Shown: in pieces, positions 1 through 64,000 of the stretch
Layout of the letters: each line of letters starts with the position of its first letter
Numbering within the stretch: the first letter of the stretch is position 1
Source: Labrenzia sp. R4_2
GTDB lineage: Bacteria; Pseudomonadota; Alphaproteobacteria; Rhizobiales; Stappiaceae
Direction: 5' to 3'
NCBI RefSeq assembly: GCF_017743865.1
Contig: NZ_JAGHRJ010000006.1
Location: forward strand, 62,001-126,000
DNA: 64,000 bases
Position numbers and translations under genes: made by a program
Notes under the pieces: generated by a model
Databases searched by the model: none
Seen by the model: only the letters and a program-made list of their open reading frames with translations
What the model was told of the DNA's origin: nothing

Positions 1-320
1 ACCGGGCGGCCTGGCCGGGTGACGTACCGGGTCCGCTTGATCCGCTGGCCCGGATGAAACTCGGAAAATCCTATATCTTGCGGTTGCGCAATGAAACGCC
101 CAATGCGCATCCCATCCATCTCCACGGCGTCTCATTCCAACTGCTTCGATCCAACAAACGCAAACTGCCGCCGCTCGTCACAGACACGGCTCTGTTGCTT
201 GAGGAAGAAACGATGGAGGTCGCGCTCGTCGCTGACAATCCCGGCGACTGGGCCTTTCATTGCCACGTGATCGAACACCAGAAAACCGGCCTTGCCGGCT
301 TCTTGAGAATTGAAGACTAG
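1..320 (+). CDS. Multicopper oxidase, C-terminal fragment (cut by window start)
   Basis: Open reading frame continuing from before the window (frame starts at base 3); only about 105 C-terminal residues are visible. The sequence has the cupredoxin copper-binding signatures of laccase/CueO-type multicopper oxidases: HPIHLHG, then HCHVIEHQKTGL. The HCH trio supplies type 1 and type 3 copper ligands. The axial position after the last His is Leu, not Met, which in this family usually goes with a higher-potential type 1 copper. These enzymes oxidise Cu(I), phenols or metal ions in the periplasm using O2. The ATG at 54 is internal, not the start. The substrate cannot be told from the fragment. Confidence 0.9.
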   Translation, partial: RAAWPGDVPGPLDPLARMKLGKSYILRLRNETPNAHPIHLHGVSFQLLRSNKRKLPPLVTDTALLLEEETMEVALVADNPGDWAFHCHVIEHQKTGLAGFLRIED

Positions 321-332
321 ATCACTGAAAGA

Positions 333-653
333 TCAGACAGAAAAAGAGACGCTCGGCACCGAACGCGCGGAGCGGTTGGCGGCAGCATAACTTTCCATCT
401 GGTTCGACCGGTCAAGCGCTGTTTGGGCATATGCCTGATGGGTAATCAGCAGATGCGCAGTGCGCTCGGAAAAAGCATGGGGCCTGGTCTCGACCGGTGT
501 GGCAACAGGCGCCGACGTAGCTTCTTTGCTGGTTGGTACAAATTCTGGCTGCGAGCGTGTTTCGCTATCGCCGGCTGAGGGAACATCCGCCGCCGGACGC
601 TGGCGGATTTTCGGTGGCCGGATGGCGATGATCGGTTGAACTTGCATTTGCAT
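333..653 (-). CDS. Small proline-rich hypothetical protein
   Basis: A polypeptide of about 106 residues on the minus strand, convergent with the multicopper oxidase gene with 12 bases between stops. I do not recognise a family. It begins MQMQVQPIIAIRPPKI and continues with a Pro/Ser/Thr/Glu-rich, probably disordered stretch. The second half (about residues 65-95) is more helix-like. A GGAGAAG ribosome-binding site at 654-660 lies 3 nt from the ATG at 653 and 9 nt from the ATG at 647, so either may be used. A longer ATG start at 677 lacks such a site. The competing frame on the same strand (446-763) has no comparable start signal. Confidence 0.45.
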   Translation of the reverse strand: MQMQVQPIIAIRPPKIRQRPAADVPSAGDSETRSQPEFVPTSKEATSAPVATPVETRPHAFSERTAHLLITHQAYAQTALDRSNQMESYAAANRSARSVPSVSFSV

Positions 654-813
654 CTTCTCCGGTTTGGGCCAGTCCATGGCCAATCTGTTCGGAGGTCCGG
701 GCTCTGTCCGGAACCAAGGTCACAATAGACCCTGTCCCGAAATGAAACTGTGTTTTCAGTCACAGTTTACCGTTCTGCTGAGATCCACACGCACGCGCCC
801 CAAAAACGAAAAA

Positions 814-837
814 GGCCCGGAGCAAAAGCTCCGGGCC
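814..837 (-). terminator. Rho-independent terminator of the 873-1220 gene
   Basis: Perfect 10-bp stem GGCCCGGAGC / GCTCCGGGCC with a 4-nt loop. Read on the minus strand it is followed by a T-rich run (complement of the A-rich 801-813). It lies 35 nt past the stop of the minus-strand gene ending at 873. Confidence 0.75.
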
Positions 838-872
838 AAGGTGTCCAGTGGTACGTCTGGAAACGTCAAACC

Positions 873-1220
873 TCACCTCTCCGTCTTCAGGACGTGACCG
901 GCCCCCCGCTGGCGGGGAAGGGCAGCGGTCGCCCGGTAGGTGTTGACCCCGGTGAGGGGTTCTGTCTGCCTGCCGGACCTTGCCTGAAGCTCACCATCGC
1001 GGGTGGCGATCAAGTGAGCGAGGAAAATAGAATTTGGGCGATACCGGCCCGCAAAAGCATCCTGCTTGCGTTCAAGAACCGGCTCGAGCGGAACCGGCAC
1101 ATGCGAAGAAAAGGCCGTTCTGCGTTCGCTCTCCGTCTCACCGACAGAGGGACGCTTGCGCCTCACATTGGCACGGCCGGTTGATGTAACAGGATTCACT
1201 CGCACGTTTTGACGCCTCAT
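873..1220 (-). CDS. Small basic hypothetical protein
   Basis: 115-residue minus-strand protein, very rich in Arg (start MRRQNVRVNP), with a later stretch FLAHLIATRD and an Arg/Ala-rich tail. From memory this arrangement resembles short conserved alphaproteobacterial proteins of unknown function, but I cannot name a family. Support for expression is the perfect terminator just downstream (814-837) and the coherent ATG start at 1220. No strong ribosome-binding site is visible. A plus-strand frame (750-1184) overlaps it and looks like its shadow. No signal peptide or membrane segment is seen. Confidence 0.5.
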   Translation of the reverse strand: MRRQNVRVNPVTSTGRANVRRKRPSVGETESERRTAFSSHVPVPLEPVLERKQDAFAGRYRPNSIFLAHLIATRDGELQARSGRQTEPLTGVNTYRATAALPRQRGAGHVLKTER

Positions 1221-1519
1221 TGTGTCAGAATGGCACGCTTACCGCGGCTCTCCCTCTGACCTCGCAACTCATGTGCCAGTTTAACGTGGCGTTAACCTTT
1301 TGTCCGCAGAAATCGGCCATTTCGGCCTTCAAAAAGTTAACGGATTGATCAATTTTCGGACATTTTGGCCGGAATACGGGGATTGTGGTGGAAACATCAA
1401 TCCCGTCTTGAAACTTTGCGTTTCGATTTTCCGGTAGTGATTCCCAAGTTGGAAAACCTTGTATTTCCCAAGTTCACCCGGTCATGTTTCCAAGATTGTG
1501 GCCAAAGCATCCCGGTCGT
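1221..1519. other. Intergenic region, about 300 bp
   Basis: No gene seen. It holds the upstream region of the small minus-strand gene (start 1220) and the downstream region of the AraC-type regulator (stop 1520). Two GTTAAC hexamers occur near 1290 and 1337, flanking a short repeated CGGCCATTTCGGCC; I assign no function. Confidence 0.4.
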
Positions 1520-2476
1520 TTAGCCCGAAAAACGCTCCCGGTAGGCCTGGGGACTGACACCAAACCGGCGCTGAAACGCCTGCCGTAACGTTTCTTCCGT
1601 GCCGAATCCGCTGCGGCTTGCAGCTTGCGCAACCGGGCGATCCTGCTCAAGCAGCTGACGGGCCTGATCGAGCCGCAACTCTTCTAAAGTGCGCATCGGG
1701 CTGCGGCCGGTTTCCTTCTTGTAGTGACGGGACAGTGTGCGCGGGCTCATGACCGCCTGTTCGGCCATGTCATTCAGGGTAATGGGGTTCTGGAGGTTCT
1801 CGATCATCCAAGAGTGCAGCTGATCAAAGCGGCCACTGTCGTTTTGAAGTGTCAACGCGGCACTGAATTGGGATTGCCCGCCGGGACGTTTCAAAAACAC
1901 GACCAACTGCCGGGCAACCTGCAGCGCCAGTTCCCGGCCGAGATCTTCTTGAACCAGAGCAAGGGCAAGATCTATTCCGGCCGTCACGCCCGCAGACGTC
2001 CAAATGCTGCCGTCCTGAACATAGATCGGATCGGCTTTCAGCCGGACTTCCGGAAACCTACGTTTGAATTCGGCGCAGCGCTGCCAATGCGTTGCGGCCT
2101 GTTTGCCATCCAGAAATCCGGCTGTCGCCAGCAGAAACGCACCGCTGCACACGGAAGCAATCCGCCGGGCATTCGCGGCCCGAGCGGTCAGCCAGCCGAG
2201 AATATCCGCGTCTTCACACAGGCGGTCGATCCCGTATCCGCCTGGAACCAGAAGCGTATCGATGGCGCTGACATCGTTCGGCAACGGATTTGCGAGAAGG
2301 GCAAGACCGCTGGAACTCTTCACCGGAGAAGTCGCCGACACCGTTTCAACTTCGTAGGCAGCGGTTTTTCCGGCTGCGATCAACTGTTCATTGGCCGAGG
2401 CAAACACCTGCATCGGCCCAGTGATGTCCAGCACCTGGACCGCGTCATAAGCAAGAATTTCAATGCGGCGTGTCAT
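1520..2476 (-). CDS. GlxA family AraC-type transcriptional regulator
   Basis: 318 residues, the usual length for GlxA/FtrA-type regulators. Residues about 1-165 form a DJ-1/PfpI (class I glutamine amidotransferase-like) domain with the SVCSGAFLLATAG nucleophile-elbow motif, probably a sensor and not an enzyme. Residues about 215-315 carry the two helix-turn-helix motifs of the AraC family (NDMAEQAVMSPRTLSRHYK, then GFGTEETLRQAFQRRFGVSP). Family members activate catabolic genes in response to small nitrogenous ligands. The gene is divergent from the DJ-1/PfpI enzyme at 2556, 79 bp away, so that enzyme is the natural regulatory target (inference). Confidence 0.9.
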   Translation of the reverse strand: MTRRIEILAYDAVQVLDITGPMQVFASANEQLIAAGKTAAYEVETVSATSPVKSSSGLALLANPLPNDVSAIDTLLVPGGYGIDRLCEDADILGWLTARAANARRIASVCSGAFLLATAGFLDGKQAATHWQRCAEFKRRFPEVRLKADPIYVQDGSIWTSAGVTAGIDLALALVQEDLGRELALQVARQLVVFLKRPGGQSQFSAALTLQNDSGRFDQLHSWMIENLQNPITLNDMAEQAVMSPRTLSRHYKKETGRSPMRTLEELRLDQARQLLEQDRPVAQAASRSGFGTEETLRQAFQRRFGVSPQAYRERFSG

Positions 2477-2555
2477 TTGGCTTAATTCTTGGGGTAATTG
2501 CCCAGATCGCCAGATGGTGGGCTGCTATCACGGGCCTGTCAATATGGAGGTTCTC

Positions 2556-3224
2556 ATGACCCTGTCTTTCGGAATTCTGATCTTTCCAAATGTCCAGTTG
2601 CTTGATGTTGCCGGACCGAACGATGCTTTTGCAGCTGTACCGGGTGCGAAGGTTCATCTGATCTGGAAAAACTGTGACCCGGTCACGACCACCAGTGGCA
2701 TGGAAATTCGCGCAAATACAACGTTTTCAGAATGCCCGGACCTTGATGTCCTGTGCATCCCGGGTGGCGGCGGCGTCAATCTGTTGCTGCAGGACGAAGA
2801 GGTGCTTGGATTCGTTCGGCGCGCGACGGCAAACGCGCGATACATAACCTCCGTTTGCACCGGATCGCTGGTTCTTGGCCGGGCCGGGCTTTTGAAAGGC
2901 AAACGCGCGACAAGCCATTGGAACGCGGTCGACTTCCTGCCGCAACTGGGCGCCATCCCGGTCCGGGAACGGGTGGTGAAAGACGGCAACCTCTATACGG
3001 CCGGCGGCATCACCTCAGGAATTGATTTCGGACTGGAAATCCTTGCCGAGCTGCTCGGAGAAGAAGAGGCACGCACCGTCCAGCTCGCGATTGAATACGC
3101 CCCGGCCCCGCCCTTTTCATCCGGCACTCCGGACGAAGCGGCACCAAATATCATTGCCGAGGCACGAAAGCGCATGGCGCACTCCCGCCAGGAACGACTG
3201 GACCTTCTTGGCGAACCGGCCTGA
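2556..3224 (+). CDS. DJ-1/PfpI family protein, isonitrile hydratase-like
   Basis: 222 residues, one DJ-1/PfpI domain. The nucleophile motif SVCTGSLVLGRAGLL puts Cys at residue 101 followed by Thr102, and Asp lies at residue 17 (LLDVAGP). These positions coincide with the catalytic residues reported for Pseudomonas isonitrile hydratase (InhA), which converts isonitriles to N-formamides; the substrate here remains uncertain. The start is the ATG at 2556, with GGAGG five bases upstream; a longer upstream frame from 2463 has no ribosome-binding site and runs over the divergent promoter. Probably cytoplasmic. Paired with the GlxA-type regulator on the other strand. Confidence 0.85.
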   Translation: MTLSFGILIFPNVQLLDVAGPNDAFAAVPGAKVHLIWKNCDPVTTTSGMEIRANTTFSECPDLDVLCIPGGGGVNLLLQDEEVLGFVRRATANARYITSVCTGSLVLGRAGLLKGKRATSHWNAVDFLPQLGAIPVRERVVKDGNLYTAGGITSGIDFGLEILAELLGEEEARTVQLAIEYAPAPPFSSGTPDEAAPNIIAEARKRMAHSRQERLDLLGEPA

Positions 3225-3774
3225 CGGTTGTTTTGGCCCATAAATACATCAGATCTGTGCTTTTGCCGTCCCGGACCCGATCCGGGATCAGCAACCCTCT
3301 AAATTGGTCCCGGCTCAAGACCGGGACAGCAACGGCACGATCATAAGGATCATCCAACCGTCACCGCTCCTGCGAGCCGCTCCTCCATCAGCCTGATTGG
3401 AAGAACGCGATCTGATTCGCGTAACCTTTAGAGTATTGCTCGGGGTGAACAGCAGTATGGATCTCTGTATCCAGGCAGGAGCCGACAGGCAAAGGACAGT
3501 TCCTGCCAGATTTTGACCAACGTCATCCCGACGTTGCGAAACACCGGTAAGTATCTGTATCCAATGGACAGATCGGAGTGTTTTCGAACTCGGCAATTCG
3601 AAAAAATACGTCTGGTTTTCGGCGGTCAAGGAACACCGCAAACAATCGATCGCGAATTGTCTCCTGTCAGACTTGGATAAGTCAGCTTCAAGTATGGTAT
3701 CAGTGATATTTATACGATGACGGAAGCGTGTTTGGCAGTTTGACCTTGGATCATTCGGATTGATGGAGATTGAT
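3225..3774. other. Intergenic region, about 550 bp, with palindromic repeats
   Basis: No convincing gene. A 184-codon minus-strand frame (3315-3869) has no family resemblance and overlaps the start of the next gene. The region contains the palindromic repeat pair listed at 3268-3327; the rest shows nothing I can name and should include the promoter of the lytic transglycosylase gene. Confidence 0.5.
3268..3327. repeat. Pair of palindromic repeat units (REP-like)
   Basis: Two GC-rich palindromes 20 nt apart: TCCCGGA (3269-3275) / TCCGGGA (3281-3287) with a 5-nt loop, and GTCCCGG (3307-3313) / CCGGGAC (3321-3327) with a 7-nt loop. The core resembles the GTCCCGGACTTGATCCGGGA type palindromes scattered through alphaproteobacterial intergenic regions. 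Copy number elsewhere in this genome is not visible. Confidence 0.5.
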
Positions 3775-4602
3775 ATGACACCAAAACGGGCCGCACTGCG
3801 AATGGTGGCGATTGTTGCCGGTGCTTTGATAGCCACACCGGCCTTGGCCGCATCTTGTATCACCAGCAAGGGGCAATTTGGGGCCTACAAACAGCAGCTC
3901 GCACAGCAGGCCGCTGCATCAGGTGTCAAGAAACGCGGTCTGCAAGCGCTGCAACAGGCAAAGCTGTCCGGTATCACATGGCGGTTTGAATCAAACCCGG
4001 CGTCACAATCCAGCATGCGCTATCGCAGCCCTGAACAGTTCCTGAAGAGCCGCTTCTCAAGCGTGAACACGTTTGTTTCCGGCGCCAAACGCAAACTCCA
4101 GCAGAACGCCAGACTGTTTCAATCTATTGAGCAGCGTTACGGGGTCCCGGGATCTATCCTCGTTGCAATCTGGGGATATGAAACGAATTGGGGCGGGTAT
4201 ACCGGAAACACGCCCATTGTCAGCGGTGCTGTTACCCTCGCCTCCTATTGCCGCCGTCATCCGCGCTTTGAGGACGATGCCATCGCTGCGCTCCAACTGG
4301 TTGATCGGGGCCTGATCACCGGCAACAGCCGCGGCGGGCCGTCAGGTGAACTCGGGCACATGCAGTTTCTGGCGGGTAACTGGGTGCGTTTTGCCGTCGA
4401 CGGAAATCGCGACGGCCGTGCAGATCCCAACAATGCAGCCGACGCGCTTGCAACGGCAGCAAACATGCTTCGCCGCAATGGGTGGCGGGCCGGACGGTCT
4501 TTTGCGGACGGGTCTGCCAATTTCCGGGTTCTCTCAACCTGGAATGACAGCGGCAACTATCAACGCGCCATCGCCTATGCGGCTGGCTTGATCGACCAAT
4601 AA
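3775..4602 (+). CDS. Lytic murein transglycosylase, MltB-like
   Basis: 275 residues with an N-terminal signal peptide (hydrophobic core VAIVAGALIATPALAA), so exported. The SLT-type domain carries the catalytic Glu136 in IWGYETNWGGYTG, followed by SGAVTLASYCRRHPRF and ELGHMQFLAGNW, typical of MltB-family enzymes that cleave the MurNAc-GlcNAc bond to give 1,6-anhydro-muropeptides. It lacks the C-terminal peptidoglycan-binding domain found in some relatives. The start is the ATG at 3775, six bases after GGAG; ATG 3763 and TTG 3760 lie upstream without a better site. A strong terminator follows. Confidence 0.9.
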   Translation: MTPKRAALRMVAIVAGALIATPALAASCITSKGQFGAYKQQLAQQAAASGVKKRGLQALQQAKLSGITWRFESNPASQSSMRYRSPEQFLKSRFSSVNTFVSGAKRKLQQNARLFQSIEQRYGVPGSILVAIWGYETNWGGYTGNTPIVSGAVTLASYCRRHPRFEDDAIAALQLVDRGLITGNSRGGPSGELGHMQFLAGNWVRFAVDGNRDGRADPNNAADALATAANMLRRNGWRAGRSFADGSANFRVLSTWNDSGNYQRAIAYAAGLIDQ

Positions 4603-4636
4603 ACCTGGTTCTGACGCATAAACCCTCAACAAATAA

Positions 4637-4665
4637 AACGGGCGCTTCAAAGCGCCCGTTTTTTT
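4637..4665 (+). terminator. Bidirectional rho-independent terminator
   Basis: 10-bp stem AACGGGCGCT / AGCGCCCGTT with a TCAA loop, followed by seven T on the plus strand. On the minus strand the same stem is followed by TTTTATTT, so it can serve both the transglycosylase gene and the convergent aconitase gene. Confidence 0.9.
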
Positions 4666-4721
4666 CATGTCCGATTAATGAGAGCCGGAGCGACCCTGAG
4701 ATCGCTCTGGATGCAGATATC

Positions 4722-7424
4722 TCAGCTTGTTACCAGGTTCCGCAGGACATAGTGCAGGATGCCGCCGGCCTTGATGTATTCCAGCTCATCCTCGGTATCG
4801 ACGCGGCACAGGCACTCAATGGTTTTGGTGGTGCCGTCCTCATAGGTCACTTCCACATCCATCATCTGACGCGGCTGGATGTCGGCTATGCCCTTGATGG
4901 TCACGCTTTCCTTGCCGGTTATGTTGTGCGACTGCCAGCTTTCTCCCTCTTTGAAGGTCAGCGGGATGACGCCCATTCCGACAAGGTTGGAACGGTGAAT
5001 GCGCTCAAAGGACTGGGCGATGACGGCGCGCACGCCCAACAGCTTGGTGCCTTTAGCAGCCCAGTCGCGGGATGAGCCAGTGCCGTATTCCTTGCCGGCG
5101 AACACCACCAGCGGACGCCCCGCTTCCTGGTATTCCATGCAAGCGTCGTAGATCCACTTTTGCTGACCGTCTTTCATGGTGACGCCGCCTTCGACACCCG
5201 GAACCATCTGGTTCTTGATACGGATATTGGCGAAGGTACCGCGCATCATTACCTGGTGGTTGCCCCGGCGGGAGCCGTAGGAGTTGAAGTCCTTGCGGGC
5301 GACCTGATGCTCGGAAAGGTACTGACCTGCCGGGCTATTTTCCTTGATGGCACCGGCCGGTGAGATGTGGTCGGTGGTAATCGAATCCAGGAACAGCCCC
5401 ATGACCGCCGCGTTCTCGATGTCCTCGAGCGGCTTTGGCTCCATAGTCATGCCTTCAAAATAAGGCGGGTTCTGCACATAGGTGGACCCCGCCGGCCAGC
5501 CATAAGTCATGCCGCCCTCGACCTTGATCGCTCGCCAGTGCTCGTCCCCCTTGAAGACGTCGGAATAGCGCTCACGGAACATCTCTTCGGTGATGGACGA
5601 ACGGATTAGCGCGGTGATCTCTTCCGTGGTCGGCCACAGATCCTTGAGATAGACCGGGTTGCCGTCGCGGTCTTCACCGAGCGGGTCTTCAGCCACATTG
5701 ATGTGCATGGATCCGGCCAGTGCGTAAGCGACCACCAGCGGCGGCGAGGCCAAATAGTTGGCACGCACATCCGGGTTCACCCGGCCCTCGAAGTTGCGGT
5801 TGCCGGACAGAACAGAACAGGCCACCAGATCATTGTCGTTGATGGTCTTGGAAATCGCCGGATCGAGTGGGCCGGAATTGCCAATGCAGGTTGTGCAGCC
5901 ATAGCCGGTCAGGTTGAAGCCGAGCGCATCCAGGTCCTTCTGGACATCGGCCTTTTCCAGATAGTCGGTGACCACTTGCGAGCCCGGAGCCAGCGAGGTT
6001 TTCACCCACGGCTTCACCTTGAGACCTTTTTCCAGCGCCTTTCTGGCAACCAGCCCAGCGCCGATGAGAACAGATGGGTTGGAGGTATTGGTGCAAGAAG
6101 TGATCGCTGCAATCACCACGTCGCCCTCGCCGAGATCGAAATCCTTCCCCTCAACTGCATAGCGCTGACCCGGCTTGTCCAGCACGGCCACATCACCGGC
6201 AGTTGCTGTCGCGCTCTTGATATCTTTCAGCGCTTTGGCAAACTCCGGTGCGGCTTCAGACAAAGTTACCCGGTCTTGCGGGCGCTTCGGACCGGCGAGC
6301 GAGGGCACAACGGTGGAGATATCGAGCTCCAGGGTGTCCGTGAAGGCTGGTTCTTCCGAACCTTCCCGGAACATGCCTTGGGCTTTGGCGTATTCTTCCA
6401 CCAGCGCGACGCGGTCCTTGTCTCGGCCGGTTGCTTCCAGATATTTCAGCGTGTCACTGTCCACGGGGAAGAAGCCGCAGGTCGCGCCGTATTCCGGCGC
6501 CATGTTGGCGATGGTCGCTGCATCTTCCAGGGACAAGTTGTCGAGGCCCGGACCATAGAACTCCACGAATTTACCGACCACGCCCTTGGCGCGCAGCATC
6601 TGCACCACGGTCAGAACCAGGTCGGTGGCGGTAATGCCCTCGTTCAGCTTTCCGGTCAGCTTGAAGCCAATGACTTCCGGGATCAGCATGGAGATCGGCT
6701 GGCCGAGCATGGCCGCTTCCGCCTCGATGCCACCAACGCCCCAACCAAGGACTGCAAGACCGTTGACCATAGTGGTGTGGCTGTCTGTGCCGACCAGCGT
6801 GTCCGGATAGGCGATTTCCTCGCCGTTTTCCTGTTTCGTCCAGACGGTCTGGGCGAGATATTCCAGGTTCACCTGGTGGCAGATACCGGTACCCGGTGGC
6901 ACGGCGCGGAAGTTATCAAACGCGGATTGGCCCCAACGCAGGAACTCGTAGCGTTCGCCATTGCGCTCATATTCAAGTTCCACGTTTTTCTGAAACGCGT
7001 CGCCGGTGCCGAAATAGTCAACCATGACCGAGTGGTCGATCACGAGATCCACCGGCACCTGCGGATTGACCTTCTGCGGATCCCCGCCAAGCTTCACTGC
7101 CGCATCGCGCATGGCGGCAAGGTCAACGACGGCCGGAACACCGGTAAAGTCCTGCATCAGGACGCGCGCTGGCCGGTAAGAGATTTCGTGCGTGGATTTG
7201 CGCGTCTTTAGCCACTCGGCGCAGGCCAGAATGTCGTCTTTCGTCACCGTGCGCCCATCTTCGAAACGCAGCAGGTTCTCCAAGACAACCTTCAGTGAAA
7301 ACGGCAACTTGGAAACACCCTCAAGACCGTTTTTCTCAGCCTCGGGAATGGAAAAATAGGTGTAGGTCTTGCCACCGGCGGTGAGGGTTTTCTTACAGTT
7401 GAAACTGTCGAGGGACTGGGTCAC
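4722..7424 (-). CDS. acnA: Aconitate hydratase A
   Basis: About 900 residues, full length for AcnA, the TCA-cycle enzyme that isomerises citrate to isocitrate with a [4Fe-4S] cluster. The three cluster cysteines are at about residues 444 (SCTNTSNP), 510 and 513 ([12 protein letters not shown]). The swivel domain at the C-terminus includes [18 protein letters not shown] chose the GTG at 7424 because AAGGAG lies 10 nt upstream; an in-frame ATG at 7445 would place that site inside the coding region. The gene ends close to a bidirectional terminator. No clear iron-responsive operator was found upstream. Confidence 0.97.
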
Positions 7425-7818
7425 GACGTGTGGTCTCCTTCGCATCCATGGCAGCCTCGCCGCTTCTTGCCGGCCGCCGGTCTACACATTTTGCAGGCCC
7501 CTTGAGAAGAAAAGCCATTTCATCCCAAAAGGTTCCGCAATGGACGCGAACAGAGCCTCTCCCCCATTCTTGTCCCTAAGAAACTCGCGAGAGTCCTATA
7601 CAAAATTCCGAGCGCTTTCACCAGAACAGGCGCAACACCCAAGGCAATAGACGGGTTCAAAAATGCATTGTCTCCGCCCGGCGGACCCTTTTAGGAAACA
7701 GGACCTCGTTTCCGATGGAAATGTATATTCATTATGGAATTACAAGGGCTTCTACACCGCAAAGGCATTTGTGGTATCTATCGACAGACACCGGTGACTT
7801 GCCCTCTGGAAGCACCAT
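7425..7818. other. Intergenic region upstream of acnA, about 390 bp
   Basis: No gene seen. It should contain the acnA promoter on the minus strand. A weak hairpin GGAAAC / GTTTCC lies at 7694-7713 and a GC palindrome TCCGCCCGGCGGA near 7673; neither has a T-run, so I do not call a terminator. Confidence 0.4.
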
Positions 7819-8529
7819 TCAATCCACGTCGTCATCGTCAGACATGTAGGCATCCCAAAGATCCGGACGCCGTTCCCTGGTCAAGCGCTCAGCTTCGGCG
7901 AGACGCCATTCGTGGATTTTCTTGTGATTGCCGGAGGTCAGGACATCCGGGATGGTCAGGCCTTCGAACTCCGCCGGGCGTGTGTAGTGAGGATGCTCCA
8001 GAAGACCGGTTTCGAAGCTTTCCGTATCCGCGCTTTCCATGTTGCCCATCACACCCGGAATCAGGCGAACGATCGCATCCAGCATGGTAATAGCACCGAT
8101 CTCTCCGCCCGACAGGATGTAATCCCCGATGGAGATTTCCTCCAAGTTTCGCGTATCGATGACACGCTGATCAATACCCTCAAACCGGCCGCACACGATT
8201 ACCGCACCGGGCCCTTCTGCCAGCTCATGTGCTTTTGCCTGCGTAAACGGTTTTCCGCGGGGGCTCATCAGAATGCGGGGGCGCGGATCTTCAACCGGAG
8301 CCGCGGCATCAATGGCTTTCGCCAGAATGTCGGCCCGCAGCACCATGCCGGCACCACCACCTGCTGGGGTGTCATCGACGGACCGGTGTTTATCGGTCGC
8401 AAAATCCCGGATCTGGCTGGTTCCAATGTCCCACAGACCTTTCTCCAACGCACGGCCGGACAGGCTTTGTCCGAGTGGCCCTGGAAACATGTCAGGGTAG
8501 AGCGTGAGAATGGTTGCCTTGAAGGTCAT
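7819..8529 (-). CDS. trmD: tRNA (guanine-N1)-methyltransferase
   Basis: 236 residues, normal for TrmD, which methylates G37 of tRNAs reading CUN, CCN and CGG codons and prevents +1 frameshifting. The start [17 protein letters not shown] is typical. The trefoil-knot SAM-binding region is clear: [16 protein letters not shown] then [15 protein letters not shown] at 8529 is preferred; a TTG start 69 nt upstream adds residues not found in the family. Usually trmD directly follows rimM; here a VanZ-like gene on the opposite strand separates them, so trmD must have its own promoter or rely on readthrough. Confidence 0.96.
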
Positions 8530-8703
8530 AAAAGCACCGTGTATTTGCCGCAGTGGGCCAAGATTACACCGGGTCAGCCTTAACGATCCATTTACCAAGT
8601 AAATTGGTAATTCTGTTGCTGTTTACCCGCTTTAGGAGTTTGAAAGCTCTGATTAATCGTCCTTGTGCTAAGTGACAAGGAGATAACAATCAGGTGGTCT
8701 GTC

Positions 8704-9228
8704 GTGCGCCGTTTCCCGAGGATAAAATTCAAACTTCCAGACATCTTTCTTCTTCGGGAAGACCCACATTTTATTGAGCTGTCTATCGGCCGGGTTCTCC
8801 CGCTTGCAGCCCTGATCGCTTTTGGTGTTCTGGTCGGCCTCGTTTTTGAGACCGGCGTCAGCCACCCGTACGATAAAGTTCTCCATATCGCGTTTTTCGC
8901 GCTTTTGACCCTATCGATCCATGCCCTTTTTTGCTGCCGGCTGCGGATCTCAGCTTTCATCGCGATGAGCCTCGGCATCCTGGGCGAAATCGTACAGGGC
9001 ATGCTGCCGCATCACCAAATGTCGGTGCCGGATATTGTCGCAAACGCGATCGGCGTGTCGCTCGTGGTTGCTCTGATCGCTCTGATACGCTCAGAAACCC
9101 GACAGGCGTTGAGTGACGAAACCGATGACATTGATCTTGGGGAAATGGGTTTGAAACCCGTGCCGACCCGTTATCTATCCGGCGAATCGGTCGATGATTC
9201 CGGATCCGGCTTTTCATCCGACAAATAG
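8704..9228 (+). CDS. VanZ-like membrane protein
   Basis: About 174 residues with four predicted membrane segments between residues 30 and 130. The VanZ-like signatures are the DKVLHIAFFALL segment and GEIVQGML followed by SVPDIVANAIGV. The family is poorly defined; VanZ itself lowers teicoplanin susceptibility. The start is uncertain: GTG 8704 has AGGTGG upstream, while GTG 8665 gives 13 more residues without a clear site. The gene lies inside the rimM-trmD block on the opposite strand, and its last 58 bases overlap the 3' end of rimM tail to tail. The hydrophilic C-terminal tail (about 45 residues) is encoded partly by that overlap. Confidence 0.75.
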   Translation: MRRFPRIKFKLPDIFLLREDPHFIELSIGRVLPLAALIAFGVLVGLVFETGVSHPYDKVLHIAFFALLTLSIHALFCCRLRISAFIAMSLGILGEIVQGMLPHHQMSVPDIVANAIGVSLVVALIALIRSETRQALSDETDDIDLGEMGLKPVPTRYLSGESVDDSGSGFSSDK

Positions 9229-9731
9229 TGTTCCGGAAGATCGGCAACCACAAAGCCGCTGTCTAGATTGATCTCCGGAACAAAGTCCCTGGTGAAGGGA
9301 ATATAGAAGGTCTTGCCGCGTTTCGGCCGGATCTCCAGGAGATCGCCTGCGCCAAAATCCTGCACCGCCACGATCTTGCCGAGCGGCTCACCCTGCGGGT
9401 CCTTCACATCCAGCCCGTTCAGATCGGAATAATAGAACTCGTCTTCGTCTGTCTCGGGAAGCTGGTCCCGGTCGATGTAAAGCTCGGTACCGTTGAGCTC
9501 TTCCGCCCTGTTGCGGTCGGTCACTTCCTTGAATTTCGTGACGACAACCGTCTTTTGCACTCGCGCACTCACCACTTCAAAGGACTGCTTGCCGTCCTTT
9601 GTGGTCAGCACACCGTAGTCGGTGAAGGAAAGCGGGTCATCGCCGAACGGCTTGACCCGCACTTCCCCGCGAACGCCATGCGCCGCGCCGATTTTAGCCA
9701 TCAGCACCTTTTGTGTCTCTTTGGAGCTCAT
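9171..9731 (-). CDS. rimM: Ribosome maturation factor RimM
   Basis: 186 residues. RimM binds S19 and helps assemble the 30S head domain. The N-terminal motif AKIGAAHGVRGEVRVKPF and the PRC-barrel segment LGKIVAVQDFGAGDLLEI are diagnostic, as is the FYIPFTRDFVPEI segment. It lies 44 nt after rpsP on the same strand, the conserved order. The C-terminal tail after EHYLSDE is acidic and extended, and the DNA for it overlaps the convergent VanZ-like gene by 58 bases. Confidence 0.96.
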   Translation of the reverse strand: MSSKETQKVLMAKIGAAHGVRGEVRVKPFGDDPLSFTDYGVLTTKDGKQSFEVVSARVQKTVVVTKFKEVTDRNRAEELNGTELYIDRDQLPETDEDEFYYSDLNGLDVKDPQGEPLGKIVAVQDFGAGDLLEIRPKRGKTFYIPFTRDFVPEINLDSGFVVADLPEHYLSDEKPDPESSTDSPDR

Positions 9732-9775
9732 CTCAAAAGGCCCTCAAGCCGTATATCTATGCGGCGTATGCAGCC

Positions 9776-10162
9776 TTATTCGGCAGCAGCTTCTTCTGTA
9801 GCTTCGGCAGCAGCGGCAGCTGCTTCTTCTTCAGCAGCCTTCTTCTCGTCGAGACGCTCTTGCGCCTTACGGCCGAGCTGGGCCTTTTTCGGGTTGTTGC
9901 GCGGCTCGCGCTTCAGGAGACCGGCAGCATCGAGGAAACGGTGCACACGATCGGTTGGCTGTGCGCCGTTGCCGAGCCAGTACTGGATCCGCTCAACGTT
10001 CAGCTGAACGCGCTCTTCGGAATCCTTCGGCAGCATCGGGTTGTAGGAACCGACTTTTTCGATAAAGCGGCCATCACGCGGAGCGCGGATGTCAGCAACA
10101 ACGATGCGGTAGTACGGGCGCTTCTTGGAACCGCCACGTGCAAGGCGAATTTTCGTAGCCAT
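9776..10162 (-). CDS. rpsP: 30S ribosomal protein S16
   Basis: 128 residues: the S16 core ([20 protein letters not shown] start) of about 80 residues plus a C-terminal extension of Lys, Glu and Ala typical of alphaproteobacteria. GGAG lies 7 nt before the ATG at 10162; the longer frame to 10213 has no such support. It lies 19 nt after the chorismate mutase gene and is followed by rimM, so it is probably part of one transcript with ffh. Confidence 0.97.
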
Positions 10163-10181
10163 TTTATTTCTCCAGTGTGTT

Positions 10182-10505
10182 TCAGTTGCCGGCTTCAGCG
10201 GCAATGGCTTCATGGTGCCGGATCACTTCGCGAACGATGAAGTTCAGAAATTTCTCGGCAAAGTCAGGATCGAGATTGGCGTCGGCCGCGAGTTTCCGCA
10301 GCCGCTCGATCTGAATTTTTTCCCGCGCCGGGTCAGCCGGCGGCAGGTCGTTTGTGGCTTTCAAGACACCCACCTTCTGGGTGCACTTGAAACGCTCTGC
10401 GAGCATGTGAATAAGCGCTGCATCGATGTTGTCGATCGAACCGCGCAAGGACTTCAGCTCATCGAGAGCCGCGCTTTGTCCCAGTTGGGTTTCAGCCTGG
10501 CTCAT
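10182..10505 (-). CDS. Chorismate mutase (AroQ type)
   Basis: 107 residues, an all-helical AroQ-class chorismate mutase that converts chorismate to prephenate for Phe/Tyr synthesis. Recognisable segments are [20 protein letters not shown] with the conserved Arg and acidic residues of the active site, then QKVGVLKA and an Arg/Glu-rich helix. The start codon overlaps the ffh stop (ATGA at 10502-10505), suggesting translational coupling. A chorismate mutase between ffh and rpsP is a recurrent arrangement in Hyphomicrobiales. Confidence 0.92.
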
Positions 10506-12046
10506 CGTTTCTTACCCTTCCCCATGCCGGGAAGACCCGGCATCTTCGGACCGCCAAGGCCCGGCAGGCCCGGCATTCCTGGCGGCAGGCCCGGACCACC
10601 GAGACCCGGCATTCCGCCCGGCAGACCTTTTGGCAGGTCAACGCCACTTGGCATCTGGCCGGACTTGGCCATCTCTTCCAGCTGCTTCGGATCGACATCC
10701 GGCATACCACCGCCCATGCCGCCCATCAGCTTGCCGAGCATGCCTTTGCCCTTGCCCATCTTTTTCATCATGTCCGCCATCTGGCGGTGCATTTTCAAAA
10801 GCTTGTTGACCTCGGCCACCTCAACCCCGGAACCACTGGCGATGCGCTTTTTCCGGCTGGCTTTGAGGAGATCAGGCTTCTTGCGCTCGGTCGGGGTCAT
10901 CGATTGGATGATCGCGATCTGGCGCTTGAACATCTTGTCGTCGAGACCGGCGGCGTCGATCTGCTTTTTCATTTTGCCGACGCCCGGCAACATGCCCATC
11001 ATGCCGGACATTCCGCCCAGCTTTTCCATCTGCTTGAGCTGCTCGGCGAGATCTTCCAGGTCGAAGTGACCCTTCTGCATCTTCTTCGCCATCTTTGCGG
11101 CCTGTTCCGCATCAATGGCTTCGGCCGCTTTCTCAACGAGCGAAACAATGTCGCCCATGCCGAGGATCCGGTCGGCGATCCGTTTCGGGTGAAAGTCTTC
11201 CAGTGCGTCGGACTTTTCACCCGTACCGATCAGCTTGACCGGCTTGCCGGTGACCGCCTGCATGGAAAGCGCAGCCCCGCCGCGCCCGTCACCGTCCATA
11301 CGGGTCAGAGCAATACCGGTGATTCCAACGCGCTCGTCAAAGTTTTGGGCCAGATTGACGGCGTCCTGACCGGTCAAACTGTCGGCAACAAGAATGATTT
11401 CATGCGGATTGGCGGCGGCCTTGACCTCGGCCATTTCCACCATCAGCGGCTCGTCGATGTGGATCCGGCCGGCGGTGTCGAGGAGAACCACGTCATAGCC
11501 GCCGAGCTTGGCTGCGGACATGGCCCGGTTGGCAATCTCGACCGGGCCCTGGCCTTCGATGATCGGCAGAGTGTCGACGTCGTTTTGCTCACCCAGGATT
11601 TTCAGCTGCTCTTGCGCGGCCGGACGGCGGGTGTCGAGCGAGGCCATCAACACCTTGCGCTTGTCGCGCTGGGTGAAACGGCGGGCAATCTTGGCCGTGG
11701 TGGTGGTCTTACCGGAACCTTGAAGGCCGACCATCATGATCGCGACCGGCGCCGGTGCATTCAGGTCAATCGGTTGACCTTCTTCACCGAGCATTTCGAC
11801 AAGCTGGTCGTGAACAATCTTCACCACCATCTGACCTGGGGTGACGGATTTGACGACCTCCGCGCCAACGGCACGGTGACGGACCTTGTCGGTGAAAGAG
11901 CGAACGATCGGCAGGGCGACGTCGGCCTCGATCAGCGCGCGGCGAATTTCGCGCAACGCTTCGTTGACGTCGTTTTCCGACAGCGCACCGCGGCCGGTGA
12001 GCTTGTCAAAAATACCGCTTAGTCGATCGGACAGGCTTTCAAACAT
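10502..12046 (-). CDS. ffh: Signal recognition particle protein (SRP54 homologue)
   Basis: 514 residues: N domain, G domain with GLQGSGKTTTTAKIA, DTAGR and TRMDGDGRGGAALS, then the Met-rich M domain that binds signal peptides and 4.5S RNA (KMHRQMADMMKKMGKGKGM). With FtsY (50416-51813) it targets nascent inner-membrane proteins. The last 50 or so residues form an unusual Gly/Pro/Met/Leu-rich tail with repeated GMPGL and PGLPGLGG units ending in KGKKR. ATG 12046 is chosen, with AAGGA upstream; TTG 12049 is adjacent. Confidence 0.97.
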   Translation of the reverse strand: MFESLSDRLSGIFDKLTGRGALSENDVNEALREIRRALIEADVALPIVRSFTDKVRHRAVGAEVVKSVTPGQMVVKIVHDQLVEMLGEEGQPIDLNAPAPVAIMMVGLQGSGKTTTTAKIARRFTQRDKRKVLMASLDTRRPAAQEQLKILGEQNDVDTLPIIEGQGPVEIANRAMSAAKLGGYDVVLLDTAGRIHIDEPLMVEMAEVKAAANPHEIILVADSLTGQDAVNLAQNFDERVGITGIALTRMDGDGRGGAALSMQAVTGKPVKLIGTGEKSDALEDFHPKRIADRILGMGDIVSLVEKAAEAIDAEQAAKMAKKMQKGHFDLEDLAEQLKQMEKLGGMSGMMGMLPGVGKMKKQIDAAGLDDKMFKRQIAIIQSMTPTERKKPDLLKASRKKRIASGSGVEVAEVNKLLKMHRQMADMMKKMGKGKGMLGKLMGGMGGGMPDVDPKQLEEMAKSGQMPSGVDLPKGLPGGMPGLGGPGLPPGMPGLPGLGGPKMPGLPGMGKGKKR

Positions 12047-12458
12047 CAAAGGGTCCTTGGCTCAATTCATTTCGGGAGAACTCCCGAACCATATGGGGAA
12101 CCATCATTGAAATCCAACCGAATGCGAGGGCGCAAAGCAGTTTGACACCCGAGGGCGCATCGCGCTGTCGGATGGGAACCTCCGGGCGCTCTTTATACCT
12201 TTGCGGGTCCCGGTCGGCGGATTGAAATGTCAGTCACTCATATGGAGTTCGCGGGCTTATGCCGGAAAGAGGAAAGAGAGTCAAGGAAGGCTGCGGATTT
12301 CTGGTCTTTATCAGCGCCAGACACCGTCTGCCTTTCAGGCATCAAGCTGGTCTGGACAAAGAAACACCACGCAACAAACCGCCCCATGGCTCCAAAACAA
12401 CAAAACGGCTCCTGGATCACTCCAGAAGCCGCCTTGCGAAACGGGTCTTGAGAGCTGC
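12047..12458. other. Intergenic region between rplS and ffh, about 410 bp
   Basis: No gene is supported; plus-strand frames here (for example 12201-13064) run antisense through rplS. It contains the rplS terminator (12406-12431) and must hold the ffh promoter on the minus strand, which I could not place with confidence. Confidence 0.5.
12406..12431 (-). terminator. Terminator downstream of rplS
   Basis: Hairpin CGGCT-x-CTGGA / TCCAG-x-AGCCG with one internal mismatch. On the minus strand it is followed by TTTTGTTGTT. It lies about 30 nt after the rplS stop, so rplS seems to be transcribed separately from ffh. Confidence 0.7.
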
Positions 12459-12935
12459 TTATTCGGCAGCGGTCTCTGCAGCAGCTGCTTCTGCTTCGGC
12501 CTTTTTGGCTTCAGCCTTGGCTGCCTTTGCAGCAGCAGCTTCCGCACGGGCGTCTTCGTTGAGACGCTTGGAGCGGGCGTTGGTGTTCTCGGTGATACGG
12601 GCAGACTTACCGCGGCGGTCGCGCAGGTAGTAGAGCTTCGCACGGCGGACTTTACCGCGGCGGACAACCTCTACGCCTTCCAGCATCGGAGAGAAGATCG
12701 GGAATACACGCTCAACGCCTTCGCCGTAGGAAATCTTGCGGACGGTGAAGCTTTCGTTGATGCCGCCACCGGAACGCGCAATGCATACGCCTTCATAAGC
12801 CTGTGTACGGGTCCGGTTGCCTTCGGTGACCTTCACCAGAACGCGGACGGTGTCGCCCGGAGAAAATTCAGGAAGCTTACGCTGAGCTTCGATTTTCGCC
12901 ATTTCTTCAGCGTTCAGCTGCTCGATGATATTCAT
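12459..12935 (-). CDS. rplS: 50S ribosomal protein L19
   Basis: 158 residues: the L19 core ([31 protein letters not shown], here given in part, to [13 protein letters not shown]) followed by an Ala/Glu/Lys tail of about 45 residues. L19 sits at the 30S-50S interface. GGGA lies upstream of the ATG at 12935. In most proteobacteria rplS is the last gene of rpsP-rimM-trmD-rplS. Here it lies upstream of ffh with its own terminator, a rearranged order. Confidence 0.97.
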
Positions 12936-13463
12936 GGCATGTTTCCCTTTTCAATTACAAAGCGGTCAGAGCGTCCTTGGGGTCTAAGGTGCCAAGAACG
13001 GGTTCACCAGCTTTGGGCCATGTTGTATATCCGCCGGATTTTTATGGAGTTCGGTGCCCGATAAAAAGCATCGACCAGAACACAAGGCTTCCTGCCGGAA
13101 GACACGCATTCATCCAACTTGGGCGGGCGTATACAGGATTTTCAGGCCGTTGTCATGCGGATTCTTGCCGTTTATCTCGGAAGAAGCCCGCAGAGGTCTG
13201 CGCATTGTACCCCAGAGGAACCATCTGTCCGGAATACGCGATCTTTGGTGACTACAATTGAGGATCACTCACCGCTCGACAATACTGCGTCACTAACTTG
13301 CGTGTTTCCAGACCTTCGGAACAACACAAGGCGCTGAAAACTAACGCAAGGTCAAAGGACACGCACGGCATTTCAAAAAGCTGCTTGACTCTCTGCCCGT
13401 TCTCCGGAATCAATAAGAACAAATAGAGAACAAAAACCAACGTGATTGGAATCAACGTGCACA
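12936..13463. other. Divergent intergenic region rplS / imuA, about 530 bp
   Basis: No gene is supported; a 79-codon minus-strand frame (13252-13491) with one hydrophobic stretch overlaps the SOS box and the imuA start and is rejected. The region should hold the rplS promoter (minus strand) and holds the LexA-controlled promoter of the imu operon (plus strand). Confidence 0.5.
13417..13431 (+). promoter_or_regulatory. LexA binding site (SOS box) of the imuA-imuB-dnaE2 operon
   Basis: GAAC AAATAGA GAAC, an exact match to the alphaproteobacterial LexA motif GAAC-N7-GAAC. It ends 32 nt before the imuA ATG, where a repressor would block initiation. The operon is a classic SOS target in this class. 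Confidence 0.85.
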
Positions 13464-14453
13464 ATGTCCGCCGCATCCGAACATAGCACATCTCTTGCCG
13501 AGCTGCGTCGCCGCATTGCGGATCTTGAGGGTCGCCTCCCCTTTAAGACGCAGTTTGGTCCGGCCCCTGCGACCGCCGCCAACCCGCAGGGGCCGGACAG
13601 TTTTTTGAAAGACCGTCCGGCGGACGGCAAGACGCAGGCTGAGGCCTTCGAAGCTGAGCCGCCTGGAAAGGGCGGATCAGACGATCTCGCTGCCCGGTGC
13701 CCCTTGGGGCTGGAGACTCTCGACCGGCTGTTTCAGCCCGGCAACAGCTTATCGGGCAGCGGACTGAAATTGGGGGCCTTGCATGAGGTGGTCAGCTCCG
13801 AAAGCCGCAATGCCGGGGCACTCAGTGGCTTCGGCCTTGCGCTTCTTGCACGGCTTCTGGCCATAAGGTCCGGGCCGGTTCTGGTGGTCCAGGATATCCG
13901 GGCCACTCAGGAATCCGGCCGGCTTCATGGCGCCGGGCTGCTGGACTTCGGCATTGATCCGGCCCGGCTGATCGTGGTGCGGGCGAGAAAGCTGGAAGAC
14001 GTTCTGTGGTGCCTTGAGGAAGGCGCGTCCTGCAGTGCCCTTGCCGCCGTTGCCGGCGAAATCCAGGGCGGGGAGCGTCTCGTGGATCTGACGGCAAGCC
14101 GCCGTATTTCCCTGCGGGCCAGCCGCAGCAGGGTCCCGGTCATCTTGCTCCGTCATGGGGCAATACAGGAACCGACCGCAGCCGTCACCCGCTGGCAGAT
14201 TTCTCCGGCCGCTTCAAAGGCTCCGGAGTTCTTGGAAAAAGCACCCCATGCGGGCCTTGGAGCGCCAGCATGGCACATCGACCTGACGCGGAACCGGGAG
14301 GGCCGTCCCGGCCGCCTGACCGTGGAGTGGGACCATGCGAGACAAACATTTGCCGCACCAGCGCATCCTCTCGCTCTGGATCGCGGATCTTCCCTGCGAC
14401 CGGATCCTGCGCCGGCTGCGGGTCAGCTCCACACCCTCCGCCCGGCAGGCTGA
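13464..14453 (+). CDS. imuA: ImuA, SOS mutagenesis protein
   Basis: 329 residues, first gene of the imuA-imuB-dnaE2 cassette. ImuA proteins have a RecA/SulA-like ATPase fold and support DnaE2-dependent damage-induced mutagenesis. The recognisable parts are CPLGLETLDRLFQPG...LGALHEV, a segment GPVLVVQDI, and GIDPARLIVVRARKLEDVLWCLEEG. ATG 13464 is chosen; the upstream ATG at 13446 lies closer to the SOS box and lacks a ribosome-binding site. The last 119 bases overlap imuB in another frame and encode a Pro/Ala-rich tail. Regulated by the LexA box at 13417-13431. Confidence 0.88.
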   Translation: MSAASEHSTSLAELRRRIADLEGRLPFKTQFGPAPATAANPQGPDSFLKDRPADGKTQAEAFEAEPPGKGGSDDLAARCPLGLETLDRLFQPGNSLSGSGLKLGALHEVVSSESRNAGALSGFGLALLARLLAIRSGPVLVVQDIRATQESGRLHGAGLLDFGIDPARLIVVRARKLEDVLWCLEEGASCSALAAVAGEIQGGERLVDLTASRRISLRASRSRVPVILLRHGAIQEPTAAVTRWQISPAASKAPEFLEKAPHAGLGAPAWHIDLTRNREGRPGRLTVEWDHARQTFAAPAHPLALDRGSSLRPDPAPAAGQLHTLRPAG

Positions 14454-16041
14454 ACCGCCGCTCGCCGTTTTGGAAAAAATCCGGGGCGCCCGCCGGATTG
14501 TCTCCTTGAATGAAACCGCAAGGGCCTGCGGCTTGCGTCTCGGCGAGGCGGAAGCCGATGCGCGGGCCCGAATCCCGCATCTTTTGTGTGAAGACGCCAA
14601 TCCGAAAAAGGACGCTGCCTTGCTTGGCGCTGTCGCGGACTGGTGCGCCCGCTACACGCCTTTGGTGGCGCTCGACGGCAAGGACGGGCTGTTTCTCGAC
14701 ATCACGGGTTGCGCGCACCTTTTCAAAGGAGAGGAAGCTCTTTTGAAAGATGCCTTGGAACGGCTTCACCGGCAGGGGTTTTGCGTTGCCGGTGCGATCG
14801 CTGGAACCGCAGGGGCTGCCTGGGCGGTCGCCCGCTTCGGTTCCGGCGGTGTTTTGGCGGACAGCCAAGAACGGCAAGCCCTCGCCCCCTTGCCCCTTGC
14901 AGCTCTTCGGGTGCCACCTGAAGCTGTCTCCGGCCTGAACCAGGTTGGCTTGAAAACCATTGGTCAGCTGTATGACCGGCCGCGCGCGCCGCTCACCAAC
15001 CGTTTTGGTGCAGACCTCATCCTCCGGCTTGATCAGGCGTTGGGGCTTCAAGGAGAAGCGATTTCTCCCCGGTTCGAAGCTCCGCTGATTTCCGCAGAGC
15101 GGCGGTTCTTCGATCCCATCTCACAACTCGATGACGTTAAGGCGGTCGCCCTCTCCCTGGCCGGTCAGGCCGCCAAGGCGCTGGAACGCCGGGTCGAAGG
15201 CGGGCGCGTCTTTGAATTGAGCCTGTTTCGGGTCGATGGCGCGGTTCAAAAATTCCGCGTCGGCACCAGCAGCCCGTTGCGCGACCCCAAACGCGTTCTC
15301 CGGCTATTTGCCGAAAAACTGAAGGCCGATGAAGGGGCAATTGATGCCGGCTTTGGCTACGACCTTGTCCGCCTGGATGTTCTGGTCGCCGACAAGGCCC
15401 CGGCCGTTCAATCGGCGCTGACAGCACACGGCGCAGCGGAAGCCGATGCGAGCCTGGACGATCTGGTGGACCGGTTGGGCGCCCGCTTGGGCCCTGAGCG
15501 CGTCACCCGGCTTTTGCCGGTCGACCGGCATCTGCCGGAAAGCCAGACCGGGTATGTACCGGCAGCCTTTGCCCAACAAGACGCGCTCGTCTGGTCCGGA
15601 TTTTCAAAAGGCGCGGCCGCTCCCGATCTGCACCGCGCACACTCCTCATCCAGTCCTCAACTCGGGTTTGCTGAAGACACGCGTCCGGCTGGCGGGATAG
15701 AGAACTCCAGCTGGCAGGAAGGTCTGATGACACGTCCCTTGCGGCTGATCGAACCGGCAGAAGAAGTTGAGGCTCTGGCCATGGTGCCGGACGGACCGCC
15801 GCTAAGGTTCCGCTGGCGCCGCGGCATCTACCAGGTCGTCCGCTCTGAAGGTCCGGAACGCATTGCCCCGCCCTGGTGGATTGGCGCGCACGACCGGCCC
15901 TCAGAGGCCAAGGAGGGCGTGACCCGGGATTATTTCCGCATTGAAGACACCGAAGGCCGGCGGTTTTGGCTCTACCGGGAAGGTCTTTATGAGCGCGAGA
16001 CCAGCCGCCCGCGCTGGTATCTGCAGGGTCTGTTCGCATGA
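14335..16041 (+). CDS. imuB: ImuB, Y-family polymerase-like mutasome subunit
   Basis: 568 residues. ImuB is a Y-family DNA polymerase homologue that lacks catalytic activity and links DnaE2 to the sliding clamp. Visible parts: N-terminal palm/finger segment with RACGLRLGEAEADARAR, the LFLDITGCAHLFKGEEALL segment where active polymerases carry the second acidic pair, a helix-hairpin-helix-like segment near residue 200, and a little-finger region. GGAG lies 7 nt before ATG 14335. The gene begins inside imuA and its stop overlaps the dnaE2 start (ATGA), so the three proteins are probably translationally coupled. Confidence 0.9.
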   Translation: MRDKHLPHQRILSLWIADLPCDRILRRLRVSSTPSARQAEPPLAVLEKIRGARRIVSLNETARACGLRLGEAEADARARIPHLLCEDANPKKDAALLGAVADWCARYTPLVALDGKDGLFLDITGCAHLFKGEEALLKDALERLHRQGFCVAGAIAGTAGAAWAVARFGSGGVLADSQERQALAPLPLAALRVPPEAVSGLNQVGLKTIGQLYDRPRAPLTNRFGADLILRLDQALGLQGEAISPRFEAPLISAERRFFDPISQLDDVKAVALSLAGQAAKALERRVEGGRVFELSLFRVDGAVQKFRVGTSSPLRDPKRVLRLFAEKLKADEGAIDAGFGYDLVRLDVLVADKAPAVQSALTAHGAAEADASLDDLVDRLGARLGPERVTRLLPVDRHLPESQTGYVPAAFAQQDALVWSGFSKGAAAPDLHRAHSSSSPQLGFAEDTRPAGGIENSSWQEGLMTRPLRLIEPAEEVEALAMVPDGPPLRFRWRRGIYQVVRSEGPERIAPPWWIGAHDRPSEAKEGVTRDYFRIEDTEGRRFWLYREGLYERETSRPRWYLQGLFA

Positions 16042-19000
16042 CATGGCGCCCTTCAATCACGGAGCCGCCCGCTTATGCGGAGCTGTGCGCTGCGACCAAT
16101 TTTTCCTTTCTTCACGGCGCCTCCCATCCGGAAGAACTGGCGCTTCAAGGCACACACTTGCAACTGACCGCCCTTGGCATTTGTGACCGCAATTCCATGG
16201 CCGGTGTGGTCCGGGCACATATGGCGGCAAAAGAGACCGGATTGAAGTTCGTGCCCGGTTGCCGTCTGGCGTTTCTCGACGGCACGCCGGATCTTCTTTA
16301 CTGGCCGAAAGACCGTGAGGCCTATGGCACCTTGACCCGGCTTTTGACAATCGGCAACCGGCGGGCGGAAAAGGGCGCCTGTCATCTGGCCTTGGATGAC
16401 GTGAGCCTGCTTTGCCCGGGCTCTCCAGCCGCCCTGATCCTGCCGCCGGGATTGCCGGATCCGGTCCCGGCCCTGCAGGTTTTGGAACAGCTGAAAAGCC
16501 ACTTTGAAGGCACACTCCGGCTTGCCGTCGCCCTCCACCGGAAAGCGGAAGACCGGCGGCGGCTCGCCCTTGCCCGCAACATCACGCAGACGGCGGGTGT
16601 GCCGATGCTCGCCATCAACGACACGCTCTATCATGCGCCGGACCGGCGCCCCTTGCAGGATGTTCTAACCTGCATCCGCCTGCATGAGCGGCTGGAGAGT
16701 GCCGGCCGCCAACTGCAGCAAAATGCCGAACGCCACTTGAAACCGGCAGAAGAAATCCTGCGTCTTTTTGAAAACGATCCGGCGCCTTTGCATGAAAGCC
16801 TGAAGATCCTCCAAGAGGTCCGGTTCTCGCTGGATGACCTTCGCTATGAATACCCGGAAGAACCGGCCGGGGAGAGTGCCAGCCCGCAGGCCGAACTGGA
16901 GCGGCTGACCTTGGAAGGTGCCAAACGGCGCTACCCGGAAGGCGTTCCGGACAAGATCCGGGCGACCATTGATCATGAACTGAAACTGGTCGCGGACCTC
17001 GACTACGCGCCGTATTTTTTGACCGTCTACGACATTGTCCGGTTTGCCCGCACACGCGGCATCCTATGCCAGGGCCGGGGATCAGCCGCCAACTCCGTAG
17101 TCTGCTTTTGCCTTGGCATCACCGAGGTTGACCCAACAAGAGCGGATCTCCTGTTTGAGCGTTTCATCTCACCCGAACGGCGCGAGCCGCCGGACATTGA
17201 TGTCGACTTCGAACACGAGCGGCGGGAGGAGGTCATCCAGTACATTTATGCCAAATACGGCCGCGAACGCGCCGGGCTTGCGGCCACCGTCATCACCTAT
17301 AGGTCCCGCTCCGCCCTTCGGGAGGTCGGCAAGGTGTTCGGCCTTTCAGAAGACGCGATAGCGTCCCTTGCCGGGACGGTCTGGGGGCGCGCCTCGGCCG
17401 GAACCGAAGAGGCCCAGGTGCGCGAGGCAGGGCTGGACCCGTCAGATCCCTTAATCACACAAATGCTGGAACTGGCCCGCACGCTGATCGGTTTTCCCCG
17501 GCACCTCTCCCAGCATGTTGGCGGCTTTGTCATCACCCGTGGCCGGCTCGACGAGGTCATTCCAATCCAGAACGCGGCCATGGAAGACCGCACCGTGGTG
17601 GAATGGGACAAGGATGATCTGGATGCGCTCGGGATCCTGAAAATCGACATCCTTGCACTTGGCATGCTGACCGCAATCCGTAAGGCCCTCACCATGCTGT
17701 CGGAAAACTATGGCCAGGATCTCACCATCTCCACCATCCCGGCTGAGGAGGCGCCCGTCTATGACATGTTGTGCCGGGCCGATTCTGTCGGCGTTTTCCA
17801 GGTGGAAAGCCGGGCCCAGATGACCATGCTGCCGAGGCTCAGACCACGGGCGTTCTACGATCTCGTCATCGAAGTTGCCATCGTCCGGCCCGGCCCAATC
17901 CAGGGCGATATGGTCCACCCTTACCTGCGCCGCCGTCAGGGCAAGGAGCGTGTCAGTTACCCGAGCAAGGAGCTGGAAGCCGTCCTCGGCAAGACCATGG
18001 GTGTGCCGCTGTTTCAGGAACAGGCGATGAAGATCGCCATTGTGGCCGCCGGGTTCACGCCAGGCGAAGCCGACAAGCTACGCCGCGCCATGGCGACCTT
18101 CCGAAGGGTCGGCACGATCGGCACGTTCCAGACCAAGATGATCGAGGGTATGGCAAAAAACGGCTACGACCGGGACTTTGCCGAGCGCTGTTTCCGCCAG
18201 ATCGAGGGCTTTGGCGAATACGGGTTTCCCGAAAGCCATGCGGCAAGTTTTGCGCTCCTTGTTTATGCCTCGTCCTGGATCAAGGCCTATTACCCGGATG
18301 TCTTTTGCACCGCACTTTTGAATTCCCAGCCCATGGGATTTTACGCCCCCGGACAACTGGTTCGCGATGCGCGCGAACATGGTGTGGATGTGCGCGAGGT
18401 TGATATCAACCTGTCAGAGTGGGATGCGAAACTGGAACCTGGTTGGCAGGCAGCCCGGCATCTCCACCCCCGCCACCGGGAGATGAGAGAGATCGTGCGC
18501 ACCGATCATGCGGTTCGGCTCGGTTTCCGGACCGTGAAAGGCCTCAAGCAGGACGATATTGACAAGCTGATCGAACACCGCGGTGATGGCTATGACAGCA
18601 TCCGGGATCTTTGGCTGAGATCCGGCCTCAGCCGCCCGGTGATCCTGCGCCTTGCTGAGGCCGATGCGTTCCGCTCACTCGGCCTTGACCGGCGCGCGGC
18701 GGTCTGGGCGGCGCAAGGTCTGGAAGCCGGCAATCAGCGCGACCGGCTGCCGCTGTTTGATGTTGCCGATTTTGGAGACTTGAGGCCAGAACCGGACGCA
18801 GACCTGCCGCCGATGTTGCCGGGCGCCCATGTCATGGCCGATTACCAAAGCCTGAGCTTGTCCTTGAAAGCCCATCCGGTTGCTTTTGCCCGGCCCGCGC
18901 TCGCTCGTCAGCGCGTTGTTCCCTGCATGCACCTGCCGGATATCCGCCAGGGCCGCCAGATTTCCGTGGCCGGACTGGTGCTGGTCCGCCAACGGCCCGG

Positions 19001-19430
19001 CTCGGCCAAAGGCGTCATTTTTCTCACGCTGGAAGATGAAGGCGGCATCGCCAACATCATTGTTTGGCCAAAGGTGTTTGAAAAATACCGGCCACTGGTA
19101 ATGGGAGCCCGCTTCTTGAAGGTTTCGGGGCGCGTCCAGAATGAAGCCGGGGTCATTCACGTGGTGGCAGATCATGTCGAGGACGTTACCGCACTGCTGT
19201 CCGATCTGTCCGACAAGTCTCTGGACGATGCCGGCCTGGCCCGTGCAGATGAGGTCAAACGGCCGGTGATTGAATTGACCGAAAAGATCAAGCCGGCCAG
19301 CCGCCTGATCCAGCTGATCCGCGATGTTCCAGAACTTCGAAAGGATGTCATACAGATCAAACCACACAAGGCCGCCGCCCTTGAGCGGCAAACAGTGAAA
19401 GCCCTGCCCGGCGGGCGGAATTTTCACTAG
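16038..19430 (+). CDS. dnaE2: Error-prone DNA polymerase DnaE2
   Basis: 1130 residues, a C-family polymerase used for translesion synthesis under SOS. Domains: PHP at about 10-280 ([28 protein letters not shown]), palm with [21 protein letters not shown] and the catalytic Asp386/Asp388/Asp390 in PDIDVDF, fingers ([19 protein letters not shown]), and a C-terminal OB fold (about 970-1050). It ends in GGRNFH like other DnaE2 proteins. Its ATG overlaps the imuB stop. The stop is only one base from the end of the convergent RND permease gene. Confidence 0.95.
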   Translation: [1130 protein letters not shown]

Positions 19431-19431
19431 A

Positions 19432-22400
19432 TCAGGCCGGTTCTTTTTTGATCGAAGGCTTGCCGCGAAATCCTGCGATCCGCTCACTGATCGACTGGAA
19501 GACAACATAAAGAACCGGGATCATCAAAAGCCCGAGAGTGCTGTCGATGATCATCCCCACGAACACGGGAAAGCCGATCGACACACGTCCGGCAGCTCCC
19601 GCGCCGCTTGCCAGTACGAGCGGGAGAACACCAAGAATGAAACACAACCCTGTCATGGTCACAGGCCGGAACCGCATGTGAGCTGCCTCAATCGCGGCCT
19701 CCTGAATGCTGTGCCCCTGTTCCCGCAGGTTCTTGGCGAACTCAACCACCATGATTGCTTTCTTCGCGGCCAAACCGATCAGCAATACCATGCCGATCTG
19801 GGCGTAGATGTTGTTGTTCAGGTTCGGGATGAACTGCAGCGGGATCAATGCGCCGAACACTGCAAACACGGTCGATGCCATGACGGACAGAGGCAGCACC
19901 CAGCTTTCATATTGGGCCACCAGGCAGAGATAGGCGAAAATCACCGCCAAGATAAGGATGTAGGTGACCAAACCACCGGCATCGACCTCCTGAAGCGTGA
20001 TGTCCGTCCAGTCAAAGCCGTAACCTTCCGGCAAGGATGTTTGGGCGACCTCTGCGAATTTCTGAATGCCAGTGCCGGAACTGAAACCCGGTTGGAGCTG
20101 GGCGTTGATCGAAGCCGAAGTGAAGAGGTTGTATCGGTAGATCGTCTGGGCGCCCAACACAGGCTCCGCGGTGATGAAAGTCCTCAGCGGCAAGGCTTCA
20201 CCGGCAGCGTTCTTGACGTAAATGCCCCGGACCTGGCTGGTTGTCTGCCGGAACTGCGCATCGGCCGACATCACCACCCAGTAGACGCGGCCGTCCTTGA
20301 CGAAATTGTTCACATAGAGAGAACCAAAGCTCGCCTGCAGTGCCGTAAAGATGTCGCTGACCTTGACCTGCAGGGCTTCGGCGCGGTCGCGGTCGATTGT
20401 CAGACTGTATTGCGGGGCCGTGGCCGAAAAGCTGCTGAAAGCCGACTGGAATTCAGGTTCCTTCATCAGCGCCGACAGAAATGCTGTCTTAACGGCGTCG
20501 AAATCCTCAATGTTGTTGGCCTTGTAGTCCAAGAGCTGCGCCGACAAGCCGCCGCTTGACCCAACGCCCTGGATCGTCGGCAATGGGAACACAAAGGACG
20601 TTGCTTCCGGGATCGCGGCCAGGGACCGGTTCAAGGACATCATGATGGCCCACCACTGGGTCTCACGGGTCTTGCGTTGATCCCAAGGGTCCAGCAACAA
20701 CACCAGAATTCCAACGTTCGACCTGTTGCCGGCGAGCAAACTGAACCCGGCCACAGACGTGATGGCTCCAACGCCCGGATGCTTTTGAACCTCTGCGCTG
20801 ATGTTTTGCACCACCTCTTGGGTCCGCTGGAGCGAGGCGCCATCCGGCAGCTCAATGCTGACAAACAACACGCCATTGTCCTCCGGGGGAATGAAGCCAG
20901 TCGGCGTGGTTTCAAACATGTAGATCGTTGCAGCGATAACGCCCGCGAACACAGCCAAAGAGGCCGGAATAAACCGGAGCATGAGCCTGACAATGGCAAC
21001 GTAGCCATCCCGCAGCTTGTCGATCAGCATTGGTATCAGGCGGAAAAGACCTTTCGGATGCCCGGTCCGGCGCGACAGAAACAACGAACACAGCACCGGG
21101 CCAAGCGTCAGGGCATTGATGGCAGACAGCGCGAAGGCAAATGTGATCGTCAAAGCGAACTGAAGATAGATCTCACCCGTGATCCCGGGAAAGAAACACA
21201 CCGGAACAAACACCGCCGCCAGAACGAATGTGGTTGCGATGATCGGCCGCGTCACCTGGCTCATCGCCTTCAACGTGGCTTCGCGCGGCTCAAGTCCATC
21301 CTCTTCCATGATCCGTTCGGTGTTTTCGATAATGACAATCGCATCATCGACCACCAGCGTGATCGCAAGCACAATTGCAAAGAGCGTAATCATGTTGGCG
21401 CTGAACCCGATCACATAGATGAGCGCCATGGTCCCAAGCAGGGAGACAGGAATTGCGATCGCCGGGATCAAGGTTGCCCGGATGCTAAGCAGAAAGAAAA
21501 AGGTGACCGAGATGACCAGGGCCGCCGTTATCGCCAGGGTCGATGCGATCTCTTCGATTGATTTTCGAACCGCCGTGGTCACGTCATAGGCAAGGACATA
21601 TTCCATGTCCTCGGGGAACTGTTTTGAGAGCTCCTCCATCTGGGAGCGGACGGCGTCCGCAACATCCAGGGCGTTTGCCCCACTTTCCTCAAAAATCGCA
21701 ATGATCGCAGATGGCTCGCCGTTGTAGAACGATGTCGCCGCATAACTCTCAGCGCCAAGCTCCACCCGCGCGATGTCTTTTAGTCGGATGAAAGAACCAT
21801 CATCCTGCGCTCCCAGGATGATTTGCTCAAACTGCTCTGCAGTCTCCAGCAGCCCTTGAGCGTCTAATGTGAATTGAAAAGACGTCTGCGCGTCGCTGAA
21901 AGGTGGGGCGCCAATCTGACCTGCAGCAGCTTCGACATTTTGCGCCTCGATGGCCGAGGAGACATCCGACGCGGACAAGTTCAGTGCCGCCATTTTTTCC
22001 GGGTTCAGCCAAACCCGCATGCTGTAGTTCAACGGCCCGAACTGGTTGACCAGCCCGACACCATCAATCCGGCTGAGCGGATCCTGAATGAAATCAGCGG
22101 CATAGTTGCTCAAATAGAGCTGACTGAACGTCTTGTTCGGTGACAGCAGATTGATCACCTGCAGCATGTCGCTGTTCTGCTTCGACGTGGAAATGCCAAG
22201 CTTTGTAACGGCTTCGGGCAGCAGGGGTGTAGCGAGCGCCACCCGGTTCTGAACATTGACCGCGGCAATATCGGGATCCGTGCCGATGTCGAATGTGACG
22301 GTCAGCTGATAGGTGCCTTCACTGGACGATTGGGACGACATGTAAATCATCCCGTCGACACCATTCACTTGTTCCTCGATCGGTGTCGCAACCGCATTTT

Positions 22401-22575
22401 GAATGAGGGCTGCGTTGGCGCCCGGAAAACTCGCAGTCACCTGAATTTGCGGGGGCGCAATGTTCGGAAACTGGGCGATTGGCACAAACCGGATGGCGAG
22501 TGCGCCAACCAGGACCGTGAGGACCGCAATGACGATGGCAAAGTTGGGCCGATCGATAAAGAATCTTGCAAGCAT
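19432..22575 (-). CDS. RND efflux permease, HAE-1 family (AcrB/MexB type)
   Basis: 1047 residues, an inner-membrane proton-driven drug exporter. Start MLARFFIDRPNFAIVIAVL and the TM4 proton-relay pair Asp410-Asp411 in ITLVVDDAIVIIEN are typical. Twelve membrane segments and two large periplasmic loops are apparent. It follows the adaptor gene with 14 bases between them, so the two form an operon. No outer-membrane channel gene (TolC type) is adjacent; it would be recruited from elsewhere. Substrate unknown. Confidence 0.95.
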   Translation of the reverse strand: MLARFFIDRPNFAIVIAVLTVLVGALAIRFVPIAQFPNIAPPQIQVTASFPGANAALIQNAVATPIEEQVNGVDGMIYMSSQSSSEGTYQLTVTFDIGTDPDIAAVNVQNRVALATPLLPEAVTKLGISTSKQNSDMLQVINLLSPNKTFSQLYLSNYAADFIQDPLSRIDGVGLVNQFGPLNYSMRVWLNPEKMAALNLSASDVSSAIEAQNVEAAAGQIGAPPFSDAQTSFQFTLDAQGLLETAEQFEQIILGAQDDGSFIRLKDIARVELGAESYAATSFYNGEPSAIIAIFEESGANALDVADAVRSQMEELSKQFPEDMEYVLAYDVTTAVRKSIEEIASTLAITAALVISVTFFFLLSIRATLIPAIAIPVSLLGTMALIYVIGFSANMITLFAIVLAITLVVDDAIVIIENTERIMEEDGLEPREATLKAMSQVTRPIIATTFVLAAVFVPVCFFPGITGEIYLQFALTITFAFALSAINALTLGPVLCSLFLSRRTGHPKGLFRLIPMLIDKLRDGYVAIVRLMLRFIPASLAVFAGVIAATIYMFETTPTGFIPPEDNGVLFVSIELPDGASLQRTQEVVQNISAEVQKHPGVGAITSVAGFSLLAGNRSNVGILVLLLDPWDQRKTRETQWWAIMMSLNRSLAAIPEATSFVFPLPTIQGVGSSGGLSAQLLDYKANNIEDFDAVKTAFLSALMKEPEFQSAFSSFSATAPQYSLTIDRDRAEALQVKVSDIFTALQASFGSLYVNNFVKDGRVYWVVMSADAQFRQTTSQVRGIYVKNAAGEALPLRTFITAEPVLGAQTIYRYNLFTSASINAQLQPGFSSGTGIQKFAEVAQTSLPEGYGFDWTDITLQEVDAGGLVTYILILAVIFAYLCLVAQYESWVLPLSVMASTVFAVFGALIPLQFIPNLNNNIYAQIGMVLLIGLAAKKAIMVVEFAKNLREQGHSIQEAAIEAAHMRFRPVTMTGLCFILGVLPLVLASGAGAAGRVSIGFPVFVGMIIDSTLGLLMIPVLYVVFQSISERIAGFRGKPSIKKEPA

Positions 22576-22589
22576 CGGACCGCCCCGGT

Positions 22590-23684
22590 TCAGGATTGCG
22601 TTTCAGTCGGGCTGACTTTGACGCCCTCATGGACCTTTTGCAGTCCCTGGATAACCACCGGATCTCCGGCCTGCAGGCCTTTGCTGACGACCCAGTCCCG
22701 CCCGATCTGATTGCCGAGGGTTACATCCCGCCGTTCAACGACATTGTCCTTTCCAACGACAAACACAAAGTGCCCCTTTGCATCGAGCTGAATTGCGGTC
22801 TGGGGAACAACGACCACTTCGCTTGCATTCGGGTCCTCGAATGTCACGGTAACCACTTGGCCGGGCACCAGAAGTGCATCCTTGTTGTCAAATGCTGCGC
22901 GCATTTCAACCGTGTCGGTGGCTGTTTCGACTTCGTTGCTGATGTAGTCGATCTTCCCGGCAGCCGGGTAAGTGGCGCCATCTGAAAGCTGCAGTTTCAC
23001 ATCAAGTGTCGAAGAGTTTTCAGAGACGAGCCCTTCCTGACGCTTCAGGATCAAGTCCCGTTCACTGATAAAAAACTTCACATGGATCGGGTCTATGCTG
23101 GTGATCGTCGCGAGCACGCCGGTGTTCGGCGTTATGAGGTTGCCCACATCGACGGGCGAGTCGGAGATCCGGCCATCGATCGGACTGGTGATGGTCGTGA
23201 AGCCCAGATTTATTTTTGCTGTATCGAGATCTGCTTGAGCCTCTCCCACTGCCGCTTGATCAGCCTTGTAATCCGCTTCAGCTGAATCGTAGACCGCCTG
23301 CGAAACATCGCCCCGGTCCAGCAGCTGCTTTTGCCGGTCGAGGTTGATTTTGCCGTTCAAGGCAGTGGCCTTCGCCCCGTCCAACGTCGCCTGTGCCTTG
23401 TCGGCACTTGCCTGATAGAGATCCTTTTCGATCTGGAAGAGCACATCACCCTTTTTGACGAGCCCCCCATCGGTGAATTTCTGGCTTTCCAGAACGCCTT
23501 CGACCCGCGCTTCCACTTTGACGGTGCTCACGGCTGCGACGCGGCCAACATAAACATCGGCCATTCCAGGCTTGGTGTTGGATGCCCGTTCCACCAGAAA
23601 CGCAGGCGCCGGATCGTCGGCGTGAGCCGGGATTAAACCAAATGCGAAAATAGAAAAAACGAAAGCTGAGGCGAAAAACTTCAT
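22590..23684 (-). CDS. RND efflux periplasmic adaptor (membrane fusion protein)
   Basis: 364 residues with an N-terminal signal sequence (FFASAFVFSIFAFGLIPAHA). Barrel-sandwich segments VKVEARVEGVLESQKFTDGGLVKKGDVLFQIE and TITSPIDGRISD frame a helical hairpin of about 90 residues rich in Ala, Asp and Gln (given here as parts of the protein). It bridges the permease to an outer-membrane channel. GGAG lies before the ATG at 23684. The upstream region (23685-23808) has a TTGACC-like box and the palindrome GACCGGTC (23738-23745). Confidence 0.94.
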   Translation of the reverse strand: MKFFASAFVFSIFAFGLIPAHADDPAPAFLVERASNTKPGMADVYVGRVAAVSTVKVEARVEGVLESQKFTDGGLVKKGDVLFQIEKDLYQASADKAQATLDGAKATALNGKINLDRQKQLLDRGDVSQAVYDSAEADYKADQAAVGEAQADLDTAKINLGFTTITSPIDGRISDSPVDVGNLITPNTGVLATITSIDPIHVKFFISERDLILKRQEGLVSENSSTLDVKLQLSDGATYPAAGKIDYISNEVETATDTVEMRAAFDNKDALLVPGQVVTVTFEDPNASEVVVVPQTAIQLDAKGHFVFVVGKDNVVERRDVTLGNQIGRDWVVSKGLQAGDPVVIQGLQKVHEGVKVSPTETQS

Positions 23685-23808
23685 GAAGTCAGGCTCCTGC
23701 CGTTGCGCGGCTTGGCCTAGACTTGCACCCTATTGCAGACCGGTCAAATGAACCGTTTTGGAACCATCGCGGAAATAGCCGCGCGTATTCACCAACTTTC
23801 GCGCCGGA

Positions 23809-24372
23809 TCACGTTGCGATCTGCGGTCTCAGCGTTGTCAGGAGTGCCGGGTCATTTCGAACCCGCGCAATGATCATGCCTCCCTCAAGAAGTGCCAGAG
23901 CTGACAAGGCCTGCGCCTTGATCTCTTCTTCTGACCGATTTTGGGCCCATTCGGTTCTGCTCAGGCTCACGGTCATCCACTCTGAAACACGGTCAAAAAA
24001 CGACTTGGCCTCAGAGACAACACTTTCCGGCAGCCCTGCGGATTCTGCTGCCAGAATTCCGCAAAGACACATTTGCCCATCTGAACCAAGCGCGGAGACA
24101 AACAGGCCGTGAAGCTTTTTAACAATTTCAGACGCGATCGCTGGCCCATCTTCAGGGTCACCGAGCGCGTTTAAGAAACGGTCCGTATAGCGGCGCGCCA
24201 CCTTTGCGCCGAGATCTTCTTTCGTCGGGAAATAATAATGGACACTTGAGCTCTTCACCCCAACGCCGGACGCAAGATCGCGGAAACTCACACCGTTATA
24301 GCCATTCTTACGAATGAGGCTCTCGGCGAGGTCCAAAATTTTCCCTTCTGTTTCGGCAGCATTCCGGCTCAT
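23809..24372 (-). CDS. TetR/AcrR family transcriptional regulator
   Basis: 187 residues. N-terminal HTH at about 25-50 (FRDLASGVGVKSSSVHYYF) and a helical ligand-binding domain with CLCGILAAESAGLP, a motif seen in a subgroup of TetR proteins. ATG 24372 follows GAGG at a good distance; TTG 24393 lies inside an operator. It stands upstream of the RND genes on the same strand and is divergent from an SDR gene. The two inverted repeats in the intergenic region suggest it controls itself and the SDR gene (inference). Confidence 0.9.
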   Translation of the reverse strand: MSRNAAETEGKILDLAESLIRKNGYNGVSFRDLASGVGVKSSSVHYYFPTKEDLGAKVARRYTDRFLNALGDPEDGPAIASEIVKKLHGLFVSALGSDGQMCLCGILAAESAGLPESVVSEAKSFFDRVSEWMTVSLSRTEWAQNRSEEEIKAQALSALALLEGGMIIARVRNDPALLTTLRPQIAT

Positions 24373-24382
24373 GACACCCTCA

Positions 24383-24404
24383 CTATCTATCAATCAGTAG
24401 ATAG
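24383..24404. promoter_or_regulatory. Putative TetR operator 1
   Basis: Perfect inverted repeat CTATCTA / TAGATAG with an 8-nt spacer, ten bases upstream of the TetR start codon, so it covers the regulator's own translation start region. Confidence 0.6.
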
Positions 24405-24407
24405 GTC

Positions 24408-24436
24408 TTGACACCAGCTTTCGCAATCCCAATATC
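24408..24436 (+). promoter_or_regulatory. Putative promoter of the SDR gene
   Basis: TTGACA at 24408-24413 and AATATC at 24431-24436 with a 17-nt spacer, between the two TetR operators. The -10 match is weak. Confidence 0.35.
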
Positions 24437-24450
24437 CCGGTCATCGTTTT

Positions 24451-24468
24451 CTACCTATCAGTAGATAG
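24451..24468. promoter_or_regulatory. Putative TetR operator 2
   Basis: CTACCTATC then AGTAGATAG: the same half sites as operator 1, with four central bases missing and one substitution. It would lie just past the start point of the SDR transcript, 20 bases before its ATG. Confidence 0.55.
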
Positions 24469-24487
24469 ATAACTTGGAGAACCTGAA

Positions 24488-25255
24488 ATGACTGAGACAG
24501 TAGCAATCATACAAGGCGGAACGTCCGGCATGGGCCTTGCCACTGCAAAACGGCTGGCCGCCAGGAACGTGCCCCTTGTTCTTATCGGGCGGAACGCTGA
24601 CAAACTCTCAACCGCAAAGGCAGAGATTGAAGCTGCATACGAGGTCAATGTTCAAACATGGCAAGCCGATGTGACCGATCAAAACGACGTTGCTGAGCTT
24701 GTTGAGCGTATTGAAGGTCTGCGAACACCGATTGGATATCTGGTCAATGCGGCCGGTGCCTTCAGTCCGAAACCGTTCCTCGACCATACGCCGGAGGACT
24801 ATGACCTGTATCACGCGTTCAACCGCGGCACGTTTCAGATCACCCAGGCCGTTGCGCGGAAAATGGTGGAGCGTGAAGCCGGATCTATCGTCAATCTTGG
24901 CTCGATGTGGGCACACCAGGCCGTGAAGGCGACGCCGTCTTCCGCCTACTCCATGGCAAAGGCCGGCCTGCACGCTCTCACACAGCATTTGGCCATGGAG
25001 CTTGGAGATTATGGGGTCCGGGTTAATGCCGTTGCCCCGGCTGTTGTCGAAACGCCGATTTATGGCGCGTTTATCCCGGAGGACCAGATCACGCAAACTC
25101 TGAAGGACGGCTTCGACGCATTCCATCCAATCGGACGGATCGGCACGGCCGACGATGTTGCCGCGACCGTGGACTTTCTGCTCTCCGATCAGGCCGGTTG
25201 GGTGACCGGAGCAGTCTGGGACGTTGACGGCGGTGTCATGGCCGGCCGGTGCTAA
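24488..25255 (+). CDS. SDR family NAD(P)-dependent oxidoreductase
   Basis: 255 residues, a classical short-chain dehydrogenase/reductase. Nucleotide-binding motif GGTSGMG at residues 10-16, NAAG in the middle, and the catalytic Tyr154-x-x-x-Lys158 (YSMAK) after a Ser. GGAG lies about 9 nt upstream of ATG 24488. Substrate cannot be predicted. It is divergent from the TetR gene and is likely its repressed target; reactive carbonyl or quinone reduction would fit that arrangement but is a guess. Confidence 0.92.
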   Translation: MTETVAIIQGGTSGMGLATAKRLAARNVPLVLIGRNADKLSTAKAEIEAAYEVNVQTWQADVTDQNDVAELVERIEGLRTPIGYLVNAAGAFSPKPFLDHTPEDYDLYHAFNRGTFQITQAVARKMVEREAGSIVNLGSMWAHQAVKATPSSAYSMAKAGLHALTQHLAMELGDYGVRVNAVAPAVVETPIYGAFIPEDQITQTLKDGFDAFHPIGRIGTADDVAATVDFLLSDQAGWVTGAVWDVDGGVMAGRC

Positions 25256-25274
25256 GCGTCAACTGAAATACAAA

Positions 25275-25303
25275 GGGCTGCCCAAATCGGGTGGCCCTGT
25301 TTT
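25275..25303 (+). terminator. Terminator after the SDR gene
   Basis: 9-bp stem GGGCTGCCC / GGGTGGCCC (two G-U wobbles in RNA), 5-nt loop, then TGTTTT. Confidence 0.65.
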
Positions 25304-25695
25304 CAGATCGCTTCAACATAGTACCAGCGGCCGGATTTTTTCCGGAACCGGCTGTTTTCCCGGTGGGTGTGCAGTGTTCCGCCGGACAGATACTTGGCCT
25401 CAAAGAGCACCGTCCCGTCGCGATCCGCTTCGCTTCCTTTGCCGGTCTCAAGAACCCTCAAGCCCGTCCAGTGGTTTTCCGACGCCCACCGGGCCGTGGC
25501 CGCAAAATCGAACCCTGCCTGATATTTCGGCCAGAGCGTCTCTTTCAGGTACGCAATATTCTCACGCACATAAGCCGTGTAACGCGACCGCATCAAAGCC
25601 TCTGCGGTCTTTGGCGTTTGGCGTCCCTCCAGATAAGGACCGCAACAAGCCGAAAATGCAGCGCCAGATCCACAGGGGCAATCCGTATCCGCCAT
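25303..25695 (-). CDS. YchJ-like protein with SEC-C zinc motif
   Basis: 130 residues. N-terminal SEC-C type zinc knuckle with Cys6, Cys8, Cys17 and Cys18 (CPCGSG...CC) followed by the YchJ domain: ALMRSRYTAYV, LKETLWP and a C-terminal GRWYYVEA. Members are small cytosolic proteins of the NTF2-like fold with unknown function. ATG 25695 is chosen over the TTG at 25713 because homologues begin close to the Cys motif. Convergent with the SDR gene. Confidence 0.88.
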   Translation of the reverse strand: MADTDCPCGSGAAFSACCGPYLEGRQTPKTAEALMRSRYTAYVRENIAYLKETLWPKYQAGFDFAATARWASENHWTGLRVLETGKGSEADRDGTVLFEAKYLSGGTLHTHRENSRFRKKSGRWYYVEAI

Positions 25696-25800
25696 ATCCA
25701 AGTTCCGTTCCAATTCACTCTATAGATCGCAGTCTCTATCACCACCTATAACAGGACGCTATGCTGCTCCCAACTTGATCAGATCAACTGCGGCGGCGGC

Positions 25801-26775
25801 ATGAAACTTGCGACCTTTAACCTGGAATCTTTTGGCACAGACAGGATCGATGAAGATCTGCTGGCCCGGCGGATCGAAGCTCTGAGGCCAAAGCTTCTGG
25901 AGCTCGAAGCTGACATCTTATGTCTTCAGGAAGTCAACGCCCAAAAAATCAAGGGCCAATCCAGCCGGCAGTTTCACGATCTGGAGCGTCTGATTGAAGG
26001 CACGCCTTATCAGGACTTCTCCCTGTCCGGCAGCTTGCGTCCATCCGGAAAAGGGCCTGGCGACCGGCACAATCTCGTTGTGCTGTCGCGGTATCCGGTT
26101 CTCTCAGAAGAAAGTCTTTATCACCGCCACGCGGAGCCGCCACTTTGGCGGCCGGGAACCGCCGAACCCGGATATGACGAACCACAGGCGACTGCTTTCG
26201 ACCGGCCGGTACAGCAGCTTCAAATCGACTTGGGCACATGGCGCCCCTTGCACGTGTTCAACGTGCATCTGCGCGCGCCCATCGCTGCCCAAATCCGGGG
26301 CGGCAAAGACTCGGATCACAATTGGGCCTCTGTCTCTGCTTGGGCAGAAGGGTATCATCTCTCGGTTTTGAAACAGACAGCGCAAGCACTTGAACTTCGT
26401 CTTGGGGCGGAGGCTCTGTTCGATGAAGATCCGGACGCCCAGATCATCCTGACCGGCGACTTCAATGCAACCGGCGAAACCCGGGCGCTGAGGCTATTGC
26501 GGGCGGACCCGCACGATACCGGAGTCCCGGACCTTGGCTACCGGCAGCTTTATCAACTGGACGCAGCCCTTCCTTTGGAGCAACGAAAAACCGTGCTTCA
26601 CAAAGGCCGGGCCCAGACCCTGGATCATGTGCTCGCGAGCCGCTCCATGACGGACCGGGTTGCGCACATCAAGGTGTTTAATGCGGCTTTGCCGGATGAG
26701 ATCCTTGAAGGCGACAATCCCGATTATGCCGGCTCCTACCACGCCGCAATGTGCGTGGACTTCGACATGTCGTAA
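25801..26775 (+). CDS. Endonuclease/exonuclease/phosphatase family protein
   Basis: 324 residues, a single EEP (DNase I-like) domain. Motifs in order: FNLESF near the start, ADILCLQEVN (metal-binding Glu), the VHLRAP segment, GDFNAT (Asp and Asn of the active site) and LDHVLAS (catalytic His). No signal peptide, so probably cytoplasmic. Family members hydrolyse phosphodiesters in nucleic acids, lipids or small molecules; the substrate is not deducible. Convergent with the cytochrome c gene, nine bases between stops. Confidence 0.88.
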   Translation: MKLATFNLESFGTDRIDEDLLARRIEALRPKLLELEADILCLQEVNAQKIKGQSSRQFHDLERLIEGTPYQDFSLSGSLRPSGKGPGDRHNLVVLSRYPVLSEESLYHRHAEPPLWRPGTAEPGYDEPQATAFDRPVQQLQIDLGTWRPLHVFNVHLRAPIAAQIRGGKDSDHNWASVSAWAEGYHLSVLKQTAQALELRLGAEALFDEDPDAQIILTGDFNATGETRALRLLRADPHDTGVPDLGYRQLYQLDAALPLEQRKTVLHKGRAQTLDHVLASRSMTDRVAHIKVFNAALPDEILEGDNPDYAGSYHAAMCVDFDMS

Positions 26776-26784
26776 GAGGTTTGG

Positions 26785-27132
26785 TTATTCGTTTGCCAAC
26801 GACTGGATATACCCGGCGAGATTGGCAATCTCGATGTTGCCGAGTGTCATGTTTGGCATTTGCGGGTGGGGGTTGGCGAGAAAGGTTGCCAGTTTCGGCG
26901 CATCCCAACTCTGATCCTTGGCCATGTCATAAAAACTCGGCAACGACACACTGGACGCCGTCGCCTGATCGTTGGAGACGAGATGGCAGGACGCACACCA
27001 TTGAAGCGCCAGATCTTTTCCCGCGGCGACATCGGCCGCAACCGCCGACGACACAGGAGCGACGGCCGTTAGGCTGAAGCCCAAAACGAGCGCTCGAAAA
27101 CCTCTCCGCCACATTTTGGACCGTTCAACCAT
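26785..27132 (-). CDS. Small monohaem cytochrome c
   Basis: 115 residues with a signal peptide (hydrophobic core ALVLGFSLTAVAPVSSAVA), so periplasmic or membrane-tethered. One haem site CASCH at residues 46-50 and a Met-rich segment PHPQMPNMTL that supplies the distal ligand. GGAGAG lies 7 nt before ATG 27132; GTG 27147 overlaps that site. A soluble electron carrier of class I; its partner is not evident from the neighbours. Confidence 0.9.
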   Translation of the reverse strand: MVERSKMWRRGFRALVLGFSLTAVAPVSSAVAADVAAGKDLALQWCASCHLVSNDQATASSVSLPSFYDMAKDQSWDAPKLATFLANPHPQMPNMTLGNIEIANLAGYIQSLANE

Positions 27133-27315
27133 TTTCGCTCTCTCCACATCTCAATCACGGTTCGCAGTCTGTCTGATCGAACCGGCCTCTTCCTTGTCCT
27201 GCATCAAATCATGCTCATGAGCCTGTCTGCAACTTTTCAGAAAACCCCATTGCCGCATCCGGCATCCTCGTCCACAGTCTGAAGTTGAAAACCTACAAGA
27301 TAATCGGAGATCTGG

Positions 27316-29064
27316 ATGATTTACCAAAGCCTGATCCGCGCGGCGACGGCGGTAAGCCTGAGCTTTGCGCTGGCCTTTGGCGCGAGCGCGCCGACTGTTG
27401 CTCAAGAAACGCCGATCTATTCCGGAAAGGACCGCTATCACCCGGTCACGGCCGCCAACGGTATGGTGGCGAGCCAGGAAGCAGTCGCCACCCGGGTGGG
27501 TGTCAGTATTCTTGAAAAAGGCGGCAACGCGGTCGACGCAGCGATCGCAACCGGGTTTGCTTTGGCGGTGACCTTGCCCCGTGCCGGCAACCTTGGTGGT
27601 GGCGGCTTCATGATGATCCACAAGGCTGACACCGGCGAAACCGAAGCGCTGGATTATCGGGAAAAAGCACCAGCGGGCGCAACGCGTGACATGTTCTTGG
27701 GACCAGACGGAGAACCGGACAATGACAAGTCCCGTTTTTCGGGATTGGCCATTGGGGTTCCAGGCACGGTGGCCGGCTTTGCGGCTGCATTTGAAAAACA
27801 CGGCAGCGGGAAAGTGACGTGGGAGGACCTGGTTGCACCTGCAATTGCGCTCGCAGAAGACGGCATTGAAGTAACACCGGACCTCTCGGCCTCATTGGCA
27901 GCCCGCATCGCCCGGCTGAGCAAAGACCCGGCAACGGCAGCCATCTTCTTCAAGGCCGGTCTGATCCCTTATGTGCCCGGCGAAACACTGAAACAGACCG
28001 ATCTGGCGGCAACTCTGCGTTTGATCGCCGACAAGGGCGCTGCGGGATTTTATCTGGGCGATGTTGCCGAACAGATCGCAGCCAAGGTTCAAGAAGCCGG
28101 CGGCAGCATGACAATCGCCGACCTTGCCGACTACAAACCGGTCTGGCGGGATCCGGTGACCGGCAGCTATCGCGGATATGAGATCGCCTCCATGCCGCCC
28201 CCCTCCTCCGGCGGCGTTCACATCGTGCAAATCCTAAACATGCTGGAGGCCTATCCGATGGCCGATTTCGGCCCCAACTCTGCCGATACAATTCACGTCA
28301 TGGCCGAAGCCAAGCGCCGGGCTTACGCCGACCGGTCCAAATATCTTGGAGATCCGGATTTTGCTGAAGTACCGGTAAAGGGCCTGATCGATCCGGCCTA
28401 TGCAGCCAGCCTCGCAGAAACCATCAATATGGAGACAGCTACCGATTCAAAGGACGTTGCACCTGGCAATCCCATTCCCTACGAAAGCAATGAAACGACC
28501 CATTTTTCCGTTGTCGACAAGGACGGCAATGCAGTTTCAAACACCTACACGCTGAACTTTTCCTATGGCGTTGGTCTCACCGCCGACGGCACCGGCGTTC
28601 TTTTGAACAACGAGCTGGACGATTTCTCCGCAAAACCCGGCGCACCGAATGCCTATGGGTTGATTGGCGGAACAGCGAACGCAGTCGAAGGTGGTAAACG
28701 GCCCCTATCTTCCATGAGCCCGACACTGGTGTTTAAGGACGGCGACCTGTTCCTTGTCACCGGCTCGCCAGGCGGCAGCCGGATCATCACGACAACGTTG
28801 CAGGTCATCCTGAATGTGATCGATCACCAGATGAACATCGCCGAGGCAACAGCCGCACCGCGGGTCCACCATCAATGGTTCCCGGATGAAATTCGAATTG
28901 AGGAAGGTTTGTCTCCGGACACGATCCGGCTTTTGGAAGCGCGTGGCCACAAGGTCGAGGTCAAGAATGTGATGGGCTCAACCCAATCAATCATGACGGT
29001 GGGCGGTCTTCTGGCCGGTGCTTCCGATCCACGCCGGCAAGGCGCACTGACAGCGGGTCACTGA
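27316..29064 (+). CDS. ggt: Gamma-glutamyltransferase
   Basis: 582 residues, exported (signal peptide about 1-29). It cleaves the gamma-glutamyl bond of glutathione and transfers it to water or amino acids. The proenzyme self-cleaves before the nucleophile Thr394 in ESNETTHFSVVDKDGNAV, giving large and small subunits. Other conserved parts are NNELDDFSAKPG, PLSSMSPTLVF and TGSPGGSRIITT. GGAG lies 6 nt before ATG 27316. A perfect hairpin follows the stop. Confidence 0.95.
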   Translation: MIYQSLIRAATAVSLSFALAFGASAPTVAQETPIYSGKDRYHPVTAANGMVASQEAVATRVGVSILEKGGNAVDAAIATGFALAVTLPRAGNLGGGGFMMIHKADTGETEALDYREKAPAGATRDMFLGPDGEPDNDKSRFSGLAIGVPGTVAGFAAAFEKHGSGKVTWEDLVAPAIALAEDGIEVTPDLSASLAARIARLSKDPATAAIFFKAGLIPYVPGETLKQTDLAATLRLIADKGAAGFYLGDVAEQIAAKVQEAGGSMTIADLADYKPVWRDPVTGSYRGYEIASMPPPSSGGVHIVQILNMLEAYPMADFGPNSADTIHVMAEAKRRAYADRSKYLGDPDFAEVPVKGLIDPAYAASLAETINMETATDSKDVAPGNPIPYESNETTHFSVVDKDGNAVSNTYTLNFSYGVGLTADGTGVLLNNELDDFSAKPGAPNAYGLIGGTANAVEGGKRPLSSMSPTLVFKDGDLFLVTGSPGGSRIITTTLQVILNVIDHQMNIAEATAAPRVHHQWFPDEIRIEEGLSPDTIRLLEARGHKVEVKNVMGSTQSIMTVGGLLAGASDPRRQGALTAGH

Positions 29065-29077
29065 AACAGAGGTGAGG

Positions 29078-29103
29078 GAGACCGATGACATATCATCGGT
29101 CTC
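29078..29103. terminator. Hairpin between ggt and the convergent gene
   Basis: Perfect 11-bp stem GAGACCGATGA / TCATCGGTCTC with a 4-nt loop, 13 nt after the ggt stop. It lacks a T-run, so it may be an attenuating or 3'-protecting hairpin instead of a classical terminator. Confidence 0.5.
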
Positions 29104-29133
29104 ATTGCTCCGGTCCAAGCTGCTTCTGCAGAC

Positions 29134-29643
29134 TTAGTTCGGCTCTGGTGGATAGCGGCGGTTGATCGTGCTGTCGCTGTCCAGATCCTTGAGGTGCTGA
29201 AAGAAACTTTCAGCTGCGACCGCAAGGAAAGAAACCAGCAGGACGCCAACATAGGTCGAGTGCTCCAACAGCTCAGCCCTGTCGCCAACGACCACATCGA
29301 AAATTGCAAACCCAAGAAAAACGGCGATCGACACTGCAATCGCGAGGTCGGTCCGGTAGGCAACACCCGGCTGGTTTTTGACAAGACGGATCCCGGCCAC
29401 CAAAAACAAAGCGGCCGCAAAAAACTCGACAATGCCCGCGAATATGAGCGTCGCCGTTACGAAACCTGGATCGATGTCCAGGCGATCAAAATACATGGTG
29501 AACTTTTCGACGCGGTGATTGCCCCACCAATGGACAAACCCGATGTCCTGCCGGGCAAAAAATTTATCGAGGCCGTTCAGAAGCCAAAAGCAAAACCAGA
29601 AAGCGATCACGACGGCGGTAACGGGTTGGCGCAAAATAGCCAT
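29134..29643 (-). CDS. Hypothetical four-helix membrane protein
   Basis: 169 residues with four predicted membrane segments (about 7-24, 58-83, 95-120 and 130-150). I do not recognise a family with confidence; the arrangement with KFFARQDIGFVHWWGNH after the first helix somewhat recalls DoxX-like proteins. The hydrophilic C-terminus ends in RRYPPEPN. ATG 29643. It lies 131 bp downstream of a TetR gene on the same strand and might belong to that transcript. Confidence 0.7.
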   Translation of the reverse strand: MAILRQPVTAVVIAFWFCFWLLNGLDKFFARQDIGFVHWWGNHRVEKFTMYFDRLDIDPGFVTATLIFAGIVEFFAAALFLVAGIRLVKNQPGVAYRTDLAIAVSIAVFLGFAIFDVVVGDRAELLEHSTYVGVLLVSFLAVAAESFFQHLKDLDSDSTINRRYPPEPN

Positions 29644-29774
29644 ATCTATCTTCTGTCTTGAATGTCGGAACTATCGTCAATTCATACAGGGCGAGTCCTT
29701 GAAAACTGGTTACACTCAACGCGCAAAACCGGTCCGTAAATCCACTTATCAAAGATCGCTGAAGACAAGCCGCT

Positions 29775-30335
29775 CTATTTCTGAGGCTGTTTCATGCCGC
29801 GAGAGACAAGGTCTGCAAACTGCTGATCTAGTTTGAGGCGCTCTTCGGCAGTCATTTCCGGCCAGATAATCTGAGCGCCGACAAAGGCAGCGTATTCAAT
29901 TTTCGCGATGCTGTTTGCAGTGGCATCATCCAGCCCTTGCGCAAGATACAACTGAACAATGAACTGGGTTCGGAGATCATCGACCTCGCGTACGGTTTGC
30001 CGGGCCGTCTGGTTGAGCTGCGCAAACTGGCGCATGGCACGGTCCAGGTCATGATCGAGTTGAGCCGCCTTCAGCGCCAGCGTGCGCGCCTGATCTTCGG
30101 GCGCACTCGCAAGCGTTTCTTCGGCAACATCAAGTGTGTTTTGTTTCTTCCAGGAATGAGCCAAAGCGGTCAGGAATGCCTCATGATCCTTGAAGTGATG
30201 ATAAAAAGAGCCTTTGGTCCGTGACGCTGTCTGGCACAGCGCATCGAGGGTCAGCCCCCCGATGCCCTCTTTGACGAGTTGCCCAAATCCGAGCGTGATC
30301 CAGTCCTCTTTGCCAAACCGTTTCTTCTCGCTCAT
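29775..30335 (-). CDS. TetR/AcrR family regulator
   Basis: 186 residues. HTH around 25-50 (GLTLDALCQTASRTKGSFYHHF), then a helical effector domain. The ATG at 30335 overlaps the stop of the upstream membrane-protein gene (ATGA), so the two are co-translated. A 29-bp perfect inverted repeat ahead of that operon is its probable binding site, implying autorepression. A longer frame to 30383 is an artefact inside the upstream gene. Confidence 0.9.
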   Translation of the reverse strand: MSEKKRFGKEDWITLGFGQLVKEGIGGLTLDALCQTASRTKGSFYHHFKDHEAFLTALAHSWKKQNTLDVAEETLASAPEDQARTLALKAAQLDHDLDRAMRQFAQLNQTARQTVREVDDLRTQFIVQLYLAQGLDDATANSIAKIEYAAFVGAQIIWPEMTAEERLKLDQQFADLVSRGMKQPQK

Positions 30336-30703
30336 AGGCTGCCGCCCAACACACCAAGGATGACGATCGGCAGGAACAACCACCCTTGCGGCATATCCTT
30401 AAATGCCTGGTTCTTGAAGACCGGGACGGCTAGGCCGAGCACGCAGTAGCCGAATGTCAGTATGGTTGCCACCCACCCGAGATCCGTTCCACCGTTATAG
30501 AGCGCCGCATAGCCGAACATCCCGGCAATGACAGCGAGTGTGATGGTGACGATGTGCCAACAATAGTAGGTCGTGAGTTTGGGAACGGGATGCAGCCCGG
30601 GCGCGTTCAAAAGCGGCTTGGCGATCGCCTTGCCTCCCAAGAACGTATGGATCAGGCACACAATGGCGGCCATTCCTCCAGCACTCGCAAAATAAACGTT
30701 CAT
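30332..30703 (-). CDS. Small four-helix membrane protein
   Basis: 123 residues, almost wholly hydrophobic with four membrane segments. It starts MNVYFASAGGMAAIVCLIHT, and GGAG lies 6 nt before the ATG at 30703. No family recognised. It is the first gene of an operon with the TetR regulator and is preceded by a large palindrome, so it is probably the regulated function of this unit: a small-molecule permease, sensor or redox helper (inference). Confidence 0.75.
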   Translation of the reverse strand: MNVYFASAGGMAAIVCLIHTFLGGKAIAKPLLNAPGLHPVPKLTTYYCWHIVTITLAVIAGMFGYAALYNGGTDLGWVATILTFGYCVLGLAVPVFKNQAFKDMPQGWLFLPIVILGVLGGSL

Positions 30704-30716
30704 TTCAATCTCCAAA

Positions 30717-30745
30717 AATACATACCATACCTTATGGTATGTATT
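30717..30745. promoter_or_regulatory. 29-bp perfect palindromic operator
   Basis: AATACATACCATA (30717-30729) and its exact reverse complement TATGGTATGTATT (30733-30745) with a CCT spacer, 13 nt upstream of the membrane-protein start. Almost certainly the operator of the co-encoded TetR protein. Confidence 0.75.
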
Positions 30746-30801
30746 GGTATCTGAAATAGCAAGTGACAATTCGTGTGCCTTTCAAAGGAGCCCAAAGTCA
30801 C

Positions 30802-30832
30802 AAAAAAACAGCGGAACCTGGTGGTCCCGCTG
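30802..30832 (-). terminator. Rho-independent terminator
   Basis: Minus-strand stem CAGCGGGACC / GGTTCCGCTG (one G-U) with a 4-nt loop followed by TTTTTTT. No protein gene ends just before it, which is why a small RNA is proposed. Confidence 0.75.
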
Positions 30833-30930
30833 GAAAAGTCACTGAAGCAGTCGCAATCGCGTCTTGGGACGAAATACTGACAATTTCGCCATCCGCAGTT
30901 TGCACAGGTAGATTAGCCGCCGGGCAATAA
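30802..30930 (-). ncRNA. Candidate small RNA
   Basis: On the minus strand a promoter-like pair (TTGAAA 30965-30960, TTTATA 30942-30937, 17-nt spacer) is followed by about 130 nt without an open frame, ending at a strong intrinsic terminator: 10-bp stem with ACCA loop (30809-30832) and seven T. It lies between the tRNA-Gly terminator and the membrane-protein operon. It does not resemble 4.5S, 6S or tmRNA. It could instead be an untranslated remnant. Confidence 0.3.
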
Positions 30931-30936
30931 CGCTAA

Positions 30937-30965
30937 TATAAAGTTGCAAGGTTGATTTATTTCAA
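30937..30965 (-). promoter_or_regulatory. Putative sigma-70 promoter of the candidate small RNA
   Basis: TTGAAA and TTTATA separated by 17 nt on the minus strand; an alternative -10 TATATT sits two bases further on. Confidence 0.35.
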
Positions 30966-31000
30966 TCATAGGGAAAATTGTCGCAAACGATCAGCGCAAC

Positions 31001-31029
31001 AAAAAAACCAGTTGCTTTTCTGCAACTGG
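31001..31029 (-). terminator. Terminator of tRNA-Gly
   Basis: Minus-strand stem CCAGTTGC / GCAACTGG with a 6-nt loop followed by TTTTTTT, 24 nt after the tRNA 3' end. Confidence 0.85.
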
Positions 31030-31052
31030 CTTTTAGCACCATTCGGTGAAAT

Positions 31053-31127
31053 TGGAGCGGGCGATGGGATTCGAACCCACGACCCCAACCTTGGCAAGGT
31101 TGTGCTCTACCCCTGAGCTACACCCGC
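31053..31127 (-). tRNA. tRNA-Gly (anticodon GCC)
   Basis: 75-nt cloverleaf on the minus strand with encoded CCA end. Acceptor GCGGGTG / CGCCCGC, D arm GCTC...GAGC, anticodon stem-loop AACCTTGCCAAGGTT with GCC, and T arm GTGGGTTCGAATCCCAT. It reads GGC and GGU codons. A terminator follows directly. Confidence 0.97.
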
Positions 31128-31368
31128 ATAGTGTTCCAACTCGGTGGCGGCTGCCTCGTCGTTGGTGGCGCAGTATATGAACTAAGCCGAAACAGAATGC
31201 AACACCGAAAATGCAGAAATTTTTTTAGCTGTCTTTTTGTGGATTTCACAGCTTCGACACCCGTAAAAACCGCAGAAAATAGCCGCTCCATGGGCAACAC
31301 TCGCCTTGCGGATCAGCATCAAAACACGCTAGAGAGCTGCAAACAGTCAAATTTTTTCAGGAAAAGTC

Positions 31369-31896
31369 ATGCCAGCCACCCGCGCCGAGCTCATGGGCTT
31401 CTTTCAGGATCTGGGGATCTCTGTCACCACTGTGGATCATGAACCGGTGTTCACAGTCGCCGAATCCGGCGACCTGCACGACCGCATTCCAGGTGGCCAT
31501 ACCAAGAACCTGTTCGTCAAAGACAAGAAGGGCCGGTTGTTTCTGATAACAACCCTGCACGATGCCGAAATTGATCTGAAAAAAGTGCACCAGGTGATTG
31601 GCGCTCAGGGACGGGTGTCGTTTGGCAATGCTGACCTTCTGATGGAGGTGCTTGGCGTGGAGCCCGGGTCCGTCACCCCGTTTTCCTTGATCAACGACCG
31701 GGAAGCACAACGTGTCACGCCCGTTTTTGATGCAGCGATGATGGCACATGACGTCCTGAACTATCACCCGCTGAAGAATGACGCGACAACGGCGATTTCT
31801 TCCAGCGATTTGCTCAAGTTCGCAAAGGCCTGCGGTCATGATCCGCAAGTGCTGGCAGTCAGTGCGCAGGCACAGGCAAGCGAAGTACAGGGTTGA
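31369..31896 (+). CDS. Prolyl-tRNA editing protein (YbaK/ProX family)
   Basis: 175 residues, an INS/YbaK-type trans-editing domain of the PrdX/ProXp group that hydrolyses mischarged aminoacyl-tRNA (Ala-tRNA-Pro in characterised members). Motifs: VDHEPVFTVAES, GGHTKNLFVKDKKG with the conserved Lys, and LGVEPGSVTPFSLIND. Cytosolic. ATG 31369 with AGGA upstream. A terminator follows its stop. It does not neighbour proS here. Confidence 0.9.
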   Translation: MPATRAELMGFFQDLGISVTTVDHEPVFTVAESGDLHDRIPGGHTKNLFVKDKKGRLFLITTLHDAEIDLKKVHQVIGAQGRVSFGNADLLMEVLGVEPGSVTPFSLINDREAQRVTPVFDAAMMAHDVLNYHPLKNDATTAISSSDLLKFAKACGHDPQVLAVSAQAQASEVQG

Positions 31897-31916
31897 GAAT
31901 TGTAATCCGATTGTAG

Positions 31917-31941
31917 CCGCGCCATGTTAGGTGCGGTTTTT
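31917..31941 (+). terminator. Terminator after the editing protein gene
   Basis: 7-bp stem CCGCGCC / GGTGCGG (one G-U), 6-nt loop, then TTTTT. Confidence 0.7.
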
Positions 31942-32000
31942 CCAGCGAGACGGCCAACAAGGCCAACGTTCACAGCAGCCGAACAGCAAGAGGCAGATTA

Positions 32001-33002
32001 ATGAGCAACGGCGACTACAGCATTGGCGGTCAAGTCGGTGGCGGTTTCGGCGCCAGCATGGGTGGCGGATATGGTGGCCAAGGCGGCGGTTTCGGCGGCG
32101 GTGGTGGCAACGGCTCTGGCGGCGCGCCGGATGGCGACCTGATTTACGACGTCACCACACAAACGTTTATGGCTGATGTGATGGAGGCCTCCCGCCAGCA
32201 GCCGGTGCTCGTAGACTTCTGGGCGCCTTGGTGCGGCCCCTGCAAGCAGCTGACACCGCTGATCGAGGCCGCTGTGAAAGCAGCTGGCGGCACGGTGAAG
32301 CTTGCCAAGATGAACATTGACGACCATCCGGAAATTGCCGGCCAGATGGGCATTCAATCTATCCCGGCCGTGATAGCCTTTAAGGACGGTCAGCCTGTCG
32401 ACGGCTTCATGGGCGCTCAGCCGGAAAGCCAGATCAAGGCGTTCATCGAAAAGCTTGGCGGCCCGGCTCCTGCCAATCCTGCCGAAGCCTACCTGGAACA
32501 AGCAAACGCATTGTTGGCGGATAAGGATTACGGGCAGGCCGCTCAGCTGTTCGGGGCATTGATGCAGGCAGAACCGGATAATGTTCAGGCCATTGCGGGA
32601 CTGACCCAGTGCTACCTCGGCGCCGACGACCTGGAACGCGCCAAACAGGCACTGGAGCTTGCACCGGAAGAAAAACGCTCGGATGAAGCCTATTTGGCAG
32701 CCAAAGCTGCTGTGGACCTTGCCGAACAAGCAGCATCCCTTGGAGACTTGGCTGGTTTTGAGGAGCGCATTGCCCAGAACCCGGACGATCATCAGGCCCG
32801 CTTTGATCTTGCGCTCGGGCTGAATTCAAAGGGTGCCAAAACAGCGGCCGTGGACCAGCTCATTGAGATTGTCCGCCGGGACCGCGAATGGAACGAAGAC
32901 GGCGCCCGCAAACAATTGCTGCAGTTCTTTGAAGCCTGGGGTTTCAAGGATGAAGCAAGTGCCTATGGCCGGCGCAAACTGTCTGCCGTGTTGTTTTCTT
33001 GA
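32001..33002 (+). CDS. CnoX-like thioredoxin with TPR domain
   Basis: 333 residues in three parts: a Gly-rich low-complexity N-terminus (about 9-45, repeats of GGG and GFGG), a thioredoxin domain (about 48-160) with active site WCGPC at 77-81, and a C-terminal TPR domain (about 165-330). The Trx-TPR layout is that of CnoX/YbbN, a holdase that passes substrates to GroEL and protects them from over-oxidation. The intact CXXC suggests redox activity, unlike E. coli YbbN. The Gly-rich leader is not usual for the family. First gene of an apparent operon with the Lon-domain and Trm112 genes. Confidence 0.9.
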   Translation: MSNGDYSIGGQVGGGFGASMGGGYGGQGGGFGGGGGNGSGGAPDGDLIYDVTTQTFMADVMEASRQQPVLVDFWAPWCGPCKQLTPLIEAAVKAAGGTVKLAKMNIDDHPEIAGQMGIQSIPAVIAFKDGQPVDGFMGAQPESQIKAFIEKLGGPAPANPAEAYLEQANALLADKDYGQAAQLFGALMQAEPDNVQAIAGLTQCYLGADDLERAKQALELAPEEKRSDEAYLAAKAAVDLAEQAASLGDLAGFEERIAQNPDDHQARFDLALGLNSKGAKTAAVDQLIEIVRRDREWNEDGARKQLLQFFEAWGFKDEASAYGRRKLSAVLFS

Positions 33003-33090
33003 CGATAGGCCACTCGCGCCACACATACCCAGTTATGCGGTACAACCGCACAAAGCGGTTGGTCGAGAACAACAACACAAAGGCCCACTC

Positions 33091-33768
33091 ATGCAGGCTG
33101 GTAACGCCATTTACGAGACGATTGCTGATCTTCCTCCGGTCTTGCCTGTGTTCCCCTTGTCCGGCGCGTTGCTGCTTCCCAGAACGCAGCTTCCGCTGAA
33201 CATTTTTGAGCCGCGCTACATCGACATGATTGATAGCGCCTTGGCGGGCAACCGTCTCATTGGGATGGTGCAACCGTCGGGACGGCAGAACACGAAAGAC
33301 CCGGATCAACCCTTGCTGGAAGGAGTTGGCTGTGCGGGTCGTTTGACCGGGTTCCAAGAAACCGGCGACGGCCGGTACCTCATCACACTCCAAGGTGTGA
33401 CACGGTTCCGTGTCGCGCAGGAACTGACCGCATTGACGCGCTTTCGGCAGGCAGAAGTCGATTTTGCTCCGTTCGCTGCCGATCTCAAATGTGGTCAAGG
33501 CGAAGACGATGTCGATCGGAACGGACTTCTGACAACCTTGCGGGCTTATCTGGACGCCAATAATCTGGAAGCAGATTGGGACAGTGTCAAAGAAGCTGAG
33601 ACGGAAGTTCTGGTAAACGCACTGTGCATGATGTGCCCCTACGGTCCGCAGGAAAAACAGGCACTGTTGGAAGCGCAGGACCTCAAGACCCGCGCCGAGA
33701 CCTTGATTGCCATTACCGAGATGGACCTCGCCAGAAACGACAATGACGGCGGCGCAACTCTTCAATAA
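33091..33768 (+). CDS. Lon N-terminal (substrate-binding) domain protein
   Basis: 225 residues, a free-standing LON_substr_bdg domain without ATPase or protease parts. Diagnostic parts are LPVFPLSGALLLPRTQLPLNIFEPRY, here shortened to its meaning: Pro-rich start, then NIFEPRY and IGMVQP, and a later TRFRV segment. Function unknown; the domain is linked to recognition of unfolded segments. ATG 33091 with AAGG upstream; the longer frame from 32833 is antisense-like overlap with the thioredoxin gene. It lies between CnoX-like and Trm112 genes, a common order in Hyphomicrobiales. Confidence 0.9.
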   Translation: MQAGNAIYETIADLPPVLPVFPLSGALLLPRTQLPLNIFEPRYIDMIDSALAGNRLIGMVQPSGRQNTKDPDQPLLEGVGCAGRLTGFQETGDGRYLITLQGVTRFRVAQELTALTRFRQAEVDFAPFAADLKCGQGEDDVDRNGLLTTLRAYLDANNLEADWDSVKEAETEVLVNALCMMCPYGPQEKQALLEAQDLKTRAETLIAITEMDLARNDNDGGATLQ

Positions 33769-33792
33769 GCCAAAACTGGCGGAAACTGGACA

Positions 33793-33984
33793 ATGACCGA
33801 AACAACCGACCGGCCGATCGACCGGAAGCTATTGGAACTGCTGGTGTGCCCTGTGACAAAGGCAACATTGGAATATGATGCGGAAGCGCAAGAGCTGATT
33901 TCCCGGACAGCCAAACTGGCATATCCGATCCGAAACGGAATTCCGATCATGCTGCCGGATGAGGCAAGAAAACTCGAAGACTGA
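33793..33984 (+). CDS. Trm112 family protein
   Basis: 63 residues, the small zinc-ribbon-like Trm112/YcaR fold. Recognised by [14 protein letters not shown] and [16 protein letters not shown]. Eukaryotic and archaeal Trm112 activates several methyltransferases; bacterial homologues have unclear roles. Only one Cys remains, so zinc binding is unlikely. It follows the Lon-domain gene by 24 nt and is closed by a terminator. Confidence 0.92.
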
Positions 33985-33990
33985 AAATGA

Positions 33991-34016
33991 AAAACCCGGG
34001 CTGGGACCCGGGTTTT
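33991..34016 (+). terminator. Bidirectional rho-independent terminator
   Basis: Perfect stem AAAACCCGGG / CCCGGGTTTT with a 6-nt loop. It separates the Trm112 gene from the convergent yggT-like gene and can work in both directions. Confidence 0.85.
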
Positions 34017-34027
34017 TGTTTGCGCGC

Positions 34028-34324
34028 CTAGAAGCCGCGGAACAGAGGCATCAGGTTGTTCTGAATGATCATTTGAATGAAAATGATACCCAGCAGCAAA
34101 ACAACAGGTGAGATGTCGACACCGCCGAGATCCGGCATGAAACGCCGGATGGGCCGGAGCACGGGCTCAGTGAGGTTGTAAAGGACCTGCCCGATCATGC
34201 CGATTATCTGGTTTCTCGGATTGACGATGTTAAAGGCATAGAGCCAGGAGAAAATCGCGCTCGCGATCACCACGTAGGTATAGAGCTGCAGTGCGATAAG
34301 GATCACTGTGAAAAGGGCTGTCAT
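34028..34324 (-). CDS. YggT family membrane protein
   Basis: 98 residues with two membrane segments (about 3-28 and 65-92) around a cytosolic loop: IVNPRN then [23 protein letters not shown], shortened here, a strong YggT signature. Members belong to an uncharacterised integral membrane family linked to cell division and osmotic phenotypes in some bacteria. ATG 34324; the longer frame to 34687 overlaps the divergent gene and is spurious. Confidence 0.93.
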
Positions 34325-34550
34325 TGTGCGGTCCGTTGCCTTTTGAAGCAGGTGTTGTTCTTCATGTAGCTTTCTGAACCGCCGCCTGCAACCCGCTGAG
34401 CGCGGGCGGTTGGCAACCACGGTAGTTATGCTGCCACTTACGCAGATGCGAAAATGCAACAGTTCGCCAAAACCCGACTCTCTTAGCCTTTGCGTTACCA
34501 GTCTTCGTGCTATCTTCGCGATCGAAAAATTCCATACGTATGTGGGTCTC

Positions 34551-35354
34551 ATGAGAAAAATCATTCTGCGCGCTGCAATTGCGCTTTTGGCCGGTTCATT
34601 GCCAGGCACAGCACTAGCGCAGGGCGGGAGCCTGTCCGCTGAGGATGCAACGCGGCAATTCGTGATCGACCTCGGCGTTGGAGCCATGGTGAAGCCACGT
34701 TATGAAGCTTCCGATTCCTACCTTGTATATCCCTTCCCCCTGATCCAGATGGGGCGTTTCTATGTTCCCGGCCTCGGCCAGGTCGTTGAAGGCCGCGGTC
34801 GAACGGGTGTTTTCTTCTATCCGTCATTTGGCTTTGTCGGAGAACGTAAGGCGAGTGACACAACCGATCTCACGGGCACCGACAAGATTGATTGGGCCTT
34901 AGAGCTTGGTCTCGGCGGCGGTTTCCGGACCCAGCATTGGCGCGCCTTTGGCGAAATAAGGCAGGGCATCAACGGCCACAATGGTCAGGTCGGTCAATTC
35001 GGTTTTGATGGCATCCTTTATCCGGGCGAGAAGTGGGAGCTAAGCTTCGGACCTCGTGCAGACTTTGCATCTGGCAGCTACATGGATACCTATTTCGGCG
35101 TTACCTCCACTGAGGCTGCGGCGAGTGGTGGTCGCCTCAGCGAATACAATCCGAGTGCCGGGTTCAAATCTGTCGGCTTGGCAGCCCGTGTCAGCTACGA
35201 TCTCAATGACGATGTGCGCCTGCACCTTCAAGGCGGATATGACCGCCTCGTGGGCGACGCTGCTGACAGCCCGATCGCAAAGGTCGGCAGCGAGAACCAG
35301 TTCAATGTCGGCCTTGGCTTCACGTATCGGTTTGCGTTCGACGTATTCAAATAA
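34551..35354 (+). CDS. MipA/OmpV family outer membrane protein
   Basis: 267 residues with a signal peptide ([21 protein letters not shown]). The mature part has alternating polar/hydrophobic strands and ends in an aromatic-rich strand ([14 protein letters not shown]), as expected for an outer membrane beta-barrel. The [21 protein letters not shown] opening, cited as its key residues only, is typical of MipA, a scaffold for murein synthesis in E. coli. ATG 34551. A terminator follows. Confidence 0.88.
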
Positions 35355-35384
35355 AGTTCGCCAGAAGCTGAAACTGTTTTCACG

Positions 35385-35416
35385 ACACGGGGCTCAATCG
35401 GGCCCCGTGTTTTTTT
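35385..35416 (+). terminator. Terminator of the MipA/OmpV gene
   Basis: 9-bp stem ACACGGGGC / GCCCCGTGT, 8-nt loop and a run of seven T. Confidence 0.9.
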
Positions 35417-35576
35417 CATACTGCAAGCACGCTTGCTGGAAGGTGTTGGGGTGTGAGAGAGCAAGAATCGACTGGAGAAGACATACCGGAACGGATTATT
35501 TCTTGACGATTACGTAAACGGCATGCTTCAAAGGGGCAACAGACGGCTTCGGCCTCATTCAATGGGAGAAAACATA

Positions 35577-35858
35577 ATGTCCTTGGAACAGCTCACCAAC
35601 GATATCCGTGACAAGGTTTCTGGCGGCGGCATCGAAGAAAGCGTCAAATTTGACCTTGGCGATGACGGTACGATCTTTTTGCAGGGTTCTGAAGTCAACA
35701 ACGACAATGGCGACGCAGACTGCACCATCAAGATGTCAGCCGAAGACCTGGCAGACATGCTCTCCGGCGATCTCAACCCAACGGCCGCGTTTATGGGCGG
35801 CAAAATGCAAGTTGAAGGCGACATGAGCGTTGCCATGAAGCTTGGCAGCGTCGTCTGA
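35577..35858 (+). CDS. SCP2 sterol-binding domain protein
   Basis: 93 residues, a short SCP-2 fold that binds lipids or acyl chains. Recognised from DADCTIKMSAEDLADMLSG and the glycine/lysine segment AAFMGGKMQVEGDMSVAMKL, which close the family's hydrophobic cavity (both in shortened form). Cytosolic. GGAG lies 8 nt before ATG 35577. A terminator with a UUCG loop follows, so the gene is monocistronic. Confidence 0.9.
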   Translation: MSLEQLTNDIRDKVSGGGIEESVKFDLGDDGTIFLQGSEVNNDNGDADCTIKMSAEDLADMLSGDLNPTAAFMGGKMQVEGDMSVAMKLGSVV

Positions 35859-35893
35859 TTACATCTCTTCCCAAAGAAGCAGATACCTCGCAG

Positions 35894-35920
35894 CCGGCCT
35901 TTTCGAAGGCCGGTTTTTTT
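35894..35920 (+). terminator. Terminator with UUCG tetraloop
   Basis: Stem CCGGCCTT / AAGGCCGG closed by TTCG and followed by seven T. Confidence 0.92.
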
Positions 35921-35957
35921 GTGGGCGAGAACCCGGGTTCACATTGAAGGCGACCGG

Positions 35958-36605
35958 TCACCAAAGATCGAGCTCACCTTTTTCTCTAAGAGTTTCAAAC
36001 CACTCATCCGGACTAAGCCCGATCTTGGCGTGCTTGACCATCGCTTCGTTCATGTCCGCCATGCCGTCGGTATTCGGCCAGGCATCGGGCTGCCACAGCC
36101 CGGACCGGAAGACACATTTCGGACAGTGCATGAAAGCGGATTGAACATGGACGGCCAAAGCAAGCTTGGGAGACTTGCCCTGAACAGACAGGCTCTCAAG
36201 CAGCTTTGGATCGGTGGTAAGACGGCCCTCCCCGCGGATCCGCAAAGTTTCTCCTCGACCGGGGATCAGAAACAAAAGACCAATGCGCGGGTCTTTCAAA
36301 AGGTTATGGAACGTGTCGAGACGGCGGTTACCTGGCCGGTCGGGGATCGCCAGAAGACTTGGGCTCAAAACCGTTACAAATCCAGCCGGATCGCCCTTCG
36401 GTGACACATCGACATGACCGTCAGGATTCGCAGATGCGACAAAGCAAAAGGGCGCTTTTGAAATGAAATCCCGGCAGATCTCATCAAGCGCCGGCAACTC
36501 CTTTGCTGCAATCTGCGGCAATGGATGTCCGCAAACGGTTTCAAGCTCCTCTGCAGAGGTAATGAACCCGGAAAAAGCTTCAAATGGATCAGAAACAGAC
36601 GGCAT
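35958..36605 (-). CDS. Pyridoxamine 5'-phosphate oxidase family flavoprotein
   Basis: 215 residues, a split-barrel FMN-binding domain of the PPOX type. Segments CFVASANPDGHVDVSPKGDP (20 residues) and the later IPGRGETLRIRGEGRL are typical of the MSMEG_1061-like subgroup, whose members are uncharacterised FMN/F420 proteins. CPKC near residue 170 matches the CPKC motif of that subgroup. ATG 36605; GGTGAG is 6 nt upstream. Real PdxH activity is unlikely. Confidence 0.88.
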   Translation of the reverse strand: MPSVSDPFEAFSGFITSAEELETVCGHPLPQIAAKELPALDEICRDFISKAPFCFVASANPDGHVDVSPKGDPAGFVTVLSPSLLAIPDRPGNRRLDTFHNLLKDPRIGLLFLIPGRGETLRIRGEGRLTTDPKLLESLSVQGKSPKLALAVHVQSAFMHCPKCVFRSGLWQPDAWPNTDGMADMNEAMVKHAKIGLSPDEWFETLREKGELDLW

Positions 36606-36706
36606 CAGCAACTCACCAAACCAGACCAAACAACCGCACTATCTGCCGATTTCCATGTAATTGCGACGGTTTTTGGCACCCTGCGGGACAAATGCGCGGA
36701 ACAGGA

Positions 36707-37714
36707 TCAGCGTGCCTTGTTGGATGCAATCGCGGCATCGATGACATCGGCCCCGATATCATCGCGGAACATATCCCAGACCGGCTTCATGGTGGTGACC
36801 CACTCATCGCGCTTATCCGGGGTCAACGCCCGCACAACTCCACCGTTTTCAATGATGCTTTGCTTGCTGTTTTCATTGATCGCGTTTGACCGTGCGTTGA
36901 AGTCATCAGAGACCTCTGTGAAGATCGTCATAAACTGGTTGCGGACATCTTCATCCAGGCTGTTCAACCATTCCTGAGATGTTACCGCGAGATAGGCCAG
37001 AAGCTGGTGATTGGTCTCCGTTGCGCCGTCCTGAACCTCAAAGAACCTCTGGGTGTAAATATTGGACCAGGTGTTTTCCTGTCCATCCACAACGCCCATC
37101 TGGAGGGCCTCAAAAACATCCTTAAACGCCAGTTTTTGCGCAGTGCCCCCCATGGCTTCGACCATGGCAACTGCAACATCGGAGGGCTGGACACGGAACC
37201 TCAAGCCTTTCGCATCATCTGGTACGATCAGGGGCCTATTCGCCGAAAACTGTTTGAGACCGTTGAATAGGTATCCCAGACCAACAAAGCCGTAATCGGA
37301 CATCGCACCGAGCAGCTCTTGTCCCTTTTTGCCGTCAGTGAAAGCTGTCACAGCGTCCATGTTGGAGAAGACGAACGGCAGATCGAACACCCTGTATTTC
37401 AAGGTGTAAGCTTCGAATTTGGAAAGCGATGGGGCCGCCAGCTGGACGTCCCCCAACAAAAGCGCTTCCATCACCTGATTGTCGTCGAAGAGCTGCGATG
37501 ATGGAAACACCTGCATACAGGCAGTGCCGTTCATCTCGGCATTGACACGGTCCGCTAGCGCGCTTGCCATTTCCCCTTTGGGATGGCCTTCCGCTGCGAC
37601 GACGTGACTGAACTTTATGACGATTTCGTCCTCATCGCAGGCAGCAAAGGCATGCGATACACCGAATAAGAAGGAGGACAAAACCGCAGCGGTGAAGCCG
37701 GCGATCTTTCTCAT
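36707..37714 (-). CDS. TRAP transporter substrate-binding protein (DctP)
   Basis: 335 residues with a signal peptide (about 1-24), so periplasmic. DctP-family segments: IKFSHVVAAEGHPKGEMA, LGDVQLAAPSLSKFEAYT and GLRFRVQPSDV, the last holding the conserved Arg that contacts the ligand carboxylate. GVVDGQENTWSNIYTQ is also typical. Ligands are usually C4-dicarboxylates or other organic acids. No DctQ or DctM membrane genes are next to it, so it is an orphan. GGAGG precedes ATG 37714. Confidence 0.92.
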   Translation of the reverse strand: MRKIAGFTAAVLSSFLFGVSHAFAACDEDEIVIKFSHVVAAEGHPKGEMASALADRVNAEMNGTACMQVFPSSQLFDDNQVMEALLLGDVQLAAPSLSKFEAYTLKYRVFDLPFVFSNMDAVTAFTDGKKGQELLGAMSDYGFVGLGYLFNGLKQFSANRPLIVPDDAKGLRFRVQPSDVAVAMVEAMGGTAQKLAFKDVFEALQMGVVDGQENTWSNIYTQRFFEVQDGATETNHQLLAYLAVTSQEWLNSLDEDVRNQFMTIFTEVSDDFNARSNAINENSKQSIIENGGVVRALTPDKRDEWVTTMKPVWDMFRDDIGADVIDAAIASNKAR

Positions 37715-37835
37715 ATGTGCTCCTCCCAGGCTTTCATGAACAGCATTGCGTGTGTCGAACGGCGTCGACCCTAACCCAATGCCTCTTGCCGAACATTAAA
37801 CACGCAGGAAGGAAAACCCTTTGTTGAAACTGCGA

Positions 37836-38759
37836 TCAGTTCGGCTGAAGAGCCCCGTTTCCGGTGTCGTGCCGGATCGACAGCGCCATCCCGCGCAGCT
37901 TATCCGGATTCCGCATAATGAAAATCTGATCAATCAAGCCGTCCGCGCTGTATCCAAAATTGACGACTGAGACCAGTTTCCCGCCTTCATAAAGGGCCAG
38001 ACCTTCAATTCCGTTTATGATCCTGCGCTCCAGAGTTCCGCCTGAGCCAACCCAGAGCCGCGACATGATCTTTGCAACGTATTTGGAGACATCTCGGCTG
38101 CCCGAAAGGATCCTGCCGAGGGCCGTCGCCTTACCACCACCATCTGACTGATATTGCACACCTTCAGACAACAGCCCGGCCAACTGTTCCGTCGAACCGG
38201 ACATCACGGCATCAAGAAAGGCTGTCAGCATCTTTTCCTGATGCTCCGCTGGCGGAACAAAACGCGCGCTTGGCCCCTGAACATGACGGCTTGCCCGAGA
38301 GACGAGCTGACGGGAGGCCGATTCACTCGTTCCGAGAACACCTGCGACCTGTCTGTGCGATTGGCCGAACACCGAATGTAGCAAGAAAGCAGCCCGTTCT
38401 TTTGGCGACAAACGTTCCATCATGTGCAGGAATGCAATTGTGAGGGATTCAGCCCGCTCAATATCGCCTTCCGGTGTTTCACCGGCTTCAATGTGCAGCG
38501 GCTCGGGGATCCAGGGGCCGACATAATCGACGCGCTTGTTGTGTGCGGATTTTAACAAATCAAGACACCGGTTGGTGCAAGCGGTCGTCAACCATCCATC
38601 CGGATTCAGGATCGCGGCACCGTCGCTGCCCTGCCACCGCAAAAACGTATCCTGCACAGCATCTTCGGCATCGGCCCAAGAGCCGAGCAGGCGGTAGGCC
38701 AGCCCCAAAAGACGGGGTCTGGCCTGCTCAAACACTTCGAGTTTCGATTGCTCGCTCAT
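37836..38759 (-). CDS. ECF41-group RNA polymerase sigma factor
   Basis: 307 residues. Sigma region 2 (about 10-75, AEDAVQDTFLRW), region 4 (about 113-160, LSPKERAAFLLHSVFG) and a SnoaL-like C-terminal extension (about 170-307) that regulates activity. Three ECF41 signatures are present: WIPEP at 83-87 in the linker, DGGGK at 206-210 and NPDK at 284-287. ECF41 factors lack an anti-sigma factor and use the extension as an intramolecular control. The gene starts one base after the stop of the AhpD-like gene, forming an operon whose promoter matches the ECF41 consensus. Confidence 0.93.
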   Translation of the reverse strand: MSEQSKLEVFEQARPRLLGLAYRLLGSWADAEDAVQDTFLRWQGSDGAAILNPDGWLTTACTNRCLDLLKSAHNKRVDYVGPWIPEPLHIEAGETPEGDIERAESLTIAFLHMMERLSPKERAAFLLHSVFGQSHRQVAGVLGTSESASRQLVSRASRHVQGPSARFVPPAEHQEKMLTAFLDAVMSGSTEQLAGLLSEGVQYQSDGGGKATALGRILSGSRDVSKYVAKIMSRLWVGSGGTLERRIINGIEGLALYEGGKLVSVVNFGYSADGLIDQIFIMRNPDKLRGMALSIRHDTGNGALQPN

Positions 38760-38760
38760 A

Positions 38761-39195
38761 TCAGTAATTCGAGATTTGAACCCGGTTCCAGAGGTTGATC
38801 ATGCCGATCGCCGCGGTCAACAAGCTGATCTCCGCTTCGGTAAAGTGTTTTCTGAGTTCCGCGCGCAGCGGTCCATAGCTTTGCTCCGACTTCATGTAAG
38901 TCAGCGCTTCGGCATACGCCAACGCGGCCTTTTCTTTCTCGCTGAAATCATCCACATGCCGCCAGACTATCAGACGTTCCAGCCGTTCACTGTATTCGCC
39001 GGCTGCCAGTGCTTCCTTGATATGCATCTTCACGCAAAAGGCGCATTGATTGATCTGTGAAACACGCAGATCGACCAGATGTTGAAGCTTTGGATCCAGT
39101 CCTTCCTTGGCAAAGGACGCCGATACGCCGCCGAGGGTCTGTGCAATTCCAGGGATCTGTTGGTGGTGGTTCACAGGTGCAGTAGTCGCAGTCAT
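38761..39195 (-). CDS. Carboxymuconolactone decarboxylase family protein, AhpD-like
   Basis: 144 residues, all-helical AhpD/CMD fold with the redox motif CAFC at 51-54 and His58 (INQCAFCVKMHIKEAL). AhpD-like members are peroxide-linked disulfide reductases. This is the usual companion of ECF41 sigma factors. The start is ATG 39195 with AGGA upstream; longer starts at 39228 or 39267 would overlap the promoter. A peroxide or redox-stress role is inferred. Confidence 0.92.
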   Translation of the reverse strand: MTATTAPVNHHQQIPGIAQTLGGVSASFAKEGLDPKLQHLVDLRVSQINQCAFCVKMHIKEALAAGEYSERLERLIVWRHVDDFSEKEKAALAYAEALTYMKSEQSYGPLRAELRKHFTEAEISLLTAAIGMINLWNRVQISNY

Positions 39196-39239
39196 TTGAA
39201 GTTCCTCATTCAGAACCTGAATTGGTTCCATACTCAAAT

Positions 39240-39266
39240 GACGACCCAGCTTTGCCGCTTGTGACA
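39240..39266 (-). promoter_or_regulatory. ECF41-type promoter
   Basis: Minus-strand TGTCACA (39266-39260), 16-nt spacer, CGTC (39243-39240): exactly the -35 and -10 elements published for ECF41 sigma factors. It lies about 45 nt before the AhpD-like start, implying autoregulation of the two-gene operon. Confidence 0.85.
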
Positions 39267-39318
39267 TGCTCTAAATTTTTTTCATCGCCTCACATGAAAC
39301 CGCAGAGATTTCAGCCTC

Positions 39319-40410
39319 TTACCCCGGCACCGGAGCGCGCTGGCGTTTGTCGATGGCGACACTCTTGATGAGGACCGTCACCGTTTTTCCAACTACCAGA
39401 CCAAGATCGGCAACCGATGCCCGCGTGATCCGGGCACGGATCGTCTGCTCGCCGACGCCGCAGAGAATTTCTGCATAAGGTCCGCTTTCTTCCGAAATGC
39501 TGCGGATCGTTCCCTTCAGCCTGTTTCGGATCGAAAGCCCTTTGAGAACTTCGGTCGCAAGCGCGACATCTCGTGCCCGAATGCGCAACCGGATTGGCTC
39601 GCCTGGCGCAGCTCCAAGGTCCGGGATCTGAATGGTTGCACCGCCAATGTCGATATGCGTAAGCCCCCATTCGCTGTCCGTGTGACTCACGGTGCCTTCA
39701 AGGAGCGCCCCGGCCTCATGCCGGCCCGTTGCCTTACCAAGATCCGTTCTGGCAAGCATCTCGGCAACCGGTCCAAAAGCCGGTGTCTGGCCATCGGACA
39801 GGATCACCAAGGTCTGGGACAGGCGAGCCACCTCTTCGATCGAGTGGCTGACGTAAAGGATCGGGATCCCGGCTTCCGCGCAAAGGCGATCCAAATAAGG
39901 GAGAATGTCATTGCGCCGGGCCTGATCCAGATTGGCCAAGGGCTCGTCCATGATCAAAAGCCGCGGATCCGACAGCAGCGCCCGTCCGATTGCGACCCTC
40001 TGACGCTCACCGCCGGACAGCGTTGCGGGTTTGCGGGCCAAGAGCGGCTGCAAACCCAATAGCTGCACCACCTCGTCCATCGAGCGTGTCGTTTTCCGGC
40101 GCCCGGCCCAACGCGCATAGGTCAGATTGGAGCGCACACTCATGTGAGGAAACAGGCGCGCATCCTGGAAAACATGCCCGATCCGCCGGGCCTGAACCGC
40201 AAGATTGATGTTCTTGTCTGCATCAAAAAGCGTTGTGCCGTTGACGGTAATCCGACCGGATACCGGGCGGATAAGACCGGCAATCATGTTGGTGAGGCTT
40301 GTTTTCCCAGCGCCCGACTGACCAAACAGGGAGGTGACACCCCCCTCGCTTTTGAACCGTGCAGTCAGCGGCAGCGCACCGACCTGGCCCTTGATATCAA
40401 CGTCAAGCAT
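39319..40410 (-). CDS. modC: Molybdate ABC transporter ATPase
   Basis: 363 residues. Walker A GQSGAGKT at 30-37, signature LSGGERQRVAIGRAL, Walker B LLIMDEPLANLD, and a C-terminal TOBE/MOP domain (about 290-355) that binds oxyanions and marks it as ModC. GGAGG lies 6 nt before ATG 40410. The start overlaps the modB stop by eight bases, so ModB and ModC are translationally coupled. A longer frame to 40461 lies within modB. Confidence 0.95.
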   Translation of the reverse strand: MLDVDIKGQVGALPLTARFKSEGGVTSLFGQSGAGKTSLTNMIAGLIRPVSGRITVNGTTLFDADKNINLAVQARRIGHVFQDARLFPHMSVRSNLTYARWAGRRKTTRSMDEVVQLLGLQPLLARKPATLSGGERQRVAIGRALLSDPRLLIMDEPLANLDQARRNDILPYLDRLCAEAGIPILYVSHSIEEVARLSQTLVILSDGQTPAFGPVAEMLARTDLGKATGRHEAGALLEGTVSHTDSEWGLTHIDIGGATIQIPDLGAAPGEPIRLRIRARDVALATEVLKGLSIRNRLKGTIRSISEESGPYAEILCGVGEQTIRARITRASVADLGLVVGKTVTVLIKSVAIDKRQRAPVPG

Positions 40411-41110
40411 CCGCGCCTCCAAGACGTTTCCGGAGGCGACGAGCGAGCAATTCAGAAGCAATCAAGGCGCCGAAGGCGACGATGGTTGCGATGATGGTCA
40501 GGCGAAACGCTGCCAAGTCACCGCTTGGGCTTTGGGTGGCTGTGTAGAGCGCCAAGGCGAGCGTTCGTGTCTCCCCCGGAATGTTGGAGACGAAAGTGAT
40601 GGTCGCGCCGAACTCACCCATGGCCTTGGCAAAGCCGAGAATGGCACCTCCTAGAATGCCCGGGAGCGCAAGCGGCAACGTCACGGTCAAGAAACTGACC
40701 AGCCGCCGCGCACCCAGGGACCGGGCAGCATCCTCCAGTTTGGGATCCACGGCCTCAAAAGACAGGCGGATCGGACGGACCATCAGAGGGAACGCCATGA
40801 CCCCGGCAGCCAGCGCGGCCCCGGTCCAGTTAAAGGCAAACGTGATGCCGAAGGTGTCTTGCAGCACGGACCCGATCGGCCCATTGCGGCCAAAGGCCAG
40901 CAATAGAACATAACCGGTGACGACCGGTGGCAAGACCAGCGGCAAATGCACCAGTGCGTTGACAACACCATGACCCGGAAATCTGTACCGGGCCAGGCCA
41001 TACGCAACCATCACTGCAAGCGGCAGGGCCACAAGCAAGGCTGCTGCTGCAACCCTTAAGGTGAGAAGAAGCGCCTGCCATTCGGCGGGCTGAAGGGTGA
41101 GAAAATCCAC
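40403..41110 (-). CDS. modB: Molybdate ABC transporter permease
   Basis: 235 residues with five or six membrane segments and the ABC-permease EAA-like loop (AMGEFGATITFVSNIPGETRTL). It forms the inner-membrane channel for molybdate (and possibly tungstate). It lies 43 bp after modA and overlaps modC. Confidence 0.95.
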   Translation of the reverse strand: MDFLTLQPAEWQALLLTLRVAAAALLVALPLAVMVAYGLARYRFPGHGVVNALVHLPLVLPPVVTGYVLLLAFGRNGPIGSVLQDTFGITFAFNWTGAALAAGVMAFPLMVRPIRLSFEAVDPKLEDAARSLGARRLVSFLTVTLPLALPGILGGAILGFAKAMGEFGATITFVSNIPGETRTLALALYTATQSPSGDLAAFRLTIIATIVAFGALIASELLARRLRKRLGGADA

Positions 41111-41153
41111 GCGCGCTCAGATCGGTTTGCCGTTGGACCTTCCTCCTGGAAGG

Positions 41154-41915
41154 CTATTCTTCCTTATGGGTCACAAAGGCAAAGGAACGCAAGATCTTCA
41201 CAGCTTCGGGGCCAGTCAGAAAGTTCAGAAAGGCCGCCGCCTGCGGATGATTGGCGCCCGTCGTCAGCGCGGCTGGATATTCGATTTTTGGATGACTTTC
41301 CGCCGGTAGTTCCGCGAGCACTCGAACATTCGGCTCGATTGCAGCATCCGTTGCATAGACGAGCGCTAGAGGCGTGTCACCGCGCGCCGCCGCGGCCAGC
41401 GCAACGCGAACGTTTTCCATCGGCGCCAATCGGCTTTCCACCGAAGGCCATAACCCAAGTGCTGTCAGCCCGGCCTTGCCATAGCGCCCTGCAGGAACAG
41501 TATCCGGGTCGGCAATTGCCAGCCGCCCGTCGCCAAGCCGCGCAGCAATTGCGTCCACGGACAAATCCAATGGATCGGTATCCAGCGCGCCAGCCAAGAC
41601 TATCCGGTTCGAAGCGATAACCGTTTCGCTTTCCGTCTGAACGGCACCCCGGTCCGTCAAGTACCCCATCCAGAGCGTGTCGGCAGAAACGAAGACATCA
41701 GCGGGCGCGCCTGCCTCAATCTGACGCGCAAGCGTACCAGTGCCGGCAAATGAGAATGTCACCGGCACACCGCTTTCAGCTTCAAATGCCTCACCGATCG
41801 CCCCCATCGCCTCGCTCATGCTCGAGGCTGCAAAGACGGTCAGTGGTCTTTCCGCAGCAGCAACAGCAGTCTGAGCGAGCACAAAAACGGCAGCCACAAT
41901 GAGGCTCAAGCGCAC
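41154..41915 (-). CDS. modA: Molybdate-binding periplasmic protein
   Basis: 253 residues with a signal peptide (LIVAAVFVLAQTAVAA). Binding segments LTVFAASSMSEAMGAIGEAF, FSFAGTGTLARQIEAGAPADVF and a C-terminal AAAFLNFLTGPEA match ModA. The start is GTG 41915: AAGGA lies 7 nt upstream, and the longer TTG frame to 41960 adds a basic leader. No modE gene or clear ModE box is seen nearby. It starts 66 bp after the GMC gene on the same strand. Confidence 0.93.
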   Translation of the reverse strand: MRLSLIVAAVFVLAQTAVAAAERPLTVFAASSMSEAMGAIGEAFEAESGVPVTFSFAGTGTLARQIEAGAPADVFVSADTLWMGYLTDRGAVQTESETVIASNRIVLAGALDTDPLDLSVDAIAARLGDGRLAIADPDTVPAGRYGKAGLTALGLWPSVESRLAPMENVRVALAAAARGDTPLALVYATDAAIEPNVRVLAELPAESHPKIEYPAALTTGANHPQAAAFLNFLTGPEAVKILRSFAFVTHKEE

Positions 41916-41981
41916 AGCCACGTCCTTTCGCTTTACAGCCTTTGCTATGTACGTTGCCAACCGGTCAGATCAAGAAACAGA

Positions 41982-43592
41982 TCATCCTGCCCGCCGGTCG
42001 GCCTTGATCATGTCCGCGCCCTTTTCCGCGATCATGACAGTCGGAGCATTTGTGTTGCCGGAGGTGATGGTTGGCATCACAGATGCATCAATCACCCGGA
42101 TGTTTTCAAAACCACGCAAACGCAAGCGGTCATCAACCACAGACTTCTCATCGACACCCATCCGGCACGTGCTGACGGGGTGGAAAATTGTTGTGCCGAT
42201 ATCTCCCGCGGCTTTAATCAACTCGTCTTCGCTGGTGAGATCGGGACCCGGCAGATATTCCTCCGGCTCGAACCGTGCCATGGCAGGCGATGCCATGAGT
42301 TTGCGCGTGAGCCGGATACTGTCGGCTGCCACCCGGCGATCGGCTTCTGCAGAGAGATAGTTCGGCTGGATTTCCGGCTGCGCGCCTTTATCCGGTGACG
42401 TAATGTGCACATGGCCCCGGCTTTCAGGGCGGAGGTTGCAGACACTCGCCGTCATCGCCGGGAAATCATGCAACGGTTCGCCAAACTTGGGCAACGACAG
42501 CGGCTGAACGTGATATTCCACGTTCGCCGTCTCGAACGATGGATCGGTCTTGGCGAACACACCAAGCTGGCTCGGCGCGGACGACATTGGCCCGGATCGC
42601 TTGAGAAGATATTCCAGACCAATCTTCGCCTTACCGGTCCAGGTCTTTGCCATCTTGTTCAGGGATTTAGCGTTCTTCACCTTGAACACGGGACGAAGTT
42701 GCAAATGGTCCTGCAGGTTTTCGCCAATGGACGGCAGCGCGTGCCGTGTTTCAATCCCTGCGTTCGACAGGACCTCCGGATTACCGATGCCTGAGAGCTC
42801 CAGCAGCTGCGGTGATCCAATTGCGCCGGCAGCCACCAAGAGCTCCCCGGAAATCGCTACCGTTGCCGGTTCGCCCGCAATCTCCAGATCCAAACCGGAT
42901 GCCCGGCCATTCTCGAAACGGATCTGGGCCACATGAGCTTCCGTAACGATGTTGAGGTTCGGCCGGTTCTCGGCCGGCTTCAAAAACGCTTTCACACCGT
43001 TCCAGCGCATGCCTGATTTCTGAGTCACCTGGAAATAGGCAGATCCGAAATTGTCACCCTTATTGAAGTCCCGGATCTTGGGAATGCCGTTTTCTTCACA
43101 GGCATCCCGGAAGGCATCAAGCAATTCCCAGGAAATGCGCTGCTCTTCAACGCGCAAGTTGCCGCCCTGAGCATGGAGCTCGTCGTTCCACGCATAATGA
43201 TCTTCCGATTTCCGGAAATAGGACAGAACGTCATCCCAGCCCCAACCGGCAAGTCCAAGCTGGCGCCAATGGTCATAATCCCAAGCCTGGCCGCGCATGT
43301 AAATCATGCCGTTGATGGACGAACTACCGCCGAGCACCTTGCCGCGCGGATAGACCAGTGACCGGCCGTTCAACCCCTTGTCGGGTGCGGTCTTGAAACC
43401 CCAGTCAACGCGCGGATTGCCAATGCAATAGAGATAGCCAACGGGAATGTGGACCCAGATGTAATTGTCACGCTTTCCCGCTTCCAGAAGCAGAACCTTG
43501 ACGCTTGGATCCTCTGACAAACGGTTGGCAAGGACGCACCCGGCTGTTCCCGCGCCAACAATTACATAATCCCAATCACCCAGGTCGCGCAT
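41982..43592 (-). CDS. GMC family FAD-dependent oxidoreductase
   Basis: 536 residues, a choline dehydrogenase / alcohol dehydrogenase-type GMC flavoenzyme. FAD motif YVIVGAGTAGCVLANRL, GMC signature GKVLGGSSSINGMIYMRG, and catalytic His in IFHPVSTCRMG; the C-terminal FAD segment is TITSGNTNAPTVMIAEKGA. The substrate is an unknown alcohol; similarity to choline dehydrogenase is moderate and no betaine genes are adjacent. GGAGG lies 3-4 nt before ATG 43592. Confidence 0.93.
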   Translation of the reverse strand: MRDLGDWDYVIVGAGTAGCVLANRLSEDPSVKVLLLEAGKRDNYIWVHIPVGYLYCIGNPRVDWGFKTAPDKGLNGRSLVYPRGKVLGGSSSINGMIYMRGQAWDYDHWRQLGLAGWGWDDVLSYFRKSEDHYAWNDELHAQGGNLRVEEQRISWELLDAFRDACEENGIPKIRDFNKGDNFGSAYFQVTQKSGMRWNGVKAFLKPAENRPNLNIVTEAHVAQIRFENGRASGLDLEIAGEPATVAISGELLVAAGAIGSPQLLELSGIGNPEVLSNAGIETRHALPSIGENLQDHLQLRPVFKVKNAKSLNKMAKTWTGKAKIGLEYLLKRSGPMSSAPSQLGVFAKTDPSFETANVEYHVQPLSLPKFGEPLHDFPAMTASVCNLRPESRGHVHITSPDKGAQPEIQPNYLSAEADRRVAADSIRLTRKLMASPAMARFEPEEYLPGPDLTSEDELIKAAGDIGTTIFHPVSTCRMGVDEKSVVDDRLRLRGFENIRVIDASVMPTITSGNTNAPTVMIAEKGADMIKADRRAG

Positions 43593-43764
43593 CGTTCCTC
43601 CCGCACCTTTATTTGAGCATGATGGAGACACGGTCCGACCAACTGGTCAAGTCAGCCAGAGGGCATAAGCGGCCTAAGTGCGCAGAGGCCGAACGTCACG
43701 TGTTTACGTATTTCTCACAAGTCCCACCTAAGCTGCAGACTGCTTTCAGCTGAAGGGGCCCTTC

Positions 43765-44955
43765 GTGTCTAATCCTGCTCAACGCCTGTTGGAACAAAGC
43801 TTCCTGGTTTGTTTCAAAACAGCCAATACGCTCTATCGACCGTTGCGGCAGTGGATTGGTGCTTTAATTCTTGTGCTCTTTATCGCTATGACCACGGCTG
43901 TTGTGCACGTTTTTCCGGGTTCCAACTGGGACATGTTCGCTTACACAGCCAGTGTTTTAGAACCGTCCGTTGACAACACAACTGACTTGCATCGTCAAAG
44001 CTATGATTTCGTTGAAAAGAACGTTTCGCCTGGCGAATATCTGATCCTGACTCAGGACCGGGATTACCGGATCCATCAGGCAGAAAACCCCGATGCCTTC
44101 ATGACCATGCTGGGCTTTTATCGTCTAAAGATCCTTTACATCGAAACAGCAAGACTGCTGACCGGCTTCATGGATCCGGTTCAGGCGCTACGGCTTATTT
44201 CCAAGGCTTCGATACTTGCCATCGGGGGGCTTTTGCTTGTCTGGATGGCCCGCAATCAGGCGCTGGCGTATGGTTTGCCGGTCGCGGTGCTGCTGACCCT
44301 CTCCGGTTTCACCGAGGCGGCACAATTGGTGACACCGGACCTTTTTTGCACCGTCTTCCTGCTGCTTGCGGCCATGAGCTATCTGGAGAAGCTCGATTGG
44401 TTGGCAGCTGTTAGTCTTTTATGTGCCTTTCTGGTCCGCCCCGATCACTTGGCCTTCATTGGCGTCTTTTTCGTATTCGCAGCGATCTACGGCCCGGGAC
44501 GATGGTGGATGACCGGCTGTTTTGCAGTGTGCTTCAGTCTTTATGTCTGGCTGACAAAAGGTGCAAACCACCCGGGCTGGTGGGTGCATATGTGGTTTTC
44601 GCACATTGAATTCGTTCCAACCCTCGAAGGCTTTGATCCGCCGTTTTCAATAACCGCTTATGTCCAGATGCTCGTTCGCGCGACAGTACGGTCACTGATG
44701 GGTGAGACCTGGCTTGCGGTCCTGATCGCGCAGGTCCTGTTTTTTGCAAAACTCATTCGGGTGACAGAGACGGCAGAACGGACCCGTGTGTTGCTCTATG
44801 CGGTTTTCGTATCAATATGCGCCAAGTATCTCGTGTTCCCGCACTATGAGACACGGTTCTATGTGCCGTACCTCATCATCATGGGAATGATCCTGCTGAT
44901 CTCGTGGCACAAGCAAAGCCAGAGCGATTCTCTCGTTGGCGCAGGTCGAACGTGA
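43765..44955 (+). CDS. Polytopic membrane protein, possibly GT-C glycosyltransferase-like
   Basis: 396 residues with about nine or ten membrane segments. After the first helix it has SNWDMFAYTASVLEP and a short soluble loop (about 65-115), then a run of helices. That layout, with an acidic residue in the first outward loop, resembles GT-C type lipid-linked sugar transferases, but no diagnostic motif is clear. Start GTG 43765; no strong ribosome-binding site. It stands alone between the GMC gene (divergent) and a GNAT gene. Confidence 0.75.
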   Translation: MSNPAQRLLEQSFLVCFKTANTLYRPLRQWIGALILVLFIAMTTAVVHVFPGSNWDMFAYTASVLEPSVDNTTDLHRQSYDFVEKNVSPGEYLILTQDRDYRIHQAENPDAFMTMLGFYRLKILYIETARLLTGFMDPVQALRLISKASILAIGGLLLVWMARNQALAYGLPVAVLLTLSGFTEAAQLVTPDLFCTVFLLLAAMSYLEKLDWLAAVSLLCAFLVRPDHLAFIGVFFVFAAIYGPGRWWMTGCFAVCFSLYVWLTKGANHPGWWVHMWFSHIEFVPTLEGFDPPFSITAYVQMLVRATVRSLMGETWLAVLIAQVLFFAKLIRVTETAERTRVLLYAVFVSICAKYLVFPHYETRFYVPYLIIMGMILLISWHKQSQSDSLVGAGRT

Positions 44956-45105
44956 CACCACTGAACACAGCTTAAGTGCTCCAAATTTGAGTGTTCTGGC
45001 CTGATCTCAACCTTTGTTGATGTTGCCTGAGGCCATTACGCCTTGCTGTTAGACCATCATGAGACCCATTCTTCAGACATAAACGCATGATTCCCGAGGT
45101 ATATT

Positions 45106-45522
45106 TTGACATTTAAGATTAAGAACCAAGTCCCAGAGCCCGAGACCTATTTGCAACTTCGCAAAGACTGCGGCCTTGGTGGTTATGAATTGAAAGCCGC
45201 AGAACTCGGACTGAAGAACAGCCTGCATGCCGTGATGGTATTTGACGGTGACATCCCAATCGGCATGGGGCGCCTTGTCGGAGATGGCGGCCTGTTTGTT
45301 CAGGTTACCGATATCGCCGTGCTGCCCGCGTACCAGGGCAAAGGGCTGGGCCGGATGATCATGGAAAGCCTGCTGTCCTGGGCTGAATCGGAACTGCCAG
45401 TGTCGGCTTATATGAGCCTGATCGCGGATGTGCCCGCCAACAAGCTCTATGAGAATTTCGGCTTTCATGAAACAGCACCGCGGTCTGTGGGCATGGCGCG
45501 CCGTGTTGGGACGTATCCCTGA
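45106..45522 (+). CDS. GNAT family N-acetyltransferase
   Basis: 138 residues, one GNAT domain. Motif A is VTDIAVLPAYQGKGLGRMIM, with the acetyl-CoA pyrophosphate-binding QGKGLG. The C-terminal part NKLYENFGFHETAPRSVGM is typical of small GNATs resembling YhhY/YncA relatives. The start is TTG 45106 with GAGG 6 nt upstream; the ATG at 45087 is out of frame. Substrate unknown. Confidence 0.87.
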   Translation: MTFKIKNQVPEPETYLQLRKDCGLGGYELKAAELGLKNSLHAVMVFDGDIPIGMGRLVGDGGLFVQVTDIAVLPAYQGKGLGRMIMESLLSWAESELPVSAYMSLIADVPANKLYENFGFHETAPRSVGMARRVGTYP

Positions 45523-45630
45523 TACGGTTTCGCCAGTCCATGGATGCCGGTTTCGCATGCTCGCAAATCGGGTCGTCTCCGGTAGCGACGCCGCCTATCG
45601 TCCTTCCAACAACAACGGAGGACGAAGTCC

Positions 45631-46101
45631 ATGTTTCAAATTCAACCACTTCCGGCAGAGCATTTTTCCAGCCTGAATGGTCTTTCTGACGCAGAATTGT
45701 CGGAGCGCGGCGTTCAGGTTCATATCTCAGATGGCGGCTTTCCCTGCCGTGTGTCCCTTGAAGACGTTACGGCGGGCGAGCGTGTGTTTCTTCTGAATTT
45801 CGAGCACCAGCCGGGAAACTCACCCTATCGATCCCGGCACGCGATCTTTGTGAAAGAAGGCGCTGAAGAAGCGCATCCAGACCAAGGCGCAATCCCGGCC
45901 TCAATCACAAGCCGGCTCTTGTCCGTCCGCGCCTTTAACGAAGCGCACGAAATCGTGGATGCGGAAATCATCGAGGGAACCGACGTGCAAGATCTGATCG
46001 CGAAGTTCTTTGAAAGTACCGCTGTGGACTACATCCATCTGCATTATGCACGCCGCGGATGTTTCGCGGCCCGCGTTGTCCGCCCCGAACCAAACGCATA
46101 G
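45631..46101 (+). CDS. DUF1203-like protein
   Basis: 156 residues, cytosolic. Segments such as GGFPCRVSLEDVTAGERVFLL (key residues Pro-Cys-Arg) with NFEHQPGNSPYRSRHAIFV and IHLHYARRGCFA match my memory of the DUF1203 family of unknown function. GGAGG lies upstream of ATG 45631. It follows the GNAT gene by about 108 bases on the same strand. Confidence 0.8.
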   Translation: MFQIQPLPAEHFSSLNGLSDAELSERGVQVHISDGGFPCRVSLEDVTAGERVFLLNFEHQPGNSPYRSRHAIFVKEGAEEAHPDQGAIPASITSRLLSVRAFNEAHEIVDAEIIEGTDVQDLIAKFFESTAVDYIHLHYARRGCFAARVVRPEPNA

Positions 46102-46204
46102 GCCCTCAATGACCGGCGTTGCGTTTGGATAATCCGGCAGATGTCACGTTCGTTTTTCCGATGTTGGGCTATACTCAAAATCAGAATGCTTTGGGAGAAC
46201 ACTC

Positions 46205-47047
46205 ATGGTCACTGCCGCGCAACGCCGTTCCGCCTTCAAGGCCCTCCATGTGAAGGGCAAAGCCTTTTTGATGCCCAACCCGTTCGACATCGGCTCCGCC
46301 CGTATTCTGGACGGCATGCGCTTTGATGCGTTGGCAACCTCCAGTGCCGGGTTTGCCTGGGCCCGGGGTGTTCGGGATGCTGAAGGCCTGATTGGACGGG
46401 ATGATGCGCTGGCGCACGCCGCTGATATCATTTCCGTGACCAGCCTGCCGGTCAACGGCGACCTTGAGAACGGTTTTGGCGACAGCCCTGAAGACGTGGT
46501 TGAAACAATCAAGGGTGCGATCGAAGTTGGTCTTGCCGGGTGCTCCATCGAGGATTATTCGCAGAATCCCAAAAACCCCTTTTACCCGCTGGACTTGGCC
46601 GTTGAACGGATCAAGGCGGCCAGCGCCTACGTCAAGGAAAATGCGCATGAGTTCGTTCTGACGGCCCGCAGTGAAGGCCCGGTAAAGTCGGAGCATGAGC
46701 TGGAACAGACCATCAAACGTCTCAATGCCTTCAAAGATGCAGGCGCTGATTGCGTTTACGCCCCGATGCTCAAGGACAAGGCAAAAATTACCAAAGTGCT
46801 GGAGACCGTCGATGCCCCATTGAACATCCTGGCCGGCCGCCCGAATTTTCATCTCACCCGCAAAGAACTCGGAGATCTCGGTGTTGCCCGGATCTCTATC
46901 GGCGCTGGCCTGGCGCGGCTTGCTTACGGCGCCTTCACGGCCGCGGCAGAAGACATGAAGGACGGCGGCTCGTTCGGCTGCTTCGATCGGGACCCAAGTG
47001 CGGAAATGCCTGTCAATTTCGAAGACTTCATGAAGGCAAAACCCTGA
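46205..47047 (+). CDS. Isocitrate lyase/PEP mutase superfamily protein
   Basis: 280 residues, a TIM-barrel C-C (or P-C) bond lyase of the ICL/PEPM superfamily. Metal-binding acids lie in NGDLENGFG; GCSIEDYSQ and the later VLTARSE are also typical. The KKCGH catalytic loop of true isocitrate lyases is absent, so it is more like oxaloacetate decarboxylase or 2-methylisocitrate lyase relatives. GGGAG lies upstream of ATG 46205. It converges on the AEC transporter gene with nine bases between. Confidence 0.88.
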   Translation: MVTAAQRRSAFKALHVKGKAFLMPNPFDIGSARILDGMRFDALATSSAGFAWARGVRDAEGLIGRDDALAHAADIISVTSLPVNGDLENGFGDSPEDVVETIKGAIEVGLAGCSIEDYSQNPKNPFYPLDLAVERIKAASAYVKENAHEFVLTARSEGPVKSEHELEQTIKRLNAFKDAGADCVYAPMLKDKAKITKVLETVDAPLNILAGRPNFHLTRKELGDLGVARISIGAGLARLAYGAFTAAAEDMKDGGSFGCFDRDPSAEMPVNFEDFMKAKP

Positions 47048-47056
47048 TCTTTCCGC

Positions 47057-47947
47057 TCATGCTGCCCAGTAGGTCAGTACAAGCGGAAGCGTCAGCAATG
47101 TCATCAGCGTTGATAGGAAAATGAAGCCTGCGACAGCAGGAGCGTCGTCAGGACGATGTTGCGATACCGCCAGGTAGGTTGCGACGGATGGCGGCATAAA
47201 GCAGAGCAGAATGACCGCGTTTTGCTGTGCCCCGCTGAACGGAAATACGCTGGTGAGCGCCAAAGCGGCAACCACGGAAAAGCAGATATGGATCACGGAT
47301 AGCGTGGCTGCGCGGCCGAGATTGCCGAATTTCAGCGTCGCAAGACTGTGGCCCAGCGTCAGCAGCATGATGGGAACGGCAAGCCCGGCGAGAATGCTGA
47401 GGCTCTGATCCACCGGGCCGGGCAAGCTCCAACCCGTCTCCATGAGAACCAAAGCTACCATGACGGCATAAATCACCGGTTGCTTGGCAAGGGTTTTGAA
47501 GTCGGGTTTGCCAATAGGTAGCGCAACCCCGATGGTGAAGATCGCAGCCAGCACCACGACCACGAAACCCAACGCGACCGCCGCACCCTCGGCCCCGAAG
47601 GCCAGCGTCGTAACCGGCAAACCGATATTCCCGACATTCGACAGCATCATGGGAGACAAATAGGCCTGAACCGGCAGACCCAGCAGCTTCAGGATCCCGA
47701 AGCCTAGAACACCGAAAATCAGTATCATGCACGCAGCGGCCAGCAGCACATTCAAAAAGGCGCCGAGTTCGATATGATCTTTAGCAAGGTGAGACAGGAT
47801 CAAGGCCGGGTAGCCGGCATTGGCGACAAGGCTGCCAAACATTTTCCGGTCAAAAGGCGCTCTCAGAACCGCCAGGCCATATCCGAGCAGCACGCACAAA
47901 AGCACGGGCAGCATGACAGTAACGACATGTCCGAAGATTACGTCCAA
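47057..47947 (-). CDS. AEC family transporter
   Basis: 296 residues with about ten membrane segments. AEC (auxin efflux carrier) family members in bacteria carry malate, malonate or other organic acids. Typical parts are NAGYPALILSHLAK and MLSNVGNIGLPVTTLAFG in the two broken helices. It probably starts at TTG 47947; an ATG 33 nt inside would remove half of the first helix. It lies 77 bp after the HTH-citrate synthase gene on the same strand and may be co-transcribed with it. Confidence 0.88.
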   Translation of the reverse strand: MDVIFGHVVTVMLPVLLCVLLGYGLAVLRAPFDRKMFGSLVANAGYPALILSHLAKDHIELGAFLNVLLAAACMILIFGVLGFGILKLLGLPVQAYLSPMMLSNVGNIGLPVTTLAFGAEGAAVALGFVVVVLAAIFTIGVALPIGKPDFKTLAKQPVIYAVMVALVLMETGWSLPGPVDQSLSILAGLAVPIMLLTLGHSLATLKFGNLGRAATLSVIHICFSVVAALALTSVFPFSGAQQNAVILLCFMPPSVATYLAVSQHRPDDAPAVAGFIFLSTLMTLLTLPLVLTYWAA

Positions 47948-48024
47948 GACAGCATCCGCTCCGGCGAACCCAACAATTTTAAAAGCTTAGCCGCGTCAAC
48001 GGCACCTGTTCAATCGAATAGCCA

Positions 48025-49194
48025 TCAACTATCGCGAATTCCGACATAGGTTGCGCGCGGCCGGATCTGTTCTTGCGCGCCATATTGTTCCAACGCGTGC
48101 GCAATCCAACCGGCCATCCGCCCGGCGCAGAAAATGATCTTGCCGCTGTCTTTCGGCAAATCATAGGCCTTCTGCATGGCGGCGAGCGCAAAGTCGATGT
48201 TGGGAAAGAGGCCAAAGAGGTCATGGCCTGCCTTCAGGATTGCCGGCAATTTCTGGACGAAGGGATGATCCGGTTCTGAAGCCATGAGGTTTGTAATCAG
48301 CCAGTGGCCGCGCGGATCCTTGTCGACATAAATCTTATGGCCGAACCCTGGAAGGGTTTCACCGCGTCCCAGCCGGTCGGCAATCAAGGCCTCAACATCC
48401 GTATTCGCATCGATTTCGGCCATCCAGGCATTCGCCCGGCCGGACGCCGCGCCATGGCGTGGTCCCGTGAACGCCCCCAGGCCGGACAAGAGCGCCGCAT
48501 GCAAAGGCGCCCGCGTAGATGCTGCGCAGCGCGCAGCGAAGGTGCTTGTGTTCAGTTCATGATCGGCAGAAAGAACGAGCGCCGCCCGGATCAGGTTCTT
48601 TGCGCGCGATGAAACGTCAAAGGCCTGCGCGATCTGGGTGTGAACGGGGAGGGTTTTCGGTTCGGTTTCGAGAAGAGCGGCAACACCGTAGCGCAGCAGC
48701 GCAGCCCCTTTTGTCCGCAGCAGTTTCACGGCCTGCGTATGGGCTGCCCGGTCCTGCAGGGGCCAGGCTGCCAGCGCCATCATCACCCTGTCCAGCGGCC
48801 CGAGCCCATCGGGAAGTCCGGGCGGCGCTAAGGGCGCAGGTTCGGCAAAGGGATCATCACCGCAATCCCAAAGAAGTGTTGCAACGCTTTCCAAAGTGGC
48901 ATTTTCAGCAAGATCAACAGCCGGTCGCCCACGATAGATAGCACCCTCCTGGGAGATCATAGTGAGCTCGGTTTCCAGCACCGGGTCACCAGTTAACGGG
49001 CGGCTTCCGGACACCTCCTCCGTTGTTCTCCGGCCCTTAAGACGACGCACGTCAGCCGCATCATAGCGCCTTTGTTTGCCTGGCCCGGCGACAGACTCAA
49101 TCAGCCCGCGGCTGACATAGGCATAAAGGGTGGCCGGCTGAACCCCCAGTTCAGCGGCCGCTTCTTTTGCAGAGAGATAGATTGGCGTGTTCAT
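48025..49194 (-). CDS. Citrate synthase fused to an N-terminal helix-turn-helix domain
   Basis: 389 residues. Residues about 6-58 form a MerR/excisionase-like winged HTH (SAKEAAAELGVQPATLYAYV, then a wing and RRYDAADVRRLKGRR). Residues about 75-389 form a citrate synthase domain that keeps the catalytic pattern: the His in TGPRHGAA, the His in GFGHKIY and the Asp in NIDFA. It may be an enzyme, a metabolite-responsive regulator, or both. It is divergent from a second citrate synthase gene 76 bp away. ATG 49194 is preferred over a longer frame to 49272 that crosses the shared promoter. Confidence 0.88.
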   Translation of the reverse strand: MNTPIYLSAKEAAAELGVQPATLYAYVSRGLIESVAGPGKQRRYDAADVRRLKGRRTTEEVSGSRPLTGDPVLETELTMISQEGAIYRGRPAVDLAENATLESVATLLWDCGDDPFAEPAPLAPPGLPDGLGPLDRVMMALAAWPLQDRAAHTQAVKLLRTKGAALLRYGVAALLETEPKTLPVHTQIAQAFDVSSRAKNLIRAALVLSADHELNTSTFAARCAASTRAPLHAALLSGLGAFTGPRHGAASGRANAWMAEIDANTDVEALIADRLGRGETLPGFGHKIYVDKDPRGHWLITNLMASEPDHPFVQKLPAILKAGHDLFGLFPNIDFALAAMQKAYDLPKDSGKIIFCAGRMAGWIAHALEQYGAQEQIRPRATYVGIRDS

Positions 49195-49197
49195 ATA

Positions 49198-49224
49198 TTG
49201 ATTGTATTTATCAAGATTGATCAA
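49198..49224. promoter_or_regulatory. Putative operator between the two citrate synthase genes
   Basis: TTGAT (49198-49202), 7 nt, ATCAA (49210-49214), then the palindrome TTGATCAA (49217-49224): three related half sites in the A/T-rich divergent region, suitable for an autoregulatory HTH protein. Confidence 0.45.
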
Positions 49225-49270
49225 TGCAATGATTTCTTTTTTAGGTACTTGCAAGAACAAGGAGATGATC

Positions 49271-50374
49271 ATGACAAAAGCGCCCGATCCCGGAACCCTG
49301 ACCGCCGATCCAGCCTCTGGCCTGGAAGGTATTGTCGCGGCCCATACAGGCCTGAGCGATGTCGATGGTCAGAACGGCCAACTGGTTCTGCGCGGCAAAC
49401 GGATCGAAGACCTCGCCGGCAAAGTCTGGTTCGAGGAGGCCATCCTTCATCTCTGGCACAGTTATGTCTTTTGTGATGCCGATGAACTTAAAAAGGCCAT
49501 GGGCGATGCACGCCAAGCTGCGTTTTCCAGTGTGCCGTTGATCGAAGCATCTTCCGGAAAGCTGAGTATCTATGAACGGATGCAAGTCGGCCTCGCCGCT
49601 TTGCCGCTTGATCCGGACCGCCCGCAAGCCGTGACAATCAGCGGTGCTCTGCCGGTGTTCCTTGCCGCCGCCTTCCGTGTTTCTGTAGGCGAAAACCCGA
49701 TCGCACCAGATCCGAACCTCACGACAGCGGAAGATCTGTTGCGCATGATGGGAGATGAGGAGCCGGATGCAGAGCACATTGCTGCGCTTGACCGGTATCT
49801 GGTCACCATCCTGGATCACGGATTGAATGCGTCAACGTTCACCGCCCGGGTCATAGGCTCGACGGAAGCCGACATGAAACAGGCTGTGCTTGGCGCCATG
49901 GGGGCCTTGAGCGGTCCGCTTCACGGCGGCGCACCAGGACCGGTGCTCGATATGATTGATGCCATTGGAGCCCCGGAAAACGCAGCAGACTGGATTTCCG
50001 AAGCCTTGAACCGTAAGGAGCGTTTGATGGGGTTTGGACACCGGATCTACCGGACACGGGACCCGCGCGCAGATGTCTTGAAGGCAGGGCTCAAAACACT
50101 TCAGGCTGGAAATCCAAAAGTTAGCCTTGCCGAAAAGATCGAAGAAGCTGCACTCACCGCACTGCGCAAGGCCAAGCCGAACCGGGCGCTCGACACCAAT
50201 GTTGAGTTTTATACAGCGGTCCTGCTTGATGCGGTCGGATTAGACCGCACACTGTTTACGCCGCTCTTTGCTATTGGACGCACGCCGGGCTGGTGCGCGC
50301 ATGTCATGGAGCAGCAGACAACAGGAAAACTGATCCGCCCGGCGTCCCTTTACGTTGGCCCAAAACCGGCGTGA
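49271..50374 (+). CDS. Citrate synthase family protein
   Basis: 367 residues, short bacterial citrate/methylcitrate synthase type. Preserved: HGLNASTFTAR, the catalytic His in SGPLHGGAPG, and the second in GFGHRIYRT. The third catalytic residue, normally Asp in NVDFYS, is Glu here (NVEFYT), which could weaken or change activity. AAGGAG lies 6 nt before ATG 49271. Divergent from the HTH-fused paralogue. The housekeeping citrate synthase (gltA) is probably elsewhere. Confidence 0.88.
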   Translation: MTKAPDPGTLTADPASGLEGIVAAHTGLSDVDGQNGQLVLRGKRIEDLAGKVWFEEAILHLWHSYVFCDADELKKAMGDARQAAFSSVPLIEASSGKLSIYERMQVGLAALPLDPDRPQAVTISGALPVFLAAAFRVSVGENPIAPDPNLTTAEDLLRMMGDEEPDAEHIAALDRYLVTILDHGLNASTFTARVIGSTEADMKQAVLGAMGALSGPLHGGAPGPVLDMIDAIGAPENAADWISEALNRKERLMGFGHRIYRTRDPRADVLKAGLKTLQAGNPKVSLAEKIEEAALTALRKAKPNRALDTNVEFYTAVLLDAVGLDRTLFTPLFAIGRTPGWCAHVMEQQTTGKLIRPASLYVGPKPA

Positions 50375-50381
50375 AACAAGC

Positions 50382-50402
50382 CCGCCCGGTATTGCCGGGC
50401 GG
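50382..50402 (+). terminator. Terminator-like hairpin between citrate synthase and ftsY
   Basis: Perfect 8-bp stem CCGCCCGG / CCGGGCGG with a 5-nt loop, followed only by TTTG. It lies between two convergent genes. Confidence 0.6.
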
Positions 50403-50415
50403 TTTGTCAGTGTAC

Positions 50416-51813
50416 TTAAGCCAAGCCTGCAATTGCCGAGGCGAATTCCTTGGCCGAGAACGGCTCAAGATCTTCCACGCCTTCACCAACTCCGATGAAA
50501 TGAACCGGCAGGCCGTGTTTGGCGGCAATGGCCACCAGAATGCCGCCGCGCGCCGTGCCGTCGAGCTTGGTCATGACAAGCCCGGTGACGCCGGCAACCT
50601 TGCCGAATATCTCGACCTGATTGAGCGCATTTTGCCCTGTTGTCGCATCCAGGGTGAGGAGACAGGTGTGCGGGGCGTCCGGGTCATGTTTCTTGATGAC
50701 GCGAATGACCTTTTCCAGTTCATCCATCAGCTCGGCCTTGTTCTGAAGACGACCGGCGGTGTCGATCAGAAGGACATCGACTTGTTTTTCGGTCGCTTCC
50801 TTCATGGCGTCAAAGGCAAGGCCGGCCGCATCTGCGCCGGTGTCGCGGGCAATGACTTCAGCGCCGGTGCGCTCACCCCAGATCTTGAGCTGTTCGACAG
50901 CAGCCGCGCGGAATGTATCGCCAGCGGCCAGCATGACCGTCTTGCCCTCTTCGCGCAGCTTCTTCGAGAGCTTGCCGATAGTGGTGGTCTTGCCGGTCCC
51001 GTTGACGCCGACCATCAAGACCACGTGCGGTTTCTTGCCGGAATTCAGATCCAGCGGCTCGGCGACAGGTGCCAGAACTTTCTCCACTTCCTCTGAGAGG
51101 ATTTCGCGGACCTCTTCAGGGGAAATTTCCTTGTCGTAGCGGCCGTCGGACAAGCGCTCAGTAATCGCCATCGCCGTATCAACACCAAGATCCGCCTGAA
51201 TCAAAATGTCTTCCAGCTCTTCGAGCATCGCCGCGTCAAGCTTGCGCTTGGTGAAGATGGACGAAATGCCGTCCGTCAATGCGGACGAAGACCGTGAAAG
51301 ACCCTTTTTCAGCCGCTGGAACCAGGAGAGTTTTTCTTCCTCAACGGGTGCAGGAGCAGGCGTCGCCACGACCGGTACGGCGGGTGCAGATGCCTCTGCT
51401 TCCGGTTCAATCTCCGCCGGTTGTTTGATCGTCTCGACGGGTTCCAGAACTTCCGGCGCCTCTTCCGTCGCTGTTTCGTCCGAGGGGCTTTCAACCGGTG
51501 CGTCCGGAAGGCCGGATTCTTTTTCATCTGCACCAAGATCAGCCGAAATATCGACCTCAGGCAGCACAGGCGGAACGGTTGGAGCGATCTGCGGCGACAA
51601 ATCCGGGCCGGTCTGTGCAGACAGGACACTTGGCTCGCTGCCCAGTGCGGCAACGGGCGCAACTTCCATCTCAACTGGCGTCGGCGTGTCGTCCGGCGTT
51701 TCTGCGGCTGGAGAAGTGTCCTCCGGAGCCTCTACAGCTGGGGTTTCAGGCTCATCAGGCGCATCTTTGCCGCCAAAGAGCCGCCCAAAAAACCCGCGCT
51801 TCTTCTCGCTCAT
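50416..51813 (-). CDS. ftsY: Signal recognition particle receptor FtsY
   Basis: 465 residues. Starts MSEKKRGFFGRLFGG (membrane-binding amphipathic segment), then a long acidic Pro/Glu-rich region to about 160, followed by the NG domain with GVNGTGKTTTIGKL, DTAGRLQ and TKLDGTARGG. It docks Ffh-ribosome complexes at the inner membrane. It lies 28 bp after mtaB in the order dapF-mtaB-ftsY common in Hyphomicrobiales; ispZ, which often follows, is absent here. Confidence 0.97.
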   Translation of the reverse strand: MSEKKRGFFGRLFGGKDAPDEPETPAVEAPEDTSPAAETPDDTPTPVEMEVAPVAALGSEPSVLSAQTGPDLSPQIAPTVPPVLPEVDISADLGADEKESGLPDAPVESPSDETATEEAPEVLEPVETIKQPAEIEPEAEASAPAVPVVATPAPAPVEEEKLSWFQRLKKGLSRSSSALTDGISSIFTKRKLDAAMLEELEDILIQADLGVDTAMAITERLSDGRYDKEISPEEVREILSEEVEKVLAPVAEPLDLNSGKKPHVVLMVGVNGTGKTTTIGKLSKKLREEGKTVMLAAGDTFRAAAVEQLKIWGERTGAEVIARDTGADAAGLAFDAMKEATEKQVDVLLIDTAGRLQNKAELMDELEKVIRVIKKHDPDAPHTCLLTLDATTGQNALNQVEIFGKVAGVTGLVMTKLDGTARGGILVAIAAKHGLPVHFIGVGEGVEDLEPFSAKEFASAIAGLA

Positions 51814-51841
51814 AAGTCCGCCTTAAAAACTCGGCCGCCGC

Positions 51842-53110
51842 TCAAGCCGCCTTGGAAAGGGCTTCGCCCAAAAGATGGCGTCCGGTATGGCCGATAATTC
51901 TCGTTTCGACAATCTCTCCGGCTATTCCGCCTGCAAGTTCAACCTGGGTGAACTGTTCCGTGCGGCCAAGGCCTTCTTTCTCGATGAGAACGGGCCGGAC
52001 CTTACCAACTTCCATCGCCAAATGCTGTGCAAGAACTTCCGCGCCTTTTTCGCGCAGACGCGCGCCACGTTCCTTGATGATGCTCCGGTCAAGCTGTGGC
52101 ATCCGCGCAGCCGGTGTTCCGGGTCGCGGCGAAAATGGGAAGACGTGGAGGTGTGTCAAACCGCATTCGTCGACGATCTTGAGCGAATTCAAAAACATCT
52201 CTTCGGTTTCTGTCGGAAAACCGGCGATGATATCGGCGCCAAACACCACATCCGGGCGCATCTTGCGGACATCTTCGCAGAATTTGATCGTATCGGCGCG
52301 CAGATGGCGCCGCTTCATCCGCTTCAGAATCATGTCGTCGCCCGCCTGCAGGGATAGATGAAAATGCGGCATCAACCGGTGATCATCGGCGATCACCTGC
52401 ATCAGATCCTCATCCGCCTCGATGGAATCGATCGAGGACAGGCGCAACCGCTTGAGATCTGGAACCATCTTCAAGATCTTGGCCGTCAAGGTGCCGAGCT
52501 TCGGTTCACCCGGCAGATCCGCGCCGTAAGACGTGATATCAACACCGGTCAGGACAATTTCATTGTAGCCGTTGTCAACCAACCGTTTGATCTGATCGAT
52601 CACAACGCCCATCGGCACGGAACGGGAATTGCCGCGGCCATAGGGAATGATGCAAAAGGTGCAGCGGTGATCACAGCCGTTCTGGACCTGAACGAAGGCC
52701 CGGGCACGGCCAGTCAAACCGTCGATCAGGTGACCGGCAGTTTCCTCGACACTCATGATGTCGTTGACGCGCACCCTCTCGGTCTCTGAGATGCCAAACG
52801 CTGCGACATCGGCGTAGGACTTGCGCTCCAGCTTCTCGGTGTTGCCGAGAACCAGATCAACCTCGGTCATCTCCGAAAACGTATCAGTCTCGGTTTGCGC
52901 CGCACAGCCGGTAACAATGACCTTGGCGTCCGGATCGTCGCGCTTGGCCTTGCGCACGGCTTGGCGCGCCTGACGCACGGCTTCATTCGTCACCGCGCAG
53001 GTGTTGATGAGGATGGCGTTCTTGAGACCCGCGGCTTCGGCTTCACGTTTCATCACCTCCGACTCGTAGGAATTGAGCCGGCAGCCAAAAGTTACGACGT
53101 CGATGGTCAT
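51842..53110 (-). CDS. mtaB: tRNA t6A37 methylthiotransferase MtaB
   Basis: 422 residues, a radical SAM methylthiotransferase that makes ms2t6A in tRNAs reading ANN codons. N-terminal MTTase domain with Cys in FGCRLN, INTCAVT and GCAAQ for one cluster; radical SAM CxxxCxxC in GCDHRCTFCIIPYGRG; C-terminal TRAM region. The ATG at 53110 overlaps the dapF stop (ATGA), so the genes are coupled. A longer frame to 53161 lies within dapF. Confidence 0.95.
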   Translation of the reverse strand: MTIDVVTFGCRLNSYESEVMKREAEAAGLKNAILINTCAVTNEAVRQARQAVRKAKRDDPDAKVIVTGCAAQTETDTFSEMTEVDLVLGNTEKLERKSYADVAAFGISETERVRVNDIMSVEETAGHLIDGLTGRARAFVQVQNGCDHRCTFCIIPYGRGNSRSVPMGVVIDQIKRLVDNGYNEIVLTGVDITSYGADLPGEPKLGTLTAKILKMVPDLKRLRLSSIDSIEADEDLMQVIADDHRLMPHFHLSLQAGDDMILKRMKRRHLRADTIKFCEDVRKMRPDVVFGADIIAGFPTETEEMFLNSLKIVDECGLTHLHVFPFSPRPGTPAARMPQLDRSIIKERGARLREKGAEVLAQHLAMEVGKVRPVLIEKEGLGRTEQFTQVELAGGIAGEIVETRIIGHTGRHLLGEALSKAA

Positions 53111-54018
53111 GACGCGGCCCCAGCTTCCAGGGGCGCGTCTCCGCCGGCCGTCTTGCGCCATGTGAGCGTCTCGAGATCAACTTCGCCTTCGAATTCAACT
53201 TCCGTCAGGCCGGTCATCAGCACATGACCATCCGTTTCCCGCCACTCAATGCCGATCGGACCGCCGGGCAGGTGAATGGTGGTTTTGCGTCCAGTCTTGT
53301 CGTCCCGCGCGGCTGCAACCCCGACAGCACACGCGGCTGTGCCGCAGGCAAGTGTCAGACCGGCCCCGCGTTCCCAGACCTTCACACGGATCTGATCGTC
53401 ATCGAAAATATGCGCCAAAGAGATGTTCGCACCTTCCGGAAAGATCGGATGACGCTCCAAAAGCGGACCAACCCGGACAAGATCGTAGGCCTCGACATCC
53501 TTGACCCAGAAGATCGCGTGCGGATTGCCCATATTGACGACGGCCGGCGTGTGCAGGACCGGCTCATCAATCGGCCCGATCTGCAGCTCGATCGCCCGTG
53601 TATCGGCAAACTCTTCAGCCAAGGGGATCTGATCCCAATTGAGGCGCGGCTTGCCCATATCGACGGTCACATTTCGCAGACCGGCAGCGTCAAAGGCATG
53701 CAGAAGACCGGCATTGGTCTCGATTGTGACGAGATCCTTGGTGCTTTCTTCCATTAGGAGGCGGCCAATGCAGCGCGTGGCGTTGCCACAGGCGTCGACC
53801 TGACCGCCATCACTGTTGTGAATCCGCATGAAGGCATCGACACCACACGTGGACCGCTCAACCGTGATCATTTGATCAAAGCCAATGCCATGCTCCCGAT
53901 CGCCCAATTCGGCAATCTGATCCTTGGTCAGGCGCAGCGGTTTTTCCCGCGCGTCCCAGACCACGAAATCATTGCCAAGGCCGTTCATCTTCAAAAAGGG
54001 TCTGGTTTCAGACGCCAT
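53107..54018 (-). CDS. dapF: Diaminopimelate epimerase
   Basis: 303 residues. Converts LL-DAP to meso-DAP for lysine and peptidoglycan. The two catalytic Cys are in GGQVDACGNATRC and TLACGTAACAVG. NGLGNDFVV near the start is typical. Probable promoter in 54019-54183. First gene of dapF-mtaB-ftsY. Confidence 0.97.
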   Translation of the reverse strand: MASETRPFLKMNGLGNDFVVWDAREKPLRLTKDQIAELGDREHGIGFDQMITVERSTCGVDAFMRIHNSDGGQVDACGNATRCIGRLLMEESTKDLVTIETNAGLLHAFDAAGLRNVTVDMGKPRLNWDQIPLAEEFADTRAIELQIGPIDEPVLHTPAVVNMGNPHAIFWVKDVEAYDLVRVGPLLERHPIFPEGANISLAHIFDDDQIRVKVWERGAGLTLACGTAACAVGVAAARDDKTGRKTTIHLPGGPIGIEWRETDGHVLMTGLTEVEFEGEVDLETLTWRKTAGGDAPLEAGAAS

Positions 54019-54183
54019 ACCGGGTGCACTTTATCTTTTGGGTGTTGAGATCCAGGCGCATTTCATCGCCATAGTCCGCCTTATATGGCGGATTTGTGAA
54101 GAAATTACCAGATCTCTCCACCCAAAGGGTTGGCAGTGCAGATGTGCAATGACGGCATGGCGGTGCTGAACCGTCGTGCCTCC

Positions 54184-57156
54184 TTAGTGCGCTTCATCCC
54201 AGTTGTCGGCCGCGCGGGCGTCGACCTGCAGCGGCACCGACAATTTCAGCGCAGGATCGCAGGCGTTTTCCATCACGTCCTTGATGAGCGGGATGGTCGC
54301 CTCAACCTGATCCTCCGGCACTTCAAAAATCAGTTCATCATGCACCTGCAGCAACATCTGCGCGTCCAGTTTTGAAGCCTTCAGACGGTCTTCCATGCGC
54401 ACCATGGCCCGGCGCAGGATATCGGCCGCGGAGCCCTGGATCGGCGCGTTGATCGCCGCCCGCTCATAAAAATTGCGCATGTTCGGGTTCTTGGTGTTCA
54501 CGTCCGGATAATGCGCCTTGCGGCCAAAGATCGTGGTGACATAACCATCCGCGTGGACCTGTTTCTTGACCGCTTCCATGTACTCCTTGATGCCCGGGAA
54601 ACGTTCGAAATAGGTCTTGATGTAGTCGCCCGCCTCGCCGCGCGAAATACCGAGCTGGTTGGCCAATCCGAAGGCGGAGATGCCGTAGATGATGCCGAAG
54701 TTGATGGCCTTGGCCTGACGGCGGACCATCGGGTCCATGCCCTCGATCGGTGTGCCGAACATTTCGCTTGCCGTCATCGCGTGAATGTCGAGCCCGTCCT
54801 CGAAGGCCTTTTTCAGCTGCGGAATATCTGCCATGTGAGCGAGCACACGCAACTCGATCTGGCTGTAGTCGGCCGAAATCAGCTTCTGACCCTTTTCGGC
54901 AATGAAGGCCTGGCGGATCTTGCGTCCGGCCTCCGTTCTAACCGGTATGTTCTGCAGGTTCGGTTCAGAGGAAGACAGCCGTCCGGTGGTTGTCGCCGCG
55001 AGCGAATAGGACGTGTGCACGCGTTTCGTTTCCGGGTTGATATAACCCGGCAAGGCATCCGTATACGTTGATTTCAGCTTCGACAGCTGCCGCCATTCAA
55101 CGATTTTCGACGGCAGCGGGTGGCCTTCGGCTGCAAGATCTTCCAGAACTTGGGCAGAAGTCGACCAGGCCCCGGTCTTGGTCTTCTTGCCGCCGGGAAG
55201 GCCCATCTTGCCGAAGAGAATGTCGCCGAGCTGTTTTGGCGAACCGACATTGAAGGTTTCACCGGCAAGCTCATAGATCTCGCTTTCCAGCGCCGCCGCG
55301 CCCTGTGCAAAATCGCCTGACAGACGCGAAAGCATCTGCCGGTCAACGGAAATGCCGCGCTTTTCCATGCGCGCCAGCACCGGCACCATCGGCCGCTCCA
55401 GCGTCTCGTAGACCGTTGCCATGTGATCGCTGGCAAGGCGCGGTTTCAGGATCAGCCACAGGCGCAGGGTGACATCAGCATCCTCAGCCGCATAGGCAGT
55501 TGCCTTGTCGATCGCGACCTTGTCGAAGGTGATCATCGACTTGCCCGAGCCGCAGACCTCCTTGAACGGGATCGGCTTGTGATCGAGCCAGCGTTCAGAC
55601 AACTCATCCATGCCATTGCCGCCTTTGCCCGCATCCACGGTGTAGGACAGCAGCATGGTGTCGTCATAAGGGCCGACGTCAACGCCATGTCGGGTCATCA
55701 CCAGCCAGTCGTACTTGAGGTTCTGCGCGATTTTCAGGACGCCGCGATCCTCCAGCATCGGCTTCAGCGCTTTCAGCGCATCGTCCAGCGGGATCTGGTC
55801 CGGCAAAAGTCCACCACCGCCGAGAAGGTCGCCTTCGCCGTCCTTGTGGGTCAGCGGAATGTAGCAGGCCTTGCCCGGCTCGCAGCTTAGCGAAATCCCG
55901 ACAAGCTCCGCACGCATGGCATCGAGCGAGGTGGTTTCCGTATCAAAGGCGACATAGCCCTTTTCATAGGCTGCATCGATCCACGGCTGGAGCTGATCCA
56001 AGGTGGTGACGGTTTCATAGGCACTGGAATCGACCGGGATCGCGCCGATCTTGGCAGCACGCTCATCAGCCACGGTCTGCGGCACCATCAGTCCGTCCGG
56101 CGCAGTTTTTTCGCCGGCACCGCTGCTGTCTGTATCAGGCGCGGACATGCCGCCCGGGCGGTCCATTATCCGGCCCTTGTGGTCTGGCACATCCCAGCCA
56201 GGAACCTCAAGGTCGGATGCCTCTACATTGGCAAGATCCGCTCCAGTCACTTCCGCTACGCGCTTGGTGAGTGTCGAAAAGCCCATCGCCTTCAAGAAGC
56301 CGACGGCCTTCGGCCCGTCGATGTCACAAACCGAAAGATCTGCGACCGGTATTTCGACCGGCACGTCCTGCTTGAGCGTCACCAACTGTTTGGAGACGCG
56401 GGCCTGGTCGGCGAATTCGATCAGGTTTTCCCGGCGCTTCTTCTGCTTGATGGTTTCGGCTTTTTCCAGCAGCGTTTCCAGATCGCCGAATTCATTGATC
56501 AAGAGCGCTGCGGTTTTCAGACCGATGCCCGGAACGCCCGGCACGTTGTCAACGCTGTCGCCGGCGAGCGACTGCACCTCGATCACCTTGTCCGGGCCAA
56601 CGCCAAATTTTTCAAAGACTTCCGCTTCCCCAAAAGTCTTGTTTTTCATCGTGTCGATCATGCCGATCTTCGGGCCGATCAGCTGCATCAGGTCCTTGTC
56701 GCCGGACACAATGGTCACGCGCGCGCCCTGTTCGGCGGCTTGCCGGGCATAGGTCGCGATCAGATCGTCAGCCTCAAAGCCTTCCTGCTCGATGCAGTGG
56801 GTGGAAAAGGCGCGCGTCGCTTCCCGGATCAGGCCGAATTGCGGCACCAGATCTTCCGGCGGCGGCGGGCGCTGCGCCTTGTATTCCGGATAAATGTCGG
56901 ACCGGAACGTTTGTGCGGAATGGTCAAAAATCACCGCGAAATGGGTCGGCTCATCGCCTTCTTCCGGGGTCAGGCCTTCCTGCAGCAGCTTCCACAGCAT
57001 GTTGCAGAAGCCGGAGACGGCGCCGACCGGCAAACCATCCGGCTTGCGCGTCAAAGGCGGCAGCGCGTGATAGGCGCGGAAAATAAAGGTCGAGCCATCA
57101 ACCAGGATCAGGTGGTCGTCAGCGGTGAGAGCGGCGGAAGATTCTTGTGTCGACAT
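54184..57156 (-). CDS. polA: DNA polymerase I
   Basis: 990 residues with all three domains: 5' nuclease (about 15-310), 3'-5' exonuclease with intact FDTETTSLDA (DxE) near residue 395-410, and polymerase with motif A DYSQIELRVLAHM, motif B RRQAKAINFGIIYGISAFG and motif C LQVHDELIFEV. It handles Okazaki fragment processing and repair. A low-complexity linker rich in Asp and Gly (about 320-360) joins the nuclease to the exonuclease domain. ATG 57156. Confidence 0.97.
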   Translation of the reverse strand: MSTQESSAALTADDHLILVDGSTFIFRAYHALPPLTRKPDGLPVGAVSGFCNMLWKLLQEGLTPEEGDEPTHFAVIFDHSAQTFRSDIYPEYKAQRPPPPEDLVPQFGLIREATRAFSTHCIEQEGFEADDLIATYARQAAEQGARVTIVSGDKDLMQLIGPKIGMIDTMKNKTFGEAEVFEKFGVGPDKVIEVQSLAGDSVDNVPGVPGIGLKTAALLINEFGDLETLLEKAETIKQKKRRENLIEFADQARVSKQLVTLKQDVPVEIPVADLSVCDIDGPKAVGFLKAMGFSTLTKRVAEVTGADLANVEASDLEVPGWDVPDHKGRIMDRPGGMSAPDTDSSGAGEKTAPDGLMVPQTVADERAAKIGAIPVDSSAYETVTTLDQLQPWIDAAYEKGYVAFDTETTSLDAMRAELVGISLSCEPGKACYIPLTHKDGEGDLLGGGGLLPDQIPLDDALKALKPMLEDRGVLKIAQNLKYDWLVMTRHGVDVGPYDDTMLLSYTVDAGKGGNGMDELSERWLDHKPIPFKEVCGSGKSMITFDKVAIDKATAYAAEDADVTLRLWLILKPRLASDHMATVYETLERPMVPVLARMEKRGISVDRQMLSRLSGDFAQGAAALESEIYELAGETFNVGSPKQLGDILFGKMGLPGGKKTKTGAWSTSAQVLEDLAAEGHPLPSKIVEWRQLSKLKSTYTDALPGYINPETKRVHTSYSLAATTTGRLSSSEPNLQNIPVRTEAGRKIRQAFIAEKGQKLISADYSQIELRVLAHMADIPQLKKAFEDGLDIHAMTASEMFGTPIEGMDPMVRRQAKAINFGIIYGISAFGLANQLGISRGEAGDYIKTYFERFPGIKEYMEAVKKQVHADGYVTTIFGRKAHYPDVNTKNPNMRNFYERAAINAPIQGSAADILRRAMVRMEDRLKASKLDAQMLLQVHDELIFEVPEDQVEATIPLIKDVMENACDPALKLSVPLQVDARAADNWDEAH

Positions 57157-57223
57157 GGCGCGGATATTGCCCGCAGACGCGACTGGGGGAAAGACCTAAT
57201 CCACCGCTTTCACATCTCTCCTG

Positions 57224-58258
57224 TCACTCCGCCGCTTGCGGGGCCGTTTTCCGGCCATAGGTGCCGCCGAGATAGGCCCATTCTGGCCGTTTGAACAAGA
57301 ACCAGCCAATGCCGGTTTTCTGGATGACCCACAACAGGATCACCGGCGCAATGACGGCAACGATATTCACGATCAGCGACACGGTGCCAACGTCAAGAAT
57401 ATCGATTTTCAGCAGGATCACCCGCGTGAGGCCCATCGGGAAGAAGAACGCCAGATAGATCACAATGGAGTTCGCGCCAAAGTGGCGCAGGAAATCCATG
57501 CTGCCGGCTTTAACGATGAGCGCGCTGGTGAGAATGATCGCACCCGCGCCGGCTGCTCCGAGTGCCAGCGACACGAGTGGCAATTCAGACCAGCCGATAA
57601 AGACCAGACCACCGTTGATGACGCCCCAGACGAGCAGGAGCGCTAAGCTCAGAGAGACCCTGTCCCGTGCCCACTCTGCAAGCGCAAAGATTTTCGGCGC
57701 GAAAATGTAGCCGGCATAAAAATAAACGAAGCGGGACGCGAACTCATCGACCAAAAGCCAGCCAGTATGAACCGGCGCGATCTGCAAAAGAGCCGCAATC
57801 CCGAGCATCACTTGCCAGGGCACGCCTTTGTCATGCGCCAATTTGCACACGACAAAGAAGATCGGCAGCATGTAGATGAACCACAGCGTTCCAAAGGGCT
57901 GAAAGAAACTAACCAGATAGAACTGAAAAGCTCCCGCCCAGCCCATTTCACCGGCAAAGACCGGCGCTTTCACCGCGAACTGAATGGTCATCCAGAGCAC
58001 ATAAAAGTAGGCGAAATGAACGACTTTCCGGTCGAGATAGAGCTTCCAGTCCCGCGTGATCACGTTAGCCAGGAAAAGACCGGAGATCAGAAAGAAGTCC
58101 GGCATCCGGAAGGGCGCGGCAAAGGCGATGACCGCATGCATCCAGCCGGTTTCACCAGCGGCCGCTTCAACACCCAGAACGGCGTGCATCATGACGACAA
58201 AGACGATGCAAATGCCTTTTGCCGTATCTACCCAATCAACGCGCGGAGCCTGTACCAT
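57224..58258 (-). CDS. Acyltransferase family 3 membrane protein
   Basis: 344 residues with about ten membrane segments. N-terminal RVDWVDTAKGICIVFVVMMH, with the invariant His of this family, plus FRMPDFFLISGLFLA and GTLWFIYML are typical of Acyl_transf_3 (OatA/NodX-like) proteins that O-acylate sugars on the outer face of the inner membrane. Substrate unknown. ATG 58258. It lies upstream of polA on the same strand. Confidence 0.9.
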   Translation of the reverse strand: MVQAPRVDWVDTAKGICIVFVVMMHAVLGVEAAAGETGWMHAVIAFAAPFRMPDFFLISGLFLANVITRDWKLYLDRKVVHFAYFYVLWMTIQFAVKAPVFAGEMGWAGAFQFYLVSFFQPFGTLWFIYMLPIFFVVCKLAHDKGVPWQVMLGIAALLQIAPVHTGWLLVDEFASRFVYFYAGYIFAPKIFALAEWARDRVSLSLALLLVWGVINGGLVFIGWSELPLVSLALGAAGAGAIILTSALIVKAGSMDFLRHFGANSIVIYLAFFFPMGLTRVILLKIDILDVGTVSLIVNIVAVIAPVILLWVIQKTGIGWFLFKRPEWAYLGGTYGRKTAPQAAE

Positions 58259-58374
58259 GACCGTTTACCTGCTTCGGAAATCTCCAATCCGGGCAGGTCT
58301 AGCGCGCAACTGGTAAAAATTACGCATAAAGCAAAGTCACGTTTCGGTGATTTTCTGCGGAAATGGCAAACAAT

Positions 58375-58896
58375 CTATGAGTTCGGTTTTTCCGACCCGT
58401 CGTTCCAGGGACTGATGCGCGGCTGACCGGACGATTGGGTTCCGTCATCCGGGCCGTGGTTGGTTTCTTTCCAGTCGTCCGCATCGAGATCCACAACACC
58501 GTCCTCGTTGCGCGGCCGCATCGTTCCGCCCTCCATGATCACAACATTGGAGCGCGCGATAATGAACTTCGCAAGACTTTCGCGGACCGGCGGAATAAAC
58601 AGCAGCAAACCGATGGCGTCCGTGACAAACCCCGGGATCAATAGCAGAATACTCGCCAGCACAATCATGGCGCCTTGCATGACCTCGTTGCCCGGCGCCC
58701 GTCCTCCATCGAGTTCCTTCTGCATCCGCATCAAGAGCGACAGCCCCTGCTGACGCAGCATGAGCGTGCCGGCCATGGCCGTCAGCACGGTCAAAAGGAT
58801 CGTCGGCAGAACCCCAAGAAGCTCGCCAACCCAAATGAAAACCGAGATTTCGATCAGAGGCAGGAGTATGATGCCTGCTATGATATAAAGTCCCAC
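58375..58896 (-). CDS. FxsA family membrane protein
   Basis: 173 residues. FxsA-like core with three or four membrane segments: GLYIIAGIILLPLIEISVFI, then GTLMLRQQGLSLL and LLLIPGFVTDAIGLLLFIPPVR (shortened). E. coli FxsA suppresses F exclusion of phage T7; the normal role is unknown. The tail is acidic. The GTG at 58896 has GGAG 5 nt upstream; the GTG at 58956 would add 20 residues not typical of the family. Divergent from the Tim44-like gene. Confidence 0.9.
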   Translation of the reverse strand: MGLYIIAGIILLPLIEISVFIWVGELLGVLPTILLTVLTAMAGTLMLRQQGLSLLMRMQKELDGGRAPGNEVMQGAMIVLASILLLIPGFVTDAIGLLLFIPPVRESLAKFIIARSNVVIMEGGTMRPRNEDGVVDLDADDWKETNHGPDDGTQSSGQPRISPWNDGSEKPNS

Positions 58897-59150
58897 GGAG
58901 GCTCCATCGTCTGGTAGGGTGGAAATCTGTACTATCTGACCCAGAGATGTAGACACTCTGTGACAAAAATGCGAGCGGCCGGTCGCTAGGAATGTGCACT
59001 TCGATCAAATTCAGTCTTGCTCTTGGGTCTGGATGCTGGTTGAAGAACCCACTAAATAGAACATATCTGACCTAAACGTGCGTCGCACGGGCCTTGCAAA
59101 ACAAGTCAGAGGCAGCCTACCAGCCTCTGAAAGGGTAGCCGGAATAGAAG

Positions 59151-59888
59151 ATGAATGAAATTTTTGATCCCCTAAATCTGCTGCTTCTTGGACTGGCGGT
59201 GTTCATTTTGTTCCGGTTGCGCTCTGTTCTCGGCAAACGCACCGGCGAGGAACGCCCACCGTTTGACCCATACTCAAAGCCAGAGCAGCAAAATGGTCAG
59301 GCCAACGGCCAGGACAATGTCATTCCGCTGCCGCATCAGGGGCAACAATCGCCGGACGGTTACGACGACATGGCTCCGGCGCGGCAGGAAGAAGATGGTG
59401 AAGTGGTCATCGACAAGGTCGCACCCGCTGGCTCTGCACTGAACAACGCGCTGAAGCAAATCCTGTCCGTTGACCGAAGCTTCGAGCCGGAACCTTTCCT
59501 GCAAGGTGCAAAAGCCGCCTACGAAATGATCGTGATGGCGTTTGCCGATGGCGATAAGAAGGCTCTCAAAAATCTTCTGTCCCGTGACGTGTTTGAAGGC
59601 TTTAGCGCTGCGATTGACGATCGTGAAAAACGCGGTGAGACAATCGAGTCCACGTTCGTTGGGATCGACAAAGCCGAAATCGTGGAAGCGGCCCTCAAGG
59701 ACACCACCGCACAGGTTACTGTCCGGATCCATAGCCAGCTGATCTCCGCAACACGCGACAAAGGCGGCGAAGTTGTTGATGGTGACCCCGCTAAAGTGAC
59801 GGAAGTCATTGATATCTGGACCTTCGCCCGTGACACCGCTACGCGGGATCCGAACTGGAAGCTGGTCGCGACCGAATCCGCCGAGTAA
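59151..59888 (+). CDS. Tim44/TimA family membrane-associated protein
   Basis: 245 residues with one N-terminal membrane helix (about 8-22), a Gln/Asn/Pro-rich linker (about 30-85), and a Tim44-like NTF2 fold at about 95-240 (FLQGAKAAYEMIVMAF, shortened, and VTEVIDIWTFARD). It resembles the mitochondrial import motor subunit Tim44; in alphaproteobacteria homologues are called TimA and their role is open. First gene of an operon with mltA, smr and an XRE gene. Confidence 0.9.
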   Translation: MNEIFDPLNLLLLGLAVFILFRLRSVLGKRTGEERPPFDPYSKPEQQNGQANGQDNVIPLPHQGQQSPDGYDDMAPARQEEDGEVVIDKVAPAGSALNNALKQILSVDRSFEPEPFLQGAKAAYEMIVMAFADGDKKALKNLLSRDVFEGFSAAIDDREKRGETIESTFVGIDKAEIVEAALKDTTAQVTVRIHSQLISATRDKGGEVVDGDPAKVTEVIDIWTFARDTATRDPNWKLVATESAE

Positions 59889-59892
59889 ATTC

Positions 59893-61095
59893 GTGAGTGC
59901 CCCGGCAGGCATGCGCGGATCAACGCGGCCGTCTGGTTTGGCAACAGTATTTAAGGGCGCGGCTTTTGCCGCGTCTCTTTTTGTTCCAGGACCTTTAACT
60001 GCCATGGCGCAAGGCCCGATCCAACCTGCCGATCTTATACCAGTCCAATTCGCCGATCTCAGCGGTTGGGCAACAGACCAGCACGCGGACGCACTCGTTG
60101 CGTTCAAGCGGTTTTGTGGGCCTGGTGCGCCGTCAGCTGCAAACCGGGGACCATTCCAGCTTTCCAAAGGCCATCACAAAGCGCTGTGCGAGGCGGCGCA
60201 AGCGTCAAAGGATGCGCGTTCGTTTTTTGAAACCCATTTCGAGCCATTTCAGGTTCGAGAGCCGGGGTTCGTGACCGGGTATTTCGAACCTGAGGTGGTC
60301 GCGTCACGGGAAAAAACGGCCGAATTCAACGTCCCCCTTCTGAAAAAACCCGATGGGCTCGTTCACGTGCCAGCAAAGGCCCGTCCTTCTGGGTGGCCAA
60401 CACACCTGACACATGGCCGCAGGATCAACGGCCAGGTGACCGAAATGCCCGACCGCAGTGCCATCATGGATGGCGCCCTTGATGGCGAGGGTCTGGAACT
60501 GGTCTGGCTTCGCAACCCGATCGACACCTACTTCATCCATGTCCAGGGCTCGGCGCGCCTGAAACTCGTTGATGGCTCGACGATGCGGGTCGGGTATGCG
60601 GGAAAAACCGGGCACCCCTACACCGGAATCGCCCGGCTTTTGGTTCAGCGCGGTGAAGGCACTCCGGAAGATTTCACGATGTCCGGCTTGCGCCGCTGGC
60701 TGGAACAAAACCCGGATGACCGGGATCCGCTTTTCAAGGAAAACCGGTCCTACATTTTTTTCCGAGAAGTCACTGAAGCTGAACCAGACGAAGGGCCGAT
60801 CGGCGCAGCCGGGCTACCTCTCGTGCCCGGTCGAAGTCTGGCAATCGACGACAGCGCCATGCCGTATGGGGTTCCTGTCTTTGTTTCCGCGGAGTTTGAA
60901 GATCCACAGCAACCCGGTCAGCAATACCGCCGCCTGATGGTGGCCGACGACACAGGTTCTGCAATCAGGGGTCAATCCCGAGGCGACATCTTTGTCGGCT
61001 CCGGAGACGATGCCGGACGCATTGCCGGTGAGATCCGGCATGGAGCCACCTTTACTGTGTTGCTGCCCAGGCGCTCAACTGGCCTCGGGAACTGA
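59893..61095 (+). CDS. mltA: Membrane-bound lytic transglycosylase A
   Basis: 400 residues if GTG 59893 is the start (4 nt after the upstream stop, suggesting coupling); ATG 59911 is the alternative. N-terminal signal peptide (AAFAASLFVPGPLTAMAQ). MltA domains: VTGYFEPEV, ELVWLRNPIDTYFIHVQGSA (20 residues) and a 3D-domain end with VADDTGSAI, GDIFVGSGDDA containing the catalytic Asp. It cleaves peptidoglycan glycan strands. No lipobox Cys is evident, so it may be periplasmic. Confidence 0.93.
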   Translation: MSAPAGMRGSTRPSGLATVFKGAAFAASLFVPGPLTAMAQGPIQPADLIPVQFADLSGWATDQHADALVAFKRFCGPGAPSAANRGPFQLSKGHHKALCEAAQASKDARSFFETHFEPFQVREPGFVTGYFEPEVVASREKTAEFNVPLLKKPDGLVHVPAKARPSGWPTHLTHGRRINGQVTEMPDRSAIMDGALDGEGLELVWLRNPIDTYFIHVQGSARLKLVDGSTMRVGYAGKTGHPYTGIARLLVQRGEGTPEDFTMSGLRRWLEQNPDDRDPLFKENRSYIFFREVTEAEPDEGPIGAAGLPLVPGRSLAIDDSAMPYGVPVFVSAEFEDPQQPGQQYRRLMVADDTGSAIRGQSRGDIFVGSGDDAGRIAGEIRHGATFTVLLPRRSTGLGN

Positions 61096-61099
61096 CGGC

Positions 61100-61666
61100 A
61101 TGAGCAAGCGCGGCAGAAAGGGCATGCTGTCTCCCGAAGACCGGGAACTCTGGGGTAAGGTCGCCAAAACAGCGACACCGCTTGATACAGAGCGCGCCAA
61201 GGCTCAAATGGCAGAGCTGGAACAGTTTATAGATGCAACACCCAAGGCGGCTGCAAAATCTCCGAAAACATCAACCGCAATTCATCCACCAGAACCGGCG
61301 AAACCTGTGGCACCGCCACCATTGCGGCAGCTTGAGCACCGGTACCGCAAGAAACTGGTGCGCGGTGTCAAACAAATCGACGCCCGGATCGACCTGCACG
61401 GCCTGACGCAGGACAGAGCCCATGACCGCTTGCGCGGATTTCTCTATGAAGCCCAGGCGCGCGGACACAAGGTCGTGCTGGTGATTACCGGCAAGGGCGG
61501 CGGGCCCGGCTATGCCTATATGGACGAACGCGGAATTTTGCGCAGAATGGTACCGCAATGGCTGGCAATGCCGGATGTTCGCCACCTTGTCGTCGGCTAC
61601 GAAGAAGCCCACACGACCCATGGCGGATCCGGCGCGCTTTATGTGCGAATAAGAAGACGCAGGTAG
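61100..61666 (+). CDS. Smr/MutS2-like domain protein
   Basis: 188 residues. Variable basic and Pro-rich N-terminal half, then an Smr domain from about residue 90 with ARIDLHG at 96-101 and VLVITGKGGG. Smr domains act as endonucleases on RNA or DNA; the DLHG motif and GKG loop of the active type are present. Four nt after the mltA stop, so in the same operon. Confidence 0.92.
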   Translation: MSKRGRKGMLSPEDRELWGKVAKTATPLDTERAKAQMAELEQFIDATPKAAAKSPKTSTAIHPPEPAKPVAPPPLRQLEHRYRKKLVRGVKQIDARIDLHGLTQDRAHDRLRGFLYEAQARGHKVVLVITGKGGGPGYAYMDERGILRRMVPQWLAMPDVRHLVVGYEEAHTTHGGSGALYVRIRRRR

Positions 61667-61670
61667 GAAC

Positions 61671-62042
61671 GTGACACCTCTTGGGGCCAAAATCCGTGAA
61701 CTCAGAGCAAAGCAGGGTGTTTCCCTCAAAGAAATGGCAGCGGCCCTGTCCGTTTCCAGTGCTTATCTGTCTGCGCTGGAACATGGCAAGCGCGGCAAAC
61801 CAACCTGGTTCTTGGTGCAAAGGATCATTGCCTACTTCAACGTGATCTGGGATGAAGCTGAGGAAATCCAGCGGCTTGCAGAGCTCTCCGACCCGCGGAT
61901 CACCATCGACACTGCCGGCATGAACCCCAAGGCAACGGAACTTGCCAATCAACTCGCCCTGAAAATCGGCGGCCTTTCCGATGCCTCTCTCGAAGGGCTG
62001 CTGCACCAACTGCGCGTTGCCGCCGTAAAAGACGACATCTGA
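61671..62042 (+). CDS. XRE family transcriptional regulator
   Basis: 123 residues. HTH at about 8-60 (SLKEMAAALSVSSAYLSALE) followed by a helical tail. GTG start at 61671, four nt after the smr stop, with AGG upstream. In related genomes this gene closes the tim44-mltA-smr operon and is followed by gyrB; here glnD follows instead. Target unknown. Confidence 0.9.
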   Translation: MTPLGAKIRELRAKQGVSLKEMAAALSVSSAYLSALEHGKRGKPTWFLVQRIIAYFNVIWDEAEEIQRLAELSDPRITIDTAGMNPKATELANQLALKIGGLSDASLEGLLHQLRVAAVKDDI

Positions 62043-62137
62043 CGTGCAACGGTATTTACACGTCCTTATTATCAAGGCGCTATAAACCGCGCGCGCCGCA
62101 ATTCGGCAATGACCTATTTTGGAAGTTTGAGATCGGT

Positions 62138-64000
62138 ATGACATCCACCCAAGACGACCACTCCGGATTGATCGATGCCGATGCGCTGCGGACGCGCCTG
62201 ACAGCGCTGACTGAGGCGACCGATGGTGAGGGGTCTGATCCCAAGGTCCGCAACGCCGTTCTGGGCGAGCTGAAAACCGCAGTTCGGGATGCCCGGAAAA
62301 TTGCCGAAGACAAACTCGCCGATGATGGTGGCGGCCTCTTGTGCGCCCAGCGCCTGTCTTTCATCCAGGATGAAATCATCCGGGTTATCTATGATTTCGC
62401 GCTTTACCACGTCTACCGGATCAAGAACCCGTCGGCAGCCGAACGCATGTCGGTCGTCGCCGTTGGCGGATACGGACGCGGCACACTGGCGCCTGGTTCG
62501 GATATCGATCTGTTATTTGTCCTGCCGTACAAGCAGACACCTTGGGGTGAGCAGATCGTTGAGTACATCCTCTACATGCTCTGGGATCTGGGCTTCAAGG
62601 TCGGCCACGCAACGCGCAACATCGACGAGTGCATCCGGCTGTCAAAGGCAGACATGACGATCCGCACGGCCATTCTGGAGGCCCGCCACATCTGGGGCGA
62701 CGGAGAGCTGTTCGAAGACCTCGTTGCCCGCTTTCAAAAGGAAGTCGTGGAAGGCACCAGCTCCGAATTCATCGCCGCCAAACTGCAGGAGCGCGACGAA
62801 CGGCACCGCCGCCAGGGCACGTCGCGCTACCTTGTCGAGCCGAATATCAAGGAGGGCAAAGGCGGCCTTCGGGATCTGAACACGTTGTTCTGGATCGCGA
62901 AATATCACTATCAGGTGTCGAGCCAGTCGGAGCTGGTCAAAATCGGCGTTTTGAAACGGGCCGAAAGAACGAGGTTCCGCCGCGCCGAGGACTTTCTCTG
63001 GGCAGTCCGGTGTCACTTGCATTTCCTGACCGGCCGCCCTGAAGAACGGCTGTCATTTGATGTTCAGCGCGAGATCGCAGTGCGGCTCGGCTACACCCAG
63101 CATCCGGGCATGAAGGATGTCGAGCGTTTCATGAAGCACTACTTCCTGATCGCCAAGGAAGTTGGTGACCTAACGCGCATTCTGTGTGCCGCCCTGGAAG
63201 ACGAACATGTGAAAGACCCGCGCGGGCGCGGCATTTCGGGCATCATGCGGCGCTTTCGTGTTGGCCGGTCGGACAACAATGCGCCGCAACCGGTCAAGGG
63301 CGCACCCGGCTTCGTTGTTGAAAACAATCGGCTGAGTGTGACTGCGGACACCATCTTTGAGACCGACCCGGTCAACCTCCTGCGGGTGTTTCAGCTTGCA
63401 GACAAGCATGATTACAACATGCACCCGCGCCTGACCCGGCTCATCCGCCATTCGCTGAAACTGATCAACAACGACGTTCGCAAAGACCCCGAAGCGAACA
63501 GATTGTTCTTGTCCGTGCTCACATCGCGCAATCATCCGGAAAAGATCTTGCGGAAGATGAACGAGACCGGCGTCCTCGGCCGGTTCGTACCCGAGTTCGG
63601 CAAGGTCGTCGCGATGATGCAGTTCAACATGTATCACCACTACACGGTCGACGAACACCTGATCAGGTCAATCGGCGTTCTGGCCGAGATCGAGCGCGGC
63701 GACTCTGGCGAAGACCACCCGCTCTCAACCGATCTGATCCGCACGTTGCAGAACCGCAAACTGCTTTATGTCACCATGTTTCTGCATGACATCGCCAAGG
63801 GGCGCCCGGAGGATCACTCCATTGCCGGCGCAAAGGTGGCGCGCAAACTCTGCCCGCGGTTCGGATTGAATGACGCGGAAACCGAGACCGTTGCGTGGTT
63901 GATCGAACACCATCTCGACATGAGCACGATTGCCCAGTCGCGCGATCTGTCGGACCGCAAGACAATCACCGACTTTGCCCATACCGTGCAATCTCATGAG
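62138..64000 (+). CDS. glnD: Bifunctional uridylyltransferase/uridylyl-removing enzyme GlnD (cut by window end)
   Basis: The first 621 codons, open to the end of the window; the full protein should be about 930 residues. The nucleotidyltransferase motif GGYGRGTLAPGSDIDLLF lies at about 110-127. The GlnD segment EPNIKEGKGGLRDLNTLFW is also clear. The HD domain responsible for UMP removal begins near residue 490 (HHYTVDEH, then FLHDIAKGRPEDH). The C-terminal ACT domains are beyond the window. GlnD senses glutamine and modifies PII proteins. About 95 bp separate it from the XRE gene. Confidence 0.96.
   Translation, partial: MTSTQDDHSGLIDADALRTRLTALTEATDGEGSDPKVRNAVLGELKTAVRDARKIAEDKLADDGGGLLCAQRLSFIQDEIIRVIYDFALYHVYRIKNPSAAERMSVVAVGGYGRGTLAPGSDIDLLFVLPYKQTPWGEQIVEYILYMLWDLGFKVGHATRNIDECIRLSKADMTIRTAILEARHIWGDGELFEDLVARFQKEVVEGTSSEFIAAKLQERDERHRRQGTSRYLVEPNIKEGKGGLRDLNTLFWIAKYHYQVSSQSELVKIGVLKRAERTRFRRAEDFLWAVRCHLHFLTGRPEERLSFDVQREIAVRLGYTQHPGMKDVERFMKHYFLIAKEVGDLTRILCAALEDEHVKDPRGRGISGIMRRFRVGRSDNNAPQPVKGAPGFVVENNRLSVTADTIFETDPVNLLRVFQLADKHDYNMHPRLTRLIRHSLKLINNDVRKDPEANRLFLSVLTSRNHPEKILRKMNETGVLGRFVPEFGKVVAMMQFNMYHHYTVDEHLIRSIGVLAEIERGDSGEDHPLSTDLIRTLQNRKLLYVTMFLHDIAKGRPEDHSIAGAKVARKLCPRFGLNDAETETVAWLIEHHLDMSTIAQSRDLSDRKTITDFAHTVQSHE

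Follow-up and report, generated by a model that had tools for sequence, protein, structure and literature searches.

Of the ECF41 systems described in the literature, those of B. licheniformis and R. sphaeroides have been studied by experiment, covering activation of the promoter, its being the single target, the start site and the role of the regulatory extension (PMC3426412). Earlier work on Rhodobacter sphaeroides and Sinorhizobium meliloti already describes the layout, the promoter, the absent anti-sigma factor and the single target, and in S. meliloti the single target of RpoE9 is the carboxymuconolactone decarboxylase (CMD) gene located upstream (PMC6180224). Oxidants were tried as inducers in both B. 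licheniformis and R. sphaeroides, and 960 phenotype assays were run in the latter, with no reproducible outcome (PMC3426412). A WLPEP linker motif has been named for ECF41 (PMC3426412), and the motifs NPDKL and YVGPWLPEP have been named as well (PMC7730460). No report on ECF41 in Roseibium was found among the literature matches listed.

Investigating the window, that is, the whole stretch of 64,000 nucleotides of Labrenzia sp. R4_2 DNA analysed here, we read a pair of genes on its minus strand as an ECF41 operon of a common type known from the literature, with the promoter followed by the COE gene and then by the sigma gene. The operon would be self-activating and restrained by the extension of its sigma factor, and we put the probability of this reading at roughly 0.88. 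The sigma gene (37836-38759, minus strand) encodes a SigJ-type ECF41 protein of 307 amino acids, as assigned by NCBIfam, Pfam and PDB matches. It scores 287.5 bits against NCBIfam SigJ PRK09636 (cut-off 271) and 284 against TIGR02957 (SigX4), which is under the cut-off of 323; its ECF-type sigma2 and sigma4 domains match PF04542 and PF08281 (sigma70 r2 and r4_2) above the Pfam cut-off, and Mycobacterium tuberculosis SigJ (PDB 5xe7) is matched over residues 7-297 with an E value of 1.1e-43. The closest named records, from an alphaproteobacterium and an uncultured Labrenzia, are 98-99% identical, Roseibium polysiphoniae being at 56%, which suggests a genome of Roseibium/Labrenzia type; the genome of the window holds one ECF41 gene.

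The initial annotation had called the protein an ECF41 sigma factor with three marks, and all three can be read in the translation: WIPEP in the linker at residues 83-87 (38499-38513, minus strand), with I in place of the L of WLPEP, DGGGK at residues 206-210 (38130-38144, minus strand) and NPDK at residues 284-287 (37899-37910, minus strand). DGGGK as an ECF41 mark is particular to that annotation, and we did not find it named in the available passages of the ECF41 literature searched. For comparison, 101 genomes (own included) were searched for homologues with a limit of E 1e-40, which yielded 57 loci in 48 genomes, all 57 of which were read; loci were obtained from 39 of the 45 genomes of the genus, and 53 of the 101 genomes, including 6 of these 45, gave no sigma match at this limit. 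W[ILVM]PEP is present in 54 of the 57 loci and W[ILVM]P[ED] in all of them, DGGG[KR] in 46 (absent from 11), NPDK in 35 and NP[DE]K in 54.

The upstream gene of the pair, ahpD (38761-39195, minus strand, 144 amino acids), belongs to the CMD family, with an E value of 2.8e-20 against PF02627 and a match above the cut-off to TIGR00778, the AhpD core domain. The redox motif CAFC, ascribed earlier to an AhpD-like operon partner, is found as CAFCVKMH (CxxCxxxH) at residues 51-58 (39022-39045, minus strand), and this CxxCxxxH pattern is kept in 52 of 52 AhpD partners; judging from the motif, the product is probably a thiol oxidoreductase or peroxidase. A co-directional ahpD lies upstream of the sigma gene in 52 of the 57 loci, own included, and none is detectable in the other five. 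The gap between the ahpD stop and the ATG of the sigma gene is 1 nt, a spacing that recurs in 21 of the 52 loci including our own, values other than 1 nt being partly overestimated, as sigma starts were set from match ends. The longest ahpD ORF (168 amino acids) starts at 39267, i.e. within the promoter region; the ATG at 39195 is the likelier start; it is preceded by GAGGAA, and most homologues' matches begin there.

The motif TGTCACA-N16-CGTC, described in the initial annotation as equal to the published ECF41 promoter pair, is found exactly at 39240-39266 on the minus strand, 44 bases before the ahpD start, and is the sole match of TGTCACA and CGTC at N15-17 within the window, where 0.07 are expected by chance and 7 of 100 shuffles contained at least one. 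The whole genome (5.66 Mb) has 9 exact N15-17 matches against 7 for the reversed control pattern, and the relaxed form YGTCACR-N16-CGTC occurs 15 times against 10 in the reversed control. The bare pattern is thus about as frequent as background, and we rejected it as a genome-wide marker of a regulon. This background also provides the argument for regarding the promoter match as a coincidence and the operon as driven otherwise, an explanation to which we assign a negligible probability in view of the homologous loci. Within 160 nt before ahpD, the best site (N15-17) is exact in 38 of the 52 loci, while 13 loci deviate from it at one position and a single locus at two; one of the 38 exact sites has N17, and a rule admitting N16 only gives 37, 13 and 2, respectively. 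Among 10,400 mononucleotide-shuffled upstream regions (N16), no exact site and 12 within one mismatch were obtained, and this null allows for the fact that sites were chosen as the best consensus match, which favours the motif columns. Under the N16 rule, 51 of 52 sites sit 23-45 nt before ahpD; the remaining one, at 124 nt, is a misplaced N16 match of locus L064, whose exact site has N17. By itself the motif is only modestly unusual, and its position and conservation clearly raise it above chance.

Loss of the motif from loci that keep both genes had been named beforehand as an observation that would speak against the promoter. The search for such losses found 51 of the 52 promoters kept within one mismatch, and since the shuffled regions gave no exact site, the promoter assignment withstood this comparison. 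Most deviations are of one kind, with C for the first T in 11 of the 13 one-mismatch sites. G-T-C-A-C and C-G do not vary across 51 distinct promoters, and 14 of the 16 spacer columns have less than 0.65 bits; the position directly preceding CGTC clearly stands out, with T in 42 of 51. A scan for sigma70-like promoters between 37600 and 39420 found none, which is uninformative, as merely 0.9 matches were expected by chance.

RNA polymerase carrying the ECF41 sigma factor would start at or near G39233 (minus strand), the base 7 nt after CGTC; among 50 distinct promoters, 40 have G there, 7 have A and 3 have T. The start had been predicted near 39233, and this position fits both the conserved G and the start mapped in S. 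meliloti, located 9 nt after the motif (PMC3616915); if that distance applied here, the putative start would be 39231. The leader from G39233 to ahpD would measure 38 nt, against a leader of 22/23 bases following the mapped G start in both organisms of Wecke et al. (PMC3426412). Upstream of the -35 box there is an A/T tract, AAAAAAATTT (39273-39282, minus strand): across the 50 distinct promoters, the positions 10-17 nt upstream of this box have an A/T content of 0.83, compared with 0.44 over the next 100 nt upstream. Such a tract looks like an UP element. In the ECF41 text passages available (figures aside) we did not find it described, and together with the start-site G this conserved tract sharpens the ECF41 promoter model.

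Variants of the promoter region were observed in several relatives. Fifteen of the relatives' 48 distinct leaders carry a second, exact TGTCAC 7 nt downstream of CGTC (for example, L014, L021 and L028), and 8 more of the 48 have five of its six letters at the same fixed distance. A search of 385 genomes of the class for promoter and second TGTCAC together gave matches in 2. The window has TATGGA at the predicted start, so the second TGTCAC is absent there and is not counted as part of its promoter. Of the five ECF41 homologues for which no AhpD neighbour could be detected (L054, L057, L058, L063, L065), L054 has a one-mismatch motif immediately upstream of the sigma match itself. A further ECF41-CMD pair, on pB of S. 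meliloti LMB1 (L153), is divergently oriented, and its intergenic region contains the motif on each strand, once exactly and once with one mismatch.

The genome search proposed in the initial annotation concerned further targets. Six of the nine exact matches of TGTCACA-N15-17-CGTC have N16. Apart from the ahpD promoter, the N16 matches have no exact counterpart in G004 (where the surrounding DNA is possibly absent too), and none of these five recurs as an exact site in G001 or G007. G004, with a sigma factor 99% identical to ours, contains no exact N16 match except the ahpD promoter; beyond this promoter, G001 has one and G007 four, none of them among the matches of the window's genome. The three N15 or N17 matches recur in near relatives. 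None of the eight other matches has a same-strand ORF of at least 90 amino acids that starts within 190 nt, a filter that is weak because the same rule places the true promoter inside the over-long 168-residue ORF and hides it as well; we therefore give more weight to missing conservation.

The C-terminal extension spans about 145 residues after sigma4 (residues 163-307; 37839-38273, minus strand). The AF2 model of the sigma factor, made from an input alignment of the window and 11 of 19 loci, has a moderate mean pLDDT of 62.6, and Foldseek ranked SigJ and SigG1 best, with other ECF sigma factors and ketosteroid isomerases lower down. Based on these matches, the C-terminal part of the sigma factor looks NTF2/SnoaL-like; a Pfam search of the extension returned no SnoaL domain. 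Restraint of the sigma factor by the extension and an effect of its truncation have been shown in relatives (PMC3426412). As a family trait, ECF41 sigma factors are activated when the extension is shortened in part and inactivated when it is lost altogether. By analogy, the fused NTF2/SnoaL-like domain, and not an anti-sigma protein, would contact the WIPEP linker and in this way keep the sigma core at low activity, and a signal, which we would guess to be a small molecule, would release it. One mRNA would presumably cover both AhpD and sigma, and as it would be initiated at a sigma-dependent promoter, the sigma factor would raise its own amount, with a single small AhpD/CMD protein, bearing CxxC, as the output. 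Such autoregulation, which the layout and the work in other species suggest for this locus, would need basal expression of the sigma gene.

A different role for AhpD is conceivable as well, in which it takes part in sensing: its CxxC pair would control the sigma factor, making the partner a redox switch and not just a target. The co-occurrence of ahpD in 52 of 57 loci and the constancy of CxxCxxxH in all 52 partners could be read in this way, but YdfG, when co-expressed with Ecf41Bli in B. subtilis, made no significant difference (PMC3426412), and we consider such a switch very unlikely.

No anti-sigma gene lies next to the sigma gene, as had been noted from the window, the neighbours being modC, ahpD, dctP and a gene for a PPOX flavoprotein. 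The end of modC at 39319, on the same strand and 52 nt upstream of the motif, raises the question of whether the operon is mainly read through from modABC, with the ECF41 promoter adding little and the loop mostly not closed. A scan for consensus terminators (37600-39420) found none between modC and the promoter, and in genomes G003 and G033 a kinase-regulator pair stands between modC and ahpD, which is gone here; but the promoter is exact in all four genomes of the own lineage (L009-L012), and we regard predominant read-through as improbable, a self-activating ECF41 operon remaining our preferred reading. The order in G003 and G033, according to Pfam, is modABC, sensor kinase, sigma54-type response regulator, ahpD, sigma gene and dctPQM, with an MFS gene between sigma and dctPQM in G003; the neighbourhoods of the other relatives are known from matches to window proteins alone. 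In our own lineage neither the kinase-regulator pair nor dctQM accompanies the operon, and the best matches in the window's genome reach 41-42% for the G003 dctM and 55% for the G003 regulator. The dctP gene of the window (36707-37714; compared with L134 and L141) is an orphan TRAP solute-binding gene that adjoins the PPOX flavoprotein gene. As a hint to the inducer, the kinase-regulator pair and dctPQM are linked to the operon by synteny only.

The trees of the two operon genes disagree. The groupings were tested on quick trees of 42 of the 52 loci with ahpD, and the groups were picked after the first trees. In the AhpD tree, the own lineage (four loci) joins G003, G008 and G026 (SH-aLRT 99.7), and AhpD rejects the rival grouping of the own lineage with other loci of the genus (p-AU 0.011). 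The first sigma tree excludes the AhpD grouping; sigma residues 86 to the end reject it (p-AU 0.0019) and show the other grouping at 91, unstarred, whereas residues 1-80 give the AhpD grouping at 90, equally unstarred, with the other grouping not rejected (p 0.77). Residues 1-85 are closest to G003 (82%) and later parts to other clades, the identity of G003 to the own sigma factor dropping to 26-52% in the extension; around the promoter, DNA identity is highest to G003, G008 and G026 among those compared. These are signs that the sigma gene may be a mosaic, whose extension would have a history different from that of the promoter and ahpD. The species yardstick modC is 90% identical to G003, 66% to G008, 78-81% to six other loci of the genus, and 61% and 64% to two more; it agrees with the AhpD grouping for G003 only.

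A younger event is suggested by the comparison with G007, a pair that, like the groups, was picked after looking. Of the codons that specify the same residue in both genes, 22 of 156 differ silently within residues 1-162 and 56 of 118 within residues 163-300 (p 1.5e-9), and DNA identity falls to 0.74-0.82 at about 37850-38300 and is back at 0.90-0.96 beyond the end of the gene, a pattern that reads as an exchange of the regulatory extension. Among 22 pairs, the three between G007 and the own lineage show the silent-site jump at p below 1e-8 (one event), three others show it in the same direction at uncorrected p values of 0.008-0.016, and 16 show none. No close donor of the exchanged extension was found among the 48 other aligned loci. 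Fast evolution of the extension instead of exchange is a rival explanation for the older signal and less so for the silent-site jump, as mean pairwise identity among 38 loci of the genus is 0.71 in sigma2 plus sigma4 and 0.51 in the extension. That extensions are swapped by recombination among relatives, with promoter, AhpD and sigma core staying fixed and the same output thus serving different inputs, is a tentative proposal that we would not back at even odds, and the modC figures led us to give it less weight. No report on recombination of an ECF41 extension was found in the available passages of the literature matches listed. If the proposal is true, these loci represent natural domain swaps, and closely related strains with promoter, target and sigma core in common but distinct sensing domains would suit an inducer hunt well, since comparing such pairs could reveal the ECF41 inducer.

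Every element of the locus has already been published (PMC3426412, PMC6180224), and it is an ordinary ECF41 member, which bears out what has been published and extends it to one more genus, where clean examples number in the dozens; the suggested domain exchange is the part of the finding worth keeping. Among described systems, S. meliloti RpoE9/SMb20029 (ECF41) is alike in gene order, promoter motif, N16 spacing, CMD partner and C-terminal extension, and the DNA of strain 1021 reads with an A/T tract upstream of the promoter, too; in contrast to our locus it is situated on pSymB, and identity amounts to 38% for sigma and 36% for AhpD. RSP_0606-Ecf41Rsp of R. sphaeroides and ydfG/Ecf41Bli of B. 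licheniformis, likened here by description, share TGTCACA with CGTC or TGTT, the COE target, the fused extension and the lack of an anti-sigma factor (PMC3426412). Streptomyces tsukubaensis SigG1 (ECF56, 7qh5) resembles the protein in its sigma core and SnoaL-type C-terminal domain, but differs in lacking the NPDKL motif and in having a separate antagonist, RsfG (PMC7730460). M. tuberculosis SigJ (5xe7) is homologous over residues 7-297 and is the best Foldseek match.
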